Assembly: GCA_001798135.1 (NCBI GenBank)
Contig: MGRJ01000002.1
Location: 1 to 58,817, forward strand
Source of the DNA: Deltaproteobacteria bacterium RIFCSPHIGHO2_02_FULL_40_28
Lineage (GTDB): Bacteria > UBA10199 > 2-12-FULL-40-28
Direction: 5' to 3'
Length of the DNA: 58,817 nucleotides
Shown here piece by piece: positions 1 through 58,817 of the stretch. Below the pieces are notes generated by a model, which saw only the letters and a program-made list of their open reading frames with translations, was not told the DNA's origin and did not search any database. Positions within the stretch are counted from its first letter, which is position 1, and the number at the start of each line of letters is the position of its first letter. The position numbers and the translations under genes were made by a program.

Positions 1-97
1 CATTGATATTTGATTGTATTTGGATCCCATTGCATCACTTTACCTAAAAAGTGTTGCACTTCGTTTGTGAATTTAGGGGATCCATCTTTGAATTTAA

Positions 98-127
98 GAT
101 GGATTCCCACCTTCGTGGGAATGACAG
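98..127. repeat. Family A palindromic repeat (GATGGATTCCC / GGGAATGACAG)
   Basis: Imperfect hairpin with arms ATTCCCAC and GTGGGAAT and an edge ending ATGACAG. The same unit recurs at 6977-7006, 39062-39091, 45819-45848 and 50109-50138. It lies just before the hydrolase start at 141, and read in frame it would add a spurious N-terminal peptide (MDSHLRGND), so that extension should not be annotated. Confidence 0.85.
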
Positions 128-140
128 TGGGGTGAGAATA

Positions 141-1037
141 ATGTTTGACGTTGTACAACAATCGCTTTTTATCTCCTTACCAAAAAAACACAAACTACAT
201 CTCCGAAGAATTTTTAAGAACGAATCAGGACCTCCTGTTTTTATGCTTCATGGTGCTGTTGAAAATGGAAAAATTTTTTATAGTGAAAAAAATAAGGGAT
301 TGGCTTCTTATTTAGCTCATCATGGTTTTGATGTTTTTGTTGCAGATTTAAGAGGGCGTGGATTGAGTGAGCCTGCAATTAAAAAAGGTGCCATTCATGG
401 TCAAACCGAAAGTATTACCGAAGACATTCCTGCCTTTATAAACGAAATTAAAAAAATTAAAGGTGATGTTCCTCAAATTTGGATGGGACATTCTTGGGGT
501 GGAGTTTTAGCTCTTTCGTGTCTTGCTCGGCATCCCCAATACATTCCTCTTGTTTCTCATATGGTTTTCTTTGGAACAAAAAGAAAAATTACTGTTTTTA
601 ATTTTTCTAAACTAGTGCTCATTGATCTTTACTGGAATACCACAGCAAGGCTTATAGCTCGCCTGTGTGGTTACCTTCCTAGTGGTAAACTTGGTTTGGG
701 TTCTGATAGTGAAACCATTTATTCCTTAGAACACGGTGTAATCTGGGTTAAATCAAACGATTGGATTGATCCAATAGATGGCTTTAATTACCGAGAAGCC
801 ATTATGAAAGTAAAACTTCCCCCTGCTCTTCATATAACGGGCACCAGGGATTTCGCTTTAGGTCATCCCACGGACGTTGAATTATTTATGAAAGAAAGTG
901 GAAACCAAAAAGCAGAATTTAAAATCATCGGGAAAAAATTTGGAAATAAACATGATTATAACCATGTTTCTTTACTCACCCACAGCGATGCGGCAGATGA
1001 TCATTTTAAGATGATTTTGGAGTGGGTAAAAAAATAA
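141..1037 (+). CDS. Alpha/beta-fold hydrolase (lysophospholipase/esterase-like)
   Basis: A serine hydrolase of the alpha/beta fold, about 298 residues. Visible are the oxyanion-side HGAVENGK segment near the N-terminus, the nucleophile elbow GHSWGG with Ser118, a probable acid Asp in the late TGTRDFALGHPTD stretch, and a probable catalytic His in HDYNHVSLL near the C-terminus. There is no signal peptide, so it is probably cytoplasmic. The frame is open from 51, but the first 30 codons come from a repeat; the ATG at 141 follows a GGTGAG ribosome-binding site and is preferred. It converges with the phosphohexomutase gene. The substrate cannot be told; a monoglyceride- or lysophospholipid-type ester is the usual guess for this family. 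Confidence 0.75.
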   Translation: MFDVVQQSLFISLPKKHKLHLRRIFKNESGPPVFMLHGAVENGKIFYSEKNKGLASYLAHHGFDVFVADLRGRGLSEPAIKKGAIHGQTESITEDIPAFINEIKKIKGDVPQIWMGHSWGGVLALSCLARHPQYIPLVSHMVFFGTKRKITVFNFSKLVLIDLYWNTTARLIARLCGYLPSGKLGLGSDSETIYSLEHGVIWVKSNDWIDPIDGFNYREAIMKVKLPPALHITGTRDFALGHPTDVELFMKESGNQKAEFKIIGKKFGNKHDYNHVSLLTHSDAADDHFKMILEWVKK

Positions 1038-1040
1038 GAA

Positions 1041-1139
1041 TTTAACCCCCTCATCCTGCACCTTCTCCCCAGGGAGAAGGGAAGAAAACTTTAAAATATC
1101 CCCCCTCCCTTGAGGGAGGGGGTGCAGGGGGAGGGGGCA
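1041..1139. repeat. Family B GC-rich palindromic repeats between convergent genes
   Basis: Two hairpin units lie back to back: one pairs CTTCTCCCC with GGGGAGAAGG-like sequence and one reads CCCCTCCCTTGAGGGAGGGG. The same family occurs at 39009-39058 and 50141-50224. Placed between two convergent stop codons, it could work as a bidirectional terminator, although no T-tract follows. Confidence 0.7.
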
Positions 1140-1141
1140 AT

Positions 1142-2554
1142 TCACATCAAGAATTTATTCCCAAAATTTAATAAATCTTTTACCTTCTGTATCGACCCCG
1201 CCTCCGCATAAATACGCACCAGTGGTTCGGTACCGGAAGCACGAATTAAAAGCCAACTTTCATCTGCTAAAAGATATTTAAATCCATCCAATGTATTTAC
1301 AGCAGTAACTTTTTGTCCTGCAATAGTTGAAATAGCTTCTGTAGAAAGTTTTTCTTTAAGACGTACAATTTGATCTGATTTTACATGACAATCAATACGG
1401 TCGAAATAAAATTCCCCGATCTCTGTATACAAATCCTTAATGAGTTGTCTGAGGGATTTTTTTCTTTGGCTCATCATTTCTAAAAGCATGAGTCCATTAA
1501 GCAAACCATCGCGTTCGTGTACATGTTTAAAAAAACTAATGCCCCCAGATTCTTCTCCTCCCATCAAGGCATTACGAGCTACCAATTCCTCGCAAATATG
1601 TTTAAATCCAATGGGAGTTTCTAAACAAGTAAGGCCATATTTTTTACACAATTTAGGAATCATTTGGGTGGTAGAAACAGATTTGACAACCACACCTTTT
1701 AAATCCTTGTCTTCCACATAGTGTTGGAGCAAAAGGGCAAAAATTTGGTGAGAATTCACAAAACTGCCATCATCACTTGCAGCCCCAATACGATCGGCAT
1801 CACCATCGGTAGCCAAACCCAAACCATATTTTCCTGTTTTCATTTCGTTCAAAAAAGTTTTCAAATTTTTATCAATGGGCTCCGGATTTACTCCCCCAAA
1901 ACGGATATCATGTGTGCCACGAAAGCTGGTAACCTGTTCTCCCAGAATTTTTTCTAAAAATCCGCTGCCGGCACCATGAATAGCATCATACAAAACATGA
2001 TAATTAGCTTTTTTAATGGCATTAAAATCAATGAGGCTTTTTAATTGAGCAATATAATCAATATGAGGATCAAAAAACTGAATAAGTTTTTTTGCTTTAC
2101 CTGCTTCAAAAGAAATCTTTTTGATTTGAGTTTTATTTTTTTCGTTTTCAATTATTTTTTTCTCAATAAAGGACGTGTATTCTGGAGAAGCAGATCCGCC
2201 ATATTCTTCTTTAAATTTAATTCCATTCCATTCCCAGGGATTATGAGAGGCTGTCACCATCACTCCTGCAAAAGCTTTTGAATTTTTAACCATCCACGAT
2301 ACACAAGGGGTGGGACAAAATTGGCTTGATAAAAAAACTTCAAAACCATTTCCAGCTAAAACTTCTGCTACTAATTTTGCAGTTTCAGGGGATTGCTTAC
2401 GACAATCGTATCCTAAAATAACTTGTTTGTGGGTGGGATCAACAAGGGTTTGCCAATCACAAAAAGCCTGAATCACTTTTTCTACATTGGAGGGAATAAA
2501 ATCCTCGCCAATGATCGCCCGCCAACCATCTGTACCAAATTTAATGGGATTCAT
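1142..2554 (-). CDS. Phosphoglucomutase/phosphomannomutase family protein
   Basis: An alpha-D-phosphohexomutase (470 residues, normal length) that interconverts hexose 1- and 6-phosphates for cell-envelope sugar supply. All four family signatures are visible: the phosphoserine loop TASHNP with Ser103, the metal loop DGDADRIG, the sugar-binding loop GGEESGG, and the C-terminal phosphate-binding RASGTEPLVRI. The GGEESGG loop and overall length resemble bacterial glucose/mannose mutases rather than GlmM, but the hexose preference cannot be decided from sequence alone. It starts at the ATG at 2554 and is divergent from the metallophosphatase gene across about 90 bases. Confidence 0.88.
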   Translation of the reverse strand: MNPIKFGTDGWRAIIGEDFIPSNVEKVIQAFCDWQTLVDPTHKQVILGYDCRKQSPETAKLVAEVLAGNGFEVFLSSQFCPTPCVSWMVKNSKAFAGVMVTASHNPWEWNGIKFKEEYGGSASPEYTSFIEKKIIENEKNKTQIKKISFEAGKAKKLIQFFDPHIDYIAQLKSLIDFNAIKKANYHVLYDAIHGAGSGFLEKILGEQVTSFRGTHDIRFGGVNPEPIDKNLKTFLNEMKTGKYGLGLATDGDADRIGAASDDGSFVNSHQIFALLLQHYVEDKDLKGVVVKSVSTTQMIPKLCKKYGLTCLETPIGFKHICEELVARNALMGGEESGGISFFKHVHERDGLLNGLMLLEMMSQRKKSLRQLIKDLYTEIGEFYFDRIDCHVKSDQIVRLKEKLSTEAISTIAGQKVTAVNTLDGFKYLLADESWLLIRASGTEPLVRIYAEAGSIQKVKDLLNFGNKFLM

Positions 2555-2646
2555 CAGTCAGGACATAACAATCTAGCCAAAAACCAGCAACCCCAAAAAA
2601 TCACTTGTTGACATCTTTTAAAAACAGTACAGAAAATTTATTTTAT

Positions 2647-3552
2647 ATGAAACTCATGGCTCCATTATTTTTTACTCTCAGTCTCTTGCAATTTGCGTGC
2701 GGTCCATCACTGGTTTGTCTTAATTTTACCGATTCAATTGTGGATAGTGCGAAAGATACAGTGTCTTTTATCACCTTTGGCGATTGGGGACAAAACAGTG
2801 GAAATCAGCGTGAGGTAGCCAGGGCTATGCATGATTTTTGTTTGACCCAGGATTGTGATTTTGTTGTAACTCTTGGGGATAATTTTTATGAAACAGGGGT
2901 TAGCAGCATTACCGACACTCAATGGTATGATAACTATACTTGTATTTATAGCAGCGTGGGACTTCCTTTTTATGCCTCTCTAGGAAACCATGATCTGGAT
3001 GGCAATATCCAGGCTCAGATTGATTATTCACAAATTGATGAAACCTGGCACATGCCTGGGACATATTATTCAGTTAATTTCCCTGAAAACAGTGAGGCTC
3101 CTGTCATCCAATTTTTTATAATCAACCCCTACGATTTTACAGATACCCAAACCACTTGGTTAACAACCGCCCTGGCTGCAAGCCAAGCCAATTGGAAAAT
3201 TTTGGTTGTTCATACTCCCATTATCAGCAATGGAGCTCATGGCGATGATGCCGCCCAGATTAACTCCCAGCTTTTACCCATCATTTGTAATCAAATTGAT
3301 GTGGTTCTTGCGGGACATGACCATATTTTTTCCCACTTAAGACAAACTCTTGATAGTTGCGCTATCGAGCAAGTAATTATTGGAACAGGCGGCGGCAACT
3401 TGCATTTGGGAGATTTTTCGAATGATACAAGAGTGTTATCGACAGGAACTTTTTTTGGTTTTGGTTGGCTGCAAGCCACTTCCAATCAACTTGATTTTAA
3501 GATGATAACAGCAGAAAAATCAACCTACTATTCGTACCAATGGACCAAATAA
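2647..3552 (+). CDS. Exported metallophosphoesterase (purple acid phosphatase-like)
   Basis: A calcineurin-fold phosphatase of about 301 residues. The dinuclear metal motifs appear in order: FGDWGQ (D-x-W variant of GD-x-H, typical of tartrate-resistant/purple acid phosphatases), LGDNFY, LGNHD, VVHTPI and AGHDH. This order and the GDWG form match Acp5-type enzymes. The N-terminus from the ATG at 2647 is a hydrophobic signal sequence ending near FACGP; the Cys suggests a lipoprotein, but Phe at -2 makes the lipobox atypical. A TTG at 2605 extends the frame but gives a poorer signal sequence. No strong ribosome-binding site is visible. Likely a periplasmic or surface phosphomonoesterase. Confidence 0.8.
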   Translation: MKLMAPLFFTLSLLQFACGPSLVCLNFTDSIVDSAKDTVSFITFGDWGQNSGNQREVARAMHDFCLTQDCDFVVTLGDNFYETGVSSITDTQWYDNYTCIYSSVGLPFYASLGNHDLDGNIQAQIDYSQIDETWHMPGTYYSVNFPENSEAPVIQFFIINPYDFTDTQTTWLTTALAASQANWKILVVHTPIISNGAHGDDAAQINSQLLPIICNQIDVVLAGHDHIFSHLRQTLDSCAIEQVIIGTGGGNLHLGDFSNDTRVLSTGTFFGFGWLQATSNQLDFKMITAEKSTYYSYQWTK

Positions 3553-3578
3553 TTTTTTAAAACTCAAAACCCCTCCTA

Positions 3579-3607
3579 TTGACAATATCTATGGGTTATA
3601 GTATATT
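3579..3607 (+). promoter_or_regulatory. Sigma70-type promoter of vapBC, nearly leaderless
   Basis: The -35 box TTGACA (3579-3584), a 17-base spacer and the -10 box TATATT (3602-3607) form a near-consensus promoter. The ATG of the antitoxin is at 3617, only 9 bases after the -10 box, and no Shine-Dalgarno fits between, so the transcript should have a leader of about 0-3 nt. Confidence 0.65.
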
Positions 3608-3616
3608 TATATCCAT

Positions 3617-3865
3617 ATGAAGACAACCATCGATATTTCTAATTCTCTTTTTAAGGAAATTAAAACCGTGGCCCAGAAAAAAGACACCACATTTCGGGAA
3701 ATCGTAGAAACTTCACTCCGTCTTTTTTTAAGCCTGCAAAAAAAAACGACAAAGAACTTTAAACTGAAAAATAATTCCTTTAAGGGAAATGGATTAGCCG
3801 AGGGACTTGAGGAAGGAGATTGGAGCTCTATCCGTAAACGCGCCTACGAAGGGCGGGGTGGGTGA
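3617..3865 (+). CDS. VapB-type antitoxin
   Basis: An 82-residue protein starting MKTTIDISNSLFKEIKTVA, a typical ribbon-helix-helix (Arc/MetJ-type) N-terminus: one beta strand then two helices. A basic linker follows, then an acidic C-terminal tail that would wrap the toxin. Its stop overlaps the toxin GTG by 4 bases (GTGA), the standard antitoxin-first layout. It is expected to bind its own promoter (3579-3607) and neutralise the PIN-domain toxin. Family placement rests on the fold pattern and the partner. Confidence 0.8.
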   Translation: MKTTIDISNSLFKEIKTVAQKKDTTFREIVETSLRLFLSLQKKTTKNFKLKNNSFKGNGLAEGLEEGDWSSIRKRAYEGRGG

Positions 3866-4296
3866 TTGCCGTTGATACAAATATTTTGGTCTATGCTCAT
3901 AGGCTTGATTCTGCTTTTCATAGCGTTGCAAACCAAAAACTAACCGAGCTTGCAGAAAATGTAAATGCTTGGGGTCTTCCCTGGCCTTGTATCCATGAAT
4001 TTTTAGCCATTGTGACTCATCCTCGCATTTACAAAACACCAACCCCGCTTGATGCTGCCCTCACACAAATTGAAGCCTGGCTCGAATCCCCAACGCTACA
4101 TTTGATTGGGGAGCTGGGTGATTACTGGCCCATTCTCAAAGCACTGGCCCGCCAGGGTAAAATTATTGGCCCCCGCATTCATGATGCCCGCATTGCCGCC
4201 CTGTGCCTGCAAAACAATGTTTCCCTTCTTTGGTCATCAGATCGAGATTTTAGCCGGATGGAAGGATTAAAAGTGGAAAATCCCCTGGTAAATTAA
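3862..4296 (+). CDS. VapC-type PIN-domain ribonuclease toxin
   Basis: A 144-residue PIN-domain protein. Three conserved acidic sites are visible: Asp in AVDTNILVYAH at the N-terminus, Glu in the central HEFLAIVTHPRIY helix, and Asp residues in the C-terminal DARIAA and SSDRDF segments. The WPCIHEFLAI and PRIY features are typical of a VapC subgroup in which the cognate antitoxin is RHH. It starts with GTG overlapping the antitoxin stop, implying translational coupling. Known VapC toxins cut tRNA or rRNA; the target here is unknown. Confidence 0.85.
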   Translation: MIAVDTNILVYAHRLDSAFHSVANQKLTELAENVNAWGLPWPCIHEFLAIVTHPRIYKTPTPLDAALTQIEAWLESPTLHLIGELGDYWPILKALARQGKIIGPRIHDARIAALCLQNNVSLLWSSDRDFSRMEGLKVENPLVN

Positions 4297-4385
4297 GCAA
4301 TAATTCTATTCTAAAAATTATCTTTATTGTAGTTAACTTACTAATATTTATTGATATTTTTTATTCTATAATCTATTCTAAATAA

Positions 4386-5271
4386 ATGCCAAAAAGATCA
4401 GTTTTAAACCAACAACTTGTCCTTGAAAAGCTTCTCAAACATCTGTCTGAATCGGGACCTTTGAAGGCCTCTCACCTGTGTGAATTTCTTGATATTAGCC
4501 AACCATCGTAACAAACATTATCCTAAGGTTGCAAATCTCGTGCTCTCTCATGGCCAAGAAGGTTCATCTGCCGCAGGGGAACACCCAAAATTTCTTTCAA
4601 TTTGTGAAAAAAAAGGCGAACTCATTCCCGTTCTTGTAAAATTTTCTCCCCCTGTTAGCGATGCAATCAGTCAACGCATCGCGGACCTTCTAATTTGCGA
4701 ACACATCGCTCATAAAATTTTACAGAAACACGGACATGCTGCCCCCCAGTCCTGCCTTATCAGGGGTGAAGGTCGCCTTTTTTTAGAGATAGAACGCTTT
4801 GACCGAAATAAGTCTGGCGGACGCCTTGGGATTATATCGCTACGCGCTCTCGACCTAGAGTTTGTTGGGCAACTCAAATCTTGGGCCGATACATCTGAAT
4901 CTTTATTTCGCCAAAAAAAAATTGATGAGATCACTTATAAAAAAATCGTTTGGCTCGAAACGTTCGGCAGGCTGATTGGCAACACCGATAGAAATCACGG
5001 CAATATTTCTTTTTTTTGCGATGGAGAAAAAATTAAAGGACTAGCTCCTGTTTATGACATGCTTCCCATGATGTACGCTCCCCAACAAAACCAATTGGTC
5101 CCCAGACTTTTTAATCCTGAACCTAAAAAATTTTCTGAGATCTCTGTCTGGAACGATGCCTTGATTGCTGCTCAAGTTTTTTGGTCTCAAGTGCACCATC
5201 ATCCACAAATTTCTGAGGAATTTAAAGTCTTGATTGCTGAGAATGAATCGAAGTTATTGCCCCTGCGCTAA
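4386..5271 (+). pseudogene. Decayed YjjJ/HipA-family kinase (HTH start, central deletion, kinase end)
   Basis: The ATG at 4386 opens a 41-residue winged-HTH start (through LKASHLCEFLDISQPS) that stops at TAA 4509-4511. In another frame, beginning inside the HTH, a 263-codon frame carries the HipA kinase domain: GSSAAGEHPKF (the P-loop-like GSSxGGEQPKF), a catalytic loop LIGNTDRNHGN, and the metal segment LAPVYDMLPMMY. YjjJ-type HipA proteins have exactly an N-terminal HTH then a kinase in about 440 residues; here the central part is missing and the frame is broken. The GTG at 4480 is therefore not a credible native start. Its 3' end overlaps the porin gene end. A separately expressed kinase fragment remains possible. 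Confidence 0.75.
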
Positions 5272-7058
5272 AACTCAAAAAACAGGGTGGTTTTAAAGGC
5301 AAAAGCAATGTCGGCATTATCAAAAAGAATGGGATCGATAATACCAGCAGTAGAACGAGTGAGTTCATCGTTTTTAATATCGTAGAGCCCGCCAGGGAAA
5401 AACGCTCCTGCCACGGTTTTCCAGTGAAGAAATTCAAAAAAAGTAGCCTCGGCTGATAGATCAATTTCAAAACCATACCATTTGCTGGCATTAAGAATCC
5501 GCGGCAAATTAGACACTCCCGTAATTTCAGTAAAATCGATATCAATATTGTTGGCAGGCGCATAGGCTGTAATTCCCTTGATGCCCATTTTAAAATCATC
5601 CGCCCAGGGTACACCGCTTGTGATATCAAACTCATGCTTGTATTCTAAAGATCCATAAATAGCATTGTTGATGTAATTGGGGCTCATGGGTTTGCGGCCT
5701 TGTTCAGTAATGCCTCCCACGCGCACAGCCGGCGAAGTGCCCAGGGGAACATCAAACATCATCAAGGCAACATCATAATCGGGTCTAAAACCAACTTGGG
5801 TAATTTTGGATGAAAGCGGTGCTCCATCACCTGAGGCATAACCAGCTTGCATATGCACCTCACCACCAAAATCCCATTCGGCATCAAATTCGGCAGCAGC
5901 CAAGAAAATTTGTACATCGTTTTGAACTCCATCCAATGGCAGCTGAATGGGGGAATCAAGTGGATTTGTAATCCCTGATTGAGCTGGATCATCTAAAATA
6001 ATGGCATCAATGGCAACTCCAGGGGCAATTTTGCCGCCAATATAAACTCCTTCAAAAGCTAAACGATAATTCTTTTTAAAATTTGCTTCTGCATAGAGAT
6101 CAAAAACATACAAAAGAGTGTCACCATCCACTCCTGCGGGAAGTTCAATCCCATCACTGGTGTCCCCATCTCCATCGGCATCGAGGGTATCAATAAAAGT
6201 AGCTGTGGTTGTAGTACCTCCATCATTTCCATCCCGAAAACGAAGGGCTCCCATCAAACCAATTTGATAATTATGTCCTTGGTAGAGAAGGGCCAAGCCT
6301 CCTTGAGAAACATCCTGCCAGTTGGACTCAACCCCTGTATCAAGCCCTGCAATAGAAGGATCACGAGTGGCTTCAAAGGCAAAATCATAGGCCAAGGCAA
6401 AGTTAAGACGATCTCCATTTTTTAAATCAACCCCTGCTGCATACAAAACACGATCGTAGGTATCACCAAAATCACCTTCTTTTGCCATACCATCATTGGT
6501 TAAAATACCTAAACCCCAATGAGAAGGTTGGCGTCCTAAACGAAATTTGCCACCCGAAGTAATGAGATCCACATACACTTGCCGCACATTGATATTTCCA
6601 CCACCCCCACCCACTACATCTCCGCCGTTAGTTCCAATAACTCCTAAGGGACCGTTAGCTTCTGGCAAAGCTACTGTGCCCGTGATGGGATTACTAATGG
6701 CCAGAGTATTCACCTTACTTTGGCCAAAAAGAATATTATCTAAAAGATCGATGCCACCATGAAAGGAGATATGGTCATTTACTTTGAGGTTAGGAAGAAA
6801 ACGAAAACGTTGTTGACCAAAGGCAATGGTGCCAAAGCGATCATTGGAATCGTTTTCGGGATCTCCAGGAACAATACCCGCATTGGGGCGCTGCAGGTCT
6901 AAATCGTGGGTGTATTCGAAACGAATGCGATAGTATCCATGAGCTGAAAAATCAGCAGCATGAACATTGGAAATAAGATGGATTCCCGCCTTCGCGGGAA
7001 TGACAGAAATAGAAATAACAAAAATAACACAAGAAATTAATTTTTTGAGGATTTTCAA
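5268..7058 (-). CDS. Large outer-membrane beta-barrel porin-like protein
   Basis: A 596-residue exported protein. It has a Lys-rich n-region and hydrophobic h-region, then alternating beta-strand patterns throughout (for example FRFLPNLKV, GKFRLGRQPS, LNFALAYDFAFE, YRLAFEGVYIG), loops rich in Gly, Asn and Asp, and a C-terminal FEF ending in Phe, the recognition signal for the BAM complex. The segment RLGRQPSHWGLG resembles alginate-export/long-chain porins. A family A repeat lies inside the signal peptide and encodes SVIPAKAGIHL; its AKA could serve as a signal peptidase site, as could the native-looking NVHA before ADF. The transported substrate is unknown. Confidence 0.78.
   Translation of the reverse strand: MKILKKLISCVIFVISISVIPAKAGIHLISNVHAADFSAHGYYRIRFEYTHDLDLQRPNAGIVPGDPENDSNDRFGTIAFGQQRFRFLPNLKVNDHISFHGGIDLLDNILFGQSKVNTLAISNPITGTVALPEANGPLGVIGTNGGDVVGGGGGNINVRQVYVDLITSGGKFRLGRQPSHWGLGILTNDGMAKEGDFGDTYDRVLYAAGVDLKNGDRLNFALAYDFAFEATRDPSIAGLDTGVESNWQDVSQGGLALLYQGHNYQIGLMGALRFRDGNDGGTTTTATFIDTLDADGDGDTSDGIELPAGVDGDTLLYVFDLYAEANFKKNYRLAFEGVYIGGKIAPGVAIDAIILDDPAQSGITNPLDSPIQLPLDGVQNDVQIFLAAAEFDAEWDFGGEVHMQAGYASGDGAPLSSKITQVGFRPDYDVALMMFDVPLGTSPAVRVGGITEQGRKPMSPNYINNAIYGSLEYKHEFDITSGVPWADDFKMGIKGITAYAPANNIDIDFTEITGVSNLPRILNASKWYGFEIDLSAEATFFEFLHWKTVAGAFFPGGLYDIKNDELTRSTAGIIDPILFDNADIAFAFKTTLFFEF
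6977..7006. repeat. Family A repeat inside the porin signal peptide
   Basis: A hairpin with arms GATTCCCGCC and GGCGGGAATC-like complement around TTCGC, near-identical to the copy at 98-127. It is read in frame as VIPAKAGIHL within codons about 18-27 of the porin, between the hydrophobic core and the mature chain. Confidence 0.9.
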
Positions 7059-7135
7059 ACCTACTCCCGTAGGTCACGCTAGCATAAATTGGGGAGTTGG
7101 TTCAATAAAAACCTAAGTGAATTCTCTAGAGGGGT

Positions 7136-7393
7136 TTAGACAGAGGGCCCATTGCGGTTTTTAATGCTTCTCCATTTTTTGTAAAGTTCAATGGCCGTTG
7201 TAGGAGCAGTGGCCACTTCCCCCTTGATCTTGCAGGTAAAATTAAAGGCTTCATCAAGGAACGAAAGACGTTCCTGAATGTTTCCCCCTGGGAGTGGCAT
7301 TTGATTTTGGGCCCTGGCAATTCCTTTCCAGTACTTTTTTTCTTGGGAGGTAAACATACCATTCATAATAATACATTCCCTCAAGAATTTCAC
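7136..7393 (-). CDS. Small hypothetical protein
   Basis: An 85-codon frame beginning MKFLRECIIMNGMF; an internal ATG at MNGMF is an equally good start and would give a protein of about 76 residues. The composition is protein-like (charged helix-forming stretch SQEKKYWKGIARAQNQ, then Pro-Gly, then a basic C-terminus). No family is recognised. A second overlapping frame in the same span looks less protein-like. It occupies an otherwise empty 450-base gap between the porin start and the ATPase, and may be a gene fragment. Confidence 0.35.
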   Translation of the reverse strand: MKFLRECIIMNGMFTSQEKKYWKGIARAQNQMPLPGGNIQERLSFLDEAFNFTCKIKGEVATAPTTAIELYKKWRSIKNRNGPSV

Positions 7394-7475
7394 GACTTAT
7401 TTTTTCATGGGAACAACATATTTGCCCCCATCAAGCTTTTAGCAGAATGGATTTAATTTCCACTACACTGAAAAA

Positions 7476-7504
7476 TTGGCTATCCAAATTTTTAGTTATA
7501 TGGT
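7476..7504 (+). promoter_or_regulatory. Possible promoter of DUF4143 ATPase 1
   Basis: TTGGCT (7476-7481), a 17-base spacer and TATGGT (7499-7504) precede the ATG at 7516 by 11 bases, which would leave a leader of only about 5 nt. No ribosome-binding site is visible. The boxes are weaker than at vapBC. Confidence 0.35.
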
Positions 7505-7515
7505 AATTGTTAACT

Positions 7516-8673
7516 ATGCGTTCCCTACAGCCCTTTATTGAGCAAGACCTGGGCAAAAAAATAGTCCTCCTGGGGGGCCCACGCCAAGTGGGCAAAACAC
7601 ATCTGGCTTTGCACCTCACTAAAAAATTATTGGGCCATTACTATAACTGGGACGATGCTGGCGACCGCGAACATATTTTAAAAAAAGGGTTCCTTCACGA
7701 TCAATTTGTTGTTTTGGATGAACTCCACAAATACGAACGATGGAAGGGTTTTCTCAAAGGCCTCTACGATAAATACCACCAAAATCTTAAAATGATGGTC
7801 ACGGGCTCCGCCCGCATGGATGTTTACCGCAGGGGTGGGGATAGTTTGTTTGGCCGTCACTATCATTTTAGGCTCCATCCTTTAAGCGTGGGAGAAGTAT
7901 TAAACCCAAAACAAATTTTACCTCCTGAAAATTCATGGTCCATGGAAACACCTCACAAAGAAAACAACGAGGTATTTCAACAATTACTAAAATTTGGCGG
8001 ATTCCCTGAACCCTTTTATACAGCCACCGAAAAAGAACATGAAAGATGGTCCCTTCAACGACGTGAATTACTCGTCAGGCAGGATATTCGTGATCTCACA
8101 CAAATTCATATGCTGGGGCTTGTGGAGCATTTGATGCTCCTTCTTCCCAACCATGTGGGATCAGTTTTAAGTCTCCATTCCATCAAGGAAAACTTGCAGG
8201 TTGCTTACAACACGGTGGGACAATGGCTTCAAACATTAGAACGGCTCTACATTTGCTTCCCATTAAAACCTTATTCAACAAAAATGAGGAGGAGTCTTCA
8301 TAAATCATCTAAGGTTTATCTGTGGGACTGGTCTCAAATTGAGAACGAAGGGGCTCGGTTCGAAAATTTGGTAGCTTCCCATTTGTTAAAAGCAACCCAT
8401 GTATGGCGTGATCTGGGCCATGGTGATTTTGAACTTTTCTTTTTAAGGGATCGCGACCGCCGTGAGGTTGATTTCTGCGTTTGCAAAAACAAAAAACCCT
8501 GGCTGATTGTAGAAACAAAACTGGCCGAAACCCAGGTTTCAGAACCACTGTATTACTATTCCCAAAAACTATCCGTACCAGCTATTCAAGTGGTAGCTAA
8601 AAAAGGAATCAGCCAGCAAAATGGCCCCATAAAAATTATCAGTGCCGATAGCTTTCTTGCCACCCTGCCATAA
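7516..8673 (+). CDS. DUF4143-family AAA ATPase (copy 1)
   Basis: A 385-residue P-loop ATPase of the AAA_14/DUF4143 type. Walker A is GGPRQVGKT near residue 25, Walker B is VVLDELHK, and the sensor-like segment MVTGSARMDVYRRGGDSLFGRH is typical of the family. The C-terminal DUF4143 region holds EVDFCVCKNKKPWLIVETK, a PD-(D/E)xK nuclease-like arrangement. It is a paralogue of the gene at 27672. These proteins are widespread and mobile, often near toxin-antitoxin genes; their role is unknown. The ATG at 7516 is chosen over TTG 7507. The RNase J frame begins close to its 3' end. Confidence 0.82.
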   Translation: MRSLQPFIEQDLGKKIVLLGGPRQVGKTHLALHLTKKLLGHYYNWDDAGDREHILKKGFLHDQFVVLDELHKYERWKGFLKGLYDKYHQNLKMMVTGSARMDVYRRGGDSLFGRHYHFRLHPLSVGEVLNPKQILPPENSWSMETPHKENNEVFQQLLKFGGFPEPFYTATEKEHERWSLQRRELLVRQDIRDLTQIHMLGLVEHLMLLLPNHVGSVLSLHSIKENLQVAYNTVGQWLQTLERLYICFPLKPYSTKMRRSLHKSSKVYLWDWSQIENEGARFENLVASHLLKATHVWRDLGHGDFELFFLRDRDRREVDFCVCKNKKPWLIVETKLAETQVSEPLYYYSQKLSVPAIQVVAKKGISQQNGPIKIISADSFLATLP

Positions 8674-8746
8674 AGCTTCTGGCCAAATGGATTTAATTCC
8701 TGACTCTCCTTGCATCTTCATTCCATTTATGGTGAAAAAAGAGTTT

Positions 8747-10408
8747 ATGATTAATGAATTAAAAATTACTCCCCTGGGGGGCGTAGGAGAAACCGGGGCC
8801 TTAAACTGCATGGTGTACGAAAGTGAGAAGGAAGCCATTGTGGTAGACTGCGGCACCATGTTTCCCGATCAGGAAATTTTGGGTTTTGATCTCATCATTC
8901 CCGATTTTTCCTACCTCGCATCTATTCGTCACAAATTAAAAGCCCTGGTTTTAACCCATGGGCACGAAGATCACATTGGAGCTACTCCCTTTTTACTTCA
9001 AAAATTTGACATGCCTGTTTATACCACCCCTTTTACCATGGCACTCATCAAAGAAAAATTAGGGGAAATTCCACCTGCTTCTAAACCCAGTTTAAAAACA
9101 TTTAAAGCAGGAGAAAAAATCACCATTGGAAATTTTGAAATTGAAACTATTTTTGTAAACCATAGCATTATCGATGCGGTGGGCTTGGCTATCGCCACAC
9201 AAAGCGGATATGTTTTACATTTAACTGACTGGAAAATCGATAAAACTCCCTTAAACGATAAAATTATTGATTTTAAAAAATTTGAACGTCTCGGGGAAAA
9301 AGGCGTAGTGCTCCTTTTAGGAGATTCCACCAATGCTTCTCACGAGGGAGCCACTCTTTCCGAAACCGAGGTTAATAAAAAGATCCTTAAAATTTGTTCT
9401 CATCATGAAGGACGCATTATCATTGCCTTGTTTTCTTCCAACATCAGACGTGTGCAAGGTTTGGCCCATATTGCAAAAAAATTAGGACGCACCCTAGCCC
9501 TTGTGGGACGAAGCATGCGCGAAAATACAATCATTGCACGTCAACTTGGGGAGCTCAGTTTTGATGGCATCAATGTGGTGGACATTGAAAATACAAACAA
9601 TCTCCCGCCTCACAAGGTGATGGTTTTGGCAACAGGCACTCAAGGGGAACCTCGCTCTGTTTTAAGCCGTATGGCTGCTGGAGAATTTAGGCCCTTTCAG
9701 GTTGGACCAGGAGATTTGGTTCTTTTTTCATCCAAAGTTATTCCAGGAAACGAAATTAATACAGGACATGTGGTTAATAATTTATGCCGACGCGGAGCAA
9801 CAGTTGTTAACGAATCTTTTCACGACATCCATGCCTCGGGTCATGCCCATCAAAAAGAAATTAAACATATTTTTAAACTCACAAAACCAAAACATTTTAT
9901 TCCCATTCATGGAGAGTATCGTTTTTTGGTTAAACATGCAGAATTTGCCGAAAAATGCGGAATTAAAAAGAAAAATATTTTTGTAATTGAAAACGGACAA
10001 AACATCCACCTAGAAAAAGGCAAAATATCTCTTGGAAAAACTGTATCTGTAGGACGTGATTTTGTTGATAGCGATGGCATTGGAGATGTAAGTGATGTAT
10101 TGGTGCGCGACCGTAAACACTTAGCCCAAACAGGAATAGTTATCTGTATTATCATGATTGATCATGCAACAGGTTCCTTGGTAAAAGACCCAGAATTAAT
10201 TCCCAAGGGTTTTCTTGAAGAGCAAGGAAACAAAATTTTGTTTGATAAAGCAAAAGAAGCTGTTCTTGCTCATATCAATGAATTAGGCTTGGAAACAAAA
10301 ACAGATCTCATTCAAATTCAGGAAGAAGTAAGGGTTTCGTTGCGTCGCTTTTTTAGAAAAAATTTAGACCGCAAACCCGTGGTGATACCGATCATACAGG
10401 AAGTATGA
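8747..10408 (+). CDS. rnj: Ribonuclease J
   Basis: A 553-residue beta-CASP metallo-beta-lactamase ribonuclease with 5'-3' exo- and endonuclease activity in mRNA decay and rRNA maturation. Motif 2 THGHEDHIG supplies the zinc ligands, the following motif is VNHSIIDAVG, and the beta-CASP region is followed by HASGHAHQKE and FIPIHGEYR, which give the last His ligands and mark RNase J rather than other family members. The C-terminal domain RRFFRKNLDRKPVVIPII is typical. Upstream in-frame ATGs at 8729 and 8687 lack a ribosome-binding site; ATG 8747 follows AAAAAGAG. RNase J is common in deltaproteobacteria and Gram-positives, rare in gammaproteobacteria. Confidence 0.92.
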   Translation: MINELKITPLGGVGETGALNCMVYESEKEAIVVDCGTMFPDQEILGFDLIIPDFSYLASIRHKLKALVLTHGHEDHIGATPFLLQKFDMPVYTTPFTMALIKEKLGEIPPASKPSLKTFKAGEKITIGNFEIETIFVNHSIIDAVGLAIATQSGYVLHLTDWKIDKTPLNDKIIDFKKFERLGEKGVVLLLGDSTNASHEGATLSETEVNKKILKICSHHEGRIIIALFSSNIRRVQGLAHIAKKLGRTLALVGRSMRENTIIARQLGELSFDGINVVDIENTNNLPPHKVMVLATGTQGEPRSVLSRMAAGEFRPFQVGPGDLVLFSSKVIPGNEINTGHVVNNLCRRGATVVNESFHDIHASGHAHQKEIKHIFKLTKPKHFIPIHGEYRFLVKHAEFAEKCGIKKKNIFVIENGQNIHLEKGKISLGKTVSVGRDFVDSDGIGDVSDVLVRDRKHLAQTGIVICIIMIDHATGSLVKDPELIPKGFLEEQGNKILFDKAKEAVLAHINELGLETKTDLIQIQEEVRVSLRRFFRKNLDRKPVVIPIIQEV

Positions 10409-10433
10409 ACCCCCTCATCATGGGGAAAAGTGA

Positions 10434-10526
10434 GATAGCGGGTGGCACGGGGAGACCCTTTATGACGCGCAGCCGTCACGTGGGCGAGCATCAGAAAGGG
10501 TCTCCCCAGTGACAGGACCCGCTGTC
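10434..10526. repeat. Family F large GC-rich palindromic element
   Basis: A 93-base structure in the 128-base gap between rnj and ychF. The inner arms GGGGAGACCCTTT (10449-10461) and AAAGGGTCTCCCC (10495-10507) pair perfectly. The outer arms GATAGCGGGT (10434-10443) and ACCCGCTGTC (10517-10526) pair with one G-T. A further hairpin TGACG/CGTCA sits in the loop. Much richer in G+C than its surroundings. It could fold in RNA or be a small mobile palindromic element. Confidence 0.8.
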
Positions 10527-10536
10527 ATTAAAAATT

Positions 10537-11631
10537 ATGAGCCTTAATTGCGGTATTGTTGGTCTTCCCAACGTTGGTAAATCTACCCTGTTTAATGCAT
10601 TAACCAATGCAGGGGCACAGGCTGCTAATTATCCTTTTTGCACTATCGATCCCAATGTTGGAATTGTTCCTTTAAATGATGTGCGTCTTAAAAAAATTGC
10701 TGAGATTTTTAAACCTGAAAAAACTACTCCTACAACCGTTGAGTTTGTTGATATTGCTGGCCTAGTGCAAGGGGCTTCAAAAGGCGAAGGATTAGGAAAC
10801 CAGTTTTTGGGTCATATTAAAAGTGTTGATGCCATTGTGCATGTGGTGCGTTGTTTTGAAAATTCAGAAATTGTCCATGTACATGGAGGGGTTGATCCTA
10901 TTCGGGATATTGAAGTTATTACCACCGAACTCATTTTGGCAGACATGCAAACGGTTGAAGCACGTAAGACCCGCATCGAACGTTTGGTTAAAGTAGCAAA
11001 TAAAGAAGCAGCAGTAGAATTAGCTGTGATTGAAAAAATAATTCCCCATCTCAATTCTGGAAAACCAGCCCGCCTTTTGGCTTTAACTCCAGATGAAAAA
11101 AAATTACTCCAACCTCTTTTTCTGATGACTTCAAAACCACTTCTCTATCTTTGCAATGTAGATGAAAAAGACGTTAATGGAAAATCGGAGATGGTTCAAA
11201 AAGTAAAAACTCATGCCCATACAGAACATGCAGGTATGGTGGTTATTTCTGGAGCCATTGAATCCGAAATTGCCCAAATGAATGGCGAAGACAAACAAGC
11301 TTTTTTGGCTGATTACGGCCTAAAAGAATCGGGGCTTGATCGTTTGAGTCATGCCAGTTATGAACTTTTAGGGTTTATTACTTATTTTACTGCCGGCCCT
11401 AAAGAAGTAAAAGCTTGGACAATTGAAAAAGGAACCAAAGCTCCACAAGCTGCAGGAAAAATTCATTCTGATTTCGAACGGGGATTTATTGCAGCCGACG
11501 TTTATGCGTATGAAGATCTTCTCTCCTGTGGCACGGAAGCCAAAGCAAAAGAAAAGGGCCTCATTCGTCTCGAAGGAAAAGAATACGTGGTTAAAGATGG
11601 CGACATCATGCTTTTCAAGTTTAATGTTTAA
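10537..11631 (+). CDS. ychF: Redox-regulated ribosome-binding ATPase YchF
   Basis: A 364-residue Obg-family P-loop NTPase, the universal length. G1 is GLPNVGKST at the N-terminus, the switch region contains [13 protein letters not shown]3 is [17 protein letters not shown], and the variant G4 NVDEKD explains ATP rather than GTP preference known for YchF. The C-terminal TGS domain holds [25 protein letters not shown] and ends [15 protein letters not shown]. It associates with ribosomes and influences oxidative-stress response. The start ATG at 10537 follows the palindromic element directly, and the stop overlaps the next gene. Confidence 0.95.
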
Positions 11632-12451
11632 AATGTTCTTCTATCAAACCATTACCCTCTTGGGACTTTTTTTATTTTTTAGCCCCCACGCCTATGCCGG
11701 TGACCTTACTCAAACACTTGGCAATGCAACCCACTTTAGTTTGCGCATTGTTCCTGAAAAAGAAGAAGAAGGTTCATCAGCCTCTATTAAAAATGTAGAA
11801 ATCAGAAAATCATCAGAAGAAATGATTCTAAGGTGGTATTCTCAAATTCGTCTTTTAACAAGAGAGGAGCCCTGGCCCGAATATAAAATTATGACTCAAA
11901 AAGGAATTTTAAAAACAAATGATATAAAAGCCAGCAGTATGTTGCATCCTCACCTGTGGTCACCTGGTTTTTTTTCCTTGAAAGAAAATAGTTTGATTTG
12001 GCTTCCATCAGAAACCAAAACCTTTGAACCTGGATTTTTAAGCCCGGCTTCGTCTTATTTTACTAAACTCTCCAAAGATATTTTTGAAGTTGTAGATCAA
12101 TTTAAAACCCTGGCAAATCTCCTTCAAAATACAAGCGAAAATACTGAACTTAAAATTTCAAATTCCGAACGCGCCAAGTTAAATAATTTTTTGCAAACCT
12201 TTACCCAAGTTGAAATTTTAACCCACAAAAAACTCTTTTTAGTTGTAGTAAATGGTAAACCCGAAAAAATATCTACATTAGTTATGGGTAATAAATATGT
12301 GCAATATACTGTACTTGCCAGCCCTCAAAATCCGCTCGTCCTTCAAATCACTTTCTTGGCAAAAGATATTCCTTCTCTTTTTGCGCCCTATTTTGAACGT
12401 TTCCAGGATTATTTTGGTTATGCGGTAAGCCAAATTAAAATTCTTAATTAG
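11624..12451 (+). CDS. Secreted hypothetical protein, possibly LolA-like
   Basis: A 275-residue protein with a clear Sec signal peptide (hydrophobic TITLLGLFLFFSPHAYA, cleavage before GDL). The mature part is largely beta strand with alternating patterns (EEMILRWYSQIRLLTRE, EVEILTHKKLFLVVVNGK) and reminds one of periplasmic lipid-carrier folds, but no motif proves it. ATG 11624 overlaps the ychF stop by 8 bases; ATG 11633 is an alternative. The frame extends far upstream inside ychF, but that part is a shadow. The 3' end meets the PilZ gene stop in a convergent overlap. Confidence 0.6.
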   Translation: MFKMFFYQTITLLGLFLFFSPHAYAGDLTQTLGNATHFSLRIVPEKEEEGSSASIKNVEIRKSSEEMILRWYSQIRLLTREEPWPEYKIMTQKGILKTNDIKASSMLHPHLWSPGFFSLKENSLIWLPSETKTFEPGFLSPASSYFTKLSKDIFEVVDQFKTLANLLQNTSENTELKISNSERAKLNNFLQTFTQVEILTHKKLFLVVVNGKPEKISTLVMGNKYVQYTVLASPQNPLVLQITFLAKDIPSLFAPYFERFQDYFGYAVSQIKILN

Positions 12452-12810
12452 GCACGGACAAAATGTTCAATTCTTTTAATATCAGAGGTAGAAAGTCCTA
12501 AAAATCGAATGCCAATGCCCATTTTACGATTTTTGTTTGGTCTTCCTCTCGTACGCTTGGGATCTGTCATGCGAGTAATTTCGCCTGTAACTTGAATAGG
12601 AGCTTCATTTTCATGAAGAGAAAACTTAAGAAACATTTTAGTACCAGGAACAAATTTTATGTTTGATTCAATAAATAATCCCGAAAGACTAATATTGGTT
12701 GATAAAAAATAAAGAAATTCCTCTCCAAACTCATCCTCAAAAATAATTCGAGTCTTTAAAGGTTTTCTAGGAGAAATACGCTGGTCAATTTTTTTTTGTC
12801 TGAGTTTCAT
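12448..12810 (-). CDS. PilZ-domain c-di-GMP receptor
   Basis: A 120-residue stand-alone PilZ domain. Both ligand-binding motifs are intact: RxxxR as RISPR near residues 11-15, and (D/N)xSxxG as NISLSG near residue 39. The C-terminal barrel strand KMGIGIRFLGLS is typical. It should bind cyclic di-GMP in the cytoplasm and pass the signal to a partner, commonly motility or surface-adhesion machinery. It is the last gene of a three-gene leftward operon in which each start overlaps the previous stop by 4 bases. Confidence 0.85.
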   Translation of the reverse strand: MKLRQKKIDQRISPRKPLKTRIIFEDEFGEEFLYFLSTNISLSGLFIESNIKFVPGTKMFLKFSLHENEAPIQVTGEITRMTDPKRTRGRPNKNRKMGIGIRFLGLSTSDIKRIEHFVRA

Positions 12811-13193
12811 GTACTTTTTAAGGGATGTTTGGTTTCTTGCATAATTAAAGCTTTTAACTCATCAACCAAAAGAGGTTTTTCATGAAAAGAAATAAAACCA
12901 ACTTCTCTCAGTTTATTTTCATCAGGATTTTTTTTATGAGCATATAAAAGAATTTTATGGGCATTGGAAAAAGAGGGATGATTCCAAAAACGTGCTGCAT
13001 AAGAAGTGGCTCCTTCAAAAATATTCCAATCAACTAACAAAAGATGAAATGGTTTAACACCCTTGGGCATAGAAGCTAAGGTTTCTGGATCTTCAGCATA
13101 AAAAAGTTCTACTCGAGATGGAACTAACCCAACAACAGTGCAAAGCAAGTTCCATGACAAGCGCGATTTAGAAACAAAAATAACTCTTTTCAT
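12807..13193 (-). CDS. Degenerate response-regulator receiver domain
   Basis: A 128-residue single domain with the (beta-alpha)5 pattern of CheY. The phospho-acceptor-like Asp is present in LLLVDWNIFEG, and the conserved Lys-Pro is in FHEKPLL. The acidic pair at the end of beta1 is missing (RVIFVSKSRLSW) and the Ser/Thr at the end of beta4 appears replaced (ILLYAHKK). Phosphorylation is therefore doubtful; it is probably a pseudo-receiver acting by protein contacts. It overlaps both neighbours by 4 bases, so a link to the PilZ protein is likely. Confidence 0.7.
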   Translation of the reverse strand: MKRVIFVSKSRLSWNLLCTVVGLVPSRVELFYAEDPETLASMPKGVKPFHLLLVDWNIFEGATSYAARFWNHPSFSNAHKILLYAHKKNPDENKLREVGFISFHEKPLLVDELKALIMQETKHPLKST

Positions 13194-13960
13194 AAGAAAA
13201 ATCTTTTCTCCTTCAAAAAGGGATATTTTCTCCTTAAAGATTTCAAGTATTTAAGATCAAGAACAGCATACCCATACTTTTTCGTAGAAGGAAGCTCTAA
13301 AATAATATCTCCCCAGGGATCTACGATAAGAGAGGTGCCAAACCTATTGGCAGCCACCACAAACATTTGATTTTCAATGGCACGAGCACGAATTAAGGTA
13401 ATCCAGTGGCTCATGCGACTTTGAGGCCACTGGGCTGAAACAAAAAGCAAATGAACTCCCTGTGCAGCTAGATAGCGCATCATCTCAGGAAACCTTAAAT
13501 CATAACAAATCACACCACCACAAATGCCAAAGGGAGTAGAAAAAGGGCGAAGAGAATGACCCCGAGAATATATTTTTGTTTCTCCACCATAACTAAAAAG
13601 GTGCATTTTTCGATAACTCCAACTCACAGCTCCTGTAGTATCCATCCAATGAGCTGTGTTGTAAAATTTACCTCTCTGGGCTTCCAGCAAGGAATAAAAA
13701 AAACAACATCCATGCTTCACAGCAAGAATAGCTAATTGCTGTTCACAGTGATGATAAAATTTAGCCAAGATCCTTCTTTGTGACAATTTTGTGACAGTCC
13801 CTAAAAACATCTCAGGAAAAACAACAACATGTGGTTTCGATTTAAGAATGGCCTGCAAATGAGGCAACATTTTTTGCCAATTTTTAATCGGATCTTTCCC
13901 TAGTGAATATTGAAGCAGAGCAAGGCGAGGCTTTAAGGAAGGTTTGCTCCCGCTTTTCAA
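13190..13960 (-). CDS. Carbon-nitrogen hydrolase (nitrilase/omega-amidase-like)
   Basis: A 256-residue nitrilase-superfamily amidase. The Glu-Lys-Cys triad is visible: E50 in VVFPEMFLG, K118 in YRKMHLF, and C152 in GVICYDLRFPEM. The SYRKMHLF and FPEMMRYLAAQG segments are closest to the YafV/NIT2 group, which removes amide nitrogen from small alpha-keto acid amides or repairs metabolites. The substrate is not certain. Translation seems to start at a TTG (13960). First gene of the operon with the pseudo-receiver and PilZ proteins; that metabolic-signalling pairing is unusual. Confidence 0.85.
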   Translation of the reverse strand: MKSGSKPSLKPRLALLQYSLGKDPIKNWQKMLPHLQAILKSKPHVVVFPEMFLGTVTKLSQRRILAKFYHHCEQQLAILAVKHGCCFFYSLLEAQRGKFYNTAHWMDTTGAVSWSYRKMHLFSYGGETKIYSRGHSLRPFSTPFGICGGVICYDLRFPEMMRYLAAQGVHLLFVSAQWPQSRMSHWITLIRARAIENQMFVVAANRFGTSLIVDPWGDIILELPSTKKYGYAVLDLKYLKSLRRKYPFLKEKRFFL

Positions 13961-14056
13961 TGATTGACTTGACTTTGCCGTAAGTCTCGTAATAGAGTTT
14001 CTCCGTTATTTATTTTAAAACTTAATAGATTGTTCAGAATTTTTGGAGGAAAATCA

Positions 14057-14485
14057 ATGAAATATTCTTATATTTTTATCAACGCAACAGTGGCTTTATT
14101 TTTAACTCTGGGGCTTATTTCCTGTCAGGGAAAACGTTCTGCTGATTCATCGGCATCAGGACTGAAAAAAATCCATTTTGAATTTAACAGTTCATCCATT
14201 GAACCAGAGATGGCTCAAATTTTAGACAACAATGCAGGTTATCTTAAAAAACACAAAGACACAGAGGTTGTTGTTGAGGGTCATTGTGATGAAAGAGGCA
14301 CTAACGAATATAACTTAGCCTTGGGTGACCGTAGAGCTTATTCTACAAAAGAATACCTCCTTCGAAAAGGAGTAAGTTCTACCCATTTAAGAACGGTGAG
14401 TTATGGTGAAGAAAAACCACTGGATAACGGGCACGACGAAGCAAGCTGGTACATGAATCGTAGGGCTGAGTTTGAGCGACAATAA
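14057..14485 (+). CDS. pal: Peptidoglycan-associated lipoprotein Pal (copy 1)
   Basis: A 142-residue outer-membrane lipoprotein with an OmpA-like C-terminal domain binding peptidoglycan. The signal peptide ends in LISC, a lipobox; the OmpA signature is GHCDERGTNEYNLALGDRRA, with the Asp and Arg that bind diaminopimelate. Together with TolQRAB it keeps the envelope tethered during division. ATG 14057 follows a strong GGAGG at about 14045-14049, so the in-frame codon at 14030 is rejected. A second Pal follows after 23 bases. Confidence 0.9.
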   Translation: MKYSYIFINATVALFLTLGLISCQGKRSADSSASGLKKIHFEFNSSSIEPEMAQILDNNAGYLKKHKDTEVVVEGHCDERGTNEYNLALGDRRAYSTKEYLLRKGVSSTHLRTVSYGEEKPLDNGHDEASWYMNRRAEFERQ

Positions 14486-14508
14486 AGTTAACTTAAAAAG
14501 AGCGTCAT

Positions 14509-14949
14509 ATGAAAAAAATAATAACAATTCTGGTTTGTATGATTGGCATTGGTGTCTTTTCTTCCTGCCAAAATAAAAAAGCTCCCGAAGCTTCTGGGGG
14601 TTCTTTTACTCCGGCTCCCATCGAAGGAATGAAAACTGTCTACTACGATTTTGACGAATCTGTTATTCGTACAGACCAAGTTGCTGTTTTAGAAAACAAT
14701 GCTACAGTTGCAAAAAATAATTCTTTGCAAATTATCATTGAAGGACATTGTGATGAAAGAGGCACCAACGAATACAATATGGCCTTAGGAGACAGAAGAG
14801 CAAGGGCATCCAAAGATTACCTTATTAATTTAAGTGTTGATCCTAGTCGCATTAATGCTGTGAGCTATGGTGAAGAAAGATCTGTATGCACCCAAAGTGA
14901 CGAATCGTGTTGGTGGCGCAATCGACGTGCTGAGTTTTTAAAGCAGTAA
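14509..14949 (+). CDS. Peptidoglycan-associated lipoprotein Pal (copy 2)
   Basis: A 146-residue paralogue of the preceding gene. The lipobox is FSSC, followed by a short Gly/Ser/Pro-rich linker, then an OmpA-like domain with GHCDERGTNEYNMALGDRR. Copy 2 has a different C-terminal loop carrying two Cys (ERSVCTQSDESCWWRNRR), where copy 1 has none, suggesting a disulfide in the periplasm. The tandem arrangement next to cpoB suggests divided roles in envelope tethering rather than a recent duplication, since the two differ considerably in sequence. Confidence 0.88.
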   Translation: MKKIITILVCMIGIGVFSSCQNKKAPEASGGSFTPAPIEGMKTVYYDFDESVIRTDQVAVLENNATVAKNNSLQIIIEGHCDERGTNEYNMALGDRRARASKDYLINLSVDPSRINAVSYGEERSVCTQSDESCWWRNRRAEFLKQ

Positions 14950-14950
14950 T

Positions 14951-15727
14951 ATGAAGTTTTTCCTTCAAATTATTTTTTTATCAAGTGTTCTTTTTACTCT
15001 TCCTGCCTGGGCCAAAACCCAAAAAGATTTAGAGCTAGAGGTTGATACCATCCAAAGAACCTTAGACGCTCAATCCAGAAATTTAGCTACGGCCATGAAT
15101 CAAATGCAGGAAATTTTAAATGAATTTCAAAGAATGCATGGTCAGGTAGATCAAAGTTCTTATCAAAGTGGGGAGCAATCTCGTGTTTTAACTGATAGTC
15201 AAAGACGACTCGAAGTTTTAGAAGACAAAGTGGGATTGATGGTAACTCAATTTGAAGAAATTAAAAATGCAGGACTTGTTACGCCTGGGCAAACTTCTCA
15301 ATGGAAAGAATTTCAAAGTTATAGCCGCGGTTTAACTTTCTTTAATGCTAATCAGTTTAAAGTGGCCATTCAATCTTTCAAAGATTTCATGACTCAAAAT
15401 CCTAAAAGTAATTATGTAGCTCATGCTCAATATTGGATTGCTGAAAGTCTTTATGCCATGCAAGATTATCCCGCAGCAGTTGTAGAATTTCAAAAAGTGG
15501 TTCAAAAATTCCCTAAAACCACTAAAGCTGCTGCAGCCTTTTTAAAACAAGGGCTTTCTTTTTTTAACATGCAATCTTTTGTAGAAGCCAAAGCTTTTTT
15601 AACAAAACTTATTTCTCTTTATCCAAACACTACCGAAGCCATTAATGCCCAAACTGTGATTGAAAAAATCAATCATCTCTTAGAACTCAAAGCTAAAGAA
15701 GCAGTAGTACAAAAAGCTCTTCAATGA
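14951..15727 (+). CDS. cpoB: Cell division coordinator CpoB (YbgF)
   Basis: A 258-residue periplasmic protein of the Tol-Pal system. The signal peptide ends LPAWA. A coiled coil follows (about residues 24-95, rich in Gln and Glu), which trimerises the E. coli protein, then tetratricopeptide repeats in the C-terminal half (YSRGLTFFNANQFKVAIQSF, AQYWIAESLYAMQDYPAAV, FLKQGLSFFNMQSFVEAKAF). CpoB coordinates outer-membrane constriction with septal peptidoglycan synthesis. The gene begins 2 bases after copy 2 of pal, as in the usual pal-cpoB order; tolQRAB are not in this window. The stop overlaps tsaD by 4 bases. Confidence 0.88.
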   Translation: MKFFLQIIFLSSVLFTLPAWAKTQKDLELEVDTIQRTLDAQSRNLATAMNQMQEILNEFQRMHGQVDQSSYQSGEQSRVLTDSQRRLEVLEDKVGLMVTQFEEIKNAGLVTPGQTSQWKEFQSYSRGLTFFNANQFKVAIQSFKDFMTQNPKSNYVAHAQYWIAESLYAMQDYPAAVVEFQKVVQKFPKTTKAAAAFLKQGLSFFNMQSFVEAKAFLTKLISLYPNTTEAINAQTVIEKINHLLELKAKEAVVQKALQ

Positions 15728-16755
15728 AGCAAAAGCCTACATCTCTCGTTATGGGGATTGATACCTCATGCGATGAAACCTCTTTGGCACTCATGCAAGA
15801 TGGAAAAACCATACTTGCGCATCATATTTCTTCCCAAATTTGCCTTCACGAAAAATATGGTGGTGTAGTTCCCGAGTTGGCCTCTAGGGCTCACATGGAA
15901 AATCTAGTTTTTATTACTAATAAAACTCTGAAGGAAGCACAGGTGTCATTTGATCAATTAACTGGCCTTGCAGTTACAACATCACCAGGACTGATTGGTT
16001 GTCTTTTAGTAGGCCTTAGTTTTGCAAAAGCTCTCTCTTATTCCCTACAAATTCCTTATACTCCCGTCCATCATCTCAAAGCTCATTTGTTTAGCCCTTT
16101 TGTAGATCACACGGAGGTTTATCCTTTTCTAGGTTTGGTGGTATCGGGAGGTCATACAGCTTTATATTTCGTAAAATCTTTTGAAGACATTACCTGTGTT
16201 GGCCACACCGTTGATGATGCTGCGGGCGAGGCTTACGATAAAGTGGCTAAACTATTAAAACTAGGGTATCCAGGGGGGCCCATTCTCGATCGCTTAGCAG
16301 TAAAGGGTGATCCCCATTTTTTTTCTTTTTCGCGGGCCAAGGTAAAAAAAGGGCCTCTCTACTTAAGTTTTAGTGGGCTTAAAACAGCAGTGCTTCGTGA
16401 AGTAAAGGCTCATGAAAAAGATTTAGAAAGTAAGTTGCGTGATGATTTTATTGCTAACCTGGCCGCCTCTTTTCAAGAAGAAGTTGTTGGTAGTTTGATG
16501 GAAAAAATAGAAAAAGCTCTCATGCAATATCCAGCTCAGGCAGTGCTTATCAGTGGAGGAGTAGCTATGAATTCGAGGTTAAGACAAGAGGCCGAAAATT
16601 TTTCTAAAAACAAAAGGATGCCTGTTTTGATTTCTGCTCCCAGTTTTTGTACCGACAATGGGGCCATGGTAGCTTATGTAGGAGCTAAACAATTAGAGAG
16701 AGGTTTTTTTGGAAAAGAAAATGCAAATGCTTTTGCTACATCTCCTCTTTGGTAA
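15724..16755 (+). CDS. tsaD: tRNA N6-adenosine threonylcarbamoyltransferase TsaD
   Basis: A 343-residue Kae1/Qri7-family enzyme that transfers threonylcarbamoyl to A37 of ANN-decoding tRNAs. Diagnostic features: GIDTSCDETSLAL at the start, VPELASRAH, the metal site HHLKAH (HxxxH), VVSGGHTALYF, DDAAGEAYDKVAKLL and the late STDNGAM-like segment (CTDNGAMVAYVG). The length is normal. It overlaps cpoB by 4 bases, implying cotranscription with the pal genes. Confidence 0.95.
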   Translation: MKQKPTSLVMGIDTSCDETSLALMQDGKTILAHHISSQICLHEKYGGVVPELASRAHMENLVFITNKTLKEAQVSFDQLTGLAVTTSPGLIGCLLVGLSFAKALSYSLQIPYTPVHHLKAHLFSPFVDHTEVYPFLGLVVSGGHTALYFVKSFEDITCVGHTVDDAAGEAYDKVAKLLKLGYPGGPILDRLAVKGDPHFFSFSRAKVKKGPLYLSFSGLKTAVLREVKAHEKDLESKLRDDFIANLAASFQEEVVGSLMEKIEKALMQYPAQAVLISGGVAMNSRLRQEAENFSKNKRMPVLISAPSFCTDNGAMVAYVGAKQLERGFFGKENANAFATSPLW

Positions 16756-16758
16756 ACT

Positions 16759-17220
16759 ATGAAAAAAATCAAGGAACTCTACAAAACTCTTCTGCAATCT
16801 CATACCAACCCCAGCGAGATCGCCTTTGGTATGGCACTTGGTGTTTTTGTTTCGTTCACCCCTACCCTTGGTTTTCATAGTCTCATTGCTTGTTTTTTAG
16901 CACTTATCCTTAACAAAAGTAAAATTGCAGCTCTTTTGGGTGCTTGGGTTGTTAACCCCATTACCATTGTTCCCTTCTATTACTTGACTTACAAGGCAGG
17001 CCTTTTAGTAACTGGTGCAAAACCAGCTATTGAAATTAATACCAGCAATCTCAATCATCTTTTTCATCTTGGTAAACATATTTTAATTCCGCTTTGGTGG
17101 GGTTCGCTTATCATTGGGGTTCCTATTGCCATCATCAGTTACCTGGTTACTTTAAAAGTTTATCCTGTTCTTAAAAAGAAACAAGAACAGATCTCTTCAA
17201 AAATAAAATCACACCTGTGA
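16759..17220 (+). CDS. DUF2062 membrane protein
   Basis: A 153-residue integral membrane protein. The family hallmark SPSEIAFGMALGVFVSFTP-like segment is present (residues about 15-40), followed by hydrophobic helices ILNKSKIAALLGAWVVNPIT and a C-terminal transmembrane hairpin. DUF2062 proteins occur across diderms; their molecular role is unknown, though they are often beside envelope or glycosyltransferase genes. It lies 3 bases after tsaD and its stop overlaps the rsmA GTG by 4 bases. Confidence 0.85.
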   Translation: MKKIKELYKTLLQSHTNPSEIAFGMALGVFVSFTPTLGFHSLIACFLALILNKSKIAALLGAWVVNPITIVPFYYLTYKAGLLVTGAKPAIEINTSNLNHLFHLGKHILIPLWWGSLIIGVPIAIISYLVTLKVYPVLKKKQEQISSKIKSHL

Positions 17221-18005
17221 ATACACAAAACCACACTCCTAAAAAAAGTTTGGGTCAAAATTTTTTGATAGATGGAAACTATCAAAGAAAAATTATTGCG
17301 AGCGTAGAAAAAATAAAAAATAAAAAAATATTAGAGATTGGCCCTGGATTGGGGGCCATTACTTCTTATTTGTCTCAGTTTTGCTCTCAGTTATGGTTGG
17401 TAGAAAAAGATAACGGGCTAGCTGCCAGTCTTAAAGAAAGATTCAAAGAAACAAATTTTATTCATGTGATGCATGAAAATTTTTTAAAACTCGATCTAAA
17501 TTTTTTAAAAGATTTTAGTCCCGTTACTGTGGTGGGAAACCTGCCTTACAATGTTGGCGCAAGGATTTTTATCCAACTTCTGGAACAAAGATGTTTATTT
17601 GATCATTTATTTCTCATGTTTCAAAAAGAAGTAGCTCTTCGTTTTATGGCAAAGCCTGGAACCAAAGATTATGGTCTTTTAAGACTGTGGGCAGAAAGTT
17701 ATACCATTCCAAAAATTATTTTCCATTTACCAGCAACGGCTTTTAAGCCAAGGCCAAGGGTACAATCAAGTTTCGTGCATTTTACCATCAAGGAAAAAAG
17801 TTCCATTCCGGATGATTTAAGTGATTTTTTTTGGAATATCATTCCACGCCTTTTTCAACAAAGAAGAAAAACCTTGGGTGCTTCTCTCAAAAATATTTTA
17901 AGGAAAAATTTTAGGGATCAGGAATGGTCAAAAAAAAGAGCCGAGGATCTAAATTTGGAGCAACTCATAGAACTTGTAAAAACTATTCGTCAGAGCTTGA
18001 CGTAG
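17217..18005 (+). CDS. rsmA: 16S rRNA dimethyladenosine transferase RsmA (KsgA)
   Basis: A 262-residue SAM-dependent methyltransferase that dimethylates two adjacent adenosines near the 3' end of 16S rRNA. Motifs: KKSLGQNFLID at the N-terminus, SAM loop EIGPGLGAIT, VEKD acidic motif II, and the catalytic VGNLPYNV. The segment PATAFKPRPRVQSSFV is characteristic. It begins with a GTG overlapping the DUF2062 stop and ends 23 bases inside the convergent giant gene. Confidence 0.95.
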   Translation: MNTQNHTPKKSLGQNFLIDGNYQRKIIASVEKIKNKKILEIGPGLGAITSYLSQFCSQLWLVEKDNGLAASLKERFKETNFIHVMHENFLKLDLNFLKDFSPVTVVGNLPYNVGARIFIQLLEQRCLFDHLFLMFQKEVALRFMAKPGTKDYGLLRLWAESYTIPKIIFHLPATAFKPRPRVQSSFVHFTIKEKSSIPDDLSDFFWNIIPRLFQQRRKTLGASLKNILRKNFRDQEWSKKRAEDLNLEQLIELVKTIRQSLT

Positions 18006-21000
18006 AAAGTTCACCTCCATAACGTCCCATCAGCAAGCCTCCCAATATATTAAAAATTTGATAATCAATCTGCCATTGGCCTGTAATGGTACCACCCTTG
18101 GCTAAACTTCCAGAGGCATTCAAATGAAACATATCTGTGCCATCCGGGTTTTTAACAACCAAAACAAAGTCCTCATACTTGCCACTCATTTCGGTTAACT
18201 CCAAGCTATGCCTGGGATCTCCAACTACAGTTATTTCTCCCATATGCATTTGCCAAGGGGCTCCTTCCTCGGGAAGAGGAGCTACTTCATGAAGTTGATA
18301 AGGAAGGCTTCCATAAACCATTCCAGAAGCCATTGCATGTTCCAAGGCAAGGGTTTCCAAACGTGGTGTTTCTTTTTCCCCGTTTTCTTTTTCTCCCATC
18401 ATTAAAACAGCAAAATCCTTCAGTGAAACTTTCATTTGATCCATTTTAAAATAAGCCCTCTGACCTTCTGCATTGGTAACAGGAACAACAATGGGTCCAC
18501 TGATAATCACATTGAGTTGAGGATTATTAAAATCATTGAGTGTCCATTTTTTAATTCCACCCTCTGGACCATGGAGGAAAATATTGGCAGGCCCTTCTAG
18601 TCTAATTTTGGAATCTCTTCCAATTTGCAAACCCAAATCAAACCCCTTAATGTTGACTCCTGTTTCCATAAATTCCACAAGCCTCGAATCAAAGGGCCAT
18701 CTCATTTCGGCTACAACCATGCCCTTATAATCAATGCGTGGATAATCTTCTCCCGCGTTTTGAACTGCCTCAACGGTTACATTTGTGCCATCTAAAACAT
18801 TAAAAACAAGTTGAGCCGATGATCCCATATTTAAGGCAAGAGCAGCTCCGGTTTCTGGATGAGATTGATGTGAAAGAGCAAGTTTAACATCCATGGTTTC
18901 AATTTCACCCTTTCCTTCTCCATCTGGAAAATATCTTGTGGTCACATCGATCACTCCACCTTCTACAGTCATATCTGTCCACTGAGCTTGGCCGGTTCTG
19001 GTGGCATCTGCTTCACCACTTGTAAATTCCATAAAACCAGGCCCCATGGTAGCAGCTACTTCATCTGGATTTTGATCGGGACGTAAAGGATGTAAATTGA
19101 AATAAGAATGAACATGACGCCCTGTACTATCAACATATCCATTAAAATGGGCATCTCCCTTAATTTGTCCATTAGAACGAATATGAAAAATGTCATGTCC
19201 ATCTGCATCTTTGTTTAAAAATTCATCAAACTCGATATCACTATGGATAAAAGATACATTCCAATTGTCTTGTGCCCAATCAAAATGAACTTGAGCAACT
19301 TGGTTAATCGTAAGAGATGTATCAACAGGTGATTGCATCTTAAGCCTAACGGACTCTATGTGTTCTTGAGGATTGGCTGCAAAAGATCCATGAATTTCAG
19401 GATGAAACTCAGAACTCCCTTCCATTGCATAAGGAATAACATCTAATGAAAACCCAAAATTTCTCCTGTCATCATCTTGATCTACATAAAGTTCAAAATC
19501 GCCATACCGCGCGCTCCCTGCTTTAAGCTCAGCTTGGCCATCCACATGAAACCTGGTTTCTGAAGAAACAAGAAGGCTGATGGGAAGATCATTTTCATTT
19601 TCTTTTCTTTGACCAAGCCATTTGGCAAGCTCTCCAATAAATAAAACAAACTGATCCACTTCAAGTGGAACAGAATTTCTGGGAAGTTTCAAATGGTGTT
19701 CTTTTTCTAAATATTCATAGAATTCACAAGAATTAAACCCGCTTAACAATCTCAAAACATTAAAATCGCCAAGACAAGTTTTAACCACCAAATCATGTCT
19801 TCCCTTTAAATAAATATTTTCAGTATCCAGTGTATGTCGAACTATTTTTGAATTTTTAATCTTTTCAATGATCTTTTTCCCTTCATCCGAAGGTGGATAT
19901 TGAAATGCAGCACCATCAAAACTAATAATCACAAATTTTTCTTGGACAATTAATTGATCAAGAATTTTCTGTCTTTGAGAGACGTTTTTAATATGGGCCA
20001 GGTTATGGTTTTCAACCAGTAAAACAGCTCTCCTTTGTTCGAAACCATTTTCTTGATCATTTGGAATTTTTAAATCTACAAAAACTTTTTCTGCTGTGGG
20101 CATTAAAGCTGTGTCAACAAGCTCTTGATGTGACACATCTTGAATAAATTGATCCATCACAAAGTCCGAATCAATATCCTTGGCTTCAACACCATTAATT
20201 TCAAGAATACGATAGGCATTAGTTTCTCTACTTCCTTCTCCACTGACCACAACTTTTACAATTTCAATCTGCTCCTCTGGACTTCTAGATATAAGCCCAT
20301 ATCCAGAAAGTAAAATTTTCACGATGTCCCCATCAGCAAGAGTTAAAGACACCACTTCATCATAGGGACTGCCACCAGGATACAAACCAACTGACACATC
20401 CTGAATGTCACTCGTAAAGAGGGCTAATCTCACATTTTCAAAAGCCATTTCTGGACGAACTTGATCAACAGAAGTGCCATCAATTTCCAGAATTTTCAGA
20501 TGAGGATTATTCACCCAATTTTTTTGTGAAAATAAATCTTTGAGATAAATTTGTCTTGCTTCATTTCCCATATTTTCTAGGTTGGCATACCTAATTTCAA
20601 CTAAGGCTTTTTTACCACCACTCCAACTCACATCAACAATTTCCGAAAATGGTACTTGAAGGGTTTCCCTGCGCACTCTTTGTTTAAGACAATTTCTCGT
20701 TACTAACTCCAAACCATCAATACGAATAGGCCCCACATACACACTGCGATTTAAAAGCAAATGCAGTGTATTAATTTTGCCATCCTCTACTTCAATGGTT
20801 GAACCTTCATCGATACGAGTACCTGGTTCTAAATAGATATTAAAAAAATCATTCAATTTTGATTTTAAATAAGCTCTGTCTCGTTTAACAACAGGCACAG
20901 CTGTTTCCCCAGCACCTAAAAAAAGCCCCTGAAAGCTTCCGCTTAAATCTTGCACTTGTTCGGAAAGAAATAAAGCATCATCAAGATAATGGGTTAGCAT

Positions 21001-24000
21001 CCAAGAAAAATTAAATGCTCCCTCAGGTTTTTTAGGAGGAGATAAATTTGGGTTTGCATCGTGCAATGGTTCTGGCTCATAGGGGATAATGGCATTTCCA
21101 ATATCGGCAAGACCAACTTTTTCTACATCAACCTCTGGTGGGTTACTCTCGGGCTGGCCAACTACCATGGGACCCTCAAAAAGAGAATATCCTTCGATAC
21201 TCGATTGCAAACTTACTCCGTTTATTTTGAGTACAAAGCTGGAACGAGCGATATCAATTTGAGCTGTAGTTTCTAAATTTTTAGCTTCATCAAAATTAAG
21301 ATTTCCTAATTGAACAGAAATTTCTCCTAGGTTAGCTTCCACAACCTGTGTACCAGCAGTATTATGATAATTTACAGTTGTTGGATCAAATTGAACTGTA
21401 AGTTCACCCTCTCCTTCCCATTTTTTTTTCTTAAAAATTTCTCCAAAAGAATCAACTCCATTTACCTCCCATGATCCATGAAGGATGAATCCAGAAACAG
21501 CCCGCACACTTCCGTCGGGGAATTTAATTTGAGTGCGATTAATATCCACTGCAAAATTATCAAAAGTAACTCTGGCTTTATGATGGGTAAAATCGGGTTG
21601 AATGATTATTTCGCCGGATAAAAAATCAGCCTGCACTTGATAATGGTTGCCGCTTAAAGAAGTTTTGCCCGAAAAAATTTTCCTGGCTTTAACATGAAAA
21701 TTGCCATCCTCGTCTTCAACTATAGAAAGAGCGCCGTCTCTGGATGCTAATTTTAAAAGATCAATTTGACCTTTAAGATCTTCTATAGAGCTCACCACAC
21801 CATTTGCTGTAGCTGCCAAGGAAAGGTTTTCAAAATCGACGTTTAAATTTGGTGTTGATACATGCAAGCGAGAAGAAAGGTTTCCAGAAATTTGATCTTG
21901 ATAGCCTACAGTTCCATTTAAATAAATTTGAGCCCATTCATCAGATTGTTGTGCAAGACTAGCCTCAAGTTGAATGGGAAGAGCTTGAAGCAAACTTTTA
22001 AAATCAAAATTTTCAAGACCCTGATCAGGAAATTGGGAATCTAAAATAAACTCCGTTTGACTTTCTCCTTCTACACCAAAAAAGGCAATGGGCAGAGGCC
22101 CGGAAAGTACAAAACGAATTCTTTTACTTTCATAATCGGCATAAAATCTTACTTCCAAATTTGAATCAAGTGGATGCAGAGCCCCATCCAAGCCAATCAC
22201 AGCACCCACAAGATGAAGGGGCAAAATTCCTCGGGCACTTATTTTTGGAAAAGTTCCATGAGTTTCTATCATTCCTTCTTTAATATGCAAATCATCAATA
22301 CGAAAATAGGCATTGGTTTTTTCCAGATAAGGAATTCTTAAATCAATACGATCAACAGAAGTTTGAAAATCAACATTGGTGTATTGGCTTGGAGAAACTT
22401 GTTGTTTGAATTTTTTAGATACAAACTGAGCAGTTTTTGTAAGCAGTTCGGGCTCTCTGGCTGGTAAATTTAAAACTAAAGTGACAAGCTCATTTAAATC
22501 TGAATCTGAAACCGATGGCTTTACATAAACACGACCTTCTCTCTTCTCAAAAAACAAGGCAGCTAATTGTGAGTCTGCCTTTTTTGTTTTTTCATAAGCA
22601 AGGTCTGTAAAATCAAGACCTACATAATCGTACCAGGGACTATCGTAAAAAATCCATTCAAACCCATCAAGCACGCCCTTTTGTCTAATTCTCATTACAC
22701 TTTGATCTGCAGCATGCACATGGATGGTACCAACTAAACGGCCTTGCCTTCTCGATATTTCTTTTAATTCCATATCTGCTGAAATGCCTGGCAATCCAAA
22801 TTTTAAAAAAATTCCTTGGCTGGTTAAAAGTGGGTTTCCAGAATCAATGGAGACAATTCCATCTTGCATAGAGGTTCCCATATTAACTGTGGCTCCTTGT
22901 TTTACTTCGATGGATAAAAGAGCTGGAATCAAGGAAACTTGATAACCTTGGTTAGCCACAAGACGGGTAGACTGTAAAAAATTTCTTAATTGAAAATTGC
23001 TGGGTTCATCTAAACATTCACCGTTATCAGCATCAGCTAAAGCTGGAGTTTCAAAAGAAGTTGGATCTTTTAAATATTTTGCAAGAGACTGCGAAGTAAT
23101 CACACGATCGTCCTTGGCCAAATCGATACGAGTAGCCATCCAGGGCAGTGCTGCTTTGGGCCCTGTCCACTTCATAATCCAGCCTGCAATGCCTAATTCT
23201 GTATTAATTCCCCATTCAAAAAACCAAGAATTCTCGCTCCAAATTTTTTGGAGAACAATCCAACTTTCATAAGAATTAATTTGTTCTCCTGAACCTGCAG
23301 TTTTATTCCAAAGACTTACTTGAGTGCTCCAATCAAACCAAGTGAGTGCAAATGAAAATTCGTTTTTTATTAGATACTCATTTAAAATTTGAGCTAAAAG
23401 TTTAAAGGTTGGTGGATCATTATCACTTGGATTTTCAATTCTGGTGCGAGCTTCCAAAGATAGGCCCTCTAATTGAAAAAAAAGACTTTGAACACTTGGA
23501 AGAGAACTTAAAAAATGCGCTGGAAAACTTGCTAAACGAAGATCAGTCTTGGAAAAATCCATGGAAGGATTCCAATCTTGCCAAAGAGTGGCACCCGTTT
23601 CAAAAAAATCATCATGCCTGGCATAACCATCTGGATCTGTTAAAATAAGCTCTTGGATACGAGGGGGCAAAATAGCAAAAGGCAGTGACGGTAATAAATT
23701 TTCATCAACAATCGACCAAAACAAATCAAGAGCTGTGGCAGGAGAAGTGCTTGTATATTTTTCGGAAAGTTCCAAAAAAGAATTATAAAAAAGAATTTCA
23801 TTCCCCTGTGATGAAATAGTTGTATCGCTGCAACTATCGGCTCCATAAAAAGAATCGAAGTCAATGAGCCCAATATTGGTATTGTTCTGAGAAAATAAAT
23901 TCTCGCTACATTCGGGAATATTTGGCTCTTGATCAATAAGAGATAGAACCTGGGAAACCAGGTCACTTTCATCTGACCAGTAATAAATGTTTTCTGTCAT
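17983..24000 (-). CDS. 2005-residue protein with AsmA/TamB-like beta repeats and PDZ-like segments
   Basis: One uninterrupted frame. The start MTENIYYWSDESD is acidic and hydrophilic: no signal peptide or membrane anchor is visible, although proteins of the AsmA/TamB/YdbH type normally have one. From about residue 450 to 1010 there are repeating amphipathic beta strands with Gly/Asn turns (for example LNGTVGYQDQISGNLSS, ISARGILPLHLVGAVIG), and similar patterns return from about 1480 to the end (FHIRSNGQIKGDAHFNGYV, MFHLNASGSLAKGGTITG). Two short segments near 1177 and 1265 (LKILEIDGTSVDQV and YRILEINGVEAKDI) resemble the carboxylate-loop end of PDZ domains. A role in lipid transfer between membranes is suggested only by resemblance. 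The missing export signal may mean a wrong start or an unusual route. Confidence 0.6.
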   Translation of the reverse strand: MTENIYYWSDESDLVSQVLSLIDQEPNIPECSENLFSQNNTNIGLIDFDSFYGADSCSDTTISSQGNEILFYNSFLELSEKYTSTSPATALDLFWSIVDENLLPSLPFAILPPRIQELILTDPDGYARHDDFFETGATLWQDWNPSMDFSKTDLRLASFPAHFLSSLPSVQSLFFQLEGLSLEARTRIENPSDNDPPTFKLLAQILNEYLIKNEFSFALTWFDWSTQVSLWNKTAGSGEQINSYESWIVLQKIWSENSWFFEWGINTELGIAGWIMKWTGPKAALPWMATRIDLAKDDRVITSQSLAKYLKDPTSFETPALADADNGECLDEPSNFQLRNFLQSTRLVANQGYQVSLIPALLSIEVKQGATVNMGTSMQDGIVSIDSGNPLLTSQGIFLKFGLPGISADMELKEISRRQGRLVGTIHVHAADQSVMRIRQKGVLDGFEWIFYDSPWYDYVGLDFTDLAYEKTKKADSQLAALFFEKREGRVYVKPSVSDSDLNELVTLVLNLPAREPELLTKTAQFVSKKFKQQVSPSQYTNVDFQTSVDRIDLRIPYLEKTNAYFRIDDLHIKEGMIETHGTFPKISARGILPLHLVGAVIGLDGALHPLDSNLEVRFYADYESKRIRFVLSGPLPIAFFGVEGESQTEFILDSQFPDQGLENFDFKSLLQALPIQLEASLAQQSDEWAQIYLNGTVGYQDQISGNLSSRLHVSTPNLNVDFENLSLAATANGVVSSIEDLKGQIDLLKLASRDGALSIVEDEDGNFHVKARKIFSGKTSLSGNHYQVQADFLSGEIIIQPDFTHHKARVTFDNFAVDINRTQIKFPDGSVRAVSGFILHGSWEVNGVDSFGEIFKKKKWEGEGELTVQFDPTTVNYHNTAGTQVVEANLGEISVQLGNLNFDEAKNLETTAQIDIARSSFVLKINGVSLQSSIEGYSLFEGPMVVGQPESNPPEVDVEKVGLADIGNAIIPYEPEPLHDANPNLSPPKKPEGAFNFSWMLTHYLDDALFLSEQVQDLSGSFQGLFLGAGETAVPVVKRDRAYLKSKLNDFFNIYLEPGTRIDEGSTIEVEDGKINTLHLLLNRSVYVGPIRIDGLELVTRNCLKQRVRRETLQVPFSEIVDVSWSGGKKALVEIRYANLENMGNEARQIYLKDLFSQKNWVNNPHLKILEIDGTSVDQVRPEMAFENVRLALFTSDIQDVSVGLYPGGSPYDEVVSLTLADGDIVKILLSGYGLISRSPEEQIEIVKVVVSGEGSRETNAYRILEINGVEAKDIDSDFVMDQFIQDVSHQELVDTALMPTAEKVFVDLKIPNDQENGFEQRRAVLLVENHNLAHIKNVSQRQKILDQLIVQEKFVIISFDGAAFQYPPSDEGKKIIEKIKNSKIVRHTLDTENIYLKGRHDLVVKTCLGDFNVLRLLSGFNSCEFYEYLEKEHHLKLPRNSVPLEVDQFVLFIGELAKWLGQRKENENDLPISLLVSSETRFHVDGQAELKAGSARYGDFELYVDQDDDRRNFGFSLDVIPYAMEGSSEFHPEIHGSFAANPQEHIESVRLKMQSPVDTSLTINQVAQVHFDWAQDNWNVSFIHSDIEFDEFLNKDADGHDIFHIRSNGQIKGDAHFNGYVDSTGRHVHSYFNLHPLRPDQNPDEVAATMGPGFMEFTSGEADATRTGQAQWTDMTVEGGVIDVTTRYFPDGEGKGEIETMDVKLALSHQSHPETGAALALNMGSSAQLVFNVLDGTNVTVEAVQNAGEDYPRIDYKGMVVAEMRWPFDSRLVEFMETGVNIKGFDLGLQIGRDSKIRLEGPANIFLHGPEGGIKKWTLNDFNNPQLNVIISGPIVVPVTNAEGQRAYFKMDQMKVSLKDFAVLMMGEKENGEKETPRLETLALEHAMASGMVYGSLPYQLHEVAPLPEEGAPWQMHMGEITVVGDPRHSLELTEMSGKYEDFVLVVKNPDGTDMFHLNASGSLAKGGTITGQWQIDYQIFNILGGLLMGRYGGELSTSSSDE

Positions 24001-24193
24001 ACCGTTTGGGCTTAAAAAGCGACTGACCTCAGTATCGACAGCTCACAACTAATGTTCCCCCTTTTTTATAGGTGGTATTTGACCACGCCACTTTCATTTA
24101 CGCAACGGGTACAACTTCACCCATAAGACAAAATTTCTATAAAAAATCAATTGGTTCAAGGCGTTAAGGGAATTAATTTTTTCAGTAGTACTA

Positions 24194-24544
24194 TTAGATT
24201 GCAGTTGGATAATGGCTTAGATACTCTTTGATTCTATCACAAGCTTCGTTTTCCTTGTCTCCTTTGTAATATAGCTCAATAAATTCTATCCGTTGGTTTT
24301 GTTCAAAATATGCGTAAATGATCCGCAGTGACGCTCCTTTCAAATATTTGCAAAATAACCGAGCTTTCACAATATGCAAAACTTCGGTTTTCGTGATGAC
24401 ATTAAAATGTTTGCTATTACCAAGAGGGACAGCAGAAACTACGTTGCAAAATTCTCGCAAATCGTCAGGAAGTGATTTGTATTTCTTGGCAAGCCGTTTG
24501 AGTTCCTTTTGAAATTCTGGCAGCTTATCAAAGTTCATCGTCAT
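24194..24544 (-). CDS. RelE/ParE-like toxin paired with Panacea antitoxin
   Basis: A 116-residue basic protein. The pattern matches RelE/HigB folds: N-terminal helices FQKELKRLAKKYKSLPDDL, strands VLHIVKARLFCKYLKG, then SLRIIYAYFEQNQRIEFIELYYKGDKEN, which is the usual R-I-I-Y and I-E-x-Y-x-K core. Expected to cut mRNA on the ribosome or act on gyrase; the target is not determinable. It starts 17 bases inside the antitoxin gene (ATG 24544, or ATG 24538), so translation is coupled. Confidence 0.72.
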   Translation of the reverse strand: MTMNFDKLPEFQKELKRLAKKYKSLPDDLREFCNVVSAVPLGNSKHFNVITKTEVLHIVKARLFCKYLKGASLRIIYAYFEQNQRIEFIELYYKGDKENEACDRIKEYLSHYPTAI

Positions 24545-25295
24545 AGTTTCTTACGGAATATCTTTCATCACGGTAAAAGACGCTTTCGTAAGAAAGCGGT
24601 TTGCCATCCTGTGCGGATTTCCATGGTATATCTTCGTGCGAGTATTTTTCTATCTCTGCAGCGTTTTTATCGGAAAGACGTGCCAGAACATCATCAATGT
24701 GCCCAATCTCTCGTGCCGAAAGTATTTCGAGATTTGGGCGCTTTAGCGGCAGACACTTCTTTTGCGAGTATTTAAAATACTGACTCTTTACGGCTTCGAG
24801 TTCTCCTTGTTCCTGCATGTCCTTAACAATCGTACCAAACTCAACTGAAGTGGGGCCATGATGGTTTTTAATAAATGTCGCGCCCATCAAGTTTTCTTCA
24901 AATTTTTCGTAGTAATCAAAATCAATAAAATAGAGCAATTTATGGAGCACGGTCTCGCCTACATTTGGCTTGCTACCCACTTTACCTAAAACATAAAGCA
25001 AAACCTGCTTAAATTTATCAAGATTTTTTTTTGTAACCCGAATTTGTAAATCATCTGATTTTTTTACCAATTCTTTTTCAAGAGTTACACTGCGCTTCGG
25101 TTCTTTTATGGTCAGAAAGCTCTCTAGCGACATATCAAAAAGAGCCGCAAGCTTCTTGGCTTCAGATATTTTAGGTTCCCGTTCCCCGCGCTCGATTTGC
25201 ATATAGGTCGGACGGGAAATACCAAGCTTTGACGCAAGATATGCCTGCGTCATATTGCGCTTGGCACGTTGCTGTTGGATAAATTTACCAAACAT
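24528..25295 (-). CDS. XRE-HTH plus Panacea (DUF4065) antitoxin
   Basis: A protein of about 255 residues. The N-terminal XRE helix-turn-helix reads MFGKFIQQQRAKRNMTQAYL then ISRPTYMQIERGERE. After a linker comes a Panacea/DUF4065 domain (about residues 95-230) with LHKLLYFIDFDYYEKF, FIKNHHGPTS and a late GxPLSYE-like segment. Panacea domains are known as antitoxins that neutralise many unrelated toxins, and the HTH normally represses the operon. ATG 25295 is preferred to the TTG at 25316. The promoter at 25349-25377 carries two small palindromes, fitting autoregulation. Antitoxin-first order with an overlapping toxin. Confidence 0.85.
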   Translation of the reverse strand: MFGKFIQQQRAKRNMTQAYLASKLGISRPTYMQIERGEREPKISEAKKLAALFDMSLESFLTIKEPKRSVTLEKELVKKSDDLQIRVTKKNLDKFKQVLLYVLGKVGSKPNVGETVLHKLLYFIDFDYYEKFEENLMGATFIKNHHGPTSVEFGTIVKDMQEQGELEAVKSQYFKYSQKKCLPLKRPNLEILSAREIGHIDDVLARLSDKNAAEIEKYSHEDIPWKSAQDGKPLSYESVFYRDERYSVRNYDDEL

Positions 25296-25348
25296 AATTA
25301 TTTCATTATTTCCCAAATGTGTACTCCAAAGGAATAAGTTACATTTCC

Positions 25349-25377
25349 ACTGTAAGTGATGTAGAATTTCTTGTCAA
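25349..25377 (-). promoter_or_regulatory. Promoter/operator of the Panacea toxin-antitoxin operon
   Basis: On the minus strand: -35 TTGACA (25377-25372), 17-base spacer, -10 TACAGT (25354-25349). The palindrome TTCTTGACAAGAA overlaps the -35 box and CACTTACAGTG overlaps the -10 box, so both core elements could be covered by the HTH antitoxin. About 50 bases of leader precede ATG 25295. Confidence 0.6.
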
Positions 25378-25421
25378 GAACAATGTAAAAAAGTTATACA
25401 TACCTTATTTTTCCGCTAATT

Positions 25422-25498
25422 TGGTCGGGATGACTGGATTCGAACCAGCGACCTTTCGATCCCGAACCGAACGCTCTACCAGGCTGAGCTACATCCCG
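25422..25498 (-). tRNA. tRNA-Pro (anticodon CGG)
   Basis: A 77-nt cloverleaf with encoded CCA. The acceptor stem is CGGGATG with CATCCCG. The D arm is GCTC...GAGC. The anticodon stem TTCGG/TCGAA encloses loop TTCGGGA, giving anticodon CGG (codon CCG). The T arm has GGTTCGAATCC. It stands between the Panacea module and the kinase module and is a plausible insertion landmark, but I saw no duplicated tRNA end. Confidence 0.95.
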
Positions 25499-25564
25499 AA
25501 TTTTTAAAGTTTTAGTCTATCTAGAGGGGCATCTCAAGGGTAAAACCAAAAAAACTTTGTTGCA

Positions 25565-25657
25565 GGCTCGGGGGAGTGTTTCTTGAGGAGCGAGGACTGT
25601 CTGACGAGCCTTCGGGCGAGGAGTTCCGCAGGGACGAAAGAAATACTCCCCCGAGCC
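25565..25657. repeat. Family F-like large palindromic element
   Basis: The arms GGCTCGGGGGAGTGTTTCTT (25565-25584) and its near-exact complement at 25638-25657 pair over 20 positions with one G-T. The loop holds a smaller hairpin around GCCTTCGGGC. The 93-base span equals that of the element at 10434-10526, though the sequences differ. It occupies the 183-base gap between tRNA-Pro and the next gene. Confidence 0.8.
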
Positions 25658-25681
25658 CGTTAAAAATGTTATAAATTTACT

Positions 25682-26254
25682 ATGCAAACTCTCATCCAAC
25701 TCATTGAATCCAACGCCCCCATTGAGGCCATTGCATCCCACTTGGATTCCCTCCCCCTCCCCCAACGCCTCAACGAAGTAAAAACTTTAGGAGCGGGATT
25801 GCAGGAAAAACTTTTTACTATCGCAAAAACAGGAGTCACCCTTGATGATTTTTTACCATCAAGTGTAGAACCCAAAAAAACAGTCATTTTTCATGGCCAT
25901 AATTCTTTACCTGCTTTTAGTGGATTTCAAAAAAGAATGGCCAGATCAAGCGATGGAAAAACCATTTTAGGTTATAACCATCAAACCCTCTCCCCTATTA
26001 CAGGTCCTGGTTACTTTATGATTTCAAATCACACGGCACGACCTGGTGAGATGCAAATTGATTACACACAATTACCGCATGAAAAAGGAGCTGATTGGCC
26101 CAAACTTAAATCCAATGATAAAGGCATATCAAAACTTATTTATGGAAATTTAAAAGATTACATGCGTCGTGTATCCAGTGATGTTTTCATCGGCGAGGCT
26201 ACCAAAAACGGCAAACGCGTTGGGTTTTTTATTTTGTGTAGGGAAGAAGTATAA
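25682..26254 (+). CDS. Hypothetical protein, 190 residues
   Basis: An uninterrupted frame starting MQTLIQLIESNAPIEAIASH. The N-terminal 60 residues are helical. The C-terminal 120 residues look like a compact alpha/beta domain with HGHNSLPAFSGFQKRM, a Gly-Pro turn GPGYFMISNHTARPGE and a Cys near the end (FFILCREE). It ends with TATAAAG right before the promoter of the kinase gene, so it is a separate transcript. I recognise no family; the conserved-looking His, Asn and Arg residues in the central part could be catalytic. Confidence 0.6.
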   Translation: MQTLIQLIESNAPIEAIASHLDSLPLPQRLNEVKTLGAGLQEKLFTIAKTGVTLDDFLPSSVEPKKTVIFHGHNSLPAFSGFQKRMARSSDGKTILGYNHQTLSPITGPGYFMISNHTARPGEMQIDYTQLPHEKGADWPKLKSNDKGISKLIYGNLKDYMRRVSSDVFIGEATKNGKRVGFFILCREEV

Positions 26255-26261
26255 AGAAAAC

Positions 26262-26294
26262 TTGATAAAGTATAGTTTATAAAGTATACTTTAT
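26262..26294 (+). promoter_or_regulatory. Leaderless promoter with tandem 14-bp operator repeats (kinase-HTH module)
   Basis: -35 TTGATA (26262-26267), 17-base spacer, -10 TATACT (26285-26290); the ATG at 26297 sits exactly where transcription should begin. Superimposed are two adjacent 14-base copies, AAAGTATAGTTTAT (26267-26280) and AAAGTATACTTTAT (26281-26294); the second contains the palindrome AAAGTATACTTT over the -10 box. This fits repression by the HTH partner. Confidence 0.65.
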
Positions 26295-26296
26295 AC

Positions 26297-27025
26297 ATGC
26301 CTCTTTCTCAAAACATTCCTTCCTCGATCTTGAAGGCCATTCAGTCGGGCATTAAACTTCCTTTGGCCACAAAAAATTATCCATCACGGGGACAAACGGC
26401 TGTTCAGGAACTTTACCAAACTTCAAAAGGAAAATTTTTCCGTAAAAAATCATCCATTCAAAATCATCAACACTGTCAAATAAATCCAAAAAACGGAACA
26501 TTGGCTGAACGTGAATACTGGGCTTACATGCTTGCTCAAAAAATAGGACTTAACGTGCCCAGACTTTGGCTTGCTGATCAATTCACCACGGTCCAAGTTT
26601 GGCTCGATTATCCCGATGCACGAACCTTTGCCACCAGCCAGGGGAAAATGGAACTACAAGCCGATAATGTTTATAATTGTGCTTTATTTGATTGGCTCAC
26701 CGGCCAAATTGACCGTCATGATGCCAACTATCTTTACAATTATGTTGATCGCAAAGTGATTCTCGTAGACTCGGCCCATTCTTTTTTAAAATACAGCGGT
26801 AGTATTCCCGATTATCTCAAATATTTTGAAATTGGTTTTTCCAAAGAATTGGCCAAACCCATCACTACTCTCCTTCACAAAACCTTGAAAGGCTTAACCG
26901 AGGAAAAACTAAACAAACTTGTGCCTCTAAAAGAACACAATGAGAAAATAGCTCTTAAAAGACGACTGGAACAAACTAGTGAAGCACGGTGTATTCAAGA
27001 CATTATCGATTTATACAGGGGATAA
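26297..27025 (+). CDS. HipA/PI3K-like kinase, probable toxin
   Basis: A 242-residue kinase-like protein. A nucleotide-binding Lys is probable in KFFRKK; the body contains EREYWAYMLAQKIGLNVPRL, the catalytic loop GQIDRHDANYL with D139 and N144, and the metal-binding VDSAHSF with D158. This is the DRHxxN / D-x-x-x-x-F order of HipA-type and PI3K-like atypical kinases. There is no N-terminal HipA domain and no signal peptide. The next gene, 2 bases later, is an HTH protein, and the promoter looks autoregulated, so a toxin-antitoxin role is inferred. The substrate is unknown; HipA-type enzymes phosphorylate aminoacyl-tRNA synthetases. Confidence 0.7.
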   Translation: MPLSQNIPSSILKAIQSGIKLPLATKNYPSRGQTAVQELYQTSKGKFFRKKSSIQNHQHCQINPKNGTLAEREYWAYMLAQKIGLNVPRLWLADQFTTVQVWLDYPDARTFATSQGKMELQADNVYNCALFDWLTGQIDRHDANYLYNYVDRKVILVDSAHSFLKYSGSIPDYLKYFEIGFSKELAKPITTLLHKTLKGLTEEKLNKLVPLKEHNEKIALKRRLEQTSEARCIQDIIDLYRG

Positions 27026-27027
27026 TT

Positions 27028-27582
27028 ATGAGCGACCTTGATCAATTCATCAACGCACTTCAACTTTGTATCAAAAGTGAAATCAGTTCAATCACCCAAG
27101 CAGGTAATGATAATGATGCTGTTATTACTTTTGACTCGGAAGTAAAAGATGATACCGGGCTTGAGATATTCGAAAAATTAATTCCCGGCCATTGGAATGA
27201 AAAACAAGATGCCTATTCCATGTCAGGCATCTCAATTAATTTTGATTTTGAACTCATAACCCAATTCCTGTTGTTGACCCGCCTTAAGGCAGATAACATG
27301 CTTAAACTTGCTGAACTTGATTCTCGGTACCAACCCTATGTGGATCAAATTTTTGGAAAACAACACAGTCGTTCATCAGAAGAAATTCAAAAAATAGATC
27401 AAGCTTCTCGGAAAATTTTTGAAAAAGCAAAACACAAAACCTTAACCATGCGCCAGCTTGCTGAACTTACAGGCCTCACTCCCATGACTTTAAATAATTT
27501 TAAATCAGGAAAAGATATTAAACTTTCTAACCTCATGAAACTCTGCAAAGCAGTAGGTATTAAAATCAAAATGGAGTCTTAG
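27028..27582 (+). CDS. HTH protein, probable antitoxin/repressor of the kinase
   Basis: A 184-residue protein whose start ATG 27028 follows AGGGGAT at the right spacing. The first 100 residues are acidic and helical (SDLDQFINALQLCIKSEISS). The C-terminus carries an XRE-like HTH, LTMRQLAELTGLTPMTLNNF then KDIKLSNLMKLCKAVGI. The HTH at the C-terminal end is the reverse of the usual HipB order. Its position 2 bases after the kinase indicates cotranslation and a likely toxin-first layout. Confidence 0.65.
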   Translation: MSDLDQFINALQLCIKSEISSITQAGNDNDAVITFDSEVKDDTGLEIFEKLIPGHWNEKQDAYSMSGISINFDFELITQFLLLTRLKADNMLKLAELDSRYQPYVDQIFGKQHSRSSEEIQKIDQASRKIFEKAKHKTLTMRQLAELTGLTPMTLNNFKSGKDIKLSNLMKLCKAVGIKIKMES

Positions 27583-27637
27583 GGGCGCTGCTTGTCACGC
27601 CCAATCTGTCTTTTTTTGGCATATACATAAAAAAGTG

Positions 27638-27665
27638 TTTACTTTTTTTGGTATTTAACTAAAAT
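27638..27665 (+). promoter_or_regulatory. Possible promoter of DUF4143 ATPase 2
   Basis: TTTACT (27638-27643), 16-base spacer, TAAAAT (27660-27665); the ATG at 27672 is 6 bases further on, again predicting a leaderless mRNA, and no Shine-Dalgarno is seen. The boxes are moderate. Confidence 0.4.
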
Positions 27666-27671
27666 AGTTAT

Positions 27672-28880
27672 ATGTACTCCCGTGCCTTGGAACAGCTTGT
27701 TTTTGACCCTGAAATAACCCAAAAAATGATCCTGCTTGCCGGCCCTAGGCAAGTGGGCAAAACCACCTTGGCCCAAAAATGGCTGGGAGAAAAAGCTGTT
27801 AATCTTTATTACAATTGGGATGATGAAAAAGTAAGAAGGGAATTTAGGCACGACCCTCATTTTTTTGAATCACAGGCACGGCAAAGCGGCCCCCACGCTA
27901 AAATTGTTTTTGACGAAATTCACAAAATCCCGCGATGGAAAACTATTCTCAAAGGATATTACGATACATTCAAAAAAGATTTTCGTTTTTTCGTGACAGG
28001 AAGTGCCCGTCTGGATTTGTTTCAACGATCTGGTGACAGCATGCTAGGGCGCTACCATCTGCTACATCTGGCTCCGCTTATCCCACACGAGCTTGAGAAA
28101 AAAACAATCCGTGCGTATACTTCTCCAACCGATCTATCTCAACTGGAAAAACCCCCCCTATCACAAAATAGCATTGAGGTTCTTTTAGAATTTTCCGGAT
28201 TCCCCGACATGGTTCAAAAAGCCACGCACCGCAGTCTGAATCTCTGGCATCGCGAATACACGCAAAGGGTTATCCGCGAAGATTTACGCGACTTAACCCG
28301 GATTGCCGATCTCACACGCGGAGAAGCCTTTTTTGACTTACTGCCAACCAAAATTGGCTCTCCCCTATCATTTAATTCCTTACGGGAGGATATGCTGTGT
28401 TCCTATGATGCCGTAAAAACCATAATTCAAGCCTTCGAAAAGTTATCCGTTATTTTTTTAGTTCGTCCTTTCAGTAAAAAAATTAAGAATAGCTTGTCCA
28501 AGGAGCCAAAATTATATTTCTACGACTGGACCCATGTACCAGATACTGGAGCGCGGTTTGAAAATTTTTTGGCCATGCAGCTCAAAGCTTACTGCGATTT
28601 TGTAACAGATGGTGGTTGGGCCCAAATGGACTTATTTTATCTACGGGATAAACAAAAAAATGAGGTGGATTTTTTATTAACGCATAACTTCAAGCCGGTT
28701 TTACTGGTTGAAGCTAAAGCTGGTTCTAACACAGATAACCGTACCCTAGAACATTTTTCAAAACAACTTGGCCCTATTCCATCCATTTGTGTCACTGAAA
28801 AGGAAGGGGTTTATAAAAAACTTGGTGAGAAATCGTGGCTGGTTTCAGCTAATCGTTTTTTTAATCTTTTGTGGTATTAG
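27672..28880 (+). CDS. DUF4143-family AAA ATPase (copy 2)
   Basis: A 402-residue paralogue of the protein at 7516. Walker A AGPRQVGKT near residue 22, Walker B IVFDEIHK, sensor segment FFVTGSARLDLFQRSGDSML, and a C-terminal nuclease-like KNEVDFLLTHNFKPVLLVEAK. The two copies share layout and motifs but differ widely in the middle, so they are not a recent duplication. It follows the kinase-HTH module on the same strand with its own likely promoter, and converges on the pentein gene. Confidence 0.82.
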   Translation: MYSRALEQLVFDPEITQKMILLAGPRQVGKTTLAQKWLGEKAVNLYYNWDDEKVRREFRHDPHFFESQARQSGPHAKIVFDEIHKIPRWKTILKGYYDTFKKDFRFFVTGSARLDLFQRSGDSMLGRYHLLHLAPLIPHELEKKTIRAYTSPTDLSQLEKPPLSQNSIEVLLEFSGFPDMVQKATHRSLNLWHREYTQRVIREDLRDLTRIADLTRGEAFFDLLPTKIGSPLSFNSLREDMLCSYDAVKTIIQAFEKLSVIFLVRPFSKKIKNSLSKEPKLYFYDWTHVPDTGARFENFLAMQLKAYCDFVTDGGWAQMDLFYLRDKQKNEVDFLLTHNFKPVLLVEAKAGSNTDNRTLEHFSKQLGPIPSICVTEKEGVYKKLGEKSWLVSANRFFNLLWY

Positions 28881-28888
28881 TCTAACTC

Positions 28889-31540
28889 TTAAATTTCTCT
28901 CATCAATCTTGCAGCCATGGGTTGTCGTGCCATGCGGTTTGTAGGGGCGGAACAAACTGCGCCCCATTGGGCGGGTTTAGAACCCGCCCCTACAGATTCA
29001 TTCATCAAATCTTGTAAATCCATTTGCATTTGGTCGGGATCAATGTCGGTACGGCTGAGTAAGGCAATGGCTTGTTCAACAAGCGTAGGGGCAGGCCCCT
29101 GTGCCTGCCCATTAACGGGTAACCACTGAGGGTTACCCCTACCGGATTCATCAGCCAGATCTAAAAGATCGGCGTAGTCATCGGGGTCAAAACCATGTTG
29201 AAGAAGTAAGCTACGCAAATCTGTTGCAGGGGCGTGATTCATCACGCCCGTATGATTGGGCGCACGGCCGTGCGCCCCTACAGATCCATCTGGATTCCCT
29301 TGTGACGCTGGGGTTCCAGGTGGATTCCCTTCGGGCAAAGGTTTAAGCCTAACCGTGATTTCATTAGGATAAAGAGCCTCCATGTTTTTTAAAGCTGCAA
29401 ACAAACCATAAGCGAGAAATTCACGATCTTCCAACCGAGAATGGTAAGCCATAATCATTAATACGAGTGGAGCCCAGTATTGGGAATCACGGATAAGAGT
29501 GGTTTCCCCGGAAACTTCAAAAAGCTCCATGGCCCAAGAATGGATCCAATACGCCACTTGCTGTTGGGACGTATCAACTGTAACATCCCTACCTGTTCGA
29601 CCCTGTAAGAGCCTAGCCAAATCAATAAAAGCTTGATCAACTGCCTGTAAGCCAACATCATCCACCAACAAGGTATCTGAAACGGAAACATCTAAAAAAT
29701 CAACGGGTAGGTCACGTGCATGCGCGGCTATTTCTTGTAACTCACGTGGATTGGTTAAAAAACGGCTGGAAGAATTCAAGCGTACCTGGGGAATGGTAGC
29801 CACATAACAGTGGGGACCACCGGTTTCGTAAAACATGAGCCCCTGTTGGGCGGATAAAAAATGAAGGGAACCCGAATAACGGGAACCTCGAAAAGCCTGT
29901 GTCACCGCCTGATCAAAACGCCCTCCTCCATCGAAGCTGGGCAAGTAAATTGTTTTGGCCCCTTTTGTCGCTTGCACTTGAAGTCCATTCAGCGGGGAAA
30001 AACCTCCTGAAGAAACGATGAAGGGAATCGCTGGAACTGAAACAATGCGATGCCCCGTTGCCTTTAATTTGGCTGTTTCGCGATCAATATTCCTTTGGAG
30101 CTGAGAAACCCACCGGTCCAGGAGAAGAATCAAAGGGTTGCCCGCATCCTTATTGGCAACGGCATCCAATAAAAAAAGAAGCAAATGCGCTTCTTCCCCG
30201 ACGGGATTCCCCAGATAACTGGAATATTTTTCAAGAGAAGCCATATATTGCAACCTTACTCTGGCAAGCTCTTCCCCCGTCATGGATTTGAGGAGACGGT
30301 AGCCTTCCGCAAAATTAGCGGCAGCTACCTCACGCCCGGGAAGGGGCATTAAAAACAAATCAATGTGGTACACGGGAAGCCCGCGGACTTCATCTCCCAC
30401 AAAAAATACTCTTCGCCCCAGGGCATTCGCGATCCTTTGCTTCTCTCCCGAAGAATGTTGAGAAGGAAAATTAAGACCCACTAAGGCTGTTTCATCCCCC
30501 ACCAAAACTTGCCCTCCTTCCGGAAAATTTGCCTCGTCCACAACAAAGGGACGTGCAGATGTAAAGTCCAGAAGGCCCATACCTAAAATTGGGTGTAACG
30601 CTATTGACCCTGCAGCCACCATCATGGCCAGCTCCCGCCCATTAACAAAACCAAAACGAACCTGATCCGCCAGCCATTCAACCTTATCGTATTCAGAATA
30701 AGCTGTGGGTTTTAGAAGAACCAAACGGATGCGCTCGCGCTCCCGGGAATCAAATTCCACATTGAGAATTTCTAAAAATTCCTGAATATGAAGTGCATCC
30801 ACAGCCACAACTGCTGTCATGGCGGGTTGAGTTTTTAAAAAAGTTTTTAGAAATTCGATCTTGGCACCCCAAATACGGGGGGAACCCCTACCAAAACTCA
30901 CGGCCACTCCCGAGGAGGCTTGGGAGGTATCAGAGCTAACACGAAATAAGGAATGATTAGAATCCACGGGTTTGGGAGACTTGGGGCTTTGAGTTTGAAG
31001 TCTTTGTGCTAAGAATTCATCGTGGGCTCTTAAGCTAGGAAAAGCTCGGATCAATTCCGCAGTCACCTGGGAAGTATTAATTCTGTTGTAAGCTAGCTCG
31101 CTCCTCCAATGCAAAACAGCTTGATAAAAAGGGTCGATGCTCCGCAAATACTCGCTCCAAAAAGCTCCCCCTTCTCTCATAGCCTGGCCAATAATGGGAA
31201 TAATACTGTTAAGAACGTAGCGTATGAGGGCATGTTGAACGGGTAGGGGTAATTGCTCCACCAAGACAATCACCTCTGGATCATACCATGGGAAAAAACC
31301 TGTATCGGCTACTCTCGCAGAGGCTGGAGCTAGAGGAGATTCGTGCGCAAAGGAAACAGCCACGGGACGACGTGATCCACTCGCATCTAAAAGTCCTCTG
31401 TCGCGTAAAACGCGAACCAAGTCATCAAGTGAAATGTTTGCATCACCATCAACACGAATTGTGGAAAATGGTTCATCCCTTGCGGGAGCAACTGCCGGAG
31501 GGGCTTCCCCAAGCCTTCTAGGTTGAATGCGATCGGCCAT
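28889..31540 (-). CDS. 883-residue protein with a pentein (arginine/agmatine deiminase-like) core
   Basis: The pentein signature is visible in order: EGGQVLVGDETALVGLN with E341, LPVYHIDLFLMPL with H392 and D394 (the HxD pair), a late LNGLQVQATKGAKTIYLPSF strand pair, and GGPHCYV with Cys578 as nucleophile. In arginine deiminase and agmatine deiminase this fold attacks guanidinium groups. The residue after EGG is Asp in arginine deiminases and is Gln344 here. A stretch of about 80 residues between the HxD pair and the late strands is an unusual insert, and some 320 N-terminal and 290 C-terminal residues have no recognisable domain. There is no signal peptide. Four GTAGGGGC-type repeats are read through in frame (near residues 217, 754, 800 and 850). 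The SD-like AAGG precedes ATG 31540. Confidence 0.6.
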   Translation of the reverse strand: MADRIQPRRLGEAPPAVAPARDEPFSTIRVDGDANISLDDLVRVLRDRGLLDASGSRRPVAVSFAHESPLAPASARVADTGFFPWYDPEVIVLVEQLPLPVQHALIRYVLNSIIPIIGQAMREGGAFWSEYLRSIDPFYQAVLHWRSELAYNRINTSQVTAELIRAFPSLRAHDEFLAQRLQTQSPKSPKPVDSNHSLFRVSSDTSQASSGVAVSFGRGSPRIWGAKIEFLKTFLKTQPAMTAVVAVDALHIQEFLEILNVEFDSRERERIRLVLLKPTAYSEYDKVEWLADQVRFGFVNGRELAMMVAAGSIALHPILGMGLLDFTSARPFVVDEANFPEGGQVLVGDETALVGLNFPSQHSSGEKQRIANALGRRVFFVGDEVRGLPVYHIDLFLMPLPGREVAAANFAEGYRLLKSMTGEELARVRLQYMASLEKYSSYLGNPVGEEAHLLLFLLDAVANKDAGNPLILLLDRWVSQLQRNIDRETAKLKATGHRIVSVPAIPFIVSSGGFSPLNGLQVQATKGAKTIYLPSFDGGGRFDQAVTQAFRGSRYSGSLHFLSAQQGLMFYETGGPHCYVATIPQVRLNSSSRFLTNPRELQEIAAHARDLPVDFLDVSVSDTLLVDDVGLQAVDQAFIDLARLLQGRTGRDVTVDTSQQQVAYWIHSWAMELFEVSGETTLIRDSQYWAPLVLMIMAYHSRLEDREFLAYGLFAALKNMEALYPNEITVRLKPLPEGNPPGTPASQGNPDGSVGAHGRAPNHTGVMNHAPATDLRSLLLQHGFDPDDYADLLDLADESGRGNPQWLPVNGQAQGPAPTLVEQAIALLSRTDIDPDQMQMDLQDLMNESVGAGSKPAQWGAVCSAPTNRMARQPMAARLMREI
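28941..28993. repeat. Family D palindrome (GTAGGGGCGG / CCGCCCCTAC), in frame
   Basis: Perfect 10-base terminal arms and internal pairs such as GGGCGGGTTT with AACCCGCCC. It is read by the pentein gene as VGAGSKPAQWGAVCSAPT near residues 850-867. Confidence 0.85.
29085..29142. repeat. Family D palindrome, double hairpin, in frame
   Basis: It begins GTAGGGGC and ends CCCCTAC. Inside are two hairpins, GGGGCAGG with CCTGCCC and GGGTAACC with GGTTACCC. It is translated in the pentein gene near residues 800-819. Confidence 0.85.
29226..29281. repeat. Family D palindrome, double hairpin, in frame
   Basis: Two hairpins, GGGGCGTGAT with ATCACGCCC and GGGCGCAC with GTGCGCCC, ending CCCCTAC. It is read in frame near residues 754-772 of the pentein protein. 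Confidence 0.85.
30876..30891. repeat. Short family D remnant, in frame
   Basis: CGGGGGGAACCCCTAC: an incomplete copy (minus strand GTAGGGGTTCCCC) within the pentein gene near residue 217-222. Confidence 0.5.
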
Positions 31541-31609
31541 AGGGCCTTGGTATCGCTTGGTAATTTAAAAAGTTGCTCGGGGTTTTCAGTTCAGTTTAGA
31601 CTTTACTGA

Positions 31610-33124
31610 TTATTCGGCTACAAAAGTATTCACCAAATTTTGAAACCCCGCATCGGGCCTTAGAGTGTATCCCACTACATTTTCTTGAACAGCTACTACA
31701 TTGTTTTCATACCAAAGCGGTACATAAACAAAATCATCATAAATTATTTTTTGAACCTGCCCATAAATTTCACGTCTTTTATTTTCATCAAGGGTTGTTC
31801 TTCCCTGTTCTAAAAAAAGATCAAGGGTTGGATTGTAATAAAAAATACGATTGGCTCCTATTGGAGGAATTTGACTTGAATGAAAAGCGTAATAATAAAT
31901 ATCGGGCTCTGTTACTCCCACCCACGTTAAAGAAAACATTTGAAAGTTTCCATTTTTGATATCTCTAAAAAAAGTTCCCCATTCATAAGAAGAAACCTCT
32001 ACCTCAATACCTACAGCCCTTAAATAATCAGCAATCAGTAAAGCCAACTCAACACGATCTTTTTTAGCAGAAGTTTTATACACCAATTTAAATCGAGGGA
32101 CCTCCCCTTCTGGATCAGGATATCCGGCTTCATCTAAAAGTTTTTTGGCTTTTTCTGGATTATAATCAAAAGGCTCTAAGCTGGCATTAAAGGCCCAATG
32201 GCCTGGAAAAAGAAGTGAAGTAGCAGGACTCGCTTTGCCCATTAATTTATACCGAATGATGTCATCTCGATTAATGGCATGAGCTATGGCTTTGCGAACA
32301 AGAGAATGACTCAAAATAGGATCCTTCAAATTAAAACCAAGATATGAAAAATTAATTCCAGCTTCTTCTAAAACATTGGGCTTATTATTTTTTGTTCCTT
32401 TTTCAATAGCAGGAATTAAAGTAAGAGGAGCTGCATTTTGCATAAGATCGATTCTGCCTTTTAAAAATTCTAAAACACGCACGGTATCATCCCAAAAAGT
32501 TTTAAAAACAAGACGATTAGTTTTTGGTTTTTCTCCCAAACGATAATTTTCAAAACGTTTCAACACAATTTTTTGTCGATCAATGACTTCTTCAATTTGA
32601 TACGGGCCACACCCAATGGGTAGAAACCCTTGGGCAGCAACAGATTCTGGCAGAATACCAAGAGTTAATACTGTGAGAATAGGGGCAAAAGGTCTTTTAA
32701 GAATGATTTTAATTTCATCTTCAGAAACACTTTCGATACGATCGATAACTTCCAAAGTACCTGCTAATGGAGAATGCAAGTGCGGATCAATAACCGACTG
32801 ATATGTTTTTAAAACATCCTGAACTGTTAAATGTTTTCCGTTATGGAACACCAAATTTTTTTTGATATGAACAGAAAGTACAGTATCTGAAATAAATTTG
32901 TAAGATTCGGCTACAGATGGCATAGGGCGCATGTTTGTTCCCATGACAAACAAACCCGGATACACGAGTGCAGAAATTTTTGCAGAAAGAGCATCAGTTG
33001 CCAAACGTGGATCTAAATTTTCTGGAAAACTTTCTACTCCAACAATTAAAGTGGAGGAATCATGATGAAAAGACTGACAAGAAAAAAACAAAAATAAAAA
33101 ACAAACAAAAAAAAATTTTCTCAC
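31610..33124 (-). CDS. Peptide/solute-binding lipoprotein, ABC transporter family 5
   Basis: A 504-residue substrate-binding lipoprotein of the DppA/OppA type (SBP_bac_5). The signal sequence ends in FFSC. Typical features follow: LDPRLATDALSAKISALVYPGL, FHNGKHLTVQDVLKTYQ, the GxGPY loop as GCGPYQIEEV, AINRDDIIRYKLMGKASPATSLLFP and a late FQNLV end. The family captures peptides, nickel or heme in the periplasm. No permease or ATPase genes adjoin, so it is an orphan that must use a transporter encoded elsewhere. It is divergent from the transglycosylase gene. Confidence 0.88.
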   Translation of the reverse strand: MRKFFFVCFLFLFFSCQSFHHDSSTLIVGVESFPENLDPRLATDALSAKISALVYPGLFVMGTNMRPMPSVAESYKFISDTVLSVHIKKNLVFHNGKHLTVQDVLKTYQSVIDPHLHSPLAGTLEVIDRIESVSEDEIKIILKRPFAPILTVLTLGILPESVAAQGFLPIGCGPYQIEEVIDRQKIVLKRFENYRLGEKPKTNRLVFKTFWDDTVRVLEFLKGRIDLMQNAAPLTLIPAIEKGTKNNKPNVLEEAGINFSYLGFNLKDPILSHSLVRKAIAHAINRDDIIRYKLMGKASPATSLLFPGHWAFNASLEPFDYNPEKAKKLLDEAGYPDPEGEVPRFKLVYKTSAKKDRVELALLIADYLRAVGIEVEVSSYEWGTFFRDIKNGNFQMFSLTWVGVTEPDIYYYAFHSSQIPPIGANRIFYYNPTLDLFLEQGRTTLDENKRREIYGQVQKIIYDDFVYVPLWYENNVVAVQENVVGYTLRPDAGFQNLVNTFVAE

Positions 33125-33226
33125 TCCTCAAGTTAAAAAGATCCATGAATAAAATCAAGTAATATCAGCTGTTTAAATAAACCCAATTTCATGGACAGTT
33201 GGTCCCTTTCTCATTAAAATAGAACA

Positions 33227-34858
33227 ATGGCTCTCAATACGCGGCAAAAGTGGCAAAATATTTCGCTTATTTTAAGTGCTATTTTTTCTATCTACCTCAT
33301 TTTTTGGGAGATTCCCCGCCACTTACCAAGCAATCAGGTGCTTTACTCCATATTAGAAAAACCTTCAGCGCTTAAAGAAGAATCCCTAGAACCTATTCCT
33401 TTTTCTTCAGGGGTTATTCAATTTAAAGCCAGTGGTGAAGAAGTGTCACCACCCCCAGAGGTTATTAATAATTACCTTTCTGTAAAAGAAGAATTTGAAA
33501 GACGTTTTGGGAATTCTTACGATGACCCTTGGAACTATGAACCTAAAGTACATCAACCTTTTGAAGTACCTCTCGCATTAAAACCCATGGTTGATTTTTG
33601 GACCTTTGTTTTTGGTGTTTATGGAAAATATCAGTACATTTTCCACAATGCAGATGATGTAAGTATTGTGTATGCATCCATTGATCTTTCTTCCTTAGAT
33701 CCAAGTGTATCAGGGCTTTCCAAGGAAGAAGTTGATGCTTTGATCAATCAATACTTGGCTGAAGAAAAAACTCGGATAAAGAAAAAAATTAGCCATATCT
33801 TGGGAACCCGATCTGGAAATAAAGAACCTTTAACTCCAGACGAAAAACGCATTGCTAAACTTTTATCTGAAAGCAAGCTCATTGATTTATCTGATGCAGA
33901 CAAACCTTCTCAAATTCGTATTCAAGGTGGTTTTGCTCATCGATTTAAACAAGCCATTGTACTTTCGGGACAATACATGGATGAAATGGAAAAAATTTTC
34001 TCTCTTAAAAATCTTCCTATCGAATTAACTCGTATTCCCTTGGTTGAATCGGCCTTTAATATCGAAGCGGTGTCATCGGCACAAGCGGTTGGGCTTTGGC
34101 AATTCATACCTGAAACAGGAAAACGTTATCTTAAAATTGATGAGATTGCTGATGAACGAAGGGATCCTATTCTTTCTACCTATGCTGCTACTCAGCATTT
34201 GGCAAAAGAATATGAAATGTTAGGTTTATGGCCATTAACCATTAATGCATACAATACAGGCCCTGGCCGCATGTTAAAAGCCATGAAGGCTTACAATACA
34301 ACCGATATCGCCACCATTATCAAAAATTTTGGAGATGCTGGTTACCAGTTTTATTCAAGAAATTATTATCCAGAATTCTTGGCAGCTCTTGAAGTTTATA
34401 ATCAGCAAGAAAAATATTTTGGTAAAATTGAAAAGATGTCACCACTCACCTATGATTTATTTTTACCAAAAAATAAAATCAATCTGGCCCAAATTTCTGT
34501 TGAGGTAGATATAGCTCCAGAAGTTATGCATGCTTTAAATCCCGCCTTAAAGGATGAAATTCTTGAAGGCAAAAAAGAGCTTCCTCCTGGCTACTTAGTG
34601 CGAGTTCCCAAAGAAATGTCTACTCTTTTTGCAACAGCTGTACAAAGACATGAAGAAGAAAAAGGGCGTGAACGTTGGTATATTGCACAAGAAGGGGAAA
34701 CCTTGGAGCTCATTGCACAAAAACATACAATGCCTCTTAAGGTTTTAGAAAGTGCTAATGCCTTTTTACCTACGCAAACATTAGCAGAAGGAACCGTTGT
34801 GAACATCCCACGTGAAGAAGGAATAGCCTTTAGTCCAGTAAACGATTCAAGCCTATGA
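33227..34858 (+). CDS. Membrane-bound lytic transglycosylase with LysM (MltD-like)
   Basis: A 543-residue protein. An N-terminal hydrophobic segment (ISLILSAIFSIYLIFWEI) is a signal anchor. The SLT domain near residues 255-370 contains RIPLVESAFN with catalytic E274, AQAVGLWQFIPETGKRY, and INAYNTGPGRMLKA. One LysM (WYIAQEGETLELIAQKHTMP) lies near the C-terminus and binds peptidoglycan. It cleaves glycan strands to form 1,6-anhydro ends. The stop overlaps the Nudix gene by 4 bases (ATGA). Long residues between anchor and SLT domain (about 35-240) have no recognised domain. Confidence 0.88.
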   Translation: MALNTRQKWQNISLILSAIFSIYLIFWEIPRHLPSNQVLYSILEKPSALKEESLEPIPFSSGVIQFKASGEEVSPPPEVINNYLSVKEEFERRFGNSYDDPWNYEPKVHQPFEVPLALKPMVDFWTFVFGVYGKYQYIFHNADDVSIVYASIDLSSLDPSVSGLSKEEVDALINQYLAEEKTRIKKKISHILGTRSGNKEPLTPDEKRIAKLLSESKLIDLSDADKPSQIRIQGGFAHRFKQAIVLSGQYMDEMEKIFSLKNLPIELTRIPLVESAFNIEAVSSAQAVGLWQFIPETGKRYLKIDEIADERRDPILSTYAATQHLAKEYEMLGLWPLTINAYNTGPGRMLKAMKAYNTTDIATIIKNFGDAGYQFYSRNYYPEFLAALEVYNQQEKYFGKIEKMSPLTYDLFLPKNKINLAQISVEVDIAPEVMHALNPALKDEILEGKKELPPGYLVRVPKEMSTLFATAVQRHEEEKGRERWYIAQEGETLELIAQKHTMPLKVLESANAFLPTQTLAEGTVVNIPREEGIAFSPVNDSSL

Positions 34859-35397
34859 TGGATCCAAAATTTATTTCTAACCCTATAGATGCGGCTGTTC
34901 TTGTTTTATGTCATAAAAAAAATGGGGAAAATTACCTGCTGCTTACTAAAAGATCAGAAAATGTAGCTCACCATAAGGGACAAATTTGTTTTCCAGGAGG
35001 AGTAAAAGATAAAAATGATCCTACTTTATGGGACACAGCTTTGAGAGAAACCTGGGAAGAAATTGGTTTGCCCAAAGAACATGTAAGTTTTAGGAGAGAA
35101 CTTTCTGTGATCACTACACCTACGGGTTTTCGTGTTACCCCGTTTGTAGGTTCTATTACAAATTTACATGATTTAAATCCTAGCCCCATCGAAATTGCTG
35201 AAGTGTTTTGGGTTCCTATGAATCACCTTTTAGATGCAAAAAACTTTTCCTTAGAGAAGAAAATTTATTTTGGCATTACCTACGATGATCCTACTTACAT
35301 CTACAAGGATTACAAAATCTGGGGAGCCACTGGACGGATTATGAGAGATTTTTTAAGTGTGGAAACTGGGATCGGAGTTGACTTTGCTAAGGGTTAA
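34855..35397 (+). CDS. Nudix hydrolase, CoA pyrophosphatase-like
   Basis: A 180-residue Nudix enzyme. The Nudix box is complete: GGVKDKNDPTLWDTALRETW followed by EEIGL. Upstream, LLLTKRSENVAHHKGQICFP is the UPF0035/NudL signature that separates coenzyme A pyrophosphatases from other Nudix enzymes. It would split CoA and derivatives into 3',5'-ADP and 4'-phosphopantetheine. The start overlaps the transglycosylase stop; a second ATG directly follows. Confidence 0.85.
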   Translation: MMDPKFISNPIDAAVLVLCHKKNGENYLLLTKRSENVAHHKGQICFPGGVKDKNDPTLWDTALRETWEEIGLPKEHVSFRRELSVITTPTGFRVTPFVGSITNLHDLNPSPIEIAEVFWVPMNHLLDAKNFSLEKKIYFGITYDDPTYIYKDYKIWGATGRIMRDFLSVETGIGVDFAKG

Positions 35398-35401
35398 TTT
35401 T

Positions 35402-35737
35402 ATGACAAAAAGAGTGAAAACAAATTGTGCATTTTTTTTACTCTTGCTAGCTCTTGTAGCCTGTGCCCCGGGGCTGCCATCACCTAAATCGGCTCATTCT
35501 TCTACAACAAGTTTTTTTAAGCGGTATTCTAAAAAATATAAGCAATCTTTTGTGGCTCAAAACCCAGTTACTTCTGTAGCCATTAATCGGGTACAAAGAC
35601 AATCGCGTCATTATGCTCAAATTGATGCTTTTTTAAATTTAAGGCAGGGAGAAGTAGCCAGAGTGCTTCTTACCATTAAAAATTCCCCTCCTTTTGGATG
35701 GACAATTACATCATGGGAAGTTTTAGAAATTCGTTAG
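35402..35737 (+). CDS. Small lipoprotein, hypothetical
   Basis: A 111-residue protein with signal peptide FFLLLLALVAC, a clean lipobox (LVAC). ATG 35402 follows AAGGG; the frame opens upstream inside the Nudix gene but that part is a shadow. The mature part is basic, with several Arg/Lys and a beta-rich end (ARVLLTIKNSPPFGWTI). It forms an operon with the Nudix gene. Its last 32 bases overlap the comEC end on the other strand. Confidence 0.7.
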   Translation: MTKRVKTNCAFFLLLLALVACAPGLPSPKSAHSSTTSFFKRYSKKYKQSFVAQNPVTSVAINRVQRQSRHYAQIDAFLNLRQGEVARVLLTIKNSPPFGWTITSWEVLEIR

Positions 35738-37916
35738 GGGCACCTTTAACACGAATAACATCTCCTGTAAATTCAACCTCAATGGCACCAAGTTGATCTG
35801 TTTGTAAAAAAGGAATCCCTAATTCCTCGAAGGTGTGCACAGTTTGAGGATGGGGATGATGAAAACGACTTTTTCTAGAACCCACAGTAGCTAAAGTAGG
35901 ATGAACCAAGTTCACAAAATCAGGGAGGCTAGAGTATTTACTCCCATGATGAGCTACTTTTAAATAATGAGAAAATAAATTTTTACCTTCAGATTCTATT
36001 AAATTAAGTTCGGCTGCTTTTTCAATATCCCCTGTAAATAAAAGCCTGCCCTTGGGATGAATGATTTGTAAAACAAGAGATTGATTATTATCTGACAAAT
36101 TTTTTCCATCAGAGGAAGGATTTAAAATTTTGATTTGAACTTCTCCCAGTATTTTTTCATCACCTTTTGACACAGGCACTAATTTTACTCCTTGCATTTC
36201 TCTAGCAACTAAAATTTCATTTAGATTTGGTGATGGTTTTGAAATAGGATGCCACCAAATTTCTCCTATGGGGATATCTAAATTTTTAAGCCCTAAAAAA
36301 TGATCAACATCATCATGGGTAATACACACAACATCCAATTTTGAAATTCGTTTGTATTTAAGAAAAGGATTAAGCACCCTCTGGCCTATATCTACAAAGG
36401 TAGAACCACCGCCATCAATAAGCATCGTTTTGCGTCCTGGAAGTTCTACTAAAAGAGCATCTCCTTGCCCCACATCAATATGAGTTAATTGCAATTGATT
36501 GGTTTTCCAGGGAGCTATAATCCATACAAAAACATCAACCATAAGAATAAAAAATAAAATAAAAATAAAACCTCGTTTAATTTTTTTCGAAAAATGTAAA
36601 ACGCAAACTAAAAGCAATAAGTAAAAAATGACCAATTCCCAGGGATGGGGTGGATAAAATGGGACGGGATTTGGAAAATCTTTTTGAAAAAAATCAAGAA
36701 TGCCGATAATTAATTTTAAAAGAAAAAGATTTATTTTAAAAACAAAAATCCCAATTGTATTGGAAATTAAAGATACCAGTGCTGCTATAAATCCTAGTGG
36801 GATCACTATCAGTTCAACAAGAGGTGTAATTAAAAAATTCCCAACCAAGGCTAAAAGCTGAACTTCATGAAAATAAAAAGCAAGAACGGGCATCATGGTA
36901 ATTAAAATGGCCAGGTTTGCCATGAAAAAACGCATTAAAAATCCATGAGTTGGTTTTATTAAAGCCGGATAAACAAGAATAAGAGCTAAAAGAGCTAAAA
37001 AAGAAAATTGAAAGGAAGGATGAAACAGATCGGTGGGATTTATCAAAAGTAAAACAAAAGCTGCAAGAAAAGTGAGGTTTAAATAATCCCTGCTTCGTAA
37101 AAGAGCCATGGCTAAAAAAACTCCCAAGGCAGAAACAACAGCTCTGGCAATTGGAGCATTAAACTCACAAAGTAAAAAATACAGAAAAAGAAGAACAGCC
37201 GAAACAAAGGCACAAGTAGGATAAAAAAAACGATAAAGAAAAAACCTAGGCTTTATTTTTCCTAATCCCAAAAAACTTTTATAAATAAACCAACCTAAAA
37301 TTCCAAAATTAAGCCCGGAGATTACTAAAAGATGGCTAAGGCCATATTTACGAAATAATTTCTCAATACGAGGAAAAAGATTAGATTCATCTCCCCATAA
37401 AAGTGCTTTTTGTAACCCAACCACTTCTTTATTTTCTAAAGTTGCAAAGAGAGAATCTATTTTTGAGCGAATGACATTTTTAAATTTAAAAATAAACCGA
37501 GAATCTTGCCCTGTAGTTTCAATTTGATTGGGATTATCAACAAAGGCTATGGCTACAAAGTTTTGGCGTGCTAAAAATTTTCTATAATCAAAAACTCCTG
37601 GATTACGATATCCTTGCGGCTTTTTAAGTCGGCATGGAAAACGGATGGTAGCAAAGTTGTTGCTTAACCACTGCGTGGATTCCCATTCTTCTTTTAAAAA
37701 AACCTTAATGAGGGCTTTAGATTTTGTAAGCCAAACGTCCAGAACAGGCATGCCTTCTGTTGTGCGTGATTTCTTAAGAAGAACCCCCTCACAAATTTGA
37801 TCAGGCAAAGAAAAATCTGCATTGGGTTCTTTTAAATCCCAGATAAAACTTCCTAAAATGATAATCAAGAGCGGGAAAAAAAGAGGACGAGAAAATAAAT
37901 CTCTTAAAGTATACAC
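35706..37916 (-). CDS. comEC: ComEC/Rec2 DNA-uptake channel
   Basis: A 736-residue polytopic membrane protein. The N-terminal OB-like region precedes the Competence domain with many transmembrane helices (LLVISGLNFGILGWFIYKS, ARAVVSALGVFLAMALLRSR), and the C-terminal metallo-beta-lactamase-like domain reads THIDVGQGDALLVELPG, LIDGGG, THDDVDHFLGL and VAHHGSKYSS. It transports single-stranded DNA across the inner membrane. It starts at a GTG only one base from an SD-like GGAGG, so the true start may differ. The gene lies downstream of a 122-residue hypothetical in the same direction. Competence pili are not in this window. Confidence 0.88.
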   Translation of the reverse strand: MYTLRDLFSRPLFFPLLIIILGSFIWDLKEPNADFSLPDQICEGVLLKKSRTTEGMPVLDVWLTKSKALIKVFLKEEWESTQWLSNNFATIRFPCRLKKPQGYRNPGVFDYRKFLARQNFVAIAFVDNPNQIETTGQDSRFIFKFKNVIRSKIDSLFATLENKEVVGLQKALLWGDESNLFPRIEKLFRKYGLSHLLVISGLNFGILGWFIYKSFLGLGKIKPRFFLYRFFYPTCAFVSAVLLFLYFLLCEFNAPIARAVVSALGVFLAMALLRSRDYLNLTFLAAFVLLLINPTDLFHPSFQFSFLALLALILVYPALIKPTHGFLMRFFMANLAILITMMPVLAFYFHEVQLLALVGNFLITPLVELIVIPLGFIAALVSLISNTIGIFVFKINLFLLKLIIGILDFFQKDFPNPVPFYPPHPWELVIFYLLLLVCVLHFSKKIKRGFIFILFFILMVDVFVWIIAPWKTNQLQLTHIDVGQGDALLVELPGRKTMLIDGGGSTFVDIGQRVLNPFLKYKRISKLDVVCITHDDVDHFLGLKNLDIPIGEIWWHPISKPSPNLNEILVAREMQGVKLVPVSKGDEKILGEVQIKILNPSSDGKNLSDNNQSLVLQIIHPKGRLLFTGDIEKAAELNLIESEGKNLFSHYLKVAHHGSKYSSLPDFVNLVHPTLATVGSRKSRFHHPHPQTVHTFEELGIPFLQTDQLGAIEVEFTGDVIRVKGAPNEFLKLPMM

Positions 37917-37956
37917 GCCTCCTTTTTAAGAGGGATTCATGAAGGTTTCAATGAGA

Positions 37957-38325
37957 TTATACTTTCTTGGCTTGATAGATGTGCAAGGCTTCATTAAAAG
38001 CAGAGAGCATTTTTTTTGTTTCGGGCTTAGATTCCATCACTTTTTGAAACCTTAAAAAATGTTCCTCTAAAGAAGCTTCAAAAGGCATGTTTTCCAAGTT
38101 ATGGCCTTTGAAAAAGAGTGATTTTTTGGATCGATCAAAGTGGAGTACAACTAATTCTTTTTCAAAAACAAAAGTGTAGGTAACCTTGACACGTGTAAAA
38201 AAAACCTTGCCATCATAGAGCCCCTGTGGCTGGAAATAATAAGATAGCGCAGGGGATTCTACGTAAGGTCTTGGCTTTTCTTCTGTGGGGGTGATACCCT
38301 CTAAAACTTGATGTTCTTCCCTCAT
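37957..38325 (-). CDS. Hypothetical protein, 122 residues
   Basis: A soluble, charged protein without signal peptide (MREEHQVLEGITPTEEKPRP). Central strands KVFFTRVKVTYTFVFEKELVV suggest a beta sheet and the C-terminus is helical (LHIYQAKKV). An AGGT sits 7 bases before the ATG. It is upstream of comEC in the same direction, 40 bases away, possibly cotranscribed. No family is recognised. Confidence 0.6.
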   Translation of the reverse strand: MREEHQVLEGITPTEEKPRPYVESPALSYYFQPQGLYDGKVFFTRVKVTYTFVFEKELVVLHFDRSKKSLFFKGHNLENMPFEASLEEHFLRFQKVMESKPETKKMLSAFNEALHIYQAKKV

Positions 38326-38403
38326 GTTGTACCTACCCTACCCCAAACTGAAATAATGCATGATTCATGCCAAGGGAAATACAATATAAACTATTGAAAT
38401 AAC

Positions 38404-38431
38404 TTGATAAATTAGGGTAGCCTAGAATAAT
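38404..38431 (+). promoter_or_regulatory. Candidate promoter of tadA
   Basis: TTGATA (38404-38409), 16-base spacer, AATAAT (38426-38431), about 55 bases before the ATG at 38486, which has the strong ribosome-binding site GGGAGGGGG. Confidence 0.4.
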
Positions 38432-38485
38432 AGGACTTGTTTTCCTATTTCAAATTGATAACATTCTCGAATTGAGGGAGGGGGT

Positions 38486-38974
38486 ATGGAAGAAATAACA
38501 ATGCAATTAGGAATGAAACGAGCCCTTTTTCAAGCGGGGAAAGCCTATCAATTAGGTGAAATTCCTATTGGAGCCGTGCTGATGAAGGGGGATACACTTA
38601 TTTCAGAGGCTCATAACACAAGAGAACAAAGCCGTAATCCCTTGCATCATGCAGAAATTCTGGCCTTAGAAATCGCGGCACATCAATTGAAAGATTGGCG
38701 CCTTGAAGGCACTACCCTTTATGTAACAACGGAACCCTGCCCTATGTGTTTGGGAGCTCTTTTACAAGCACGTCTTGACCAGCTTGTTTTTGGATGTGCT
38801 GACCCTAAACGAGCTCAAGTAATAGAAAAAAATCAGCGAGGGGATTTTATTTTTCCAAGCCTTAAAAATATTTCGTCCATCACTGGCAATAACCATAAGC
38901 TTCTAATCCAAGGAGGAGTAATGGAAGCCGAATGTGCCCAGCTTTTGAAGGATTTTTTTATCGATAAAAGATGA
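38486..38974 (+). CDS. tadA: tRNA-specific adenosine deaminase TadA
   Basis: A 162-residue zinc deaminase converting A34 to inosine in tRNA-Arg(ACG). The zinc/proton-shuttle motif HAEILAL and the PCPMCLGALLQAR motif are both present, as is the tRNA-binding end segment (LKNISSITGN, ECAQLLKDFF). Another in-frame ATG at 38501 is possible. Downstream lies a 300-base block of repeats. Confidence 0.92.
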   Translation: MEEITMQLGMKRALFQAGKAYQLGEIPIGAVLMKGDTLISEAHNTREQSRNPLHHAEILALEIAAHQLKDWRLEGTTLYVTTEPCPMCLGALLQARLDQLVFGCADPKRAQVIEKNQRGDFIFPSLKNISSITGNNHKLLIQGGVMEAECAQLLKDFFIDKR

Positions 38975-39008
38975 AAAATATAGAGAACAGCATCGCGGGT
39001 GACGCTGA

Positions 39009-39058
39009 GGGGTTCTTGTCCCCTCCCCCTTGAGGGGGGAGGGTTAGGGAGAGGGTGG
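39009..39058. repeat. Family B repeat
   Basis: CCCCTCCCCCTTGAGGGGGG-type hairpin, matching the units at 1100-1139 and 50141-50165. Confidence 0.7.
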
Positions 39059-39061
39059 GTT

Positions 39062-39091
39062 CTGTCATCCCCGCGAAAGCGGGGATTCATC
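39062..39091. repeat. Family A repeat
   Basis: CTGTCATCCCCGCGAAAGCG then a complementary arm; reversed relative to the copies at 98 and 50109. Confidence 0.85.
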
Positions 39092-39097
39092 TTGGTT

Positions 39098-39199
39098 CCC
39101 CTCCTTTGTAAGGAGGGGTTAGGGGAGGTAGAGAGTTTAGTAAGACTCTACCCCCTCCAACTCCCCCTTACAAAGGGGGAGAGTACAGATGGATCCCTG
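39098..39199. repeat. 102-bp composite repeat, inverted copy of 45711-45812
   Basis: Identical base for base to the reverse complement of 45711-45812. It contains three hairpins in series: CCCCTCCTTTGTAAGGAGGG, a GAGTTTAGTAAGACTC-like one and CTCCCCCTTACAAAGGGGGA. A degenerate family A unit follows to 39237. No gene lies between 38975 and 39277; all of it is repeats. Confidence 0.92.
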
Positions 39200-39277
39200 C
39201 CGGAGTTTACCCCTGCGAAGGCAGGGGCAGGAATGACAGAATTGGTGGAAAACTACATTTTTCAACAGTCCCTATCT

Positions 39278-40060
39278 TTACGTCTTTTCATTTTTTTCTA
39301 GAGCCCCTGCCAGATTTTCGACTCGAATGCGTGTAATCAGCCTCCATCGAGTGGCTAATTCATCCCGTTTGTTTCTTACTTCTTCAAAATCTTTAGCCGA
39401 GAGAATATCTGAATCAAATACATCTTGCGGATAGCCTTTTCTTACATTGAAAAAATAATTAGCGGGCTTGGTTTTACGCGACAGAATTTCCACTGCTAAT
39501 TGATAGAAATCTTGAATGTCCAAGGGTAATACCCATTTAAGCCTTTGCCGTACAGCCCAAAGGGTACCCTCCACAATCCACCATACCCTGGCATCAATAC
39601 CTAAATCATAGAGTTTCATACAGAGAGTATCAAAGTTAATTAATTTGATTTGACGAACAATAACAGGGGCCAGGGCTAAAATATGGTTTTTAGAAGGAAC
39701 TCCGATTAAGGTTTCTCGAAGAACATCATGTACTTCTGAAAGACGGTCAGAAGGCACAAGACTAGGATTGGGGACAAGATAATAGGCCCCAAGCCGATGC
39801 AGGGAGTTTTCTAATTGAGCTGAGATATTTTGAGGGGGTTTGCTCCAGAAATCATCAAGTCTTAAGTTAAATTCCTTTAATAGAAAAAGAAGTTGTTCAG
39901 CGGCAATAGATCCTTTTCCTTGTTCAATTTCAGAAAGACGGGATTGGGAAATACCTAGTACTTGAGACATTTGAGACTGGGTAAAACCCTTTTCTTTTCT
40001 TAAGCGCTTTAAAAAATGAGAAAGGATGGTTTGGAAGCTTGTTTGAAATTCCTGATCCAT
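39278..40060 (-). CDS. XRE-family transcriptional regulator with unknown C-terminal domain
   Basis: A 260-residue protein. The N-terminal HTH (about residues 15-70) reads RLRKEKGFTQSQMSQVLGIS then SRLSEIEQGKG. The rest (about 190 residues) is mixed helix/strand, with IDARVWWIVEGTLWAVRQRL and RKTKPANYFFNVRKGYPQDV, resembling nucleotidyl- or abortive-infection-type antitoxin helpers but without a decisive motif. No partner toxin lies beside it. A palindrome (40070-40084) precedes its start and likely is its operator. Confidence 0.7.
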   Translation of the reverse strand: MDQEFQTSFQTILSHFLKRLRKEKGFTQSQMSQVLGISQSRLSEIEQGKGSIAAEQLLFLLKEFNLRLDDFWSKPPQNISAQLENSLHRLGAYYLVPNPSLVPSDRLSEVHDVLRETLIGVPSKNHILALAPVIVRQIKLINFDTLCMKLYDLGIDARVWWIVEGTLWAVRQRLKWVLPLDIQDFYQLAVEILSRKTKPANYFFNVRKGYPQDVFDSDILSAKDFEEVRNKRDELATRWRLITRIRVENLAGALEKNEKT

Positions 40061-40069
40061 TCATAGAGA

Positions 40070-40084
40070 TTATCAATATTGTAA
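40070..40084. promoter_or_regulatory. Palindromic operator candidate upstream of the XRE gene
   Basis: TTATCAATATTGTAA: a 15-base palindrome with one mismatched pair, 10 bases upstream of the regulator ATG. A related half (TTATCAATAT) occurs at about 40653 in the AT-rich segment. Confidence 0.5.
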
Positions 40085-40174
40085 TAAATTTACCAGTTTT
40101 GAAATATAGTCTTTTAACTTTTAGTTGGTACATTTAAACTTCTGTCATTCTGACCCTGAGAGCCAAAGGGGAAG

Positions 40175-40240
40175 AATCTCAATTTGATCAATGAGATCCT
40201 TCGTCACCCTTATCAGGGTTCCTCAGGATGACATCTCAAT
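40175..40240. repeat. Family C repeat, left boundary of the AT-rich segment
   Basis: 66 bases matching 41300-41365 in inverted orientation with 3 differences. The core GATCCTTCGTCACCCTTATC is shared exactly. A partial third copy is at 50242-50292. Confidence 0.9.
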
Positions 40241-40570
40241 AAAAAACAAATTGACTATATTTCATAGTTTCGTATAATATTTAAAAATAGACAAATAAGT
40301 GAGTAAAATCAATATTTCCACTTTCTAAACATTTATTTTAACTCCTCTTTTAAAGCCATAAAAATCTCATTTTTTAATCGATTTACAAATTTTTATATTT
40401 ATTAATAAATTAAATTTATGATCTTTCTTTTAAAATTAATACTTTAGAACCTTTTTTTATCTTTAAAATAACACTACGCTACAATACAAGTATAGTTGTA
40501 GAGTTCTCCTCTTATTCTTTATACGACTCTTCATTATGGAAGCTAAATAAGGAGATAGTTTTTTGATGAG

Positions 40571-40696
40571 ATTATACGTCACAAATTAAATGAGGGTCTC
40601 CAGACATCAGGCAATTGTTTATATGAATAAAAAAATAAATAAATTCAATATATTATCAATATACCATCTCACTTAATTTATTTTATGACGTATAAT
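40571..40696. repeat. Inverted pair ATTATACGTCA
   Basis: ATTATACGTCA at 40571-40581 and its exact complement at 40686-40696. The similarity extends inwards (AAATTAAATGAG against AATTAAGTGAG with a 6-base gap), forming arms of about 26 and 32 bases around a roughly 70-base loop. Confidence 0.65.
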
Positions 40697-41245
40697 ATAA
40701 TAAGATGGGAGGAATGTTATATTTTTGACACTACCGTCATTTTTTTAATATAAAAATTGACTCTTTTTTCCTCAATCATTCAAGCGATGACTTGCTTTAT
40801 CGATTTTTAAATTTTTATATTTTAAAATAGATATAATCATTTAATTATTTAATATTATTAGATAATTTATATAGTTAATACCTGATTTTTAAAAAATGCA
40901 GGATTTATTATTTTTGCTTCAAAATACTTGCAAAGGGTATCCTTTCACTCTCTTAACAGCCTGTTTGCTTATCTGCATGAAACATACCCGTCTCTTTTCT
41001 TTGATAAATTTCTATAAAATTATACGAAGTTAATTTTTATGCTTGTTCTATTTTATACTATTATACGACTTATTAAATCTAAATATTTAAATAATATGGT
41101 ATTTATATTTTTAGATATTTTAGTTTTTGAAATGAGGTTTATTTTTATTTTTAGACTTTCATGATCTATTTAAATTTTAGATAGTTATATGATTTAAGAT
41201 TTTATTATACGAAGTTTTTAAAAACTATGCTATTTCATTCATAAA

Positions 41246-41287
41246 TGTACATTAAAGTGTACAATAAAATGTACACAGTAAAGTACA
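41246..41287. repeat. Four tandem 12-bp TGTACA repeats
   Basis: TGTACA starts at 41246, 41258 and 41270, and AGTACA at 41282: an exact 12-base period with A-rich spacers. It ends 12 bases before the right family C repeat. Suggestive of an array of protein-binding sites. Confidence 0.65.
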
Positions 41288-41299
41288 AAATTAAATTTC

Positions 41300-41365
41300 A
41301 TTGAAATGTCATCCTGAGGAACCCTGATAAGGGTGACGAAGGATCTTATTGATTAAATTGAGATT
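41300..41365. repeat. Family C repeat, right boundary of the AT-rich segment
   Basis: Inverted copy of 40175-40240 (63 of 66 positions). It lies directly after the ilvB stop, where its hairpin could also act as a terminator. Confidence 0.9.
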
Positions 41366-41373
41366 TTTTACCC

Positions 41374-43122
41374 TTATGAGCCTTTATTCTTCCAGTAATC
41401 TCTTAAGCTCACTCCTTGATGAATAATAGAATCAAGATAGGTTTTACCCCCTGGTATCATGGGAATCACATGCCCTTTAGCACTTTCATCATAGGGGTAC
41501 TTAACATCCAGTACATAGGCTCCCTTTGATTTGAGCATTTCTTTAATACCATCTTCAACCTCAGAAGGTTTTGTAATAGTGGCCCCGGCTAAACCAAAGG
41601 CCTTGGCAATATCAGCAAAGTTGGTTTTTCCTATAAAGGTATGCCCCCTGACAGACTCATAAAAACGGTCCTCCCATTGAGCCACCATGCCCAAGTATTG
41701 ATTATTCAAAATAACACACTTTACAGGAATTTTCTCTTCTCCAAGGGTTTGAAGCTCTTGGATATTCATCAAAAAACTCCCATCCCCATCAATATCAATG
41801 ACCGTTCTATTGGGAAAAGCAACCGCAGCTCCCATGGCAGCAGGGAGACCAAAACCCATGGAACCAAGACCAGAAGAACAAAGCCAGGTTCTAGGAGTAT
41901 GAAAATTATAAAATTGAGCGGCCCACATTTGATGCTGACCCACCCCCACACTGATAATGGCATCCCGAGGAGCTAAACGAGAAAGCTCACAAATAACGTG
42001 TTGAGGCACAATATTTTCGTTATTAAGCTCATAATTCAGTGGAAATTCCTTTTTCCACTCTTGAATTTGATGCACCCAATCCTCAATAGAAAGCTTTTTT
42101 AAGCCCTGACATAATGCCTGCAAAACAAGCTTGGCATCCCCCTGAATAGGTACTTCTACAGTGATATTTTTATTAATTTCGCTAGCATCAATATCCACAT
42201 GAATAAATTGAGCTTCTTTGCAAAACTCAGATAATTTACCAGTAACCCGATCATCAAAACGTACCCCAATGGCCAACACAACATCAGCTTTATTAATAGC
42301 AATATTGGCATAAACAGCTCCATGCATTCCCAGCATCCGAAGACTTAAAGGATCTTCTTCGGGATAAATCCCTAAACCCATCACGGTTGTTGTAATGGGA
42401 ATACCCGTTTTGTTAATAAAAGCATGGAGTTCTTCGGTAGCATGAGAAGATAAAATGCCTCCTCCCGCATAAATAAGAGGTCGTTTAGCCTTTAAAAGAA
42501 GCTTAATTGCCTTATCTAATTGAATTTGAGAGGGCTCCAGACCAATTTTAGAATTATACCCTGGACGATCAATACGTTTTTTAAAATCAGGGACTGTTTC
42601 TGCTTGTTGAATATCTTTTGGAAAATCAATCAGCACAGGTCCTGGCCTGCCAGTGATAGCAATTTCAAAAGCCTCATGAATAACAGCTGGAATATCATCA
42701 ATATCCTTCACCATGTAGCTATGTTTAACGCAAGGGAGGGTAGCACCTACAATATCACACTCCTGAAAAGCATCTCCCCCCATCACAGAAGTGGGCACCT
42801 GGCCAGTTAAGGCAATCATGGGGATGGAATCCATTTTGGAATCCATAATTCCGGTGATGAGATTAGTAGCCCCAGGACCAGAGGTAGCCAAACAAACCCC
42901 TGGTTTCCCCGTAGCCCTGGCATAACCAGCAGCTGCAAAAGCCCCTCCTTGTTCGTGACGAGGGAGAATCAAACGAATTTTTTTAGAAAGGGCCAAGGCT
43001 TGATGAATTTCCATGGAAGCACCACCCGGATAACCAAAAATAACCTCTACACCTTCCCGCTCAAGCGACTGGATAATAATGTCTCGGCCCTTCATTTTTT
43101 TTGTTTCTGCACCTTTCGTCAC
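41374..43122 (-). CDS. ilvB: Acetolactate synthase, large (catalytic) subunit
   Basis: A 582-residue thiamine-diphosphate enzyme making acetolactate from pyruvate, the first common step of valine, leucine and isoleucine synthesis. Features: GYPGGASMEI and the catalytic Glu in RHEQGGAFAAAGYARATG, the FAD-binding central domain (GVRFDDRVTGK), and the ThDP motif GDGSFLMNIQELQTL ending NNQYLGMV. The full biosynthetic length and the FAD segments favour IlvB over the catabolic enzyme. No ilvN small subunit or leader peptide is visible. Its ATG overlaps the stop of an acyl-CoA-binding protein gene by 4 bases. Confidence 0.92.
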   Translation of the reverse strand: MTKGAETKKMKGRDIIIQSLEREGVEVIFGYPGGASMEIHQALALSKKIRLILPRHEQGGAFAAAGYARATGKPGVCLATSGPGATNLITGIMDSKMDSIPMIALTGQVPTSVMGGDAFQECDIVGATLPCVKHSYMVKDIDDIPAVIHEAFEIAITGRPGPVLIDFPKDIQQAETVPDFKKRIDRPGYNSKIGLEPSQIQLDKAIKLLLKAKRPLIYAGGGILSSHATEELHAFINKTGIPITTTVMGLGIYPEEDPLSLRMLGMHGAVYANIAINKADVVLAIGVRFDDRVTGKLSEFCKEAQFIHVDIDASEINKNITVEVPIQGDAKLVLQALCQGLKKLSIEDWVHQIQEWKKEFPLNYELNNENIVPQHVICELSRLAPRDAIISVGVGQHQMWAAQFYNFHTPRTWLCSSGLGSMGFGLPAAMGAAVAFPNRTVIDIDGDGSFLMNIQELQTLGEEKIPVKCVILNNQYLGMVAQWEDRFYESVRGHTFIGKTNFADIAKAFGLAGATITKPSEVEDGIKEMLKSKGAYVLDVKYPYDESAKGHVIPMIPGGKTYLDSIIHQGVSLRDYWKNKGS

Positions 43123-43388
43123 TTCAGATTTTTCCCTTCCAATTCACCAACAAGAGCAATGTATTCTGTCATCGCTTGATCTTTTGTTTTTCCTTGATGG
43201 GCTTCCCAAGCCTCATACTTGGCCTTTGCTACAAAATCGAGCATCCCGGGCTTTTTACCCGTTGACGCATCTCCCGCAGTTGCCTGCTTAAAAAGGCTGT
43301 AGAGCTGAAGCAAAGCAAGGTTATCAGGCCTCTCCACAAGAACTTTTACTCTTTCTTGTGCATTTGTAAATTCTTCTATGAGTGACAT
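43119..43388 (-). CDS. Acyl-CoA-binding protein (ACBP)
   Basis: An 89-residue ACBP, the standard length. Signatures: LLQLYSLFKQATAGD, PGMLDFVAKAKYEAWEAHQG and KTKDQAMTEYIALV. It binds medium- and long-chain acyl-CoA in the cytoplasm as carrier and buffer. ATG 43388 has GGAGA five bases before it; the upstream in-frame ATG at 43415 is less likely. Its overlap with ilvB is unusual; linking CoA-thioester handling to branched-chain amino acid synthesis is only an inference. Confidence 0.9.
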   Translation of the reverse strand: MSLIEEFTNAQERVKVLVERPDNLALLQLYSLFKQATAGDASTGKKPGMLDFVAKAKYEAWEAHQGKTKDQAMTEYIALVGELEGKNLK

Positions 43389-43446
43389 AAGTCTCCTTTC
43401 GATTAAAGGCATCAATTACCAGACTGAGTAAAGAAGGCAACTTATT

Positions 43447-44643
43447 TTAGGGGGAAATAGAATAAACAACTCCCAGGTTTTGGCTTACACCCCCTAAGTA
43501 AATACCATTTTCTGTTTCAACTAGGGTATTCACAAAAGAAGGGCCCGCCAGCGGGCAAGTGATAATGAAATTCTTGCCAAAAGAGGATTGGGGTTTACCT
43601 TCTGAATCAAGGCGTAGAAGAACAAAACCATATTTTTTAAGACGCGCATCTTGATATTCACCAGCAACATCTAAGCTACCATCAGGATGGATAAAAAAAT
43701 CATGAGCTGAATCAATCCCGGCAATATTTTCCAAAACAATTCCACCATGACCAAAACTTGAATCGAGTTCTCCGTTTAATCCAAGACGCGCAATAAAAAA
43801 ATCTGTGTTGCGTTTAGCAGTTTCAGAAAATCCAACCACAATTAATCTGTGTTGGTTATCTTCTTTAACAGCAGCACACATTCCCTGACCTTGAGAAGGA
43901 AGAAAAACAAAACCTCCCACGCCAAAAGAGGAAAGAAGTTCCCCTTTTTTTGATAAACGAACCACAACACAATTTTCTTTTCCCTTATTTAAAGCAGAAC
44001 CTGTAGCGGCAATTGTGCCATCGGAAAGAGTGGTAACTCCATACAAATGATCTTTGGATCCATGCTTTAAAGTAACCACACCTTGATAACCAAAATTAAG
44101 ATCGGGCCCACCTTCAGCATTGATACGAACAAGAGAGAAATCAGATTTTCCTAACTTGTGAGAAAATCCTGCTGCAAGCCATCCAGAATCGTTTTGATCG
44201 ATGTAATGAAGTTCCCCTTTTTTATTTTGACCAGAAAAAATATTTTTTCCAAAAGTAGAATTGAGATTCCCATCTGAATTTATTTTAACAAAAAGAAAAT
44301 CTCTGGTGTGATTTTTAAAAAAACCAGCCATCACAAAACCTGTGTGATCTAACCCTAAACCATGAATTTCTTCATCACTTCCAAAAGAAAAATGTAAGCC
44401 TTCTTTCCCAAAGCGAGAATCAATTTCTCCCTTTGAATTAAGTTGCATTAAAAAAGTGTTTTTTAAATTTTGCTTCCCCTCACTACCTACAATCACAAGA
44501 TTATTTTGCATGGCTTTCATGGCATACACTGCACTTACTTTATTTTTAGGAAAACTAAAAAAGGGACGACATACCTGATTGGAAGCCAAAGAAAAAGAAG
44601 GAAACAAAAAAAACAAAAAGATCAAAAAGCGAAATAAAAACAT
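43447..44643 (-). CDS. Secreted delta-60 repeat protein
   Basis: A 398-residue exported protein with a long hydrophobic signal peptide ending FSLAS. At least six delta-60-type repeats are visible, each ending in an Asp/Asn/Ser-x-x-F-G step: INSDGNLNSTFGK, INAEGGPDLNFGY, LSKKGELLSSFGV, LGLNGELDSSFGH and LDSEGKPQSSFGK, plus a first divergent one. The repeats likely form a beta propeller on the cell surface or in the periplasm. It begins one base after the capA stop, so the two form an operon. Confidence 0.78.
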   Translation of the reverse strand: MFLFRFLIFLFFLFPSFSLASNQVCRPFFSFPKNKVSAVYAMKAMQNNLVIVGSEGKQNLKNTFLMQLNSKGEIDSRFGKEGLHFSFGSDEEIHGLGLDHTGFVMAGFFKNHTRDFLFVKINSDGNLNSTFGKNIFSGQNKKGELHYIDQNDSGWLAAGFSHKLGKSDFSLVRINAEGGPDLNFGYQGVVTLKHGSKDHLYGVTTLSDGTIAATGSALNKGKENCVVVRLSKKGELLSSFGVGGFVFLPSQGQGMCAAVKEDNQHRLIVVGFSETAKRNTDFFIARLGLNGELDSSFGHGGIVLENIAGIDSAHDFFIHPDGSLDVAGEYQDARLKKYGFVLLRLDSEGKPQSSFGKNFIITCPLAGPSFVNTLVETENGIYLGGVSQNLGVVYSISP

Positions 44644-45642
44644 CTAAAAAATCTCCAGGTAAGAAAAAATTTGGCTTCCTAATAGGGCAGATAATTTTTT
44701 AATTCGATTAAAAATGATATCCCTGTTTTTTTGATCTGCAATCTGGGTTTTAAGGGCATTGATTTGGATTGGGGTTATTCTAATTTTTTTAAGCTGACCT
44801 AAGTTATTGTAATCTACATGGGCTAAAATGGATAAATCATTTCTCCATTTGGGATCTAGCTCATAATCATCAATCACATTTCCCAAACTATAAAAAATGG
44901 GTTTCCCCTTGTAAACTTCAATTCCTTGAAGAGTATGTGCACTATGACCAAAAATGAGATCGGCTCCCGCATCTAAAAGAGTATGAGCATAGTACCGATA
45001 AACGGGAGAAGGTTTATCCACCCAATTACCTCCCCAATGAAATGAAATAATCACAAAATCAATTCCGTTTTTTTTGAGATCACTTATCTGTGTAGTAAGC
45101 CGTTTGAGACAAGTTGAATCCATGGCACAAAAATTTACACAGGCTTTTTCACAAGTTTCCCACTCTGGCATATTGTCGGTAGCTGCAATCACGGCAATGC
45201 GTTTTCCCTTTTTAGAAAAAAGGGCTGCCTCACTCGCTTGGGGAAAAGAAAAGCCAGCTCCAGCAAAAGTTATTTTTTTCTTTTGCAATACTGCAAGGGT
45301 TTGTTTGAGACCTATTTTTCCATAATCCAAAGAATGATTATTAGCTAAAGAAACAAAATCAATGCCTGCATTTGAAAGAATAGACACATGGGAAGGGGGG
45401 GCCTTGAAATAAAAAGCCTTTTTCCCAATATGATGGGTAGAATTTGTAAAAACAAATTCTTGATTAACAAGGGTAAGATCGCCTTGGGCTAAATGAGATT
45501 CTACTTTTTTTAAAGGGTGAAACCCTTCGGCAACATGGCGACCCAGCATGACATCACCCGCTAAAGTATAGGTAAAACCTTCGCTGGCATAACCAGAAGA
45601 AAACCACGTGCAAATAAAATAACAAAAAAAGATCCAACGCAT
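44644..45642 (-). CDS. CapA-family metallophosphatase-like protein
   Basis: A 332-residue exported protein with a short signal peptide ending GYAS. PGA_cap/CapA motifs: LAGDVMLGR, NQEFVFTN, SLANNHSLDYG, FHWGGN and GHSAHTLQGIEVYKGKPIFY then SLGN. CapA/PgsA proteins take part in poly-gamma-glutamate capsule synthesis or, in other groups, act on cell-wall phosphates; no capBC genes are present here. The Shine-Dalgarno (GGGAG) is supplied by the adjacent repeat. Confidence 0.8.
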   Translation of the reverse strand: MRWIFFCYFICTWFSSGYASEGFTYTLAGDVMLGRHVAEGFHPLKKVESHLAQGDLTLVNQEFVFTNSTHHIGKKAFYFKAPPSHVSILSNAGIDFVSLANNHSLDYGKIGLKQTLAVLQKKKITFAGAGFSFPQASEAALFSKKGKRIAVIAATDNMPEWETCEKACVNFCAMDSTCLKRLTTQISDLKKNGIDFVIISFHWGGNWVDKPSPVYRYYAHTLLDAGADLIFGHSAHTLQGIEVYKGKPIFYSLGNVIDDYELDPKWRNDLSILAHVDYNNLGQLKKIRITPIQINALKTQIADQKNRDIIFNRIKKLSALLGSQIFSYLEIF

Positions 45643-45650
45643 ATATCTCC

Positions 45651-45700
45651 CTCTGTCATCTCTGCCCCCCCTCTGTCATCTCTGCCCCCCCTCTGTCATC
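45651..45700. repeat. 2.5 copies of a 20-bp tandem repeat
   Basis: CTCTGTCATCTCTGCCCCCC occurs twice exactly, then its first ten bases. It is built from a family A edge (TCTGTCATC) and lies directly upstream of capA, whose ribosome-binding site it provides. Confidence 0.9.
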
Positions 45701-45710
45701 CCTGCGGAGG

Positions 45711-45812
45711 CAGGGATCCATCTGTACTCTCCCCCTTTGTAAGGGGGAGTTGGAGGGGGTAGAGTCTTACTAAACTCTCTACCTCCCCTAACCCCTCCTT
45801 ACAAAGGAGGGG
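45711..45812. repeat. 102-bp composite repeat (inverted copy of 39098-39199)
   Basis: Perfect match over 102 bases to the reverse complement of 39098-39199, about 6.5 kb away. Family A units flank it at 45691-45720 and 45819-45848. The 320-base gap between capA and the next gene holds only these repeats. Confidence 0.92.
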
Positions 45813-45818
45813 AAAAAG

Positions 45819-45848
45819 ATGGATCCCCGTTTGCACGGGAATGACAGA
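45819..45848. repeat. Family A repeat
   Basis: GATGGATCCCCGTTTGCACG, then the complementary arm ending GAATGACAG. A degenerate unit follows to about 45902. Confidence 0.8.
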
Positions 45849-45962
45849 ACTGGAGATCCCCGCCGGAGTTTACCCTCACGAAGGTGGCCGCAGGGATGAC
45901 GGAGTTGGTCAAAGGACCTCCTCGCAATGGGCATCATACTTAAAAACTTTTTTTTGGAAAGA

Positions 45963-47612
45963 TTAATTGATAAACTTTAAATATTTATTAATATTACCGA
46001 TTGTTACTTGCACTTGACCCTTAGCACTAAAACTTAAATAGCTGAAAAAATTACCTTCCTCACGATGTGGTGCCGGATGAAAGCCTTTGGTAATCACTAA
46101 GGGGATACCTGTTTTACGATTGAAAAATAAAATATAACTCTCAACATCATCTTCTGAACTTTGAAAAAAAATATCAGCTAAAATAAAATTACCATTCGCC
46201 ATAAAACGTGATGAAGCAATAAGTACATGGCCCAGCAGATTTGCATTTGTTAAACGAGCTGCATTGAAATTAAGAAATCCTCCGGTTCCTGTCAAACCAT
46301 GGTCACAAATTTCGTAGACTCCCTGGGGACTCATGCATTCAAAGATAAACAATGGTTTAGTGGGAGATACTTGTGGATTACGCATTCTAGGCTTTCCTTT
46401 GGACACTTCAGGCGACAAAGAAGGCATTTTAAACAAAATAGTTGGGTCAATAGAAATTGTATCATCCGAAAAATTACCAGATACAATGGGGGTTATATCA
46501 TACATTCTTGCTTCCCAAACATTATCCGGCCTTTTTACTAAAACTATAAGCTGGTTGTTTTCATTCCAGGCGACTTCAATATATTTTTCTTTTAAATGAG
46601 GATTAATCACTGTGGCTTCTTTACTTCCATCAACTGGAATAACAACTAAGTTAAAGAGAGTTCCATTGACGCTATCTGCAGAAGCCAGCCAGGTATCATT
46701 GGGAGATAATCTAAACCTCCTATTGGCTACAGGTATATTGGTTAATTGTGTACTTTCATTGCCTTCTACTTTGTAAATATGGCTATCGACTCCTTCTCCA
46801 ACCAAAAAAGAACCATCATTGGATACCTGAAAATCAACAAGAAGGGCAGGGGTTTTCACTACATTTTCTGTTTCACCACCATAAAAATTAACATTCACCT
46901 TGTAAGGCGCTGCTGTGGATTCCCCATTGGTAAATTCTCCCGTGAAAAACACTTGGTCATCGGGACCAATAATAGGATAGGCCCTGCTACTAATACCTGT
47001 GGTATTGGTAACTTGGACATTCCACGTGATGTCTAAATCGAGAGGATCTTCATTTACTAAACGTAAAATAATAGGCGGACTTCCTTTTTTTGCTTCAATA
47101 CTTTCTAAAACAACAACGGCAATAAAAGCTAAATGGGGATCTGTAATACCAAGATCGGTTGTTTGAAATTCAAAAGCACCTTCTGAATCTGTTTGCAGAA
47201 TTTTAACAACAACACCATCATAGATTACTCCGATATTAACCCCTTCAAGTTCGGGAGCATCTTCTAATAATCGACCACGAATTTCTACATTATCAAGAGC
47301 AGCAACCAAACTTTCCTCACTTAAATCAGAACCTACTAAACCCACCTTTTCTGCTTCAAAAGAGGCGGCATCTGCAGGAGTAAGTTTGGCAATGCCTACG
47401 GGAATATCAAGAGGAGTATCTGAAAGTGCTCCTCCGTCATCATCAACGCTAGCTTGGTTAGTACCAACATTGCCCCCACTTAAGTCATTACTAGCACAAG
47501 AACCAACAGCACCTACTGCATCAAAACTAGTACTGATAGCTACAACTTGGGTGTGCCAAACAAGCCCAAGCTGGAGGATAACAAAAACCAGAAATGTCAG
47601 TATTTTCCTCAT
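45963..47612 (-). CDS. Secreted protein with TolB/PD40-like propeller
   Basis: A 549-residue exported protein; the signal peptide is LTFLVFVILQLGLVWHTQVVA. Residues about 100-190 resemble a carboxypeptidase-regulatory/Ig-like beta sandwich (VEIRGRLLEDAPELEGVNIG, DSEGAFEFQT). From about 200 on, blade-like repeats are seen (LVDFQVSNDGSFLVGEG, FRLSPNDTWLASADS, IEVAWNENNQLIVLVK, MRNPQVSPTKPLFIFECMS), fitting a TolB-type or WD40-like propeller. The function is unknown. Downstream of it on the leftward strand lie repeats and capA. Confidence 0.65.
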   Translation of the reverse strand: MRKILTFLVFVILQLGLVWHTQVVAISTSFDAVGAVGSCASNDLSGGNVGTNQASVDDDGGALSDTPLDIPVGIAKLTPADAASFEAEKVGLVGSDLSEESLVAALDNVEIRGRLLEDAPELEGVNIGVIYDGVVVKILQTDSEGAFEFQTTDLGITDPHLAFIAVVVLESIEAKKGSPPIILRLVNEDPLDLDITWNVQVTNTTGISSRAYPIIGPDDQVFFTGEFTNGESTAAPYKVNVNFYGGETENVVKTPALLVDFQVSNDGSFLVGEGVDSHIYKVEGNESTQLTNIPVANRRFRLSPNDTWLASADSVNGTLFNLVVIPVDGSKEATVINPHLKEKYIEVAWNENNQLIVLVKRPDNVWEARMYDITPIVSGNFSDDTISIDPTILFKMPSLSPEVSKGKPRMRNPQVSPTKPLFIFECMSPQGVYEICDHGLTGTGGFLNFNAARLTNANLLGHVLIASSRFMANGNFILADIFFQSSEDDVESYILFFNRKTGIPLVITKGFHPAPHREEGNFFSYLSFSAKGQVQVTIGNINKYLKFIN

Positions 47613-47775
47613 TGTATCTGTGTGTTACAGCAATATGTATGCCATTTTGACACCCCATAATAATATGTAACTATATGAAATTATTATTTAATTTTAATAT
47701 GCTAGAATGACCCACACTAGATACGTCAAATTTTTGACTGTTTGGACTATTAGATTGAGAAAATAAGAAAAAATG

Positions 47776-47848
47776 AGCGGGAGACGGGGTTCGAACCCGC
47801 GACCCTCAGCTTGGGAAGCTGATGCTCTACCAACTGAGCTACTCCCGC
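47776..47848 (-). tRNA. tRNA-Gly (anticodon CCC)
   Basis: A 73-nt cloverleaf: acceptor GCGGGAG with CTCCCGC, D arm GCTC...GAGC, anticodon stem TCAGC/GCTGA around loop TTCCCAA giving CCC (codon GGG), and T arm with GGTTCGAACCC. The CCA end is not encoded. Confidence 0.95.
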
Positions 47849-47913
47849 CTTCGCCGCGCTGAAGCTTTGGCTTCGGCGGGCAAGCCCGCTGAAGACCAAG
47901 CGAAAGCGGGCTT
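47849..47913. repeat. GC-rich hairpins upstream of tRNA-Gly
   Basis: CGCTGAAGCTTTGGCTTCGG, GCGGGCAAGCCCGC and a second CCCGC/GCGGG set with AAGC spacing pair in several ways. They sit immediately 5' of the tRNA gene and are far richer in G+C than the surrounding sequence. Confidence 0.65.
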
Positions 47914-47920
47914 ATAAACC

Positions 47921-48080
47921 TCAAGAAGGAACTTGATAGGCCATGGTAAAACTTCCATCAATCAATTGAAATCCAAAATCATCCCAACCATCTTTGTTAA
48001 AATCACCATGACCAAAAAGCATCAATATGAGCCTGGGGAATACCAGCCACCACAACATTAAATTTGGCTGCATCTGTCAT
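47921..48080 (-). pseudogene. Frameshifted FG-GAP/VCBS-type repeat fragment
   Basis: ATG 48080 has a good GGAGAGG site and opens MTDAAKFNVVVAGIPQAHID, which stops after 25 residues. Shifted by one frame the reading continues LFGHGDFNKDGWDDFGFQLI and ends at 47921. The latter is a typical FG-GAP/VCBS repeat with a DxNxDGxDD calcium site. This is the 3' remnant of a surface repeat protein gene, or a short gene broken by an indel. Confidence 0.65.
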
Positions 48081-48120
48081 AACCTCTCCTTCATCGGCTC
48101 TAAACCTATTGAGGTTGCTT

Positions 48121-48621
48121 TTATTCTGTAACCTTGGAGGGTTTATCTTCTTTAGAATCTTCGTCTGGGGCTAGAGGCTCATGAATTTTAAGGGCTGCAA
48201 TTTTGAATTTCCCAAAGGCTATCCCTAGGTTATACCCGCGGCCACGACCACTCATAGCTAAAGAAACTTTGCCCTTTGTCATCGCTTCGGCGCCAACCGA
48301 TCCCTTAATTCCTGCATGAGCTTCACTGGTTGCATAAGAACCCATCAATTGCCGAATATCTTTCACTTTAGAAAAATTACCATGGCCATTCACAATTTTA
48401 CTTTTTCCAAAAGTAATGCCACCTCCATGAGCACGAATAGCTACATCAGCCTCTTGACCATTATCACAAAAGATTTTTCCAGATCCCTTGCCTGATTTGT
48501 AAAAAACAGACCAGGAACTTAAATCAAAGTTAAGTTCACACTTGGTTTTTTCATTGGCATGAATTTGAGATATAAAACCAAAAGATAAAATAAAAACAAG
48601 AAGGAAAATGAAGTTTTTCAT
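48121..48621 (-). CDS. Periplasmic hypothetical protein, Gly-rich
   Basis: A 166-residue exported protein with signal peptide FLLVFILSFGFISQIHA. Residues 25-145 are rich in Gly and Ala with alternating beta strands (GKGSGKIFCDNGQEADVAIR, GSVGAEAMTKGKVSLAMSG) and two Cys (CELNF, FCDNG) that may form a disulfide. An acidic/Lys tail follows. It resembles DUF992-like or lipid-binding periplasmic proteins only loosely. It lies downstream of the ggt gene on the same strand's opposite side of 50 bases; separate transcription is likely. Confidence 0.6.
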   Translation of the reverse strand: MKNFIFLLVFILSFGFISQIHANEKTKCELNFDLSSWSVFYKSGKGSGKIFCDNGQEADVAIRAHGGGITFGKSKIVNGHGNFSKVKDIRQLMGSYATSEAHAGIKGSVGAEAMTKGKVSLAMSGRGRGYNLGIAFGKFKIAALKIHEPLAPDEDSKEDKPSKVTE

Positions 48622-48672
48622 ATTGTTCTACCTCCCTATTGTAACTTGTATAATTGATTCAAAATTGATTCG

Positions 48673-50328
48673 CTAGTTCAAAATGAGTCCACGCCCTTGG
48701 CCTCTAGGATCAGTAACCACAGTGGTCTTATCCCCTCTAAATACCAGGGCTTCTACATTACCAATAGTATTTTCTTCTCTAATCTCATAATTTTCCTTGA
48801 ACCAAGAAAGCATTTTTTTGGGGAATCCTTTTTCTAAAACAACTTCCCTGGTTTTGGGAGAAAAATAAATCTTGGGATAAGCCACACTTCGATTAAGAGG
48901 GATATGCTCATCCAAAAAAAGATAAAGAACTTGAAAAAGATTTTGAGGAATGGTGAGCCCACCTGGGGTTCCCAAAGCTAAAAAAGGTTTTTTGTCTTTA
49001 AACACAAGGGTGGGAGCCATACTCGAGAGCGGCCTAAAACCTCCACGCAAACGATTAGCTGAATTTGTTTGAGCACTAAAATCGGCCAACTCATTGTTTA
49101 AAATAATTCCTGTATGGGGAAGAATAAGGCCAGAACCAAAAGGCGAATTAAGGGTATTGGTCATCGAAGCAATGTTTCCTTCACTATCAACTGCGCACAA
49201 ATGGGTTGTGTGAGAAATAATATTGTTTGGAGTATCTCCCAAGGCAATATCGCGAAAATCAAAATAATCGTGAAAAGATTTAATGAGAAGTTCAAAAAAA
49301 CGTGTTGTATTGGGGGCTTGTTTTTTAAGCTCATAAATCACAGCTCTTTTAAATAAAATATCCATGCCGGTCCCGCCCGAACTAGGAGCACCGGCACTTA
49401 CCACCTGATAAGCTCCATGATCAAAAGTGTAGGGTTTACGAAAATAAACTTTATAATTTTTAAGATCAGAACTGGTAATCAAACCACCTTGCTCTTTTAA
49501 AAACGAAACAAGTTGTGTTCCTAATTCTCCCTGATAAAAAACCCAGGACCCGCCTGTTTTAATATTTTCGAGAGTACGTGCTAAATCTGTAAAATCAAGC
49601 TTGGGAGGAAGGCTGGCACTAGCATCTCCAAGAAGGCGTTTCATTTCAGAGTCTGTCAAAAAACCTTTCTTGGCTAATTCGATAGATGGATCAATAACAG
49701 CTGGCCAAGAAACTTTGCGCCATTTTTTATGAATGGTTTCCATACCTAAAATAAAACCAGGAACACCAACAGAAGCCACTCCTTTTTCAAAATCTGCATT
49801 GGGTTTTATTGCTTTTTTAGAAACCTTGGGTTGTAAAATTTGTGGGGCTGCTTCGCGATAATCGATAAAATAAAACCGATCTTCTTTGGCCACATAGTAA
49901 AGTAAAAAGCCACCACCCCCTAAACCTGAATGATGCGGCTCGACAACAGAAAGAGCAAAAGCCATAGCAACAGCAGCATCGGCTGCAGATCCACCTTTTT
50001 TTAAAATCTCAAGACCAACTTGACTGGCTTCGGGATGAGCCGAAACAACAGCAGGTTGAATTGCAAACGTAGTGGATGAAAAAAAAGAAAAAAGAAAAAG
50101 AAAACAAAGATGGATCCCCGCCTTCGCGGGGATGACAGATATTCCCCCCTCCCTTGAGGGGAGGGGGTTGGGGGAGGGTGACAATTTTGAATTACCCCTC
50201 ACCCTGCACCCTCTCCCCTTCGGTGCGAGTGGAATTTTGAATGTCATCCTGAGGAACCCGGAGAGAGATCGAAGGGTGACGAAGGATCTCAAGCGATGGA
50301 TGGTAGAGTTTATGTCTTTTCTTGCCAC
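48673..50328 (-). CDS. ggt: Gamma-glutamyltransferase with repeat-derived N-terminus
   Basis: A 551-residue periplasmic Ntn-hydrolase that cleaves glutathione and other gamma-glutamyl compounds; it self-processes at a Thr. Features: GLGGGGFLLYY, the processing Thr in SHTTHLCAVDSEGN, MTNTLNSPFGSG, PLSSMAPTL and the late LGTPGGLTIPQNL. The total is close to family size only when about 85 N-terminal residues are counted as extra. Those residues before the hydrophobic core (FLFLFSFFSSTTFA) are read from repeats of families C, B and A. GTG 50328 has AAAGGG at proper spacing; ATG 50247 does not. Divergent from the ABC genes. Confidence 0.85.
   Translation of the reverse strand: MARKDINSTIHRLRSFVTLRSLSGFLRMTFKIPLAPKGRGCRVRGNSKLSPSPNPLPSREGGISVIPAKAGIHLCFLFLFSFFSSTTFAIQPAVVSAHPEASQVGLEILKKGGSAADAAVAMAFALSVVEPHHSGLGGGGFLLYYVAKEDRFYFIDYREAAPQILQPKVSKKAIKPNADFEKGVASVGVPGFILGMETIHKKWRKVSWPAVIDPSIELAKKGFLTDSEMKRLLGDASASLPPKLDFTDLARTLENIKTGGSWVFYQGELGTQLVSFLKEQGGLITSSDLKNYKVYFRKPYTFDHGAYQVVSAGAPSSGGTGMDILFKRAVIYELKKQAPNTTRFFELLIKSFHDYFDFRDIALGDTPNNIISHTTHLCAVDSEGNIASMTNTLNSPFGSGLILPHTGIILNNELADFSAQTNSANRLRGGFRPLSSMAPTLVFKDKKPFLALGTPGGLTIPQNLFQVLYLFLDEHIPLNRSVAYPKIYFSPKTREVVLEKGFPKKMLSWFKENYEIREENTIGNVEALVFRGDKTTVVTDPRGQGRGLILN
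50109..50138. repeat. Family A repeat, in frame in ggt
   Basis: GATGGATCCCCGCCTTCGCG then the complementary arm; encodes VIPAKAGIHL on the minus strand. Confidence 0.9.
50141..50292. repeat. Family B and C repeats in frame in ggt
   Basis: Family B units (CCCCTCCCTTGAGGGGAGGG, then CACCCTGCACCCTCTCCCC) at 50141-50224, and a family C copy (GTCATCCTGAGGAACC ... GACGAAGGATCTC) at 50242-50292. Together they supply the extra N-terminal codons of ggt. Confidence 0.8.
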
Positions 50329-50355
50329 AGTTACCCTTTCTGATAGTAGGCTTTA

Positions 50356-51105
50356 ATGGTTGCCATTCGTATCGTCAATGCCAAAAAAAGATTTCAAAAC
50401 CTTTGGGCCTTAAAAGGCATTAACATGGAAGTGGGTCAAGGAGAATTTTTTGGCTTGTTAGGCCCCAATGGGGCGGGCAAAACCACTTTAATCCACAGCA
50501 TGGTAGGGCTTTGCCGTCTTACTGAAGGTTCTATTCAAATTTTTGATTTTGATTCCCAAAAAGAAGCCATAAAGGCTCATGCCCTGATTGGTTTTTCACC
50601 CCAGGATATTAACCTCGATCGTTTTTTTACCATTAAAAAAATTCTGACCTACCAAGCTGGATTTTTTGGTACTCCCCGTAAAGAAAGTATAAAAAAAGCT
50701 GACCACATGTTGGAACTTTTTGGTCTTACTGATAAAGCCGATACGCAATATTACAAGCTCTCAGGTGGAATGCAAAAAAGACTCCTTGTTGCCAAAGCTG
50801 TGATCACAGAACCCAAAATTTTAATTTTAGATGAACCTACAGCAGGAGTAGACGTAGAACAAAGACATGCCCTCTGGGATTATCTTCGAAAACTGAATGC
50901 AGCAGGTACAACCATTATTCTCACTACGCATTACATCGATGAAGCCCAAGAACTTTGCAAACGCATTAGTATTATCAATGAGGGTGAACTAAAAGAAACG
51001 GGCAGCCCTCAGGAATTAATTGCAAAATACTGTGACCAAAAACTAACAGCCCAGCGCGGCGATTTGGAGAAAGTGTTTTTAAAAGTAACAGGGAGAAAAT
51101 TGTAA
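50356..51105 (+). CDS. ABC transporter ATP-binding protein (ABC-2 exporter, YadG-like)
   Basis: A 249-residue ATPase. Walker A GPNGAGKTT, Q-loop FSPQD, signature LSGGMQKRL, Walker B ILILDEPTAGVD and the H-loop LTTHYIDEAQ are all intact. The Gly-Met in the signature and the LTTHYIDEA segment match YadG-type ABC-2 exporters. The permease gene begins directly after its stop. The exported substrate is unknown; drugs or polymer precursors are typical. Confidence 0.9.
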   Translation: MVAIRIVNAKKRFQNLWALKGINMEVGQGEFFGLLGPNGAGKTTLIHSMVGLCRLTEGSIQIFDFDSQKEAIKAHALIGFSPQDINLDRFFTIKKILTYQAGFFGTPRKESIKKADHMLELFGLTDKADTQYYKLSGGMQKRLLVAKAVITEPKILILDEPTAGVDVEQRHALWDYLRKLNAAGTTIILTTHYIDEAQELCKRISIINEGELKETGSPQELIAKYCDQKLTAQRGDLEKVFLKVTGRKL

Positions 51106-51888
51106 ATGCTGGGGAAAATTATGAACACAAATTGGACTGGATTTCTCACTTTAATTGATCGCGAATTTTACCGTTTCATGCGTCTTTCCCGCCAAACGAT
51201 TTTTCCACCTTTAATTACCACCGTTTTATTTATTTTAATTTTTGGTTATTCCTTAGGAACTAAAATTCATGAGATTCATGGCTTTTCCTACATCCTCTAT
51301 ATTTTCCCAGGCCTTTTGCAAATGGGTGTCATTAACAATGCCTACGCTAATAGTTCCACTTCCCTTTTTATGTCACGCTTTGAGCGTTCCATCGAAAATA
51401 TGTTGGTGGCGCCTTTAACTCCTTTTCAGCTGGTTACTTCTTACATGATGGGGGCCCTTCTGCGCGGCTTGGTTGTAGCAATAGCAATTTATGTGGCCTC
51501 ACTGCCATTTGTTTCTATTCCTGTAGCTCATCCTTTTTTAATCCTGGCCAGTCTTGTTTTTTCTTCTCTCTTTTTTGGAGGTTTGGGAATTGTGTGTGGT
51601 TTGTGGTCTGAAAGTTGGGATAAAATTGCCCTGTATACCAATTTTGTTCTCACTCCCTTAACTTACCTTGGTGGGGTTTTTTATTCCCTGGAAATGCTTC
51701 CTCCTTTTTGGCACAAAGTTTCACTCATCAATCCCATTTTTTATAGTGTAGATCTCATACGTTATGGCTTTTTAGGGCATTCTGATGCCTCCCCCGTATT
51801 TTCCCTTTCCCTCCTTTTTTTGCTGGCCATAGGGGTGTATTTATGGTGTTTCATCCTCTTTCGCAGGGGATACAAACTCATCAAGTAA
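51106..51888 (+). CDS. ABC-2 type permease (YadH-like)
   Basis: A 260-residue membrane protein with six hydrophobic segments, including PPLITTVLFILIFGYSLG, LLQMGVINNAYANSS, and the ABC-2 signature PLTYLGGVFYSLEMLPPFWH with INPIFYSVDLIRYGFLG. It pairs with the preceding ATPase. ATG 51106 follows the ATPase stop directly; ATG 51121, with GGGGA five bases before, may be the true start. A 1606-residue gene starts 51 bases downstream on the same strand. Confidence 0.9.
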   Translation: MLGKIMNTNWTGFLTLIDREFYRFMRLSRQTIFPPLITTVLFILIFGYSLGTKIHEIHGFSYILYIFPGLLQMGVINNAYANSSTSLFMSRFERSIENMLVAPLTPFQLVTSYMMGALLRGLVVAIAIYVASLPFVSIPVAHPFLILASLVFSSLFFGGLGIVCGLWSESWDKIALYTNFVLTPLTYLGGVFYSLEMLPPFWHKVSLINPIFYSVDLIRYGFLGHSDASPVFSLSLLFLLAIGVYLWCFILFRRGYKLIK

Positions 51889-51939
51889 GTCCTGAATTTT
51901 AAGGCAACTTTTCAAGTTCCCCCTCGATAAGGAAATCCC

Positions 51940-54900
51940 ATGGGAGATACACCTATACCACCAATTGGCCTTGGGCCTGCCCTTTCGGGGCCTGTGGTTA
52001 TTCCACCAGACGAAGGTGAAGGTCCGTCATCTGTAGCACAGGCAGGAGTAACACTTCCAAATGCAGGCAGTGCAGAAATTCTGCGTGTACTTGAAACAGG
52101 AGGCTCGGGTTTTCTTGTGGAAGGTTCTCACTACCTTTTGCGTGGAGCGGGTGAAAGTTTGCCTGCCAGGTTTGGTACACATCAATTTTGGGTAACTCCA
52201 TCTGGTGAAAGTCGTGAAAGAGTGTTTTGGGAAGATGCTCTGGTATTTAATCGAGATGGGACACATCTTGTAGGCTTATGGAACCATGGATTTTTCAAGC
52301 GCACGAGTGACTTTCAAACCATTCATTCTCCCTTGGGCAATGATTACTTGGTAAGTACACGCCCTGATGATTGGGGTCGATATAAAATTTTCAATCAACA
52401 ATCTCGTGTCCGCGGTGGCGATGCCCTTGTTCTTTACCGCTCTTCTGATGAAATGTTTAATCCACCAGAAAGTTTATCTTTGGGAGGACAAACTTGGTAT
52501 TCTGATAACAGAGGACGTTTAGCTCTTCATCACATTGCTGAAATTCCCAATCTAGAATTTTTTTTCGACCAACTACCTACTGTTTACAATTCCGAAACGG
52601 CCAGGCTTGTTTTTGAATCTGATTCCTATCGTCCTGTAAGCGTTGATTTATCTCTTCAAGGCAGAAAACCCACTTCTGTTGAAGTAACCAATGAAGAACG
52701 CCAAAGAACTATTGGCCGTAGAGAGCAAGCACAAAGTACCACCTACCCCACACGAAGACTTTCTATTTTATGGGGAGAACAACTCGATATTACCGTAAAT
52801 ACCACAACAGGTGAGGTTACCACCCAAACACGAGGAGAAATGCTTAATGGCAATCCCTTGCGATTTGAGGGCTTAGCCCGCTTTGCTCAAATTTTGCGAG
52901 AAAGCCATCGAACTCAAGGAGATGATTTTGAAAGTTGGGCCAACTCTCTTCTTGATCGCCATCACTTCAATCCTCGAACCGCTCAACTCAAAATTGGAAA
53001 TGAAACTATTGCTCTTTCTCTTCCAGGATATCCTTCAGTCACTTTAGAGAGGGGTGCAAAAAAAGAAATAGCAGGCCAAAAAGTTTATACATACCGTTTT
53101 GTCTGGGGCCAAAAATTAGACGTGCATGGAATAAATCATGAAGGTTATTTTCAACTGCAACCTTCTGGCACAACCATGCAAGGGTATCCTTTGCAATACT
53201 CTACATCAGGACGAGGTCTTGAAGATTTAGCTCAGAGTATTTATGCCTTTCAAGAAAGAGCACAGGGGGTGCGCACTGTTCTTCCCCAAGGAAGAGTAGC
53301 GGAAATTGAAGATACACCCTTAAGAGCTTTGTTAGACAAGGCAGATAAGGCTACCGCCAATTGGGTGCGTTATGAAAAAATTGGAGATGATTTTAAACGT
53401 GTAGAAACTCCCAGTGGAGTTAAAAGACAACTGCATCAAGAAGGCATTCATACTTGGAACGATTTAAAGCGGTTTGCTGAAATAGCTTTAGAAAATGCAG
53501 AGGGGCGGTCGGTAGAATTAGTTGTAGAACAATATAATTTTGAATCCCTGGAACCTCCACACGATATGCTTTGGGAGCTTGCCCAAAGAATGACTTACCA
53601 ATTTCCTAACCAAGCTTTTTCTCTTGTGGTTCAAGGTGATCCTCTAGATCCTGCCACTGTTTACACCATCGATAAACAAGATATTCATTCTTCTTTAACT
53701 GAAACAAACATACAAGCCATGGCCTTTTGGGAACAAAATGAAATTACTGGTGCCCTAGCAGCCGAATTACAAACAACACCAACTCTCTTTGCTCTTTATC
53801 AAGCCATTCAAAGAGTTGGCAGAGACCATGCTCATGGGCAAGATAATCTGGGAGTTTTTTTAGAAGCTGTTTTTAACGAACACAACACAATAGCTCCCGG
53901 GATTACAAGAGCCCAAAGTATTCCACTGGATAGACGCACTCAAGTTTTATCCCTTTTAGAAGATTTAAAAGCCACCTTGCGCATAACAGCTCAAATTGCA
54001 GCTTCAGAGCACACCTTAGAAGTTCCTGCGGGTGCTTTTTATTGGGATCCAGTGGATACCATTCTGCGAGCGCACTCAGCCAATACATCTTCGGGAAATG
54101 CTAGACTCTCTTTAGGTGCAGGACAAATGATTGCCACTTTGGAGCTTTCGAGAAAGCTCATGGATTTGGGAAAACTACCTCTCGATTATCGGCTGATTGC
54201 CACCGATCTTTACAAACCAGCCAAAGCTCTCATCTGGGAAATTAATGAAAAAGGAACCAATGAATATGCCTTGAAACAAACACCAGTTAATCCCATGGGG
54301 CGAAAAAAAATCTATGTTTACAATAGCCGCCAGCGTGATGAAGTGATGAGGCGGTTTAGGCCCGATGCCGTTTTATTAAATGTTCCTGCCGGTGCTTTAA
54401 TGCCCGCCTTAGATGATGCCCTCATTCAAACAGCCAGGGGTTTTCATCCTGTTATTGCTACACCCGCTAAAGCCTATGCTGATCGAACGGGCCCAGCAAT
54501 GTCAACTCCTCGTGGACCCCTTGATGAAGAAGAAGCTTATTCTTACGAGTGGCTTATTCCTTACTTAGACATGTACTTTAGACTTTTAGGAAGAGATGTC
54601 ACCTTGGCCAATAATTTGGGTGTGATGGCTGGATTTTTTGAAGCTCCTAAAATTTTAAAAGGTGAAGAAGTCAACATGACTGTAGCAGCACCTACTTTTC
54701 GTCCACTCGGCATTTTAGCACGTGGCATGACCATGGAGCCCATGGATGAGCGGCACCGCCAAGCTAATTGGATGATTGATAAGCTTGATCATGGTACTGT
54801 TGAAAAACAACGTTTGTTGGGCTTGGAATTAATCCCCAGTTTGGAAATGGCTGCTTTTTTGATGGCAGGCGGTGCTAATAAAAATTTTCTTACCTATCGA

Positions 54901-56760
54901 TCGTCTCGCCTCATCATGCGTGATATTTTAAAACCTGGTAGAAGATTAGAAGATCCCGAACGAGCCGCGGTTTATACTGTTCTTGAAAATGAGAAAAGAC
55001 AAAACGTGGAAATTGGGGAAGAAATTACAGCAAGAGTAGCAAACCATTATGGGATGAGCACTTATCACTTAAAAACTCCTGATGGTTTGGTGGATGATTA
55101 TCGCAATTGTTTACCCAACAGCTTGGAAGGTTTGTTTATCATCAGAGGTACCCTGGCTGATGTTATTAGAGCTCAAGATAGAGAAGGTTTAAGAAACTTA
55201 ATTCGACGCATCAAAGATAAGGAATCTCTCAATGACTCCCGCAGAGGGCCCGTAGCAGAAGGAACCAGAAATGCCCGAGCGGGCTATATTGCCGAAATTA
55301 TCAGTTATGCCTACCAAGCTTGGGCTAGTAGGGAGAGCCCGGCTTACTATCCTGCTGGTATTGCACCCTATGCCAACTTCGAAGCTTTTTATGCTGATTT
55401 TTATCCAAGAGAATGGGTACAAGAAGGTGAAAAAGGAATTAAGGGTCTTTTAGCTTTTGCAAGAGCACATGCCATTGTGCTTCCCAAAATGGTTTACAGT
55501 GCCGAAGCAGAATACGATCACACAGCTCCCTATCATGCTCACTTTACTGCTCCAGAAGAACGTAAAATTTCCTATACCCCACCAACAAGAAATCTTCTTA
55601 ACAGAAGATGGCATATTCCTCGTGCAGTAGAAATTTATTTCCGTGCAGAACAACGCAAACAAAAAATTGAGGTTTTGCCAAATAATTATAACTCGCTTAG
55701 CCTTGAGAGACAAGTTGATCCTGTTTGGGGACTTCCCAAACCATGGGTTACTTATACCAATCTCACCATTCAACAAATGGCCTTGGAATTTAATTTGAGA
55801 ACTGCGCTTGCCATGCGGCCTGATGCCCAATTTATGAGGCAAAGTCTGCAAGAATTCATCAAACTTTTGGAGCCTCTTCAAGAAGATATTGGGCGTTTTC
55901 CAGAAATTACACAAAGACTCATAGCCATTCGCAACATTGCCAACAATTTGGATGTACTTTTAAATGCGCCAAGCATCCCTCCAAGAAATTTAATGCTGGC
56001 TGCTAAAGCTTTTCAAGAAGCCACTCAAGACTGGGTTGATTTATTTACTGAACGCATTAAAAACACAACAGAGTTAGCCAAACGTTTTATTAAAAACGCA
56101 CAAAAATTTCATGATGTAGAACTGGCCTTGCGAGATAAATTAGGTTTGGCTCCTTCGGTTTCTGTGAGCCACCTTTCAACTTTACCTCCACCGACAGTAA
56201 CACCACATGGTCCTGTGGTAGCAGTTGCTACTCCCCCAGACGTTGAAGAAACTCCAGCTCCAAGTCCTGATGATGGTTCTCCACGAGGTTCTGTGGTGGA
56301 TGGAATAGTTTGGGGAGGAGCCGACCTAATGCAAGAGGGCGGCCACAGATGGCCGCCCCTACATGAGATAACTTCTGGAGCTCTTGCTTTAAAGGAAAAA
56401 CTGTTGCCTCCTCCCATTGCACAAGCCGCAACGCCACCACCTGAGTTACCTCAAACTTTTGAAGATTTTAGAACCTTGCTTGTAAAACGTGGGTTTACAG
56501 ATCAATTGGATTATTGGGATGAAGAAAGTTTTGACACGATCAAAGAAGATCCTCTTTTTGCAGAATTAGTTGCAGCCATTCAAACTCAAAATCAAGATGA
56601 AGCAGAAGAAATTTTAAACCACATTGATGATTGGTTTACAGCCTATGGGGATGCTGCATCAGAGGGACATACCATTCCAAAAACAGGAATGGTAAGAACT
56701 ACCAATGGGGCAAGATTAACGGTTTTTCAATCGGTGCCGGGCACGCTTGCAAGCCATTGA
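51940..56760 (+). CDS. 1606-residue protein with internal duplication and Rossmann-like region
   Basis: It starts MGDTPIPPIGLGPALSG with AAGGA seven bases before. There is no signal peptide. Two related segments occur at about residues 267-322 and 381-437 (RLSILWGEQLDITVN...LARFAQIL against YRFVWGQKLDVHGIN...LEDLAQSIY): an internal duplication of about 60 residues. Around 720-830, LSLGAGQMIATLELSRKL then YRLIATDLYKP and PDAVLLNVPAGAL look like a SAM-dependent methyltransferase fold, with weak support. The rest is mostly alpha-helical with no recognised domain. A family D repeat (56335-56362) is read in frame in the Pro-rich C-terminal linker. The position after ABC genes may mean cotranscription. 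Confidence 0.55.
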   Translation: MGDTPIPPIGLGPALSGPVVIPPDEGEGPSSVAQAGVTLPNAGSAEILRVLETGGSGFLVEGSHYLLRGAGESLPARFGTHQFWVTPSGESRERVFWEDALVFNRDGTHLVGLWNHGFFKRTSDFQTIHSPLGNDYLVSTRPDDWGRYKIFNQQSRVRGGDALVLYRSSDEMFNPPESLSLGGQTWYSDNRGRLALHHIAEIPNLEFFFDQLPTVYNSETARLVFESDSYRPVSVDLSLQGRKPTSVEVTNEERQRTIGRREQAQSTTYPTRRLSILWGEQLDITVNTTTGEVTTQTRGEMLNGNPLRFEGLARFAQILRESHRTQGDDFESWANSLLDRHHFNPRTAQLKIGNETIALSLPGYPSVTLERGAKKEIAGQKVYTYRFVWGQKLDVHGINHEGYFQLQPSGTTMQGYPLQYSTSGRGLEDLAQSIYAFQERAQGVRTVLPQGRVAEIEDTPLRALLDKADKATANWVRYEKIGDDFKRVETPSGVKRQLHQEGIHTWNDLKRFAEIALENAEGRSVELVVEQYNFESLEPPHDMLWELAQRMTYQFPNQAFSLVVQGDPLDPATVYTIDKQDIHSSLTETNIQAMAFWEQNEITGALAAELQTTPTLFALYQAIQRVGRDHAHGQDNLGVFLEAVFNEHNTIAPGITRAQSIPLDRRTQVLSLLEDLKATLRITAQIAASEHTLEVPAGAFYWDPVDTILRAHSANTSSGNARLSLGAGQMIATLELSRKLMDLGKLPLDYRLIATDLYKPAKALIWEINEKGTNEYALKQTPVNPMGRKKIYVYNSRQRDEVMRRFRPDAVLLNVPAGALMPALDDALIQTARGFHPVIATPAKAYADRTGPAMSTPRGPLDEEEAYSYEWLIPYLDMYFRLLGRDVTLANNLGVMAGFFEAPKILKGEEVNMTVAAPTFRPLGILARGMTMEPMDERHRQANWMIDKLDHGTVEKQRLLGLELIPSLEMAAFLMAGGANKNFLTYRSSRLIMRDILKPGRRLEDPERAAVYTVLENEKRQNVEIGEEITARVANHYGMSTYHLKTPDGLVDDYRNCLPNSLEGLFIIRGTLADVIRAQDREGLRNLIRRIKDKESLNDSRRGPVAEGTRNARAGYIAEIISYAYQAWASRESPAYYPAGIAPYANFEAFYADFYPREWVQEGEKGIKGLLAFARAHAIVLPKMVYSAEAEYDHTAPYHAHFTAPEERKISYTPPTRNLLNRRWHIPRAVEIYFRAEQRKQKIEVLPNNYNSLSLERQVDPVWGLPKPWVTYTNLTIQQMALEFNLRTALAMRPDAQFMRQSLQEFIKLLEPLQEDIGRFPEITQRLIAIRNIANNLDVLLNAPSIPPRNLMLAAKAFQEATQDWVDLFTERIKNTTELAKRFIKNAQKFHDVELALRDKLGLAPSVSVSHLSTLPPPTVTPHGPVVAVATPPDVEETPAPSPDDGSPRGSVVDGIVWGGADLMQEGGHRWPPLHEITSGALALKEKLLPPPIAQAATPPPELPQTFEDFRTLLVKRGFTDQLDYWDEESFDTIKEDPLFAELVAAIQTQNQDEAEEILNHIDDWFTAYGDAASEGHTIPKTGMVRTTNGARLTVFQSVPGTLASH
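56335..56362. repeat. Family D palindrome, in frame in the 1606-residue gene
   Basis: GGGCGGCC and GGCCGCCC pair around ACAGAT, ending CCCCTAC. It is read as EGGHRWPPLH in the linker. Confidence 0.8.
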
Positions 56761-56779
56761 AAAATAACATAAACCATTT

Positions 56780-56803
56780 CGGGCGGGATAACCCCGCCCC
56801 TAC
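56780..56803. repeat. Family D palindrome between the 1606- and 635-residue genes
   Basis: GGGCGGGATAACCCCGCCCC followed by TAC; it lies in the 75-base spacer, 33 bases before the HD-protein ATG. Confidence 0.8.
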
Positions 56804-56835
56804 AATTTTGCGGGTAAGACCAGCTACATTATTTT

Positions 56836-58743
56836 ATGGCCAACATAGATCCCATTACATCAACAGATGATCCCCGTTTTTTAGAGGTGCTTGATGCCAG
56901 TGTTGCAACTTTTGAGGTACAATTTCTTGCTGCAGGACTTGGAGAAATTCCTCCTGCTACACGTACAGCAGCAAGAGATTATTTTGCGAGAACTCTTACC
57001 GTTGGTCTTGGAGAAGATTATGATGGTTTAAGACGCTGGGCACGTTTTTTTGGGGATTCTTGGAGAGGATATTTTGCAAGAGCAGGAAGAGACATGCATG
57101 CCTTAGAAATAGCTCTTGCACCTCGTGCTACAGATCCTGCCATTTTTCAAACTCACAGACCTCGCCTTCTAGCTATTGCGTACCGTTTAGGAGAAACAGA
57201 TCCTCTCCCAGAAAGAGAAGAAGTGGTCTTGCTTGGCGCTGAATTTTTTAACCTCATGCCTCCTCTCCCTGAAGGAGAAGATGCTCATGGTTGGGATGCA
57301 CTTTTAAGTGTAGAACAATTTAATCGCATCTTAGTGAGAGTATTTGCAAGTTATGAACACATTTTAAGTGAGCCTCAAGATCCCAGCTTAGAACAAAGAA
57401 TTTATCAACGAGCAGTGGCTCTCTTGGGATTAGTCACTTCACAAAGTCATCACAGACTTTGGGTTGTTCTTCAAAGAGTCAGACACTCAAGCGGTCATCC
57501 CTGGGAAAAAGCCTTTGTACATCCATTGCCACTTCCCACTGATTTGCCTGCTTGGGTTAATTTTCTAAATCGAGAGTATCGCCCCCAAAATCTTTATGCA
57601 CTCACCCCTGAATCTGAATACTTGAATGGAAAAGATTATACTCCCCAAGGCTTAATTGATCACTTAAAAGGCGATCCACTTTTAGCTACATTCTGGCCCA
57701 CCCTTGTGGGAGAACGTGAAGATGGTCTTACTTTAGAGCGACATACTCTCATGGCGCTTACCAATTATGAACGTTATGGAATGTCTACCCCACTGCCATG
57801 GGGATTAACTCCGGGTTTTATGCGATTAGTTTTTGCTCTTCATGATATAGGCAAACCTCTCGCATTGGCTTACGCAAACAAAGACGAAAGAAAAAGATGG
57901 GAACATGAGTTTACAGCAGCCATTATCAGAAATATTTTGCACCATTTAGGTTATAATTATTTCCATCAAGAAGTAGCTGTTACCCTCATTACAGATGGTT
58001 TTGGAAACAGCATGGCAGCCTATCGTACAGGAGTGCGCATGCTTGACGCCATTGCAAGAGATAATACGATCCTAGTAGGAAGTTATGAGTGGATGATTCT
58101 AAATCGTTTTGGTTTTAGGGGTGTCGATGCAGAAGCAGCTCTTACCGAAATTCATGATGAGCACACCATGGCCAGCTTAGCTGAACTTGCAACCCAGCGC
58201 GGAATAGGCGTTATTCAAAGAGCTGCAGGACGTCTCACAGTACGCCCTACAGAGCTTTTTGATCTTTCTACTTTATTTTATCGGATGGATGCAGGGGCTT
58301 ACACAACCACAGCCAATGATGGGGTTCCCATGATTCCTGTAATAGAGCGTTCGGCCTTTGATGATATTTTTGAATTTGGAACAGATCGTGTGGATTTTGC
58401 TCCTTATTTAGCTCCTTTTCCAGAAGGCATTCGAACCAGGTTAACCGAAAGGGAAAATGATCCCGCTCAAAATTATGATGCCTTTGCAGCCTTGCTCAGA
58501 GCACACGAGTACGCAGCAGAAGATTTAATAGATGCAGAAGAATTTGAATTCTTAACAGAAAATAATCCAGAATTACTTGGAAGAGTCATTGAAGTTGTTC
58601 AAAACAACGAACTTGCAGAAAGTGATATTTTAGACCTATTAAACGACTATTTTAATCCTGGTGGCACTCATTTGGAAAAACATGTTCTTGCTATGCGAGC
58701 CAGAGAACAAAGGATAATAAGACGGGTGGAAAAACTAATATAG
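56836..58743 (+). CDS. HD-domain protein, 635 residues
   Basis: It has no signal peptide and no obvious ribosome-binding site before the ATG. The HD-type metal motif is formed by H303 (LERHTLMAL), H336-D337 (LHDIGK) and a downstream His near 357 (WEHEF) and HHLGYNYFHQ. HD domains are metal-dependent phosphohydrolases of nucleotides or signalling nucleotides. The N-terminal 290 residues are helical without a recognised domain, and the C-terminal 170 residues are acidic (NNPELLGRVIEVVQNNELAE). It probably forms an operon with the preceding large gene. Confidence 0.65.
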   Translation: MANIDPITSTDDPRFLEVLDASVATFEVQFLAAGLGEIPPATRTAARDYFARTLTVGLGEDYDGLRRWARFFGDSWRGYFARAGRDMHALEIALAPRATDPAIFQTHRPRLLAIAYRLGETDPLPEREEVVLLGAEFFNLMPPLPEGEDAHGWDALLSVEQFNRILVRVFASYEHILSEPQDPSLEQRIYQRAVALLGLVTSQSHHRLWVVLQRVRHSSGHPWEKAFVHPLPLPTDLPAWVNFLNREYRPQNLYALTPESEYLNGKDYTPQGLIDHLKGDPLLATFWPTLVGEREDGLTLERHTLMALTNYERYGMSTPLPWGLTPGFMRLVFALHDIGKPLALAYANKDERKRWEHEFTAAIIRNILHHLGYNYFHQEVAVTLITDGFGNSMAAYRTGVRMLDAIARDNTILVGSYEWMILNRFGFRGVDAEAALTEIHDEHTMASLAELATQRGIGVIQRAAGRLTVRPTELFDLSTLFYRMDAGAYTTTANDGVPMIPVIERSAFDDIFEFGTDRVDFAPYLAPFPEGIRTRLTERENDPAQNYDAFAALLRAHEYAAEDLIDAEEFEFLTENNPELLGRVIEVVQNNELAESDILDLLNDYFNPGGTHLEKHVLAMRAREQRIIRRVEKLI

Positions 58744-58746
58744 AAA

Positions 58747-58817
58747 TCGTCATCGCGAGCGACCCTGAGCGCACAGCGAGGGGGAGCGTGGCGATCCAGA
58801 TTTAATCTGGATTGCTT
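58747..58817. repeat. Dispersed GC-rich repeat at the window end
   Basis: GTCATCGCGAGCGACCCTGA ... GGAGCGTGGCGATCC, then CCAGATTTAATCTGG, a small palindrome. Of the type widespread in bacterial intergenic regions. It may continue beyond the window. Confidence 0.6.

Follow-up and report, generated by a model that had tools for sequence, protein, structure and literature searches.

Three GTAG-tagged REP dimers lie in frame within an orphan gene of Deltaproteobacteria bacterium RIFCSPHIGHO2_02_FULL_40_28

Results

Three palindromic units in one open reading frame

Three palindromic units of an 883-aa ORF in Deltaproteobacteria bacterium RIFCSPHIGHO2_02_FULL_40_28 are very probably GTAG-tagged REP dimers that were inserted in the loops of an expressed gene with the reading frame kept, most likely mobilised by a transposase of the same genome. 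The features of the window, which is the whole stretch of DNA analysed (58,817 nt), and of the contig with the transposase genes are the following.

28889..31540, minus strand: host ORF, an orphan of 883 aa, recognised by its open frame and coding signal
28941..28993, minus strand: unit 1, REP head-to-head dimer of 53 nt, residues 849-866, phase 0
29085..29142, minus strand: unit 2, REP head-to-head dimer of 58 nt, residues 799-818, phase 1
29226..29281, minus strand: unit 3, REP head-to-head dimer of 56 nt, residues 753-771, phase 0
56337..56362, minus strand: single REP hairpin of the same family, E 1.2e-6, fold z -6.29
56781..56803, minus strand: single REP hairpin, fold z -3.38, just downstream of ORF 51940-56757 (plus strand)
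Contig C5, L025:1741-2373 and 2869-3420: two REP-type transposase ORFs, similar and 1.1 kb apart

All three units are located within the last 131 residues of the host ORF, and each consists of a GTAG-hairpin, a short spacer and a hairpin-CTAC with the tags facing outward. Unit 1 encodes VGAGSKPAQWGAVCSAPT and has both its GTAG and CTAC tags intact. Unit 2 encodes GRGNPQWLPVNGQAQGPAPT, and its stems are close to the two stem types of the dimers found within the transposase genes. Unit 3, laid out as GTAGGGGC hairpin, spacer and hairpin GCCCCTGC, encodes VGAHGRAPNHTGVMNHAPA and has one tag mutated to GCAG. The predicted unit-spanning peptides of the 883-aa protein include VGAGSKPAQWGAVCSAPT and NGQAQGPAPTLVEQ. 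The reading is GTA-GGG-GCG (VGA...) in units 1 and 3 and, one base shifted, xGT-AGG-GGT (RGN...) in unit 2, which amounts to two of the three possible phases.

Folding of the single-stranded DNA gave z scores of -4.36, -3.63 and -4.95 for units 1, 2 and 3, respectively. A covariance model of the hairpin, which had unit 2 sequences among its inputs, recovered the unit 2 hairpins in a whole-genome search with E = 1.6e-7 and 2.1e-6. All 12 model sequences start with GTAG and continue into a hairpin whose stem measures about 8 bp and whose loop measures 6 nt, and units 2 and 3 fold likewise. The preliminary description had counted four units of one palindromic family in this gene, read in different frames. 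Three of these hold as family dimers: they fold, and the open frame encloses them completely, towards the C-terminal end of the gene. The use of different frames was borne out. For the proposed fourth unit, a remnant of 16 bp (30876-30891, minus strand), family membership is not supported: it is without a family hairpin, is absent from the covariance-model matches at E ≤ 1 and has a fold z of -1.48, with 22 of 200 shuffles as good.

The 883-aa ORF had no Pfam or NCBIfam match and no homologue in 60 genomes (46 genomes of the class included) or in the GTDB r220 contigs. A protein model of low confidence (mean pLDDT 39.7) places the units between predicted helices, and a structural reading of the protein was dropped because the model was too poor. 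The protein segments beside the units look alike (DPD....L.DL..ES). An origin of the three units by tandem duplication of a unit together with its flank was considered and rejected, since the DNA similarity was matched by 230 of 1000 codon shuffles.

The units lie inside coding DNA

The 3′ intergenic space of convergent genes is a classic location of REPs. The neighbouring gene at 27672-28880 on the plus strand, an AAA_14/DUF4143 ATPase, is convergent with the host ORF and ends 8 bp away. Because this is the usual REP setting, it was tested whether the ORF once ended before the units, so that the frame would now read through REPs of an intergenic space. Codon log-odds were trained on the other ORFs of the window. 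Read in the ORF frame, the two inter-unit segments reached 0.50 and 0.57 bits per codon; for gene segments drawn at random, the median was 0.35 in frame and -0.60 in the +1 frame. The other same-strand frames of the inter-unit segments scored from -0.8 to -1.8 and contained stops. The segments are thus coding in the ORF frame, and the units lie inside coding DNA and not beyond a lost stop. The 16 codons past unit 1 gave a weak and ambiguous score of 0.17, which would suit an earlier end of the gene, but read-through could account only for unit 1 and the tail. Read-through past an old stop is therefore quite unlikely.

The element family in the genome and the class

The preliminary description had proposed a whole-genome search for the family and had noted further members near 56335 and 56780. 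Both of the latter are real hairpins (56337-56362 and 56781-56803), the first of which lies in ORF 51940-56757 on the plus strand, encoding 1606 aa and having no Pfam match. In the 2.16 Mb genome, 24 exact-ended dimers, defined as GTAGGGGC, 20-45 nt and GCCCCTAC, were detected against 0 for the reversed control pattern, and the covariance model gave 86 matches at E ≤ 1. A further count covered 505 kb of stretches that were picked for carrying elements and so are uninformative on the rest of the genome. It yielded 120 half-elements, which make up 83 elements, and ORFs of at least 100 aa contain 45 of these. The elements are either 28 or about 50-60 nt long. Their stems are highly variable, yet pairing is kept. 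At many sites a double-foot form, GTAGGGGCACGGCGCGCCGTGCCCCTAC, is present, in which one hairpin has GTAG and CTAC tags on either side. Exact-ended dimers were also found in 18 of 46 genomes of the class.

The anatomy is that of the GTAG REP superfamily, in which hairpins with 5-13 bp and a loop of 2-20 nt have an unpaired GTAG at their foot and the copies are many, dispersed and frequently arranged as head-to-head dimers.

One ORF of 5574 aa (G000 C4:2891-19612; L157, L137) contained 14 in-frame places of the REP family, including three near-identical 63-nt copies, and displayed weak Pfam matches only (HopA1 family, 31.7 bits, and HEAT). In-frame elements were also seen in an ORF of 5243 aa (G000 C31:92999-108727) and in its neighbour of at least 1994 aa (C31:109019-115000; L145, L181).

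A target-site duplication was looked for and was absent. The flank preference is weak, with A/T at position -4 in 75 of 94 cases. A sequence-specific target was rejected, as the GATG(A/G)ATC-like flank common to the three window units is not family-wide. In relatives (L269-L308), the length of dimers within ORFs was 1 mod 3 in 24 of 27 cases versus 10 of 23 for dimers outside ORFs (p = 0.0008), which would fit a gain of two further bases with each insertion. An 'element length + 2 nt' rule was nevertheless discarded, because the own genome shows none (10/17 in ORFs versus 11/20 outside).

Copies in conserved proteins

The preliminary description had called for a comparison with orthologues. 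Such a comparison was possible for a copy in NadC (quinolinate phosphoribosyltransferase), which has 61 residues across the insert where 20 of 29 relatives have 51; the gain of 10 residues equals the 28-nt palindrome plus 2 nt. The other 9 relatives have 54-62 residues, with unrelated extra residues in the same loop, so the loop tolerates change. The peptide is also absent from the best solved relatives of NadC. With most relatives being without it, the comparison supports insertion. A second, different GC-rich repeat-like stretch (LSPALPPQGGG...) was observed in frame in another loop of NadC (L153:1485-2381), at about C4:63040-63080.

Further copies of the family were detected in XerD, Mfd and TatD. 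XerD and Mfd displayed a partial net gain, smaller than that of NadC, and the loop of TatD has kept its length, the element-encoded stretch replacing loop residues. The replacement in TatD and the partial gain in Mfd and XerD mean that simple insertion does not fit every copy; some copies have thus been trimmed or have taken the place of loop residues. Apparent other in-frame repeats were seen in the same loops of TatD (L255) and XerD (L262, L258) from relatives, which suggests that these loops may have been invaded repeatedly. In-frame insertion in unrelated protein genes is accordingly seen by orthologue comparison for NadC and by position for the others.

These copies also bear on whether the palindromes are kept for a function, either because their RNA hairpins tune the mRNA or because the encoded linkers are of use to the protein. 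Effects of REPs on mRNA stability are known, the hairpins of the window units are strong and the units are positioned between helices in the low-confidence model. The same family is, however, found in unrelated genes as well as at intergenic sites, with stems and encoded peptides that differ, and NadC, XerD and TatD of relatives are without the element peptides. Retention for a function is for these reasons improbable. That the residues are ancestral and palindromic by happenstance has hardly any probability left: the window gene has no orthologue that would exclude it directly, but dozens of other sites, many of which are outside ORFs, carry close element copies, and three family dimers within 341 nt cannot be put down to chance in coding sequence.

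A REP-type transposase in the same genome

The Pfam domain Y1_Tnp (PF01797) was found at three places in the genome, two of them on elements in contig C5. Both C5 ORFs contain an identical intact dimer in frame, directly after MPNHIHGIIGL (the HUH motif), and a further element copy precedes the second ORF by about 60 bp. An association of the family with a RAYT gene is thereby present, since the Y1_Tnp ORFs themselves contain elements. The dimer and its flanks are common to both ORFs, as if recently duplicated. The stem types of the transposase dimers are among the commonest of the dispersed ones.

The best NCBIfam model for the C5 ORFs was REP_Tyr_transpos at 59 bits, under the 80-bit cut-off, with the match starting just past the in-gene insert. 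A structure model built with 40 sequences reached a mean pLDDT of 83.7, and in it the REP-encoded stretch forms a coil of lower confidence that links the HUH strand to the helix after it. A Foldseek search with the predicted fold retrieved 4ER8, a RAYT with bound REP hairpin (E 1.6e-6, TM 0.54/0.59), with the ISDra2 and IS608 transposases among the surrounding matches. The motifs PNHIH and LWQRNYYEH are present, and the Y motif YINDNP fits the class 2 Y---NP but not exactly the subclass 2.4 YIxNNP.

Eighty homologues were fetched by peptide patterns from outside the insert, and 64 of them were parsable. In 56 of the 64, from many phyla, GTAGGGGC or GCCCCTAC was located between HUH and Tyr; the motif density was 7.9 per kb within this interval versus 0.37 per kb outside. 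A few homologues were without an element in that position (L072, L076). For two homologues, in G061 and G062, many other sites of the respective genome carry the same stems as the in-gene dimer. The in-frame copy within the transposase was not retained as a novelty, having already been described (PMC6006769).

Codon phase of the elements

In the own genome, 30 of 32 half-elements within ORFs have the GTAG tag in phase 0; counted by host ORF of exact-ended elements, the figure is 13 of 15. An open frame is nearly as frequent in phase 1 (43 of 52 half-elements) as in phase 0 (50 of 52). The third phase is open in 4 of 52, being almost always closed because TAG falls in frame. Among the transposases, the tag is in phase 0 in 44 of 48, whereas in relatives the ratio of phase 0 to the rest is 15 to 10 (25 host ORFs). 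A phase bias as a general rule was therefore rejected, being strong in the own genome and weak in relatives.

The excess of phase 0 may come from selection on the peptides, from the shared ancestry of the giant-ORF copies or from chance in a small set. As the family is carried as coding sequence in its own transposase gene, the elements might also be selected to stay translatable, by which the population would be pre-adapted to invade genes, mostly in the phase V-G-A. We regard this as unlikely, if conceivable: the mere 15 to 10 in relatives means that the bias may be local or selected at the peptide level.

Discussion

The preferred reading, insertion of REP dimers by a transposase of the same genome, may be depicted as follows. 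The mobiliser is most likely the genome's own REP-type HUH/Tyr transposase, similar to TnpA_Y1 subclass 2.4. It would bind the folded GTAG hairpin on single-stranded DNA, the tag and the hairpin being the binding and cleavage determinants in the TnpA_REP enzymes that have been studied (PMC8266576), and copies would enter exposed single-stranded DNA elsewhere. Most insertions would be lost, the survivors being those that keep the frame and are located in surface loops, and the encoded peptides would be tolerated rather than useful; the loss of most insertions and the neutrality of the peptides are what we infer. Three copies would have been retained in the window gene because they left its frame open.

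GTAG REPs, their head-to-head dimers and in-frame REPs were reported in Opitutus terrae, Thauera and others together with a link to RAYTs (Di Nocera 2013, PMC3733652), and intragenic REPs were often located in DNA repair genes (PMC3733652). The family described here shares with this superfamily the tag, the head-to-head heterodimers with short spacers, the many copies and the association with a transposase, as well as the in-frame location in genes including those of DNA repair, more than one element per gene and 20-30 aa per dimer. The likeness to families 1-24 of that study is one of anatomy and occurrence as described. The hosts differ from those reported there and include NadC, Mfd, XerD, TatD and the 5574-aa ORF with 14 element places.

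TnpA_Y1 subclass 2.4 (RAYT group 4) has long and 'double-foot' REPs as well as in-frame REPs within tnpA between HuH and Tyr (Quentin 2018, PMC6006769). In-gene REPs are described as unique to this subclass, and the E. coli enzyme belongs to subclass 2.2 (PMC6006769). The same paper cites insertions in other genes; a description of the present genome was not seen in it. Subclass 2.4 and the present system have in common the motifs NH[IV]H, WQ and Y---NP, long GTAG REPs whose foot is G-C-rich, 28-mers of the double-foot type, an in-frame REP in tnpA between HuH and Tyr and a distribution scattered across phyla. The tyrosine motif deviates (YINDNP here, YIxNNP in the published consensus), and the likeness is one of features. 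The E. coli TnpA_REP/RAYT (PDB 4ER8) is alike in the HUH/Tyr fold and the GTAG-tagged hairpin, but the E. coli REPs have a bulged stem and their enzyme is of subclass 2.2.

The preliminary description had compared the units with the protein-invading palindromic elements of Rickettsia, which likewise are palindromic repeats located in frame at tolerated sites of unrelated protein genes (PMC10969869). The comparison is apt as to the effect, in-frame palindromes in more than one phase outside Rickettsia, but not as to the family, which here is a GTAG REP with a transposase. Two of the Rickettsia elements, RPE-4 and RPE-6, are placed in the CGTC superfamily, which has no associated transposase (PMC3733652). 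The Rickettsia elements are described as about 150 bp or, in RPE-4 and RPE-6, CGTC-tagged, without a transposase or a GTAG tag (PMC3733652, PMC10969869), whereas the present ones are GTAG-tagged, are 28 or about 50-60 nt long and have a transposase in the genome. In-frame REPs outside Rickettsia have already been reported (PMC3733652; PMC6006769). A literature search by the string GTAGGGGC found nothing relevant among the papers listed. The finding is real and well explained, a rich and fresh example of a described system and no new kind of element.

It is a dense example, from outside Rickettsia, of mobile DNA that adds residues to apparently working proteins, and the genome also encodes the likely transposase. 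As the element-free state is available in relatives for the conserved enzymes NadC, Mfd and XerD, the fate of the encoded peptides is testable. The orphan genes and giant ORFs of such genomes may owe many of their residues to REPs.
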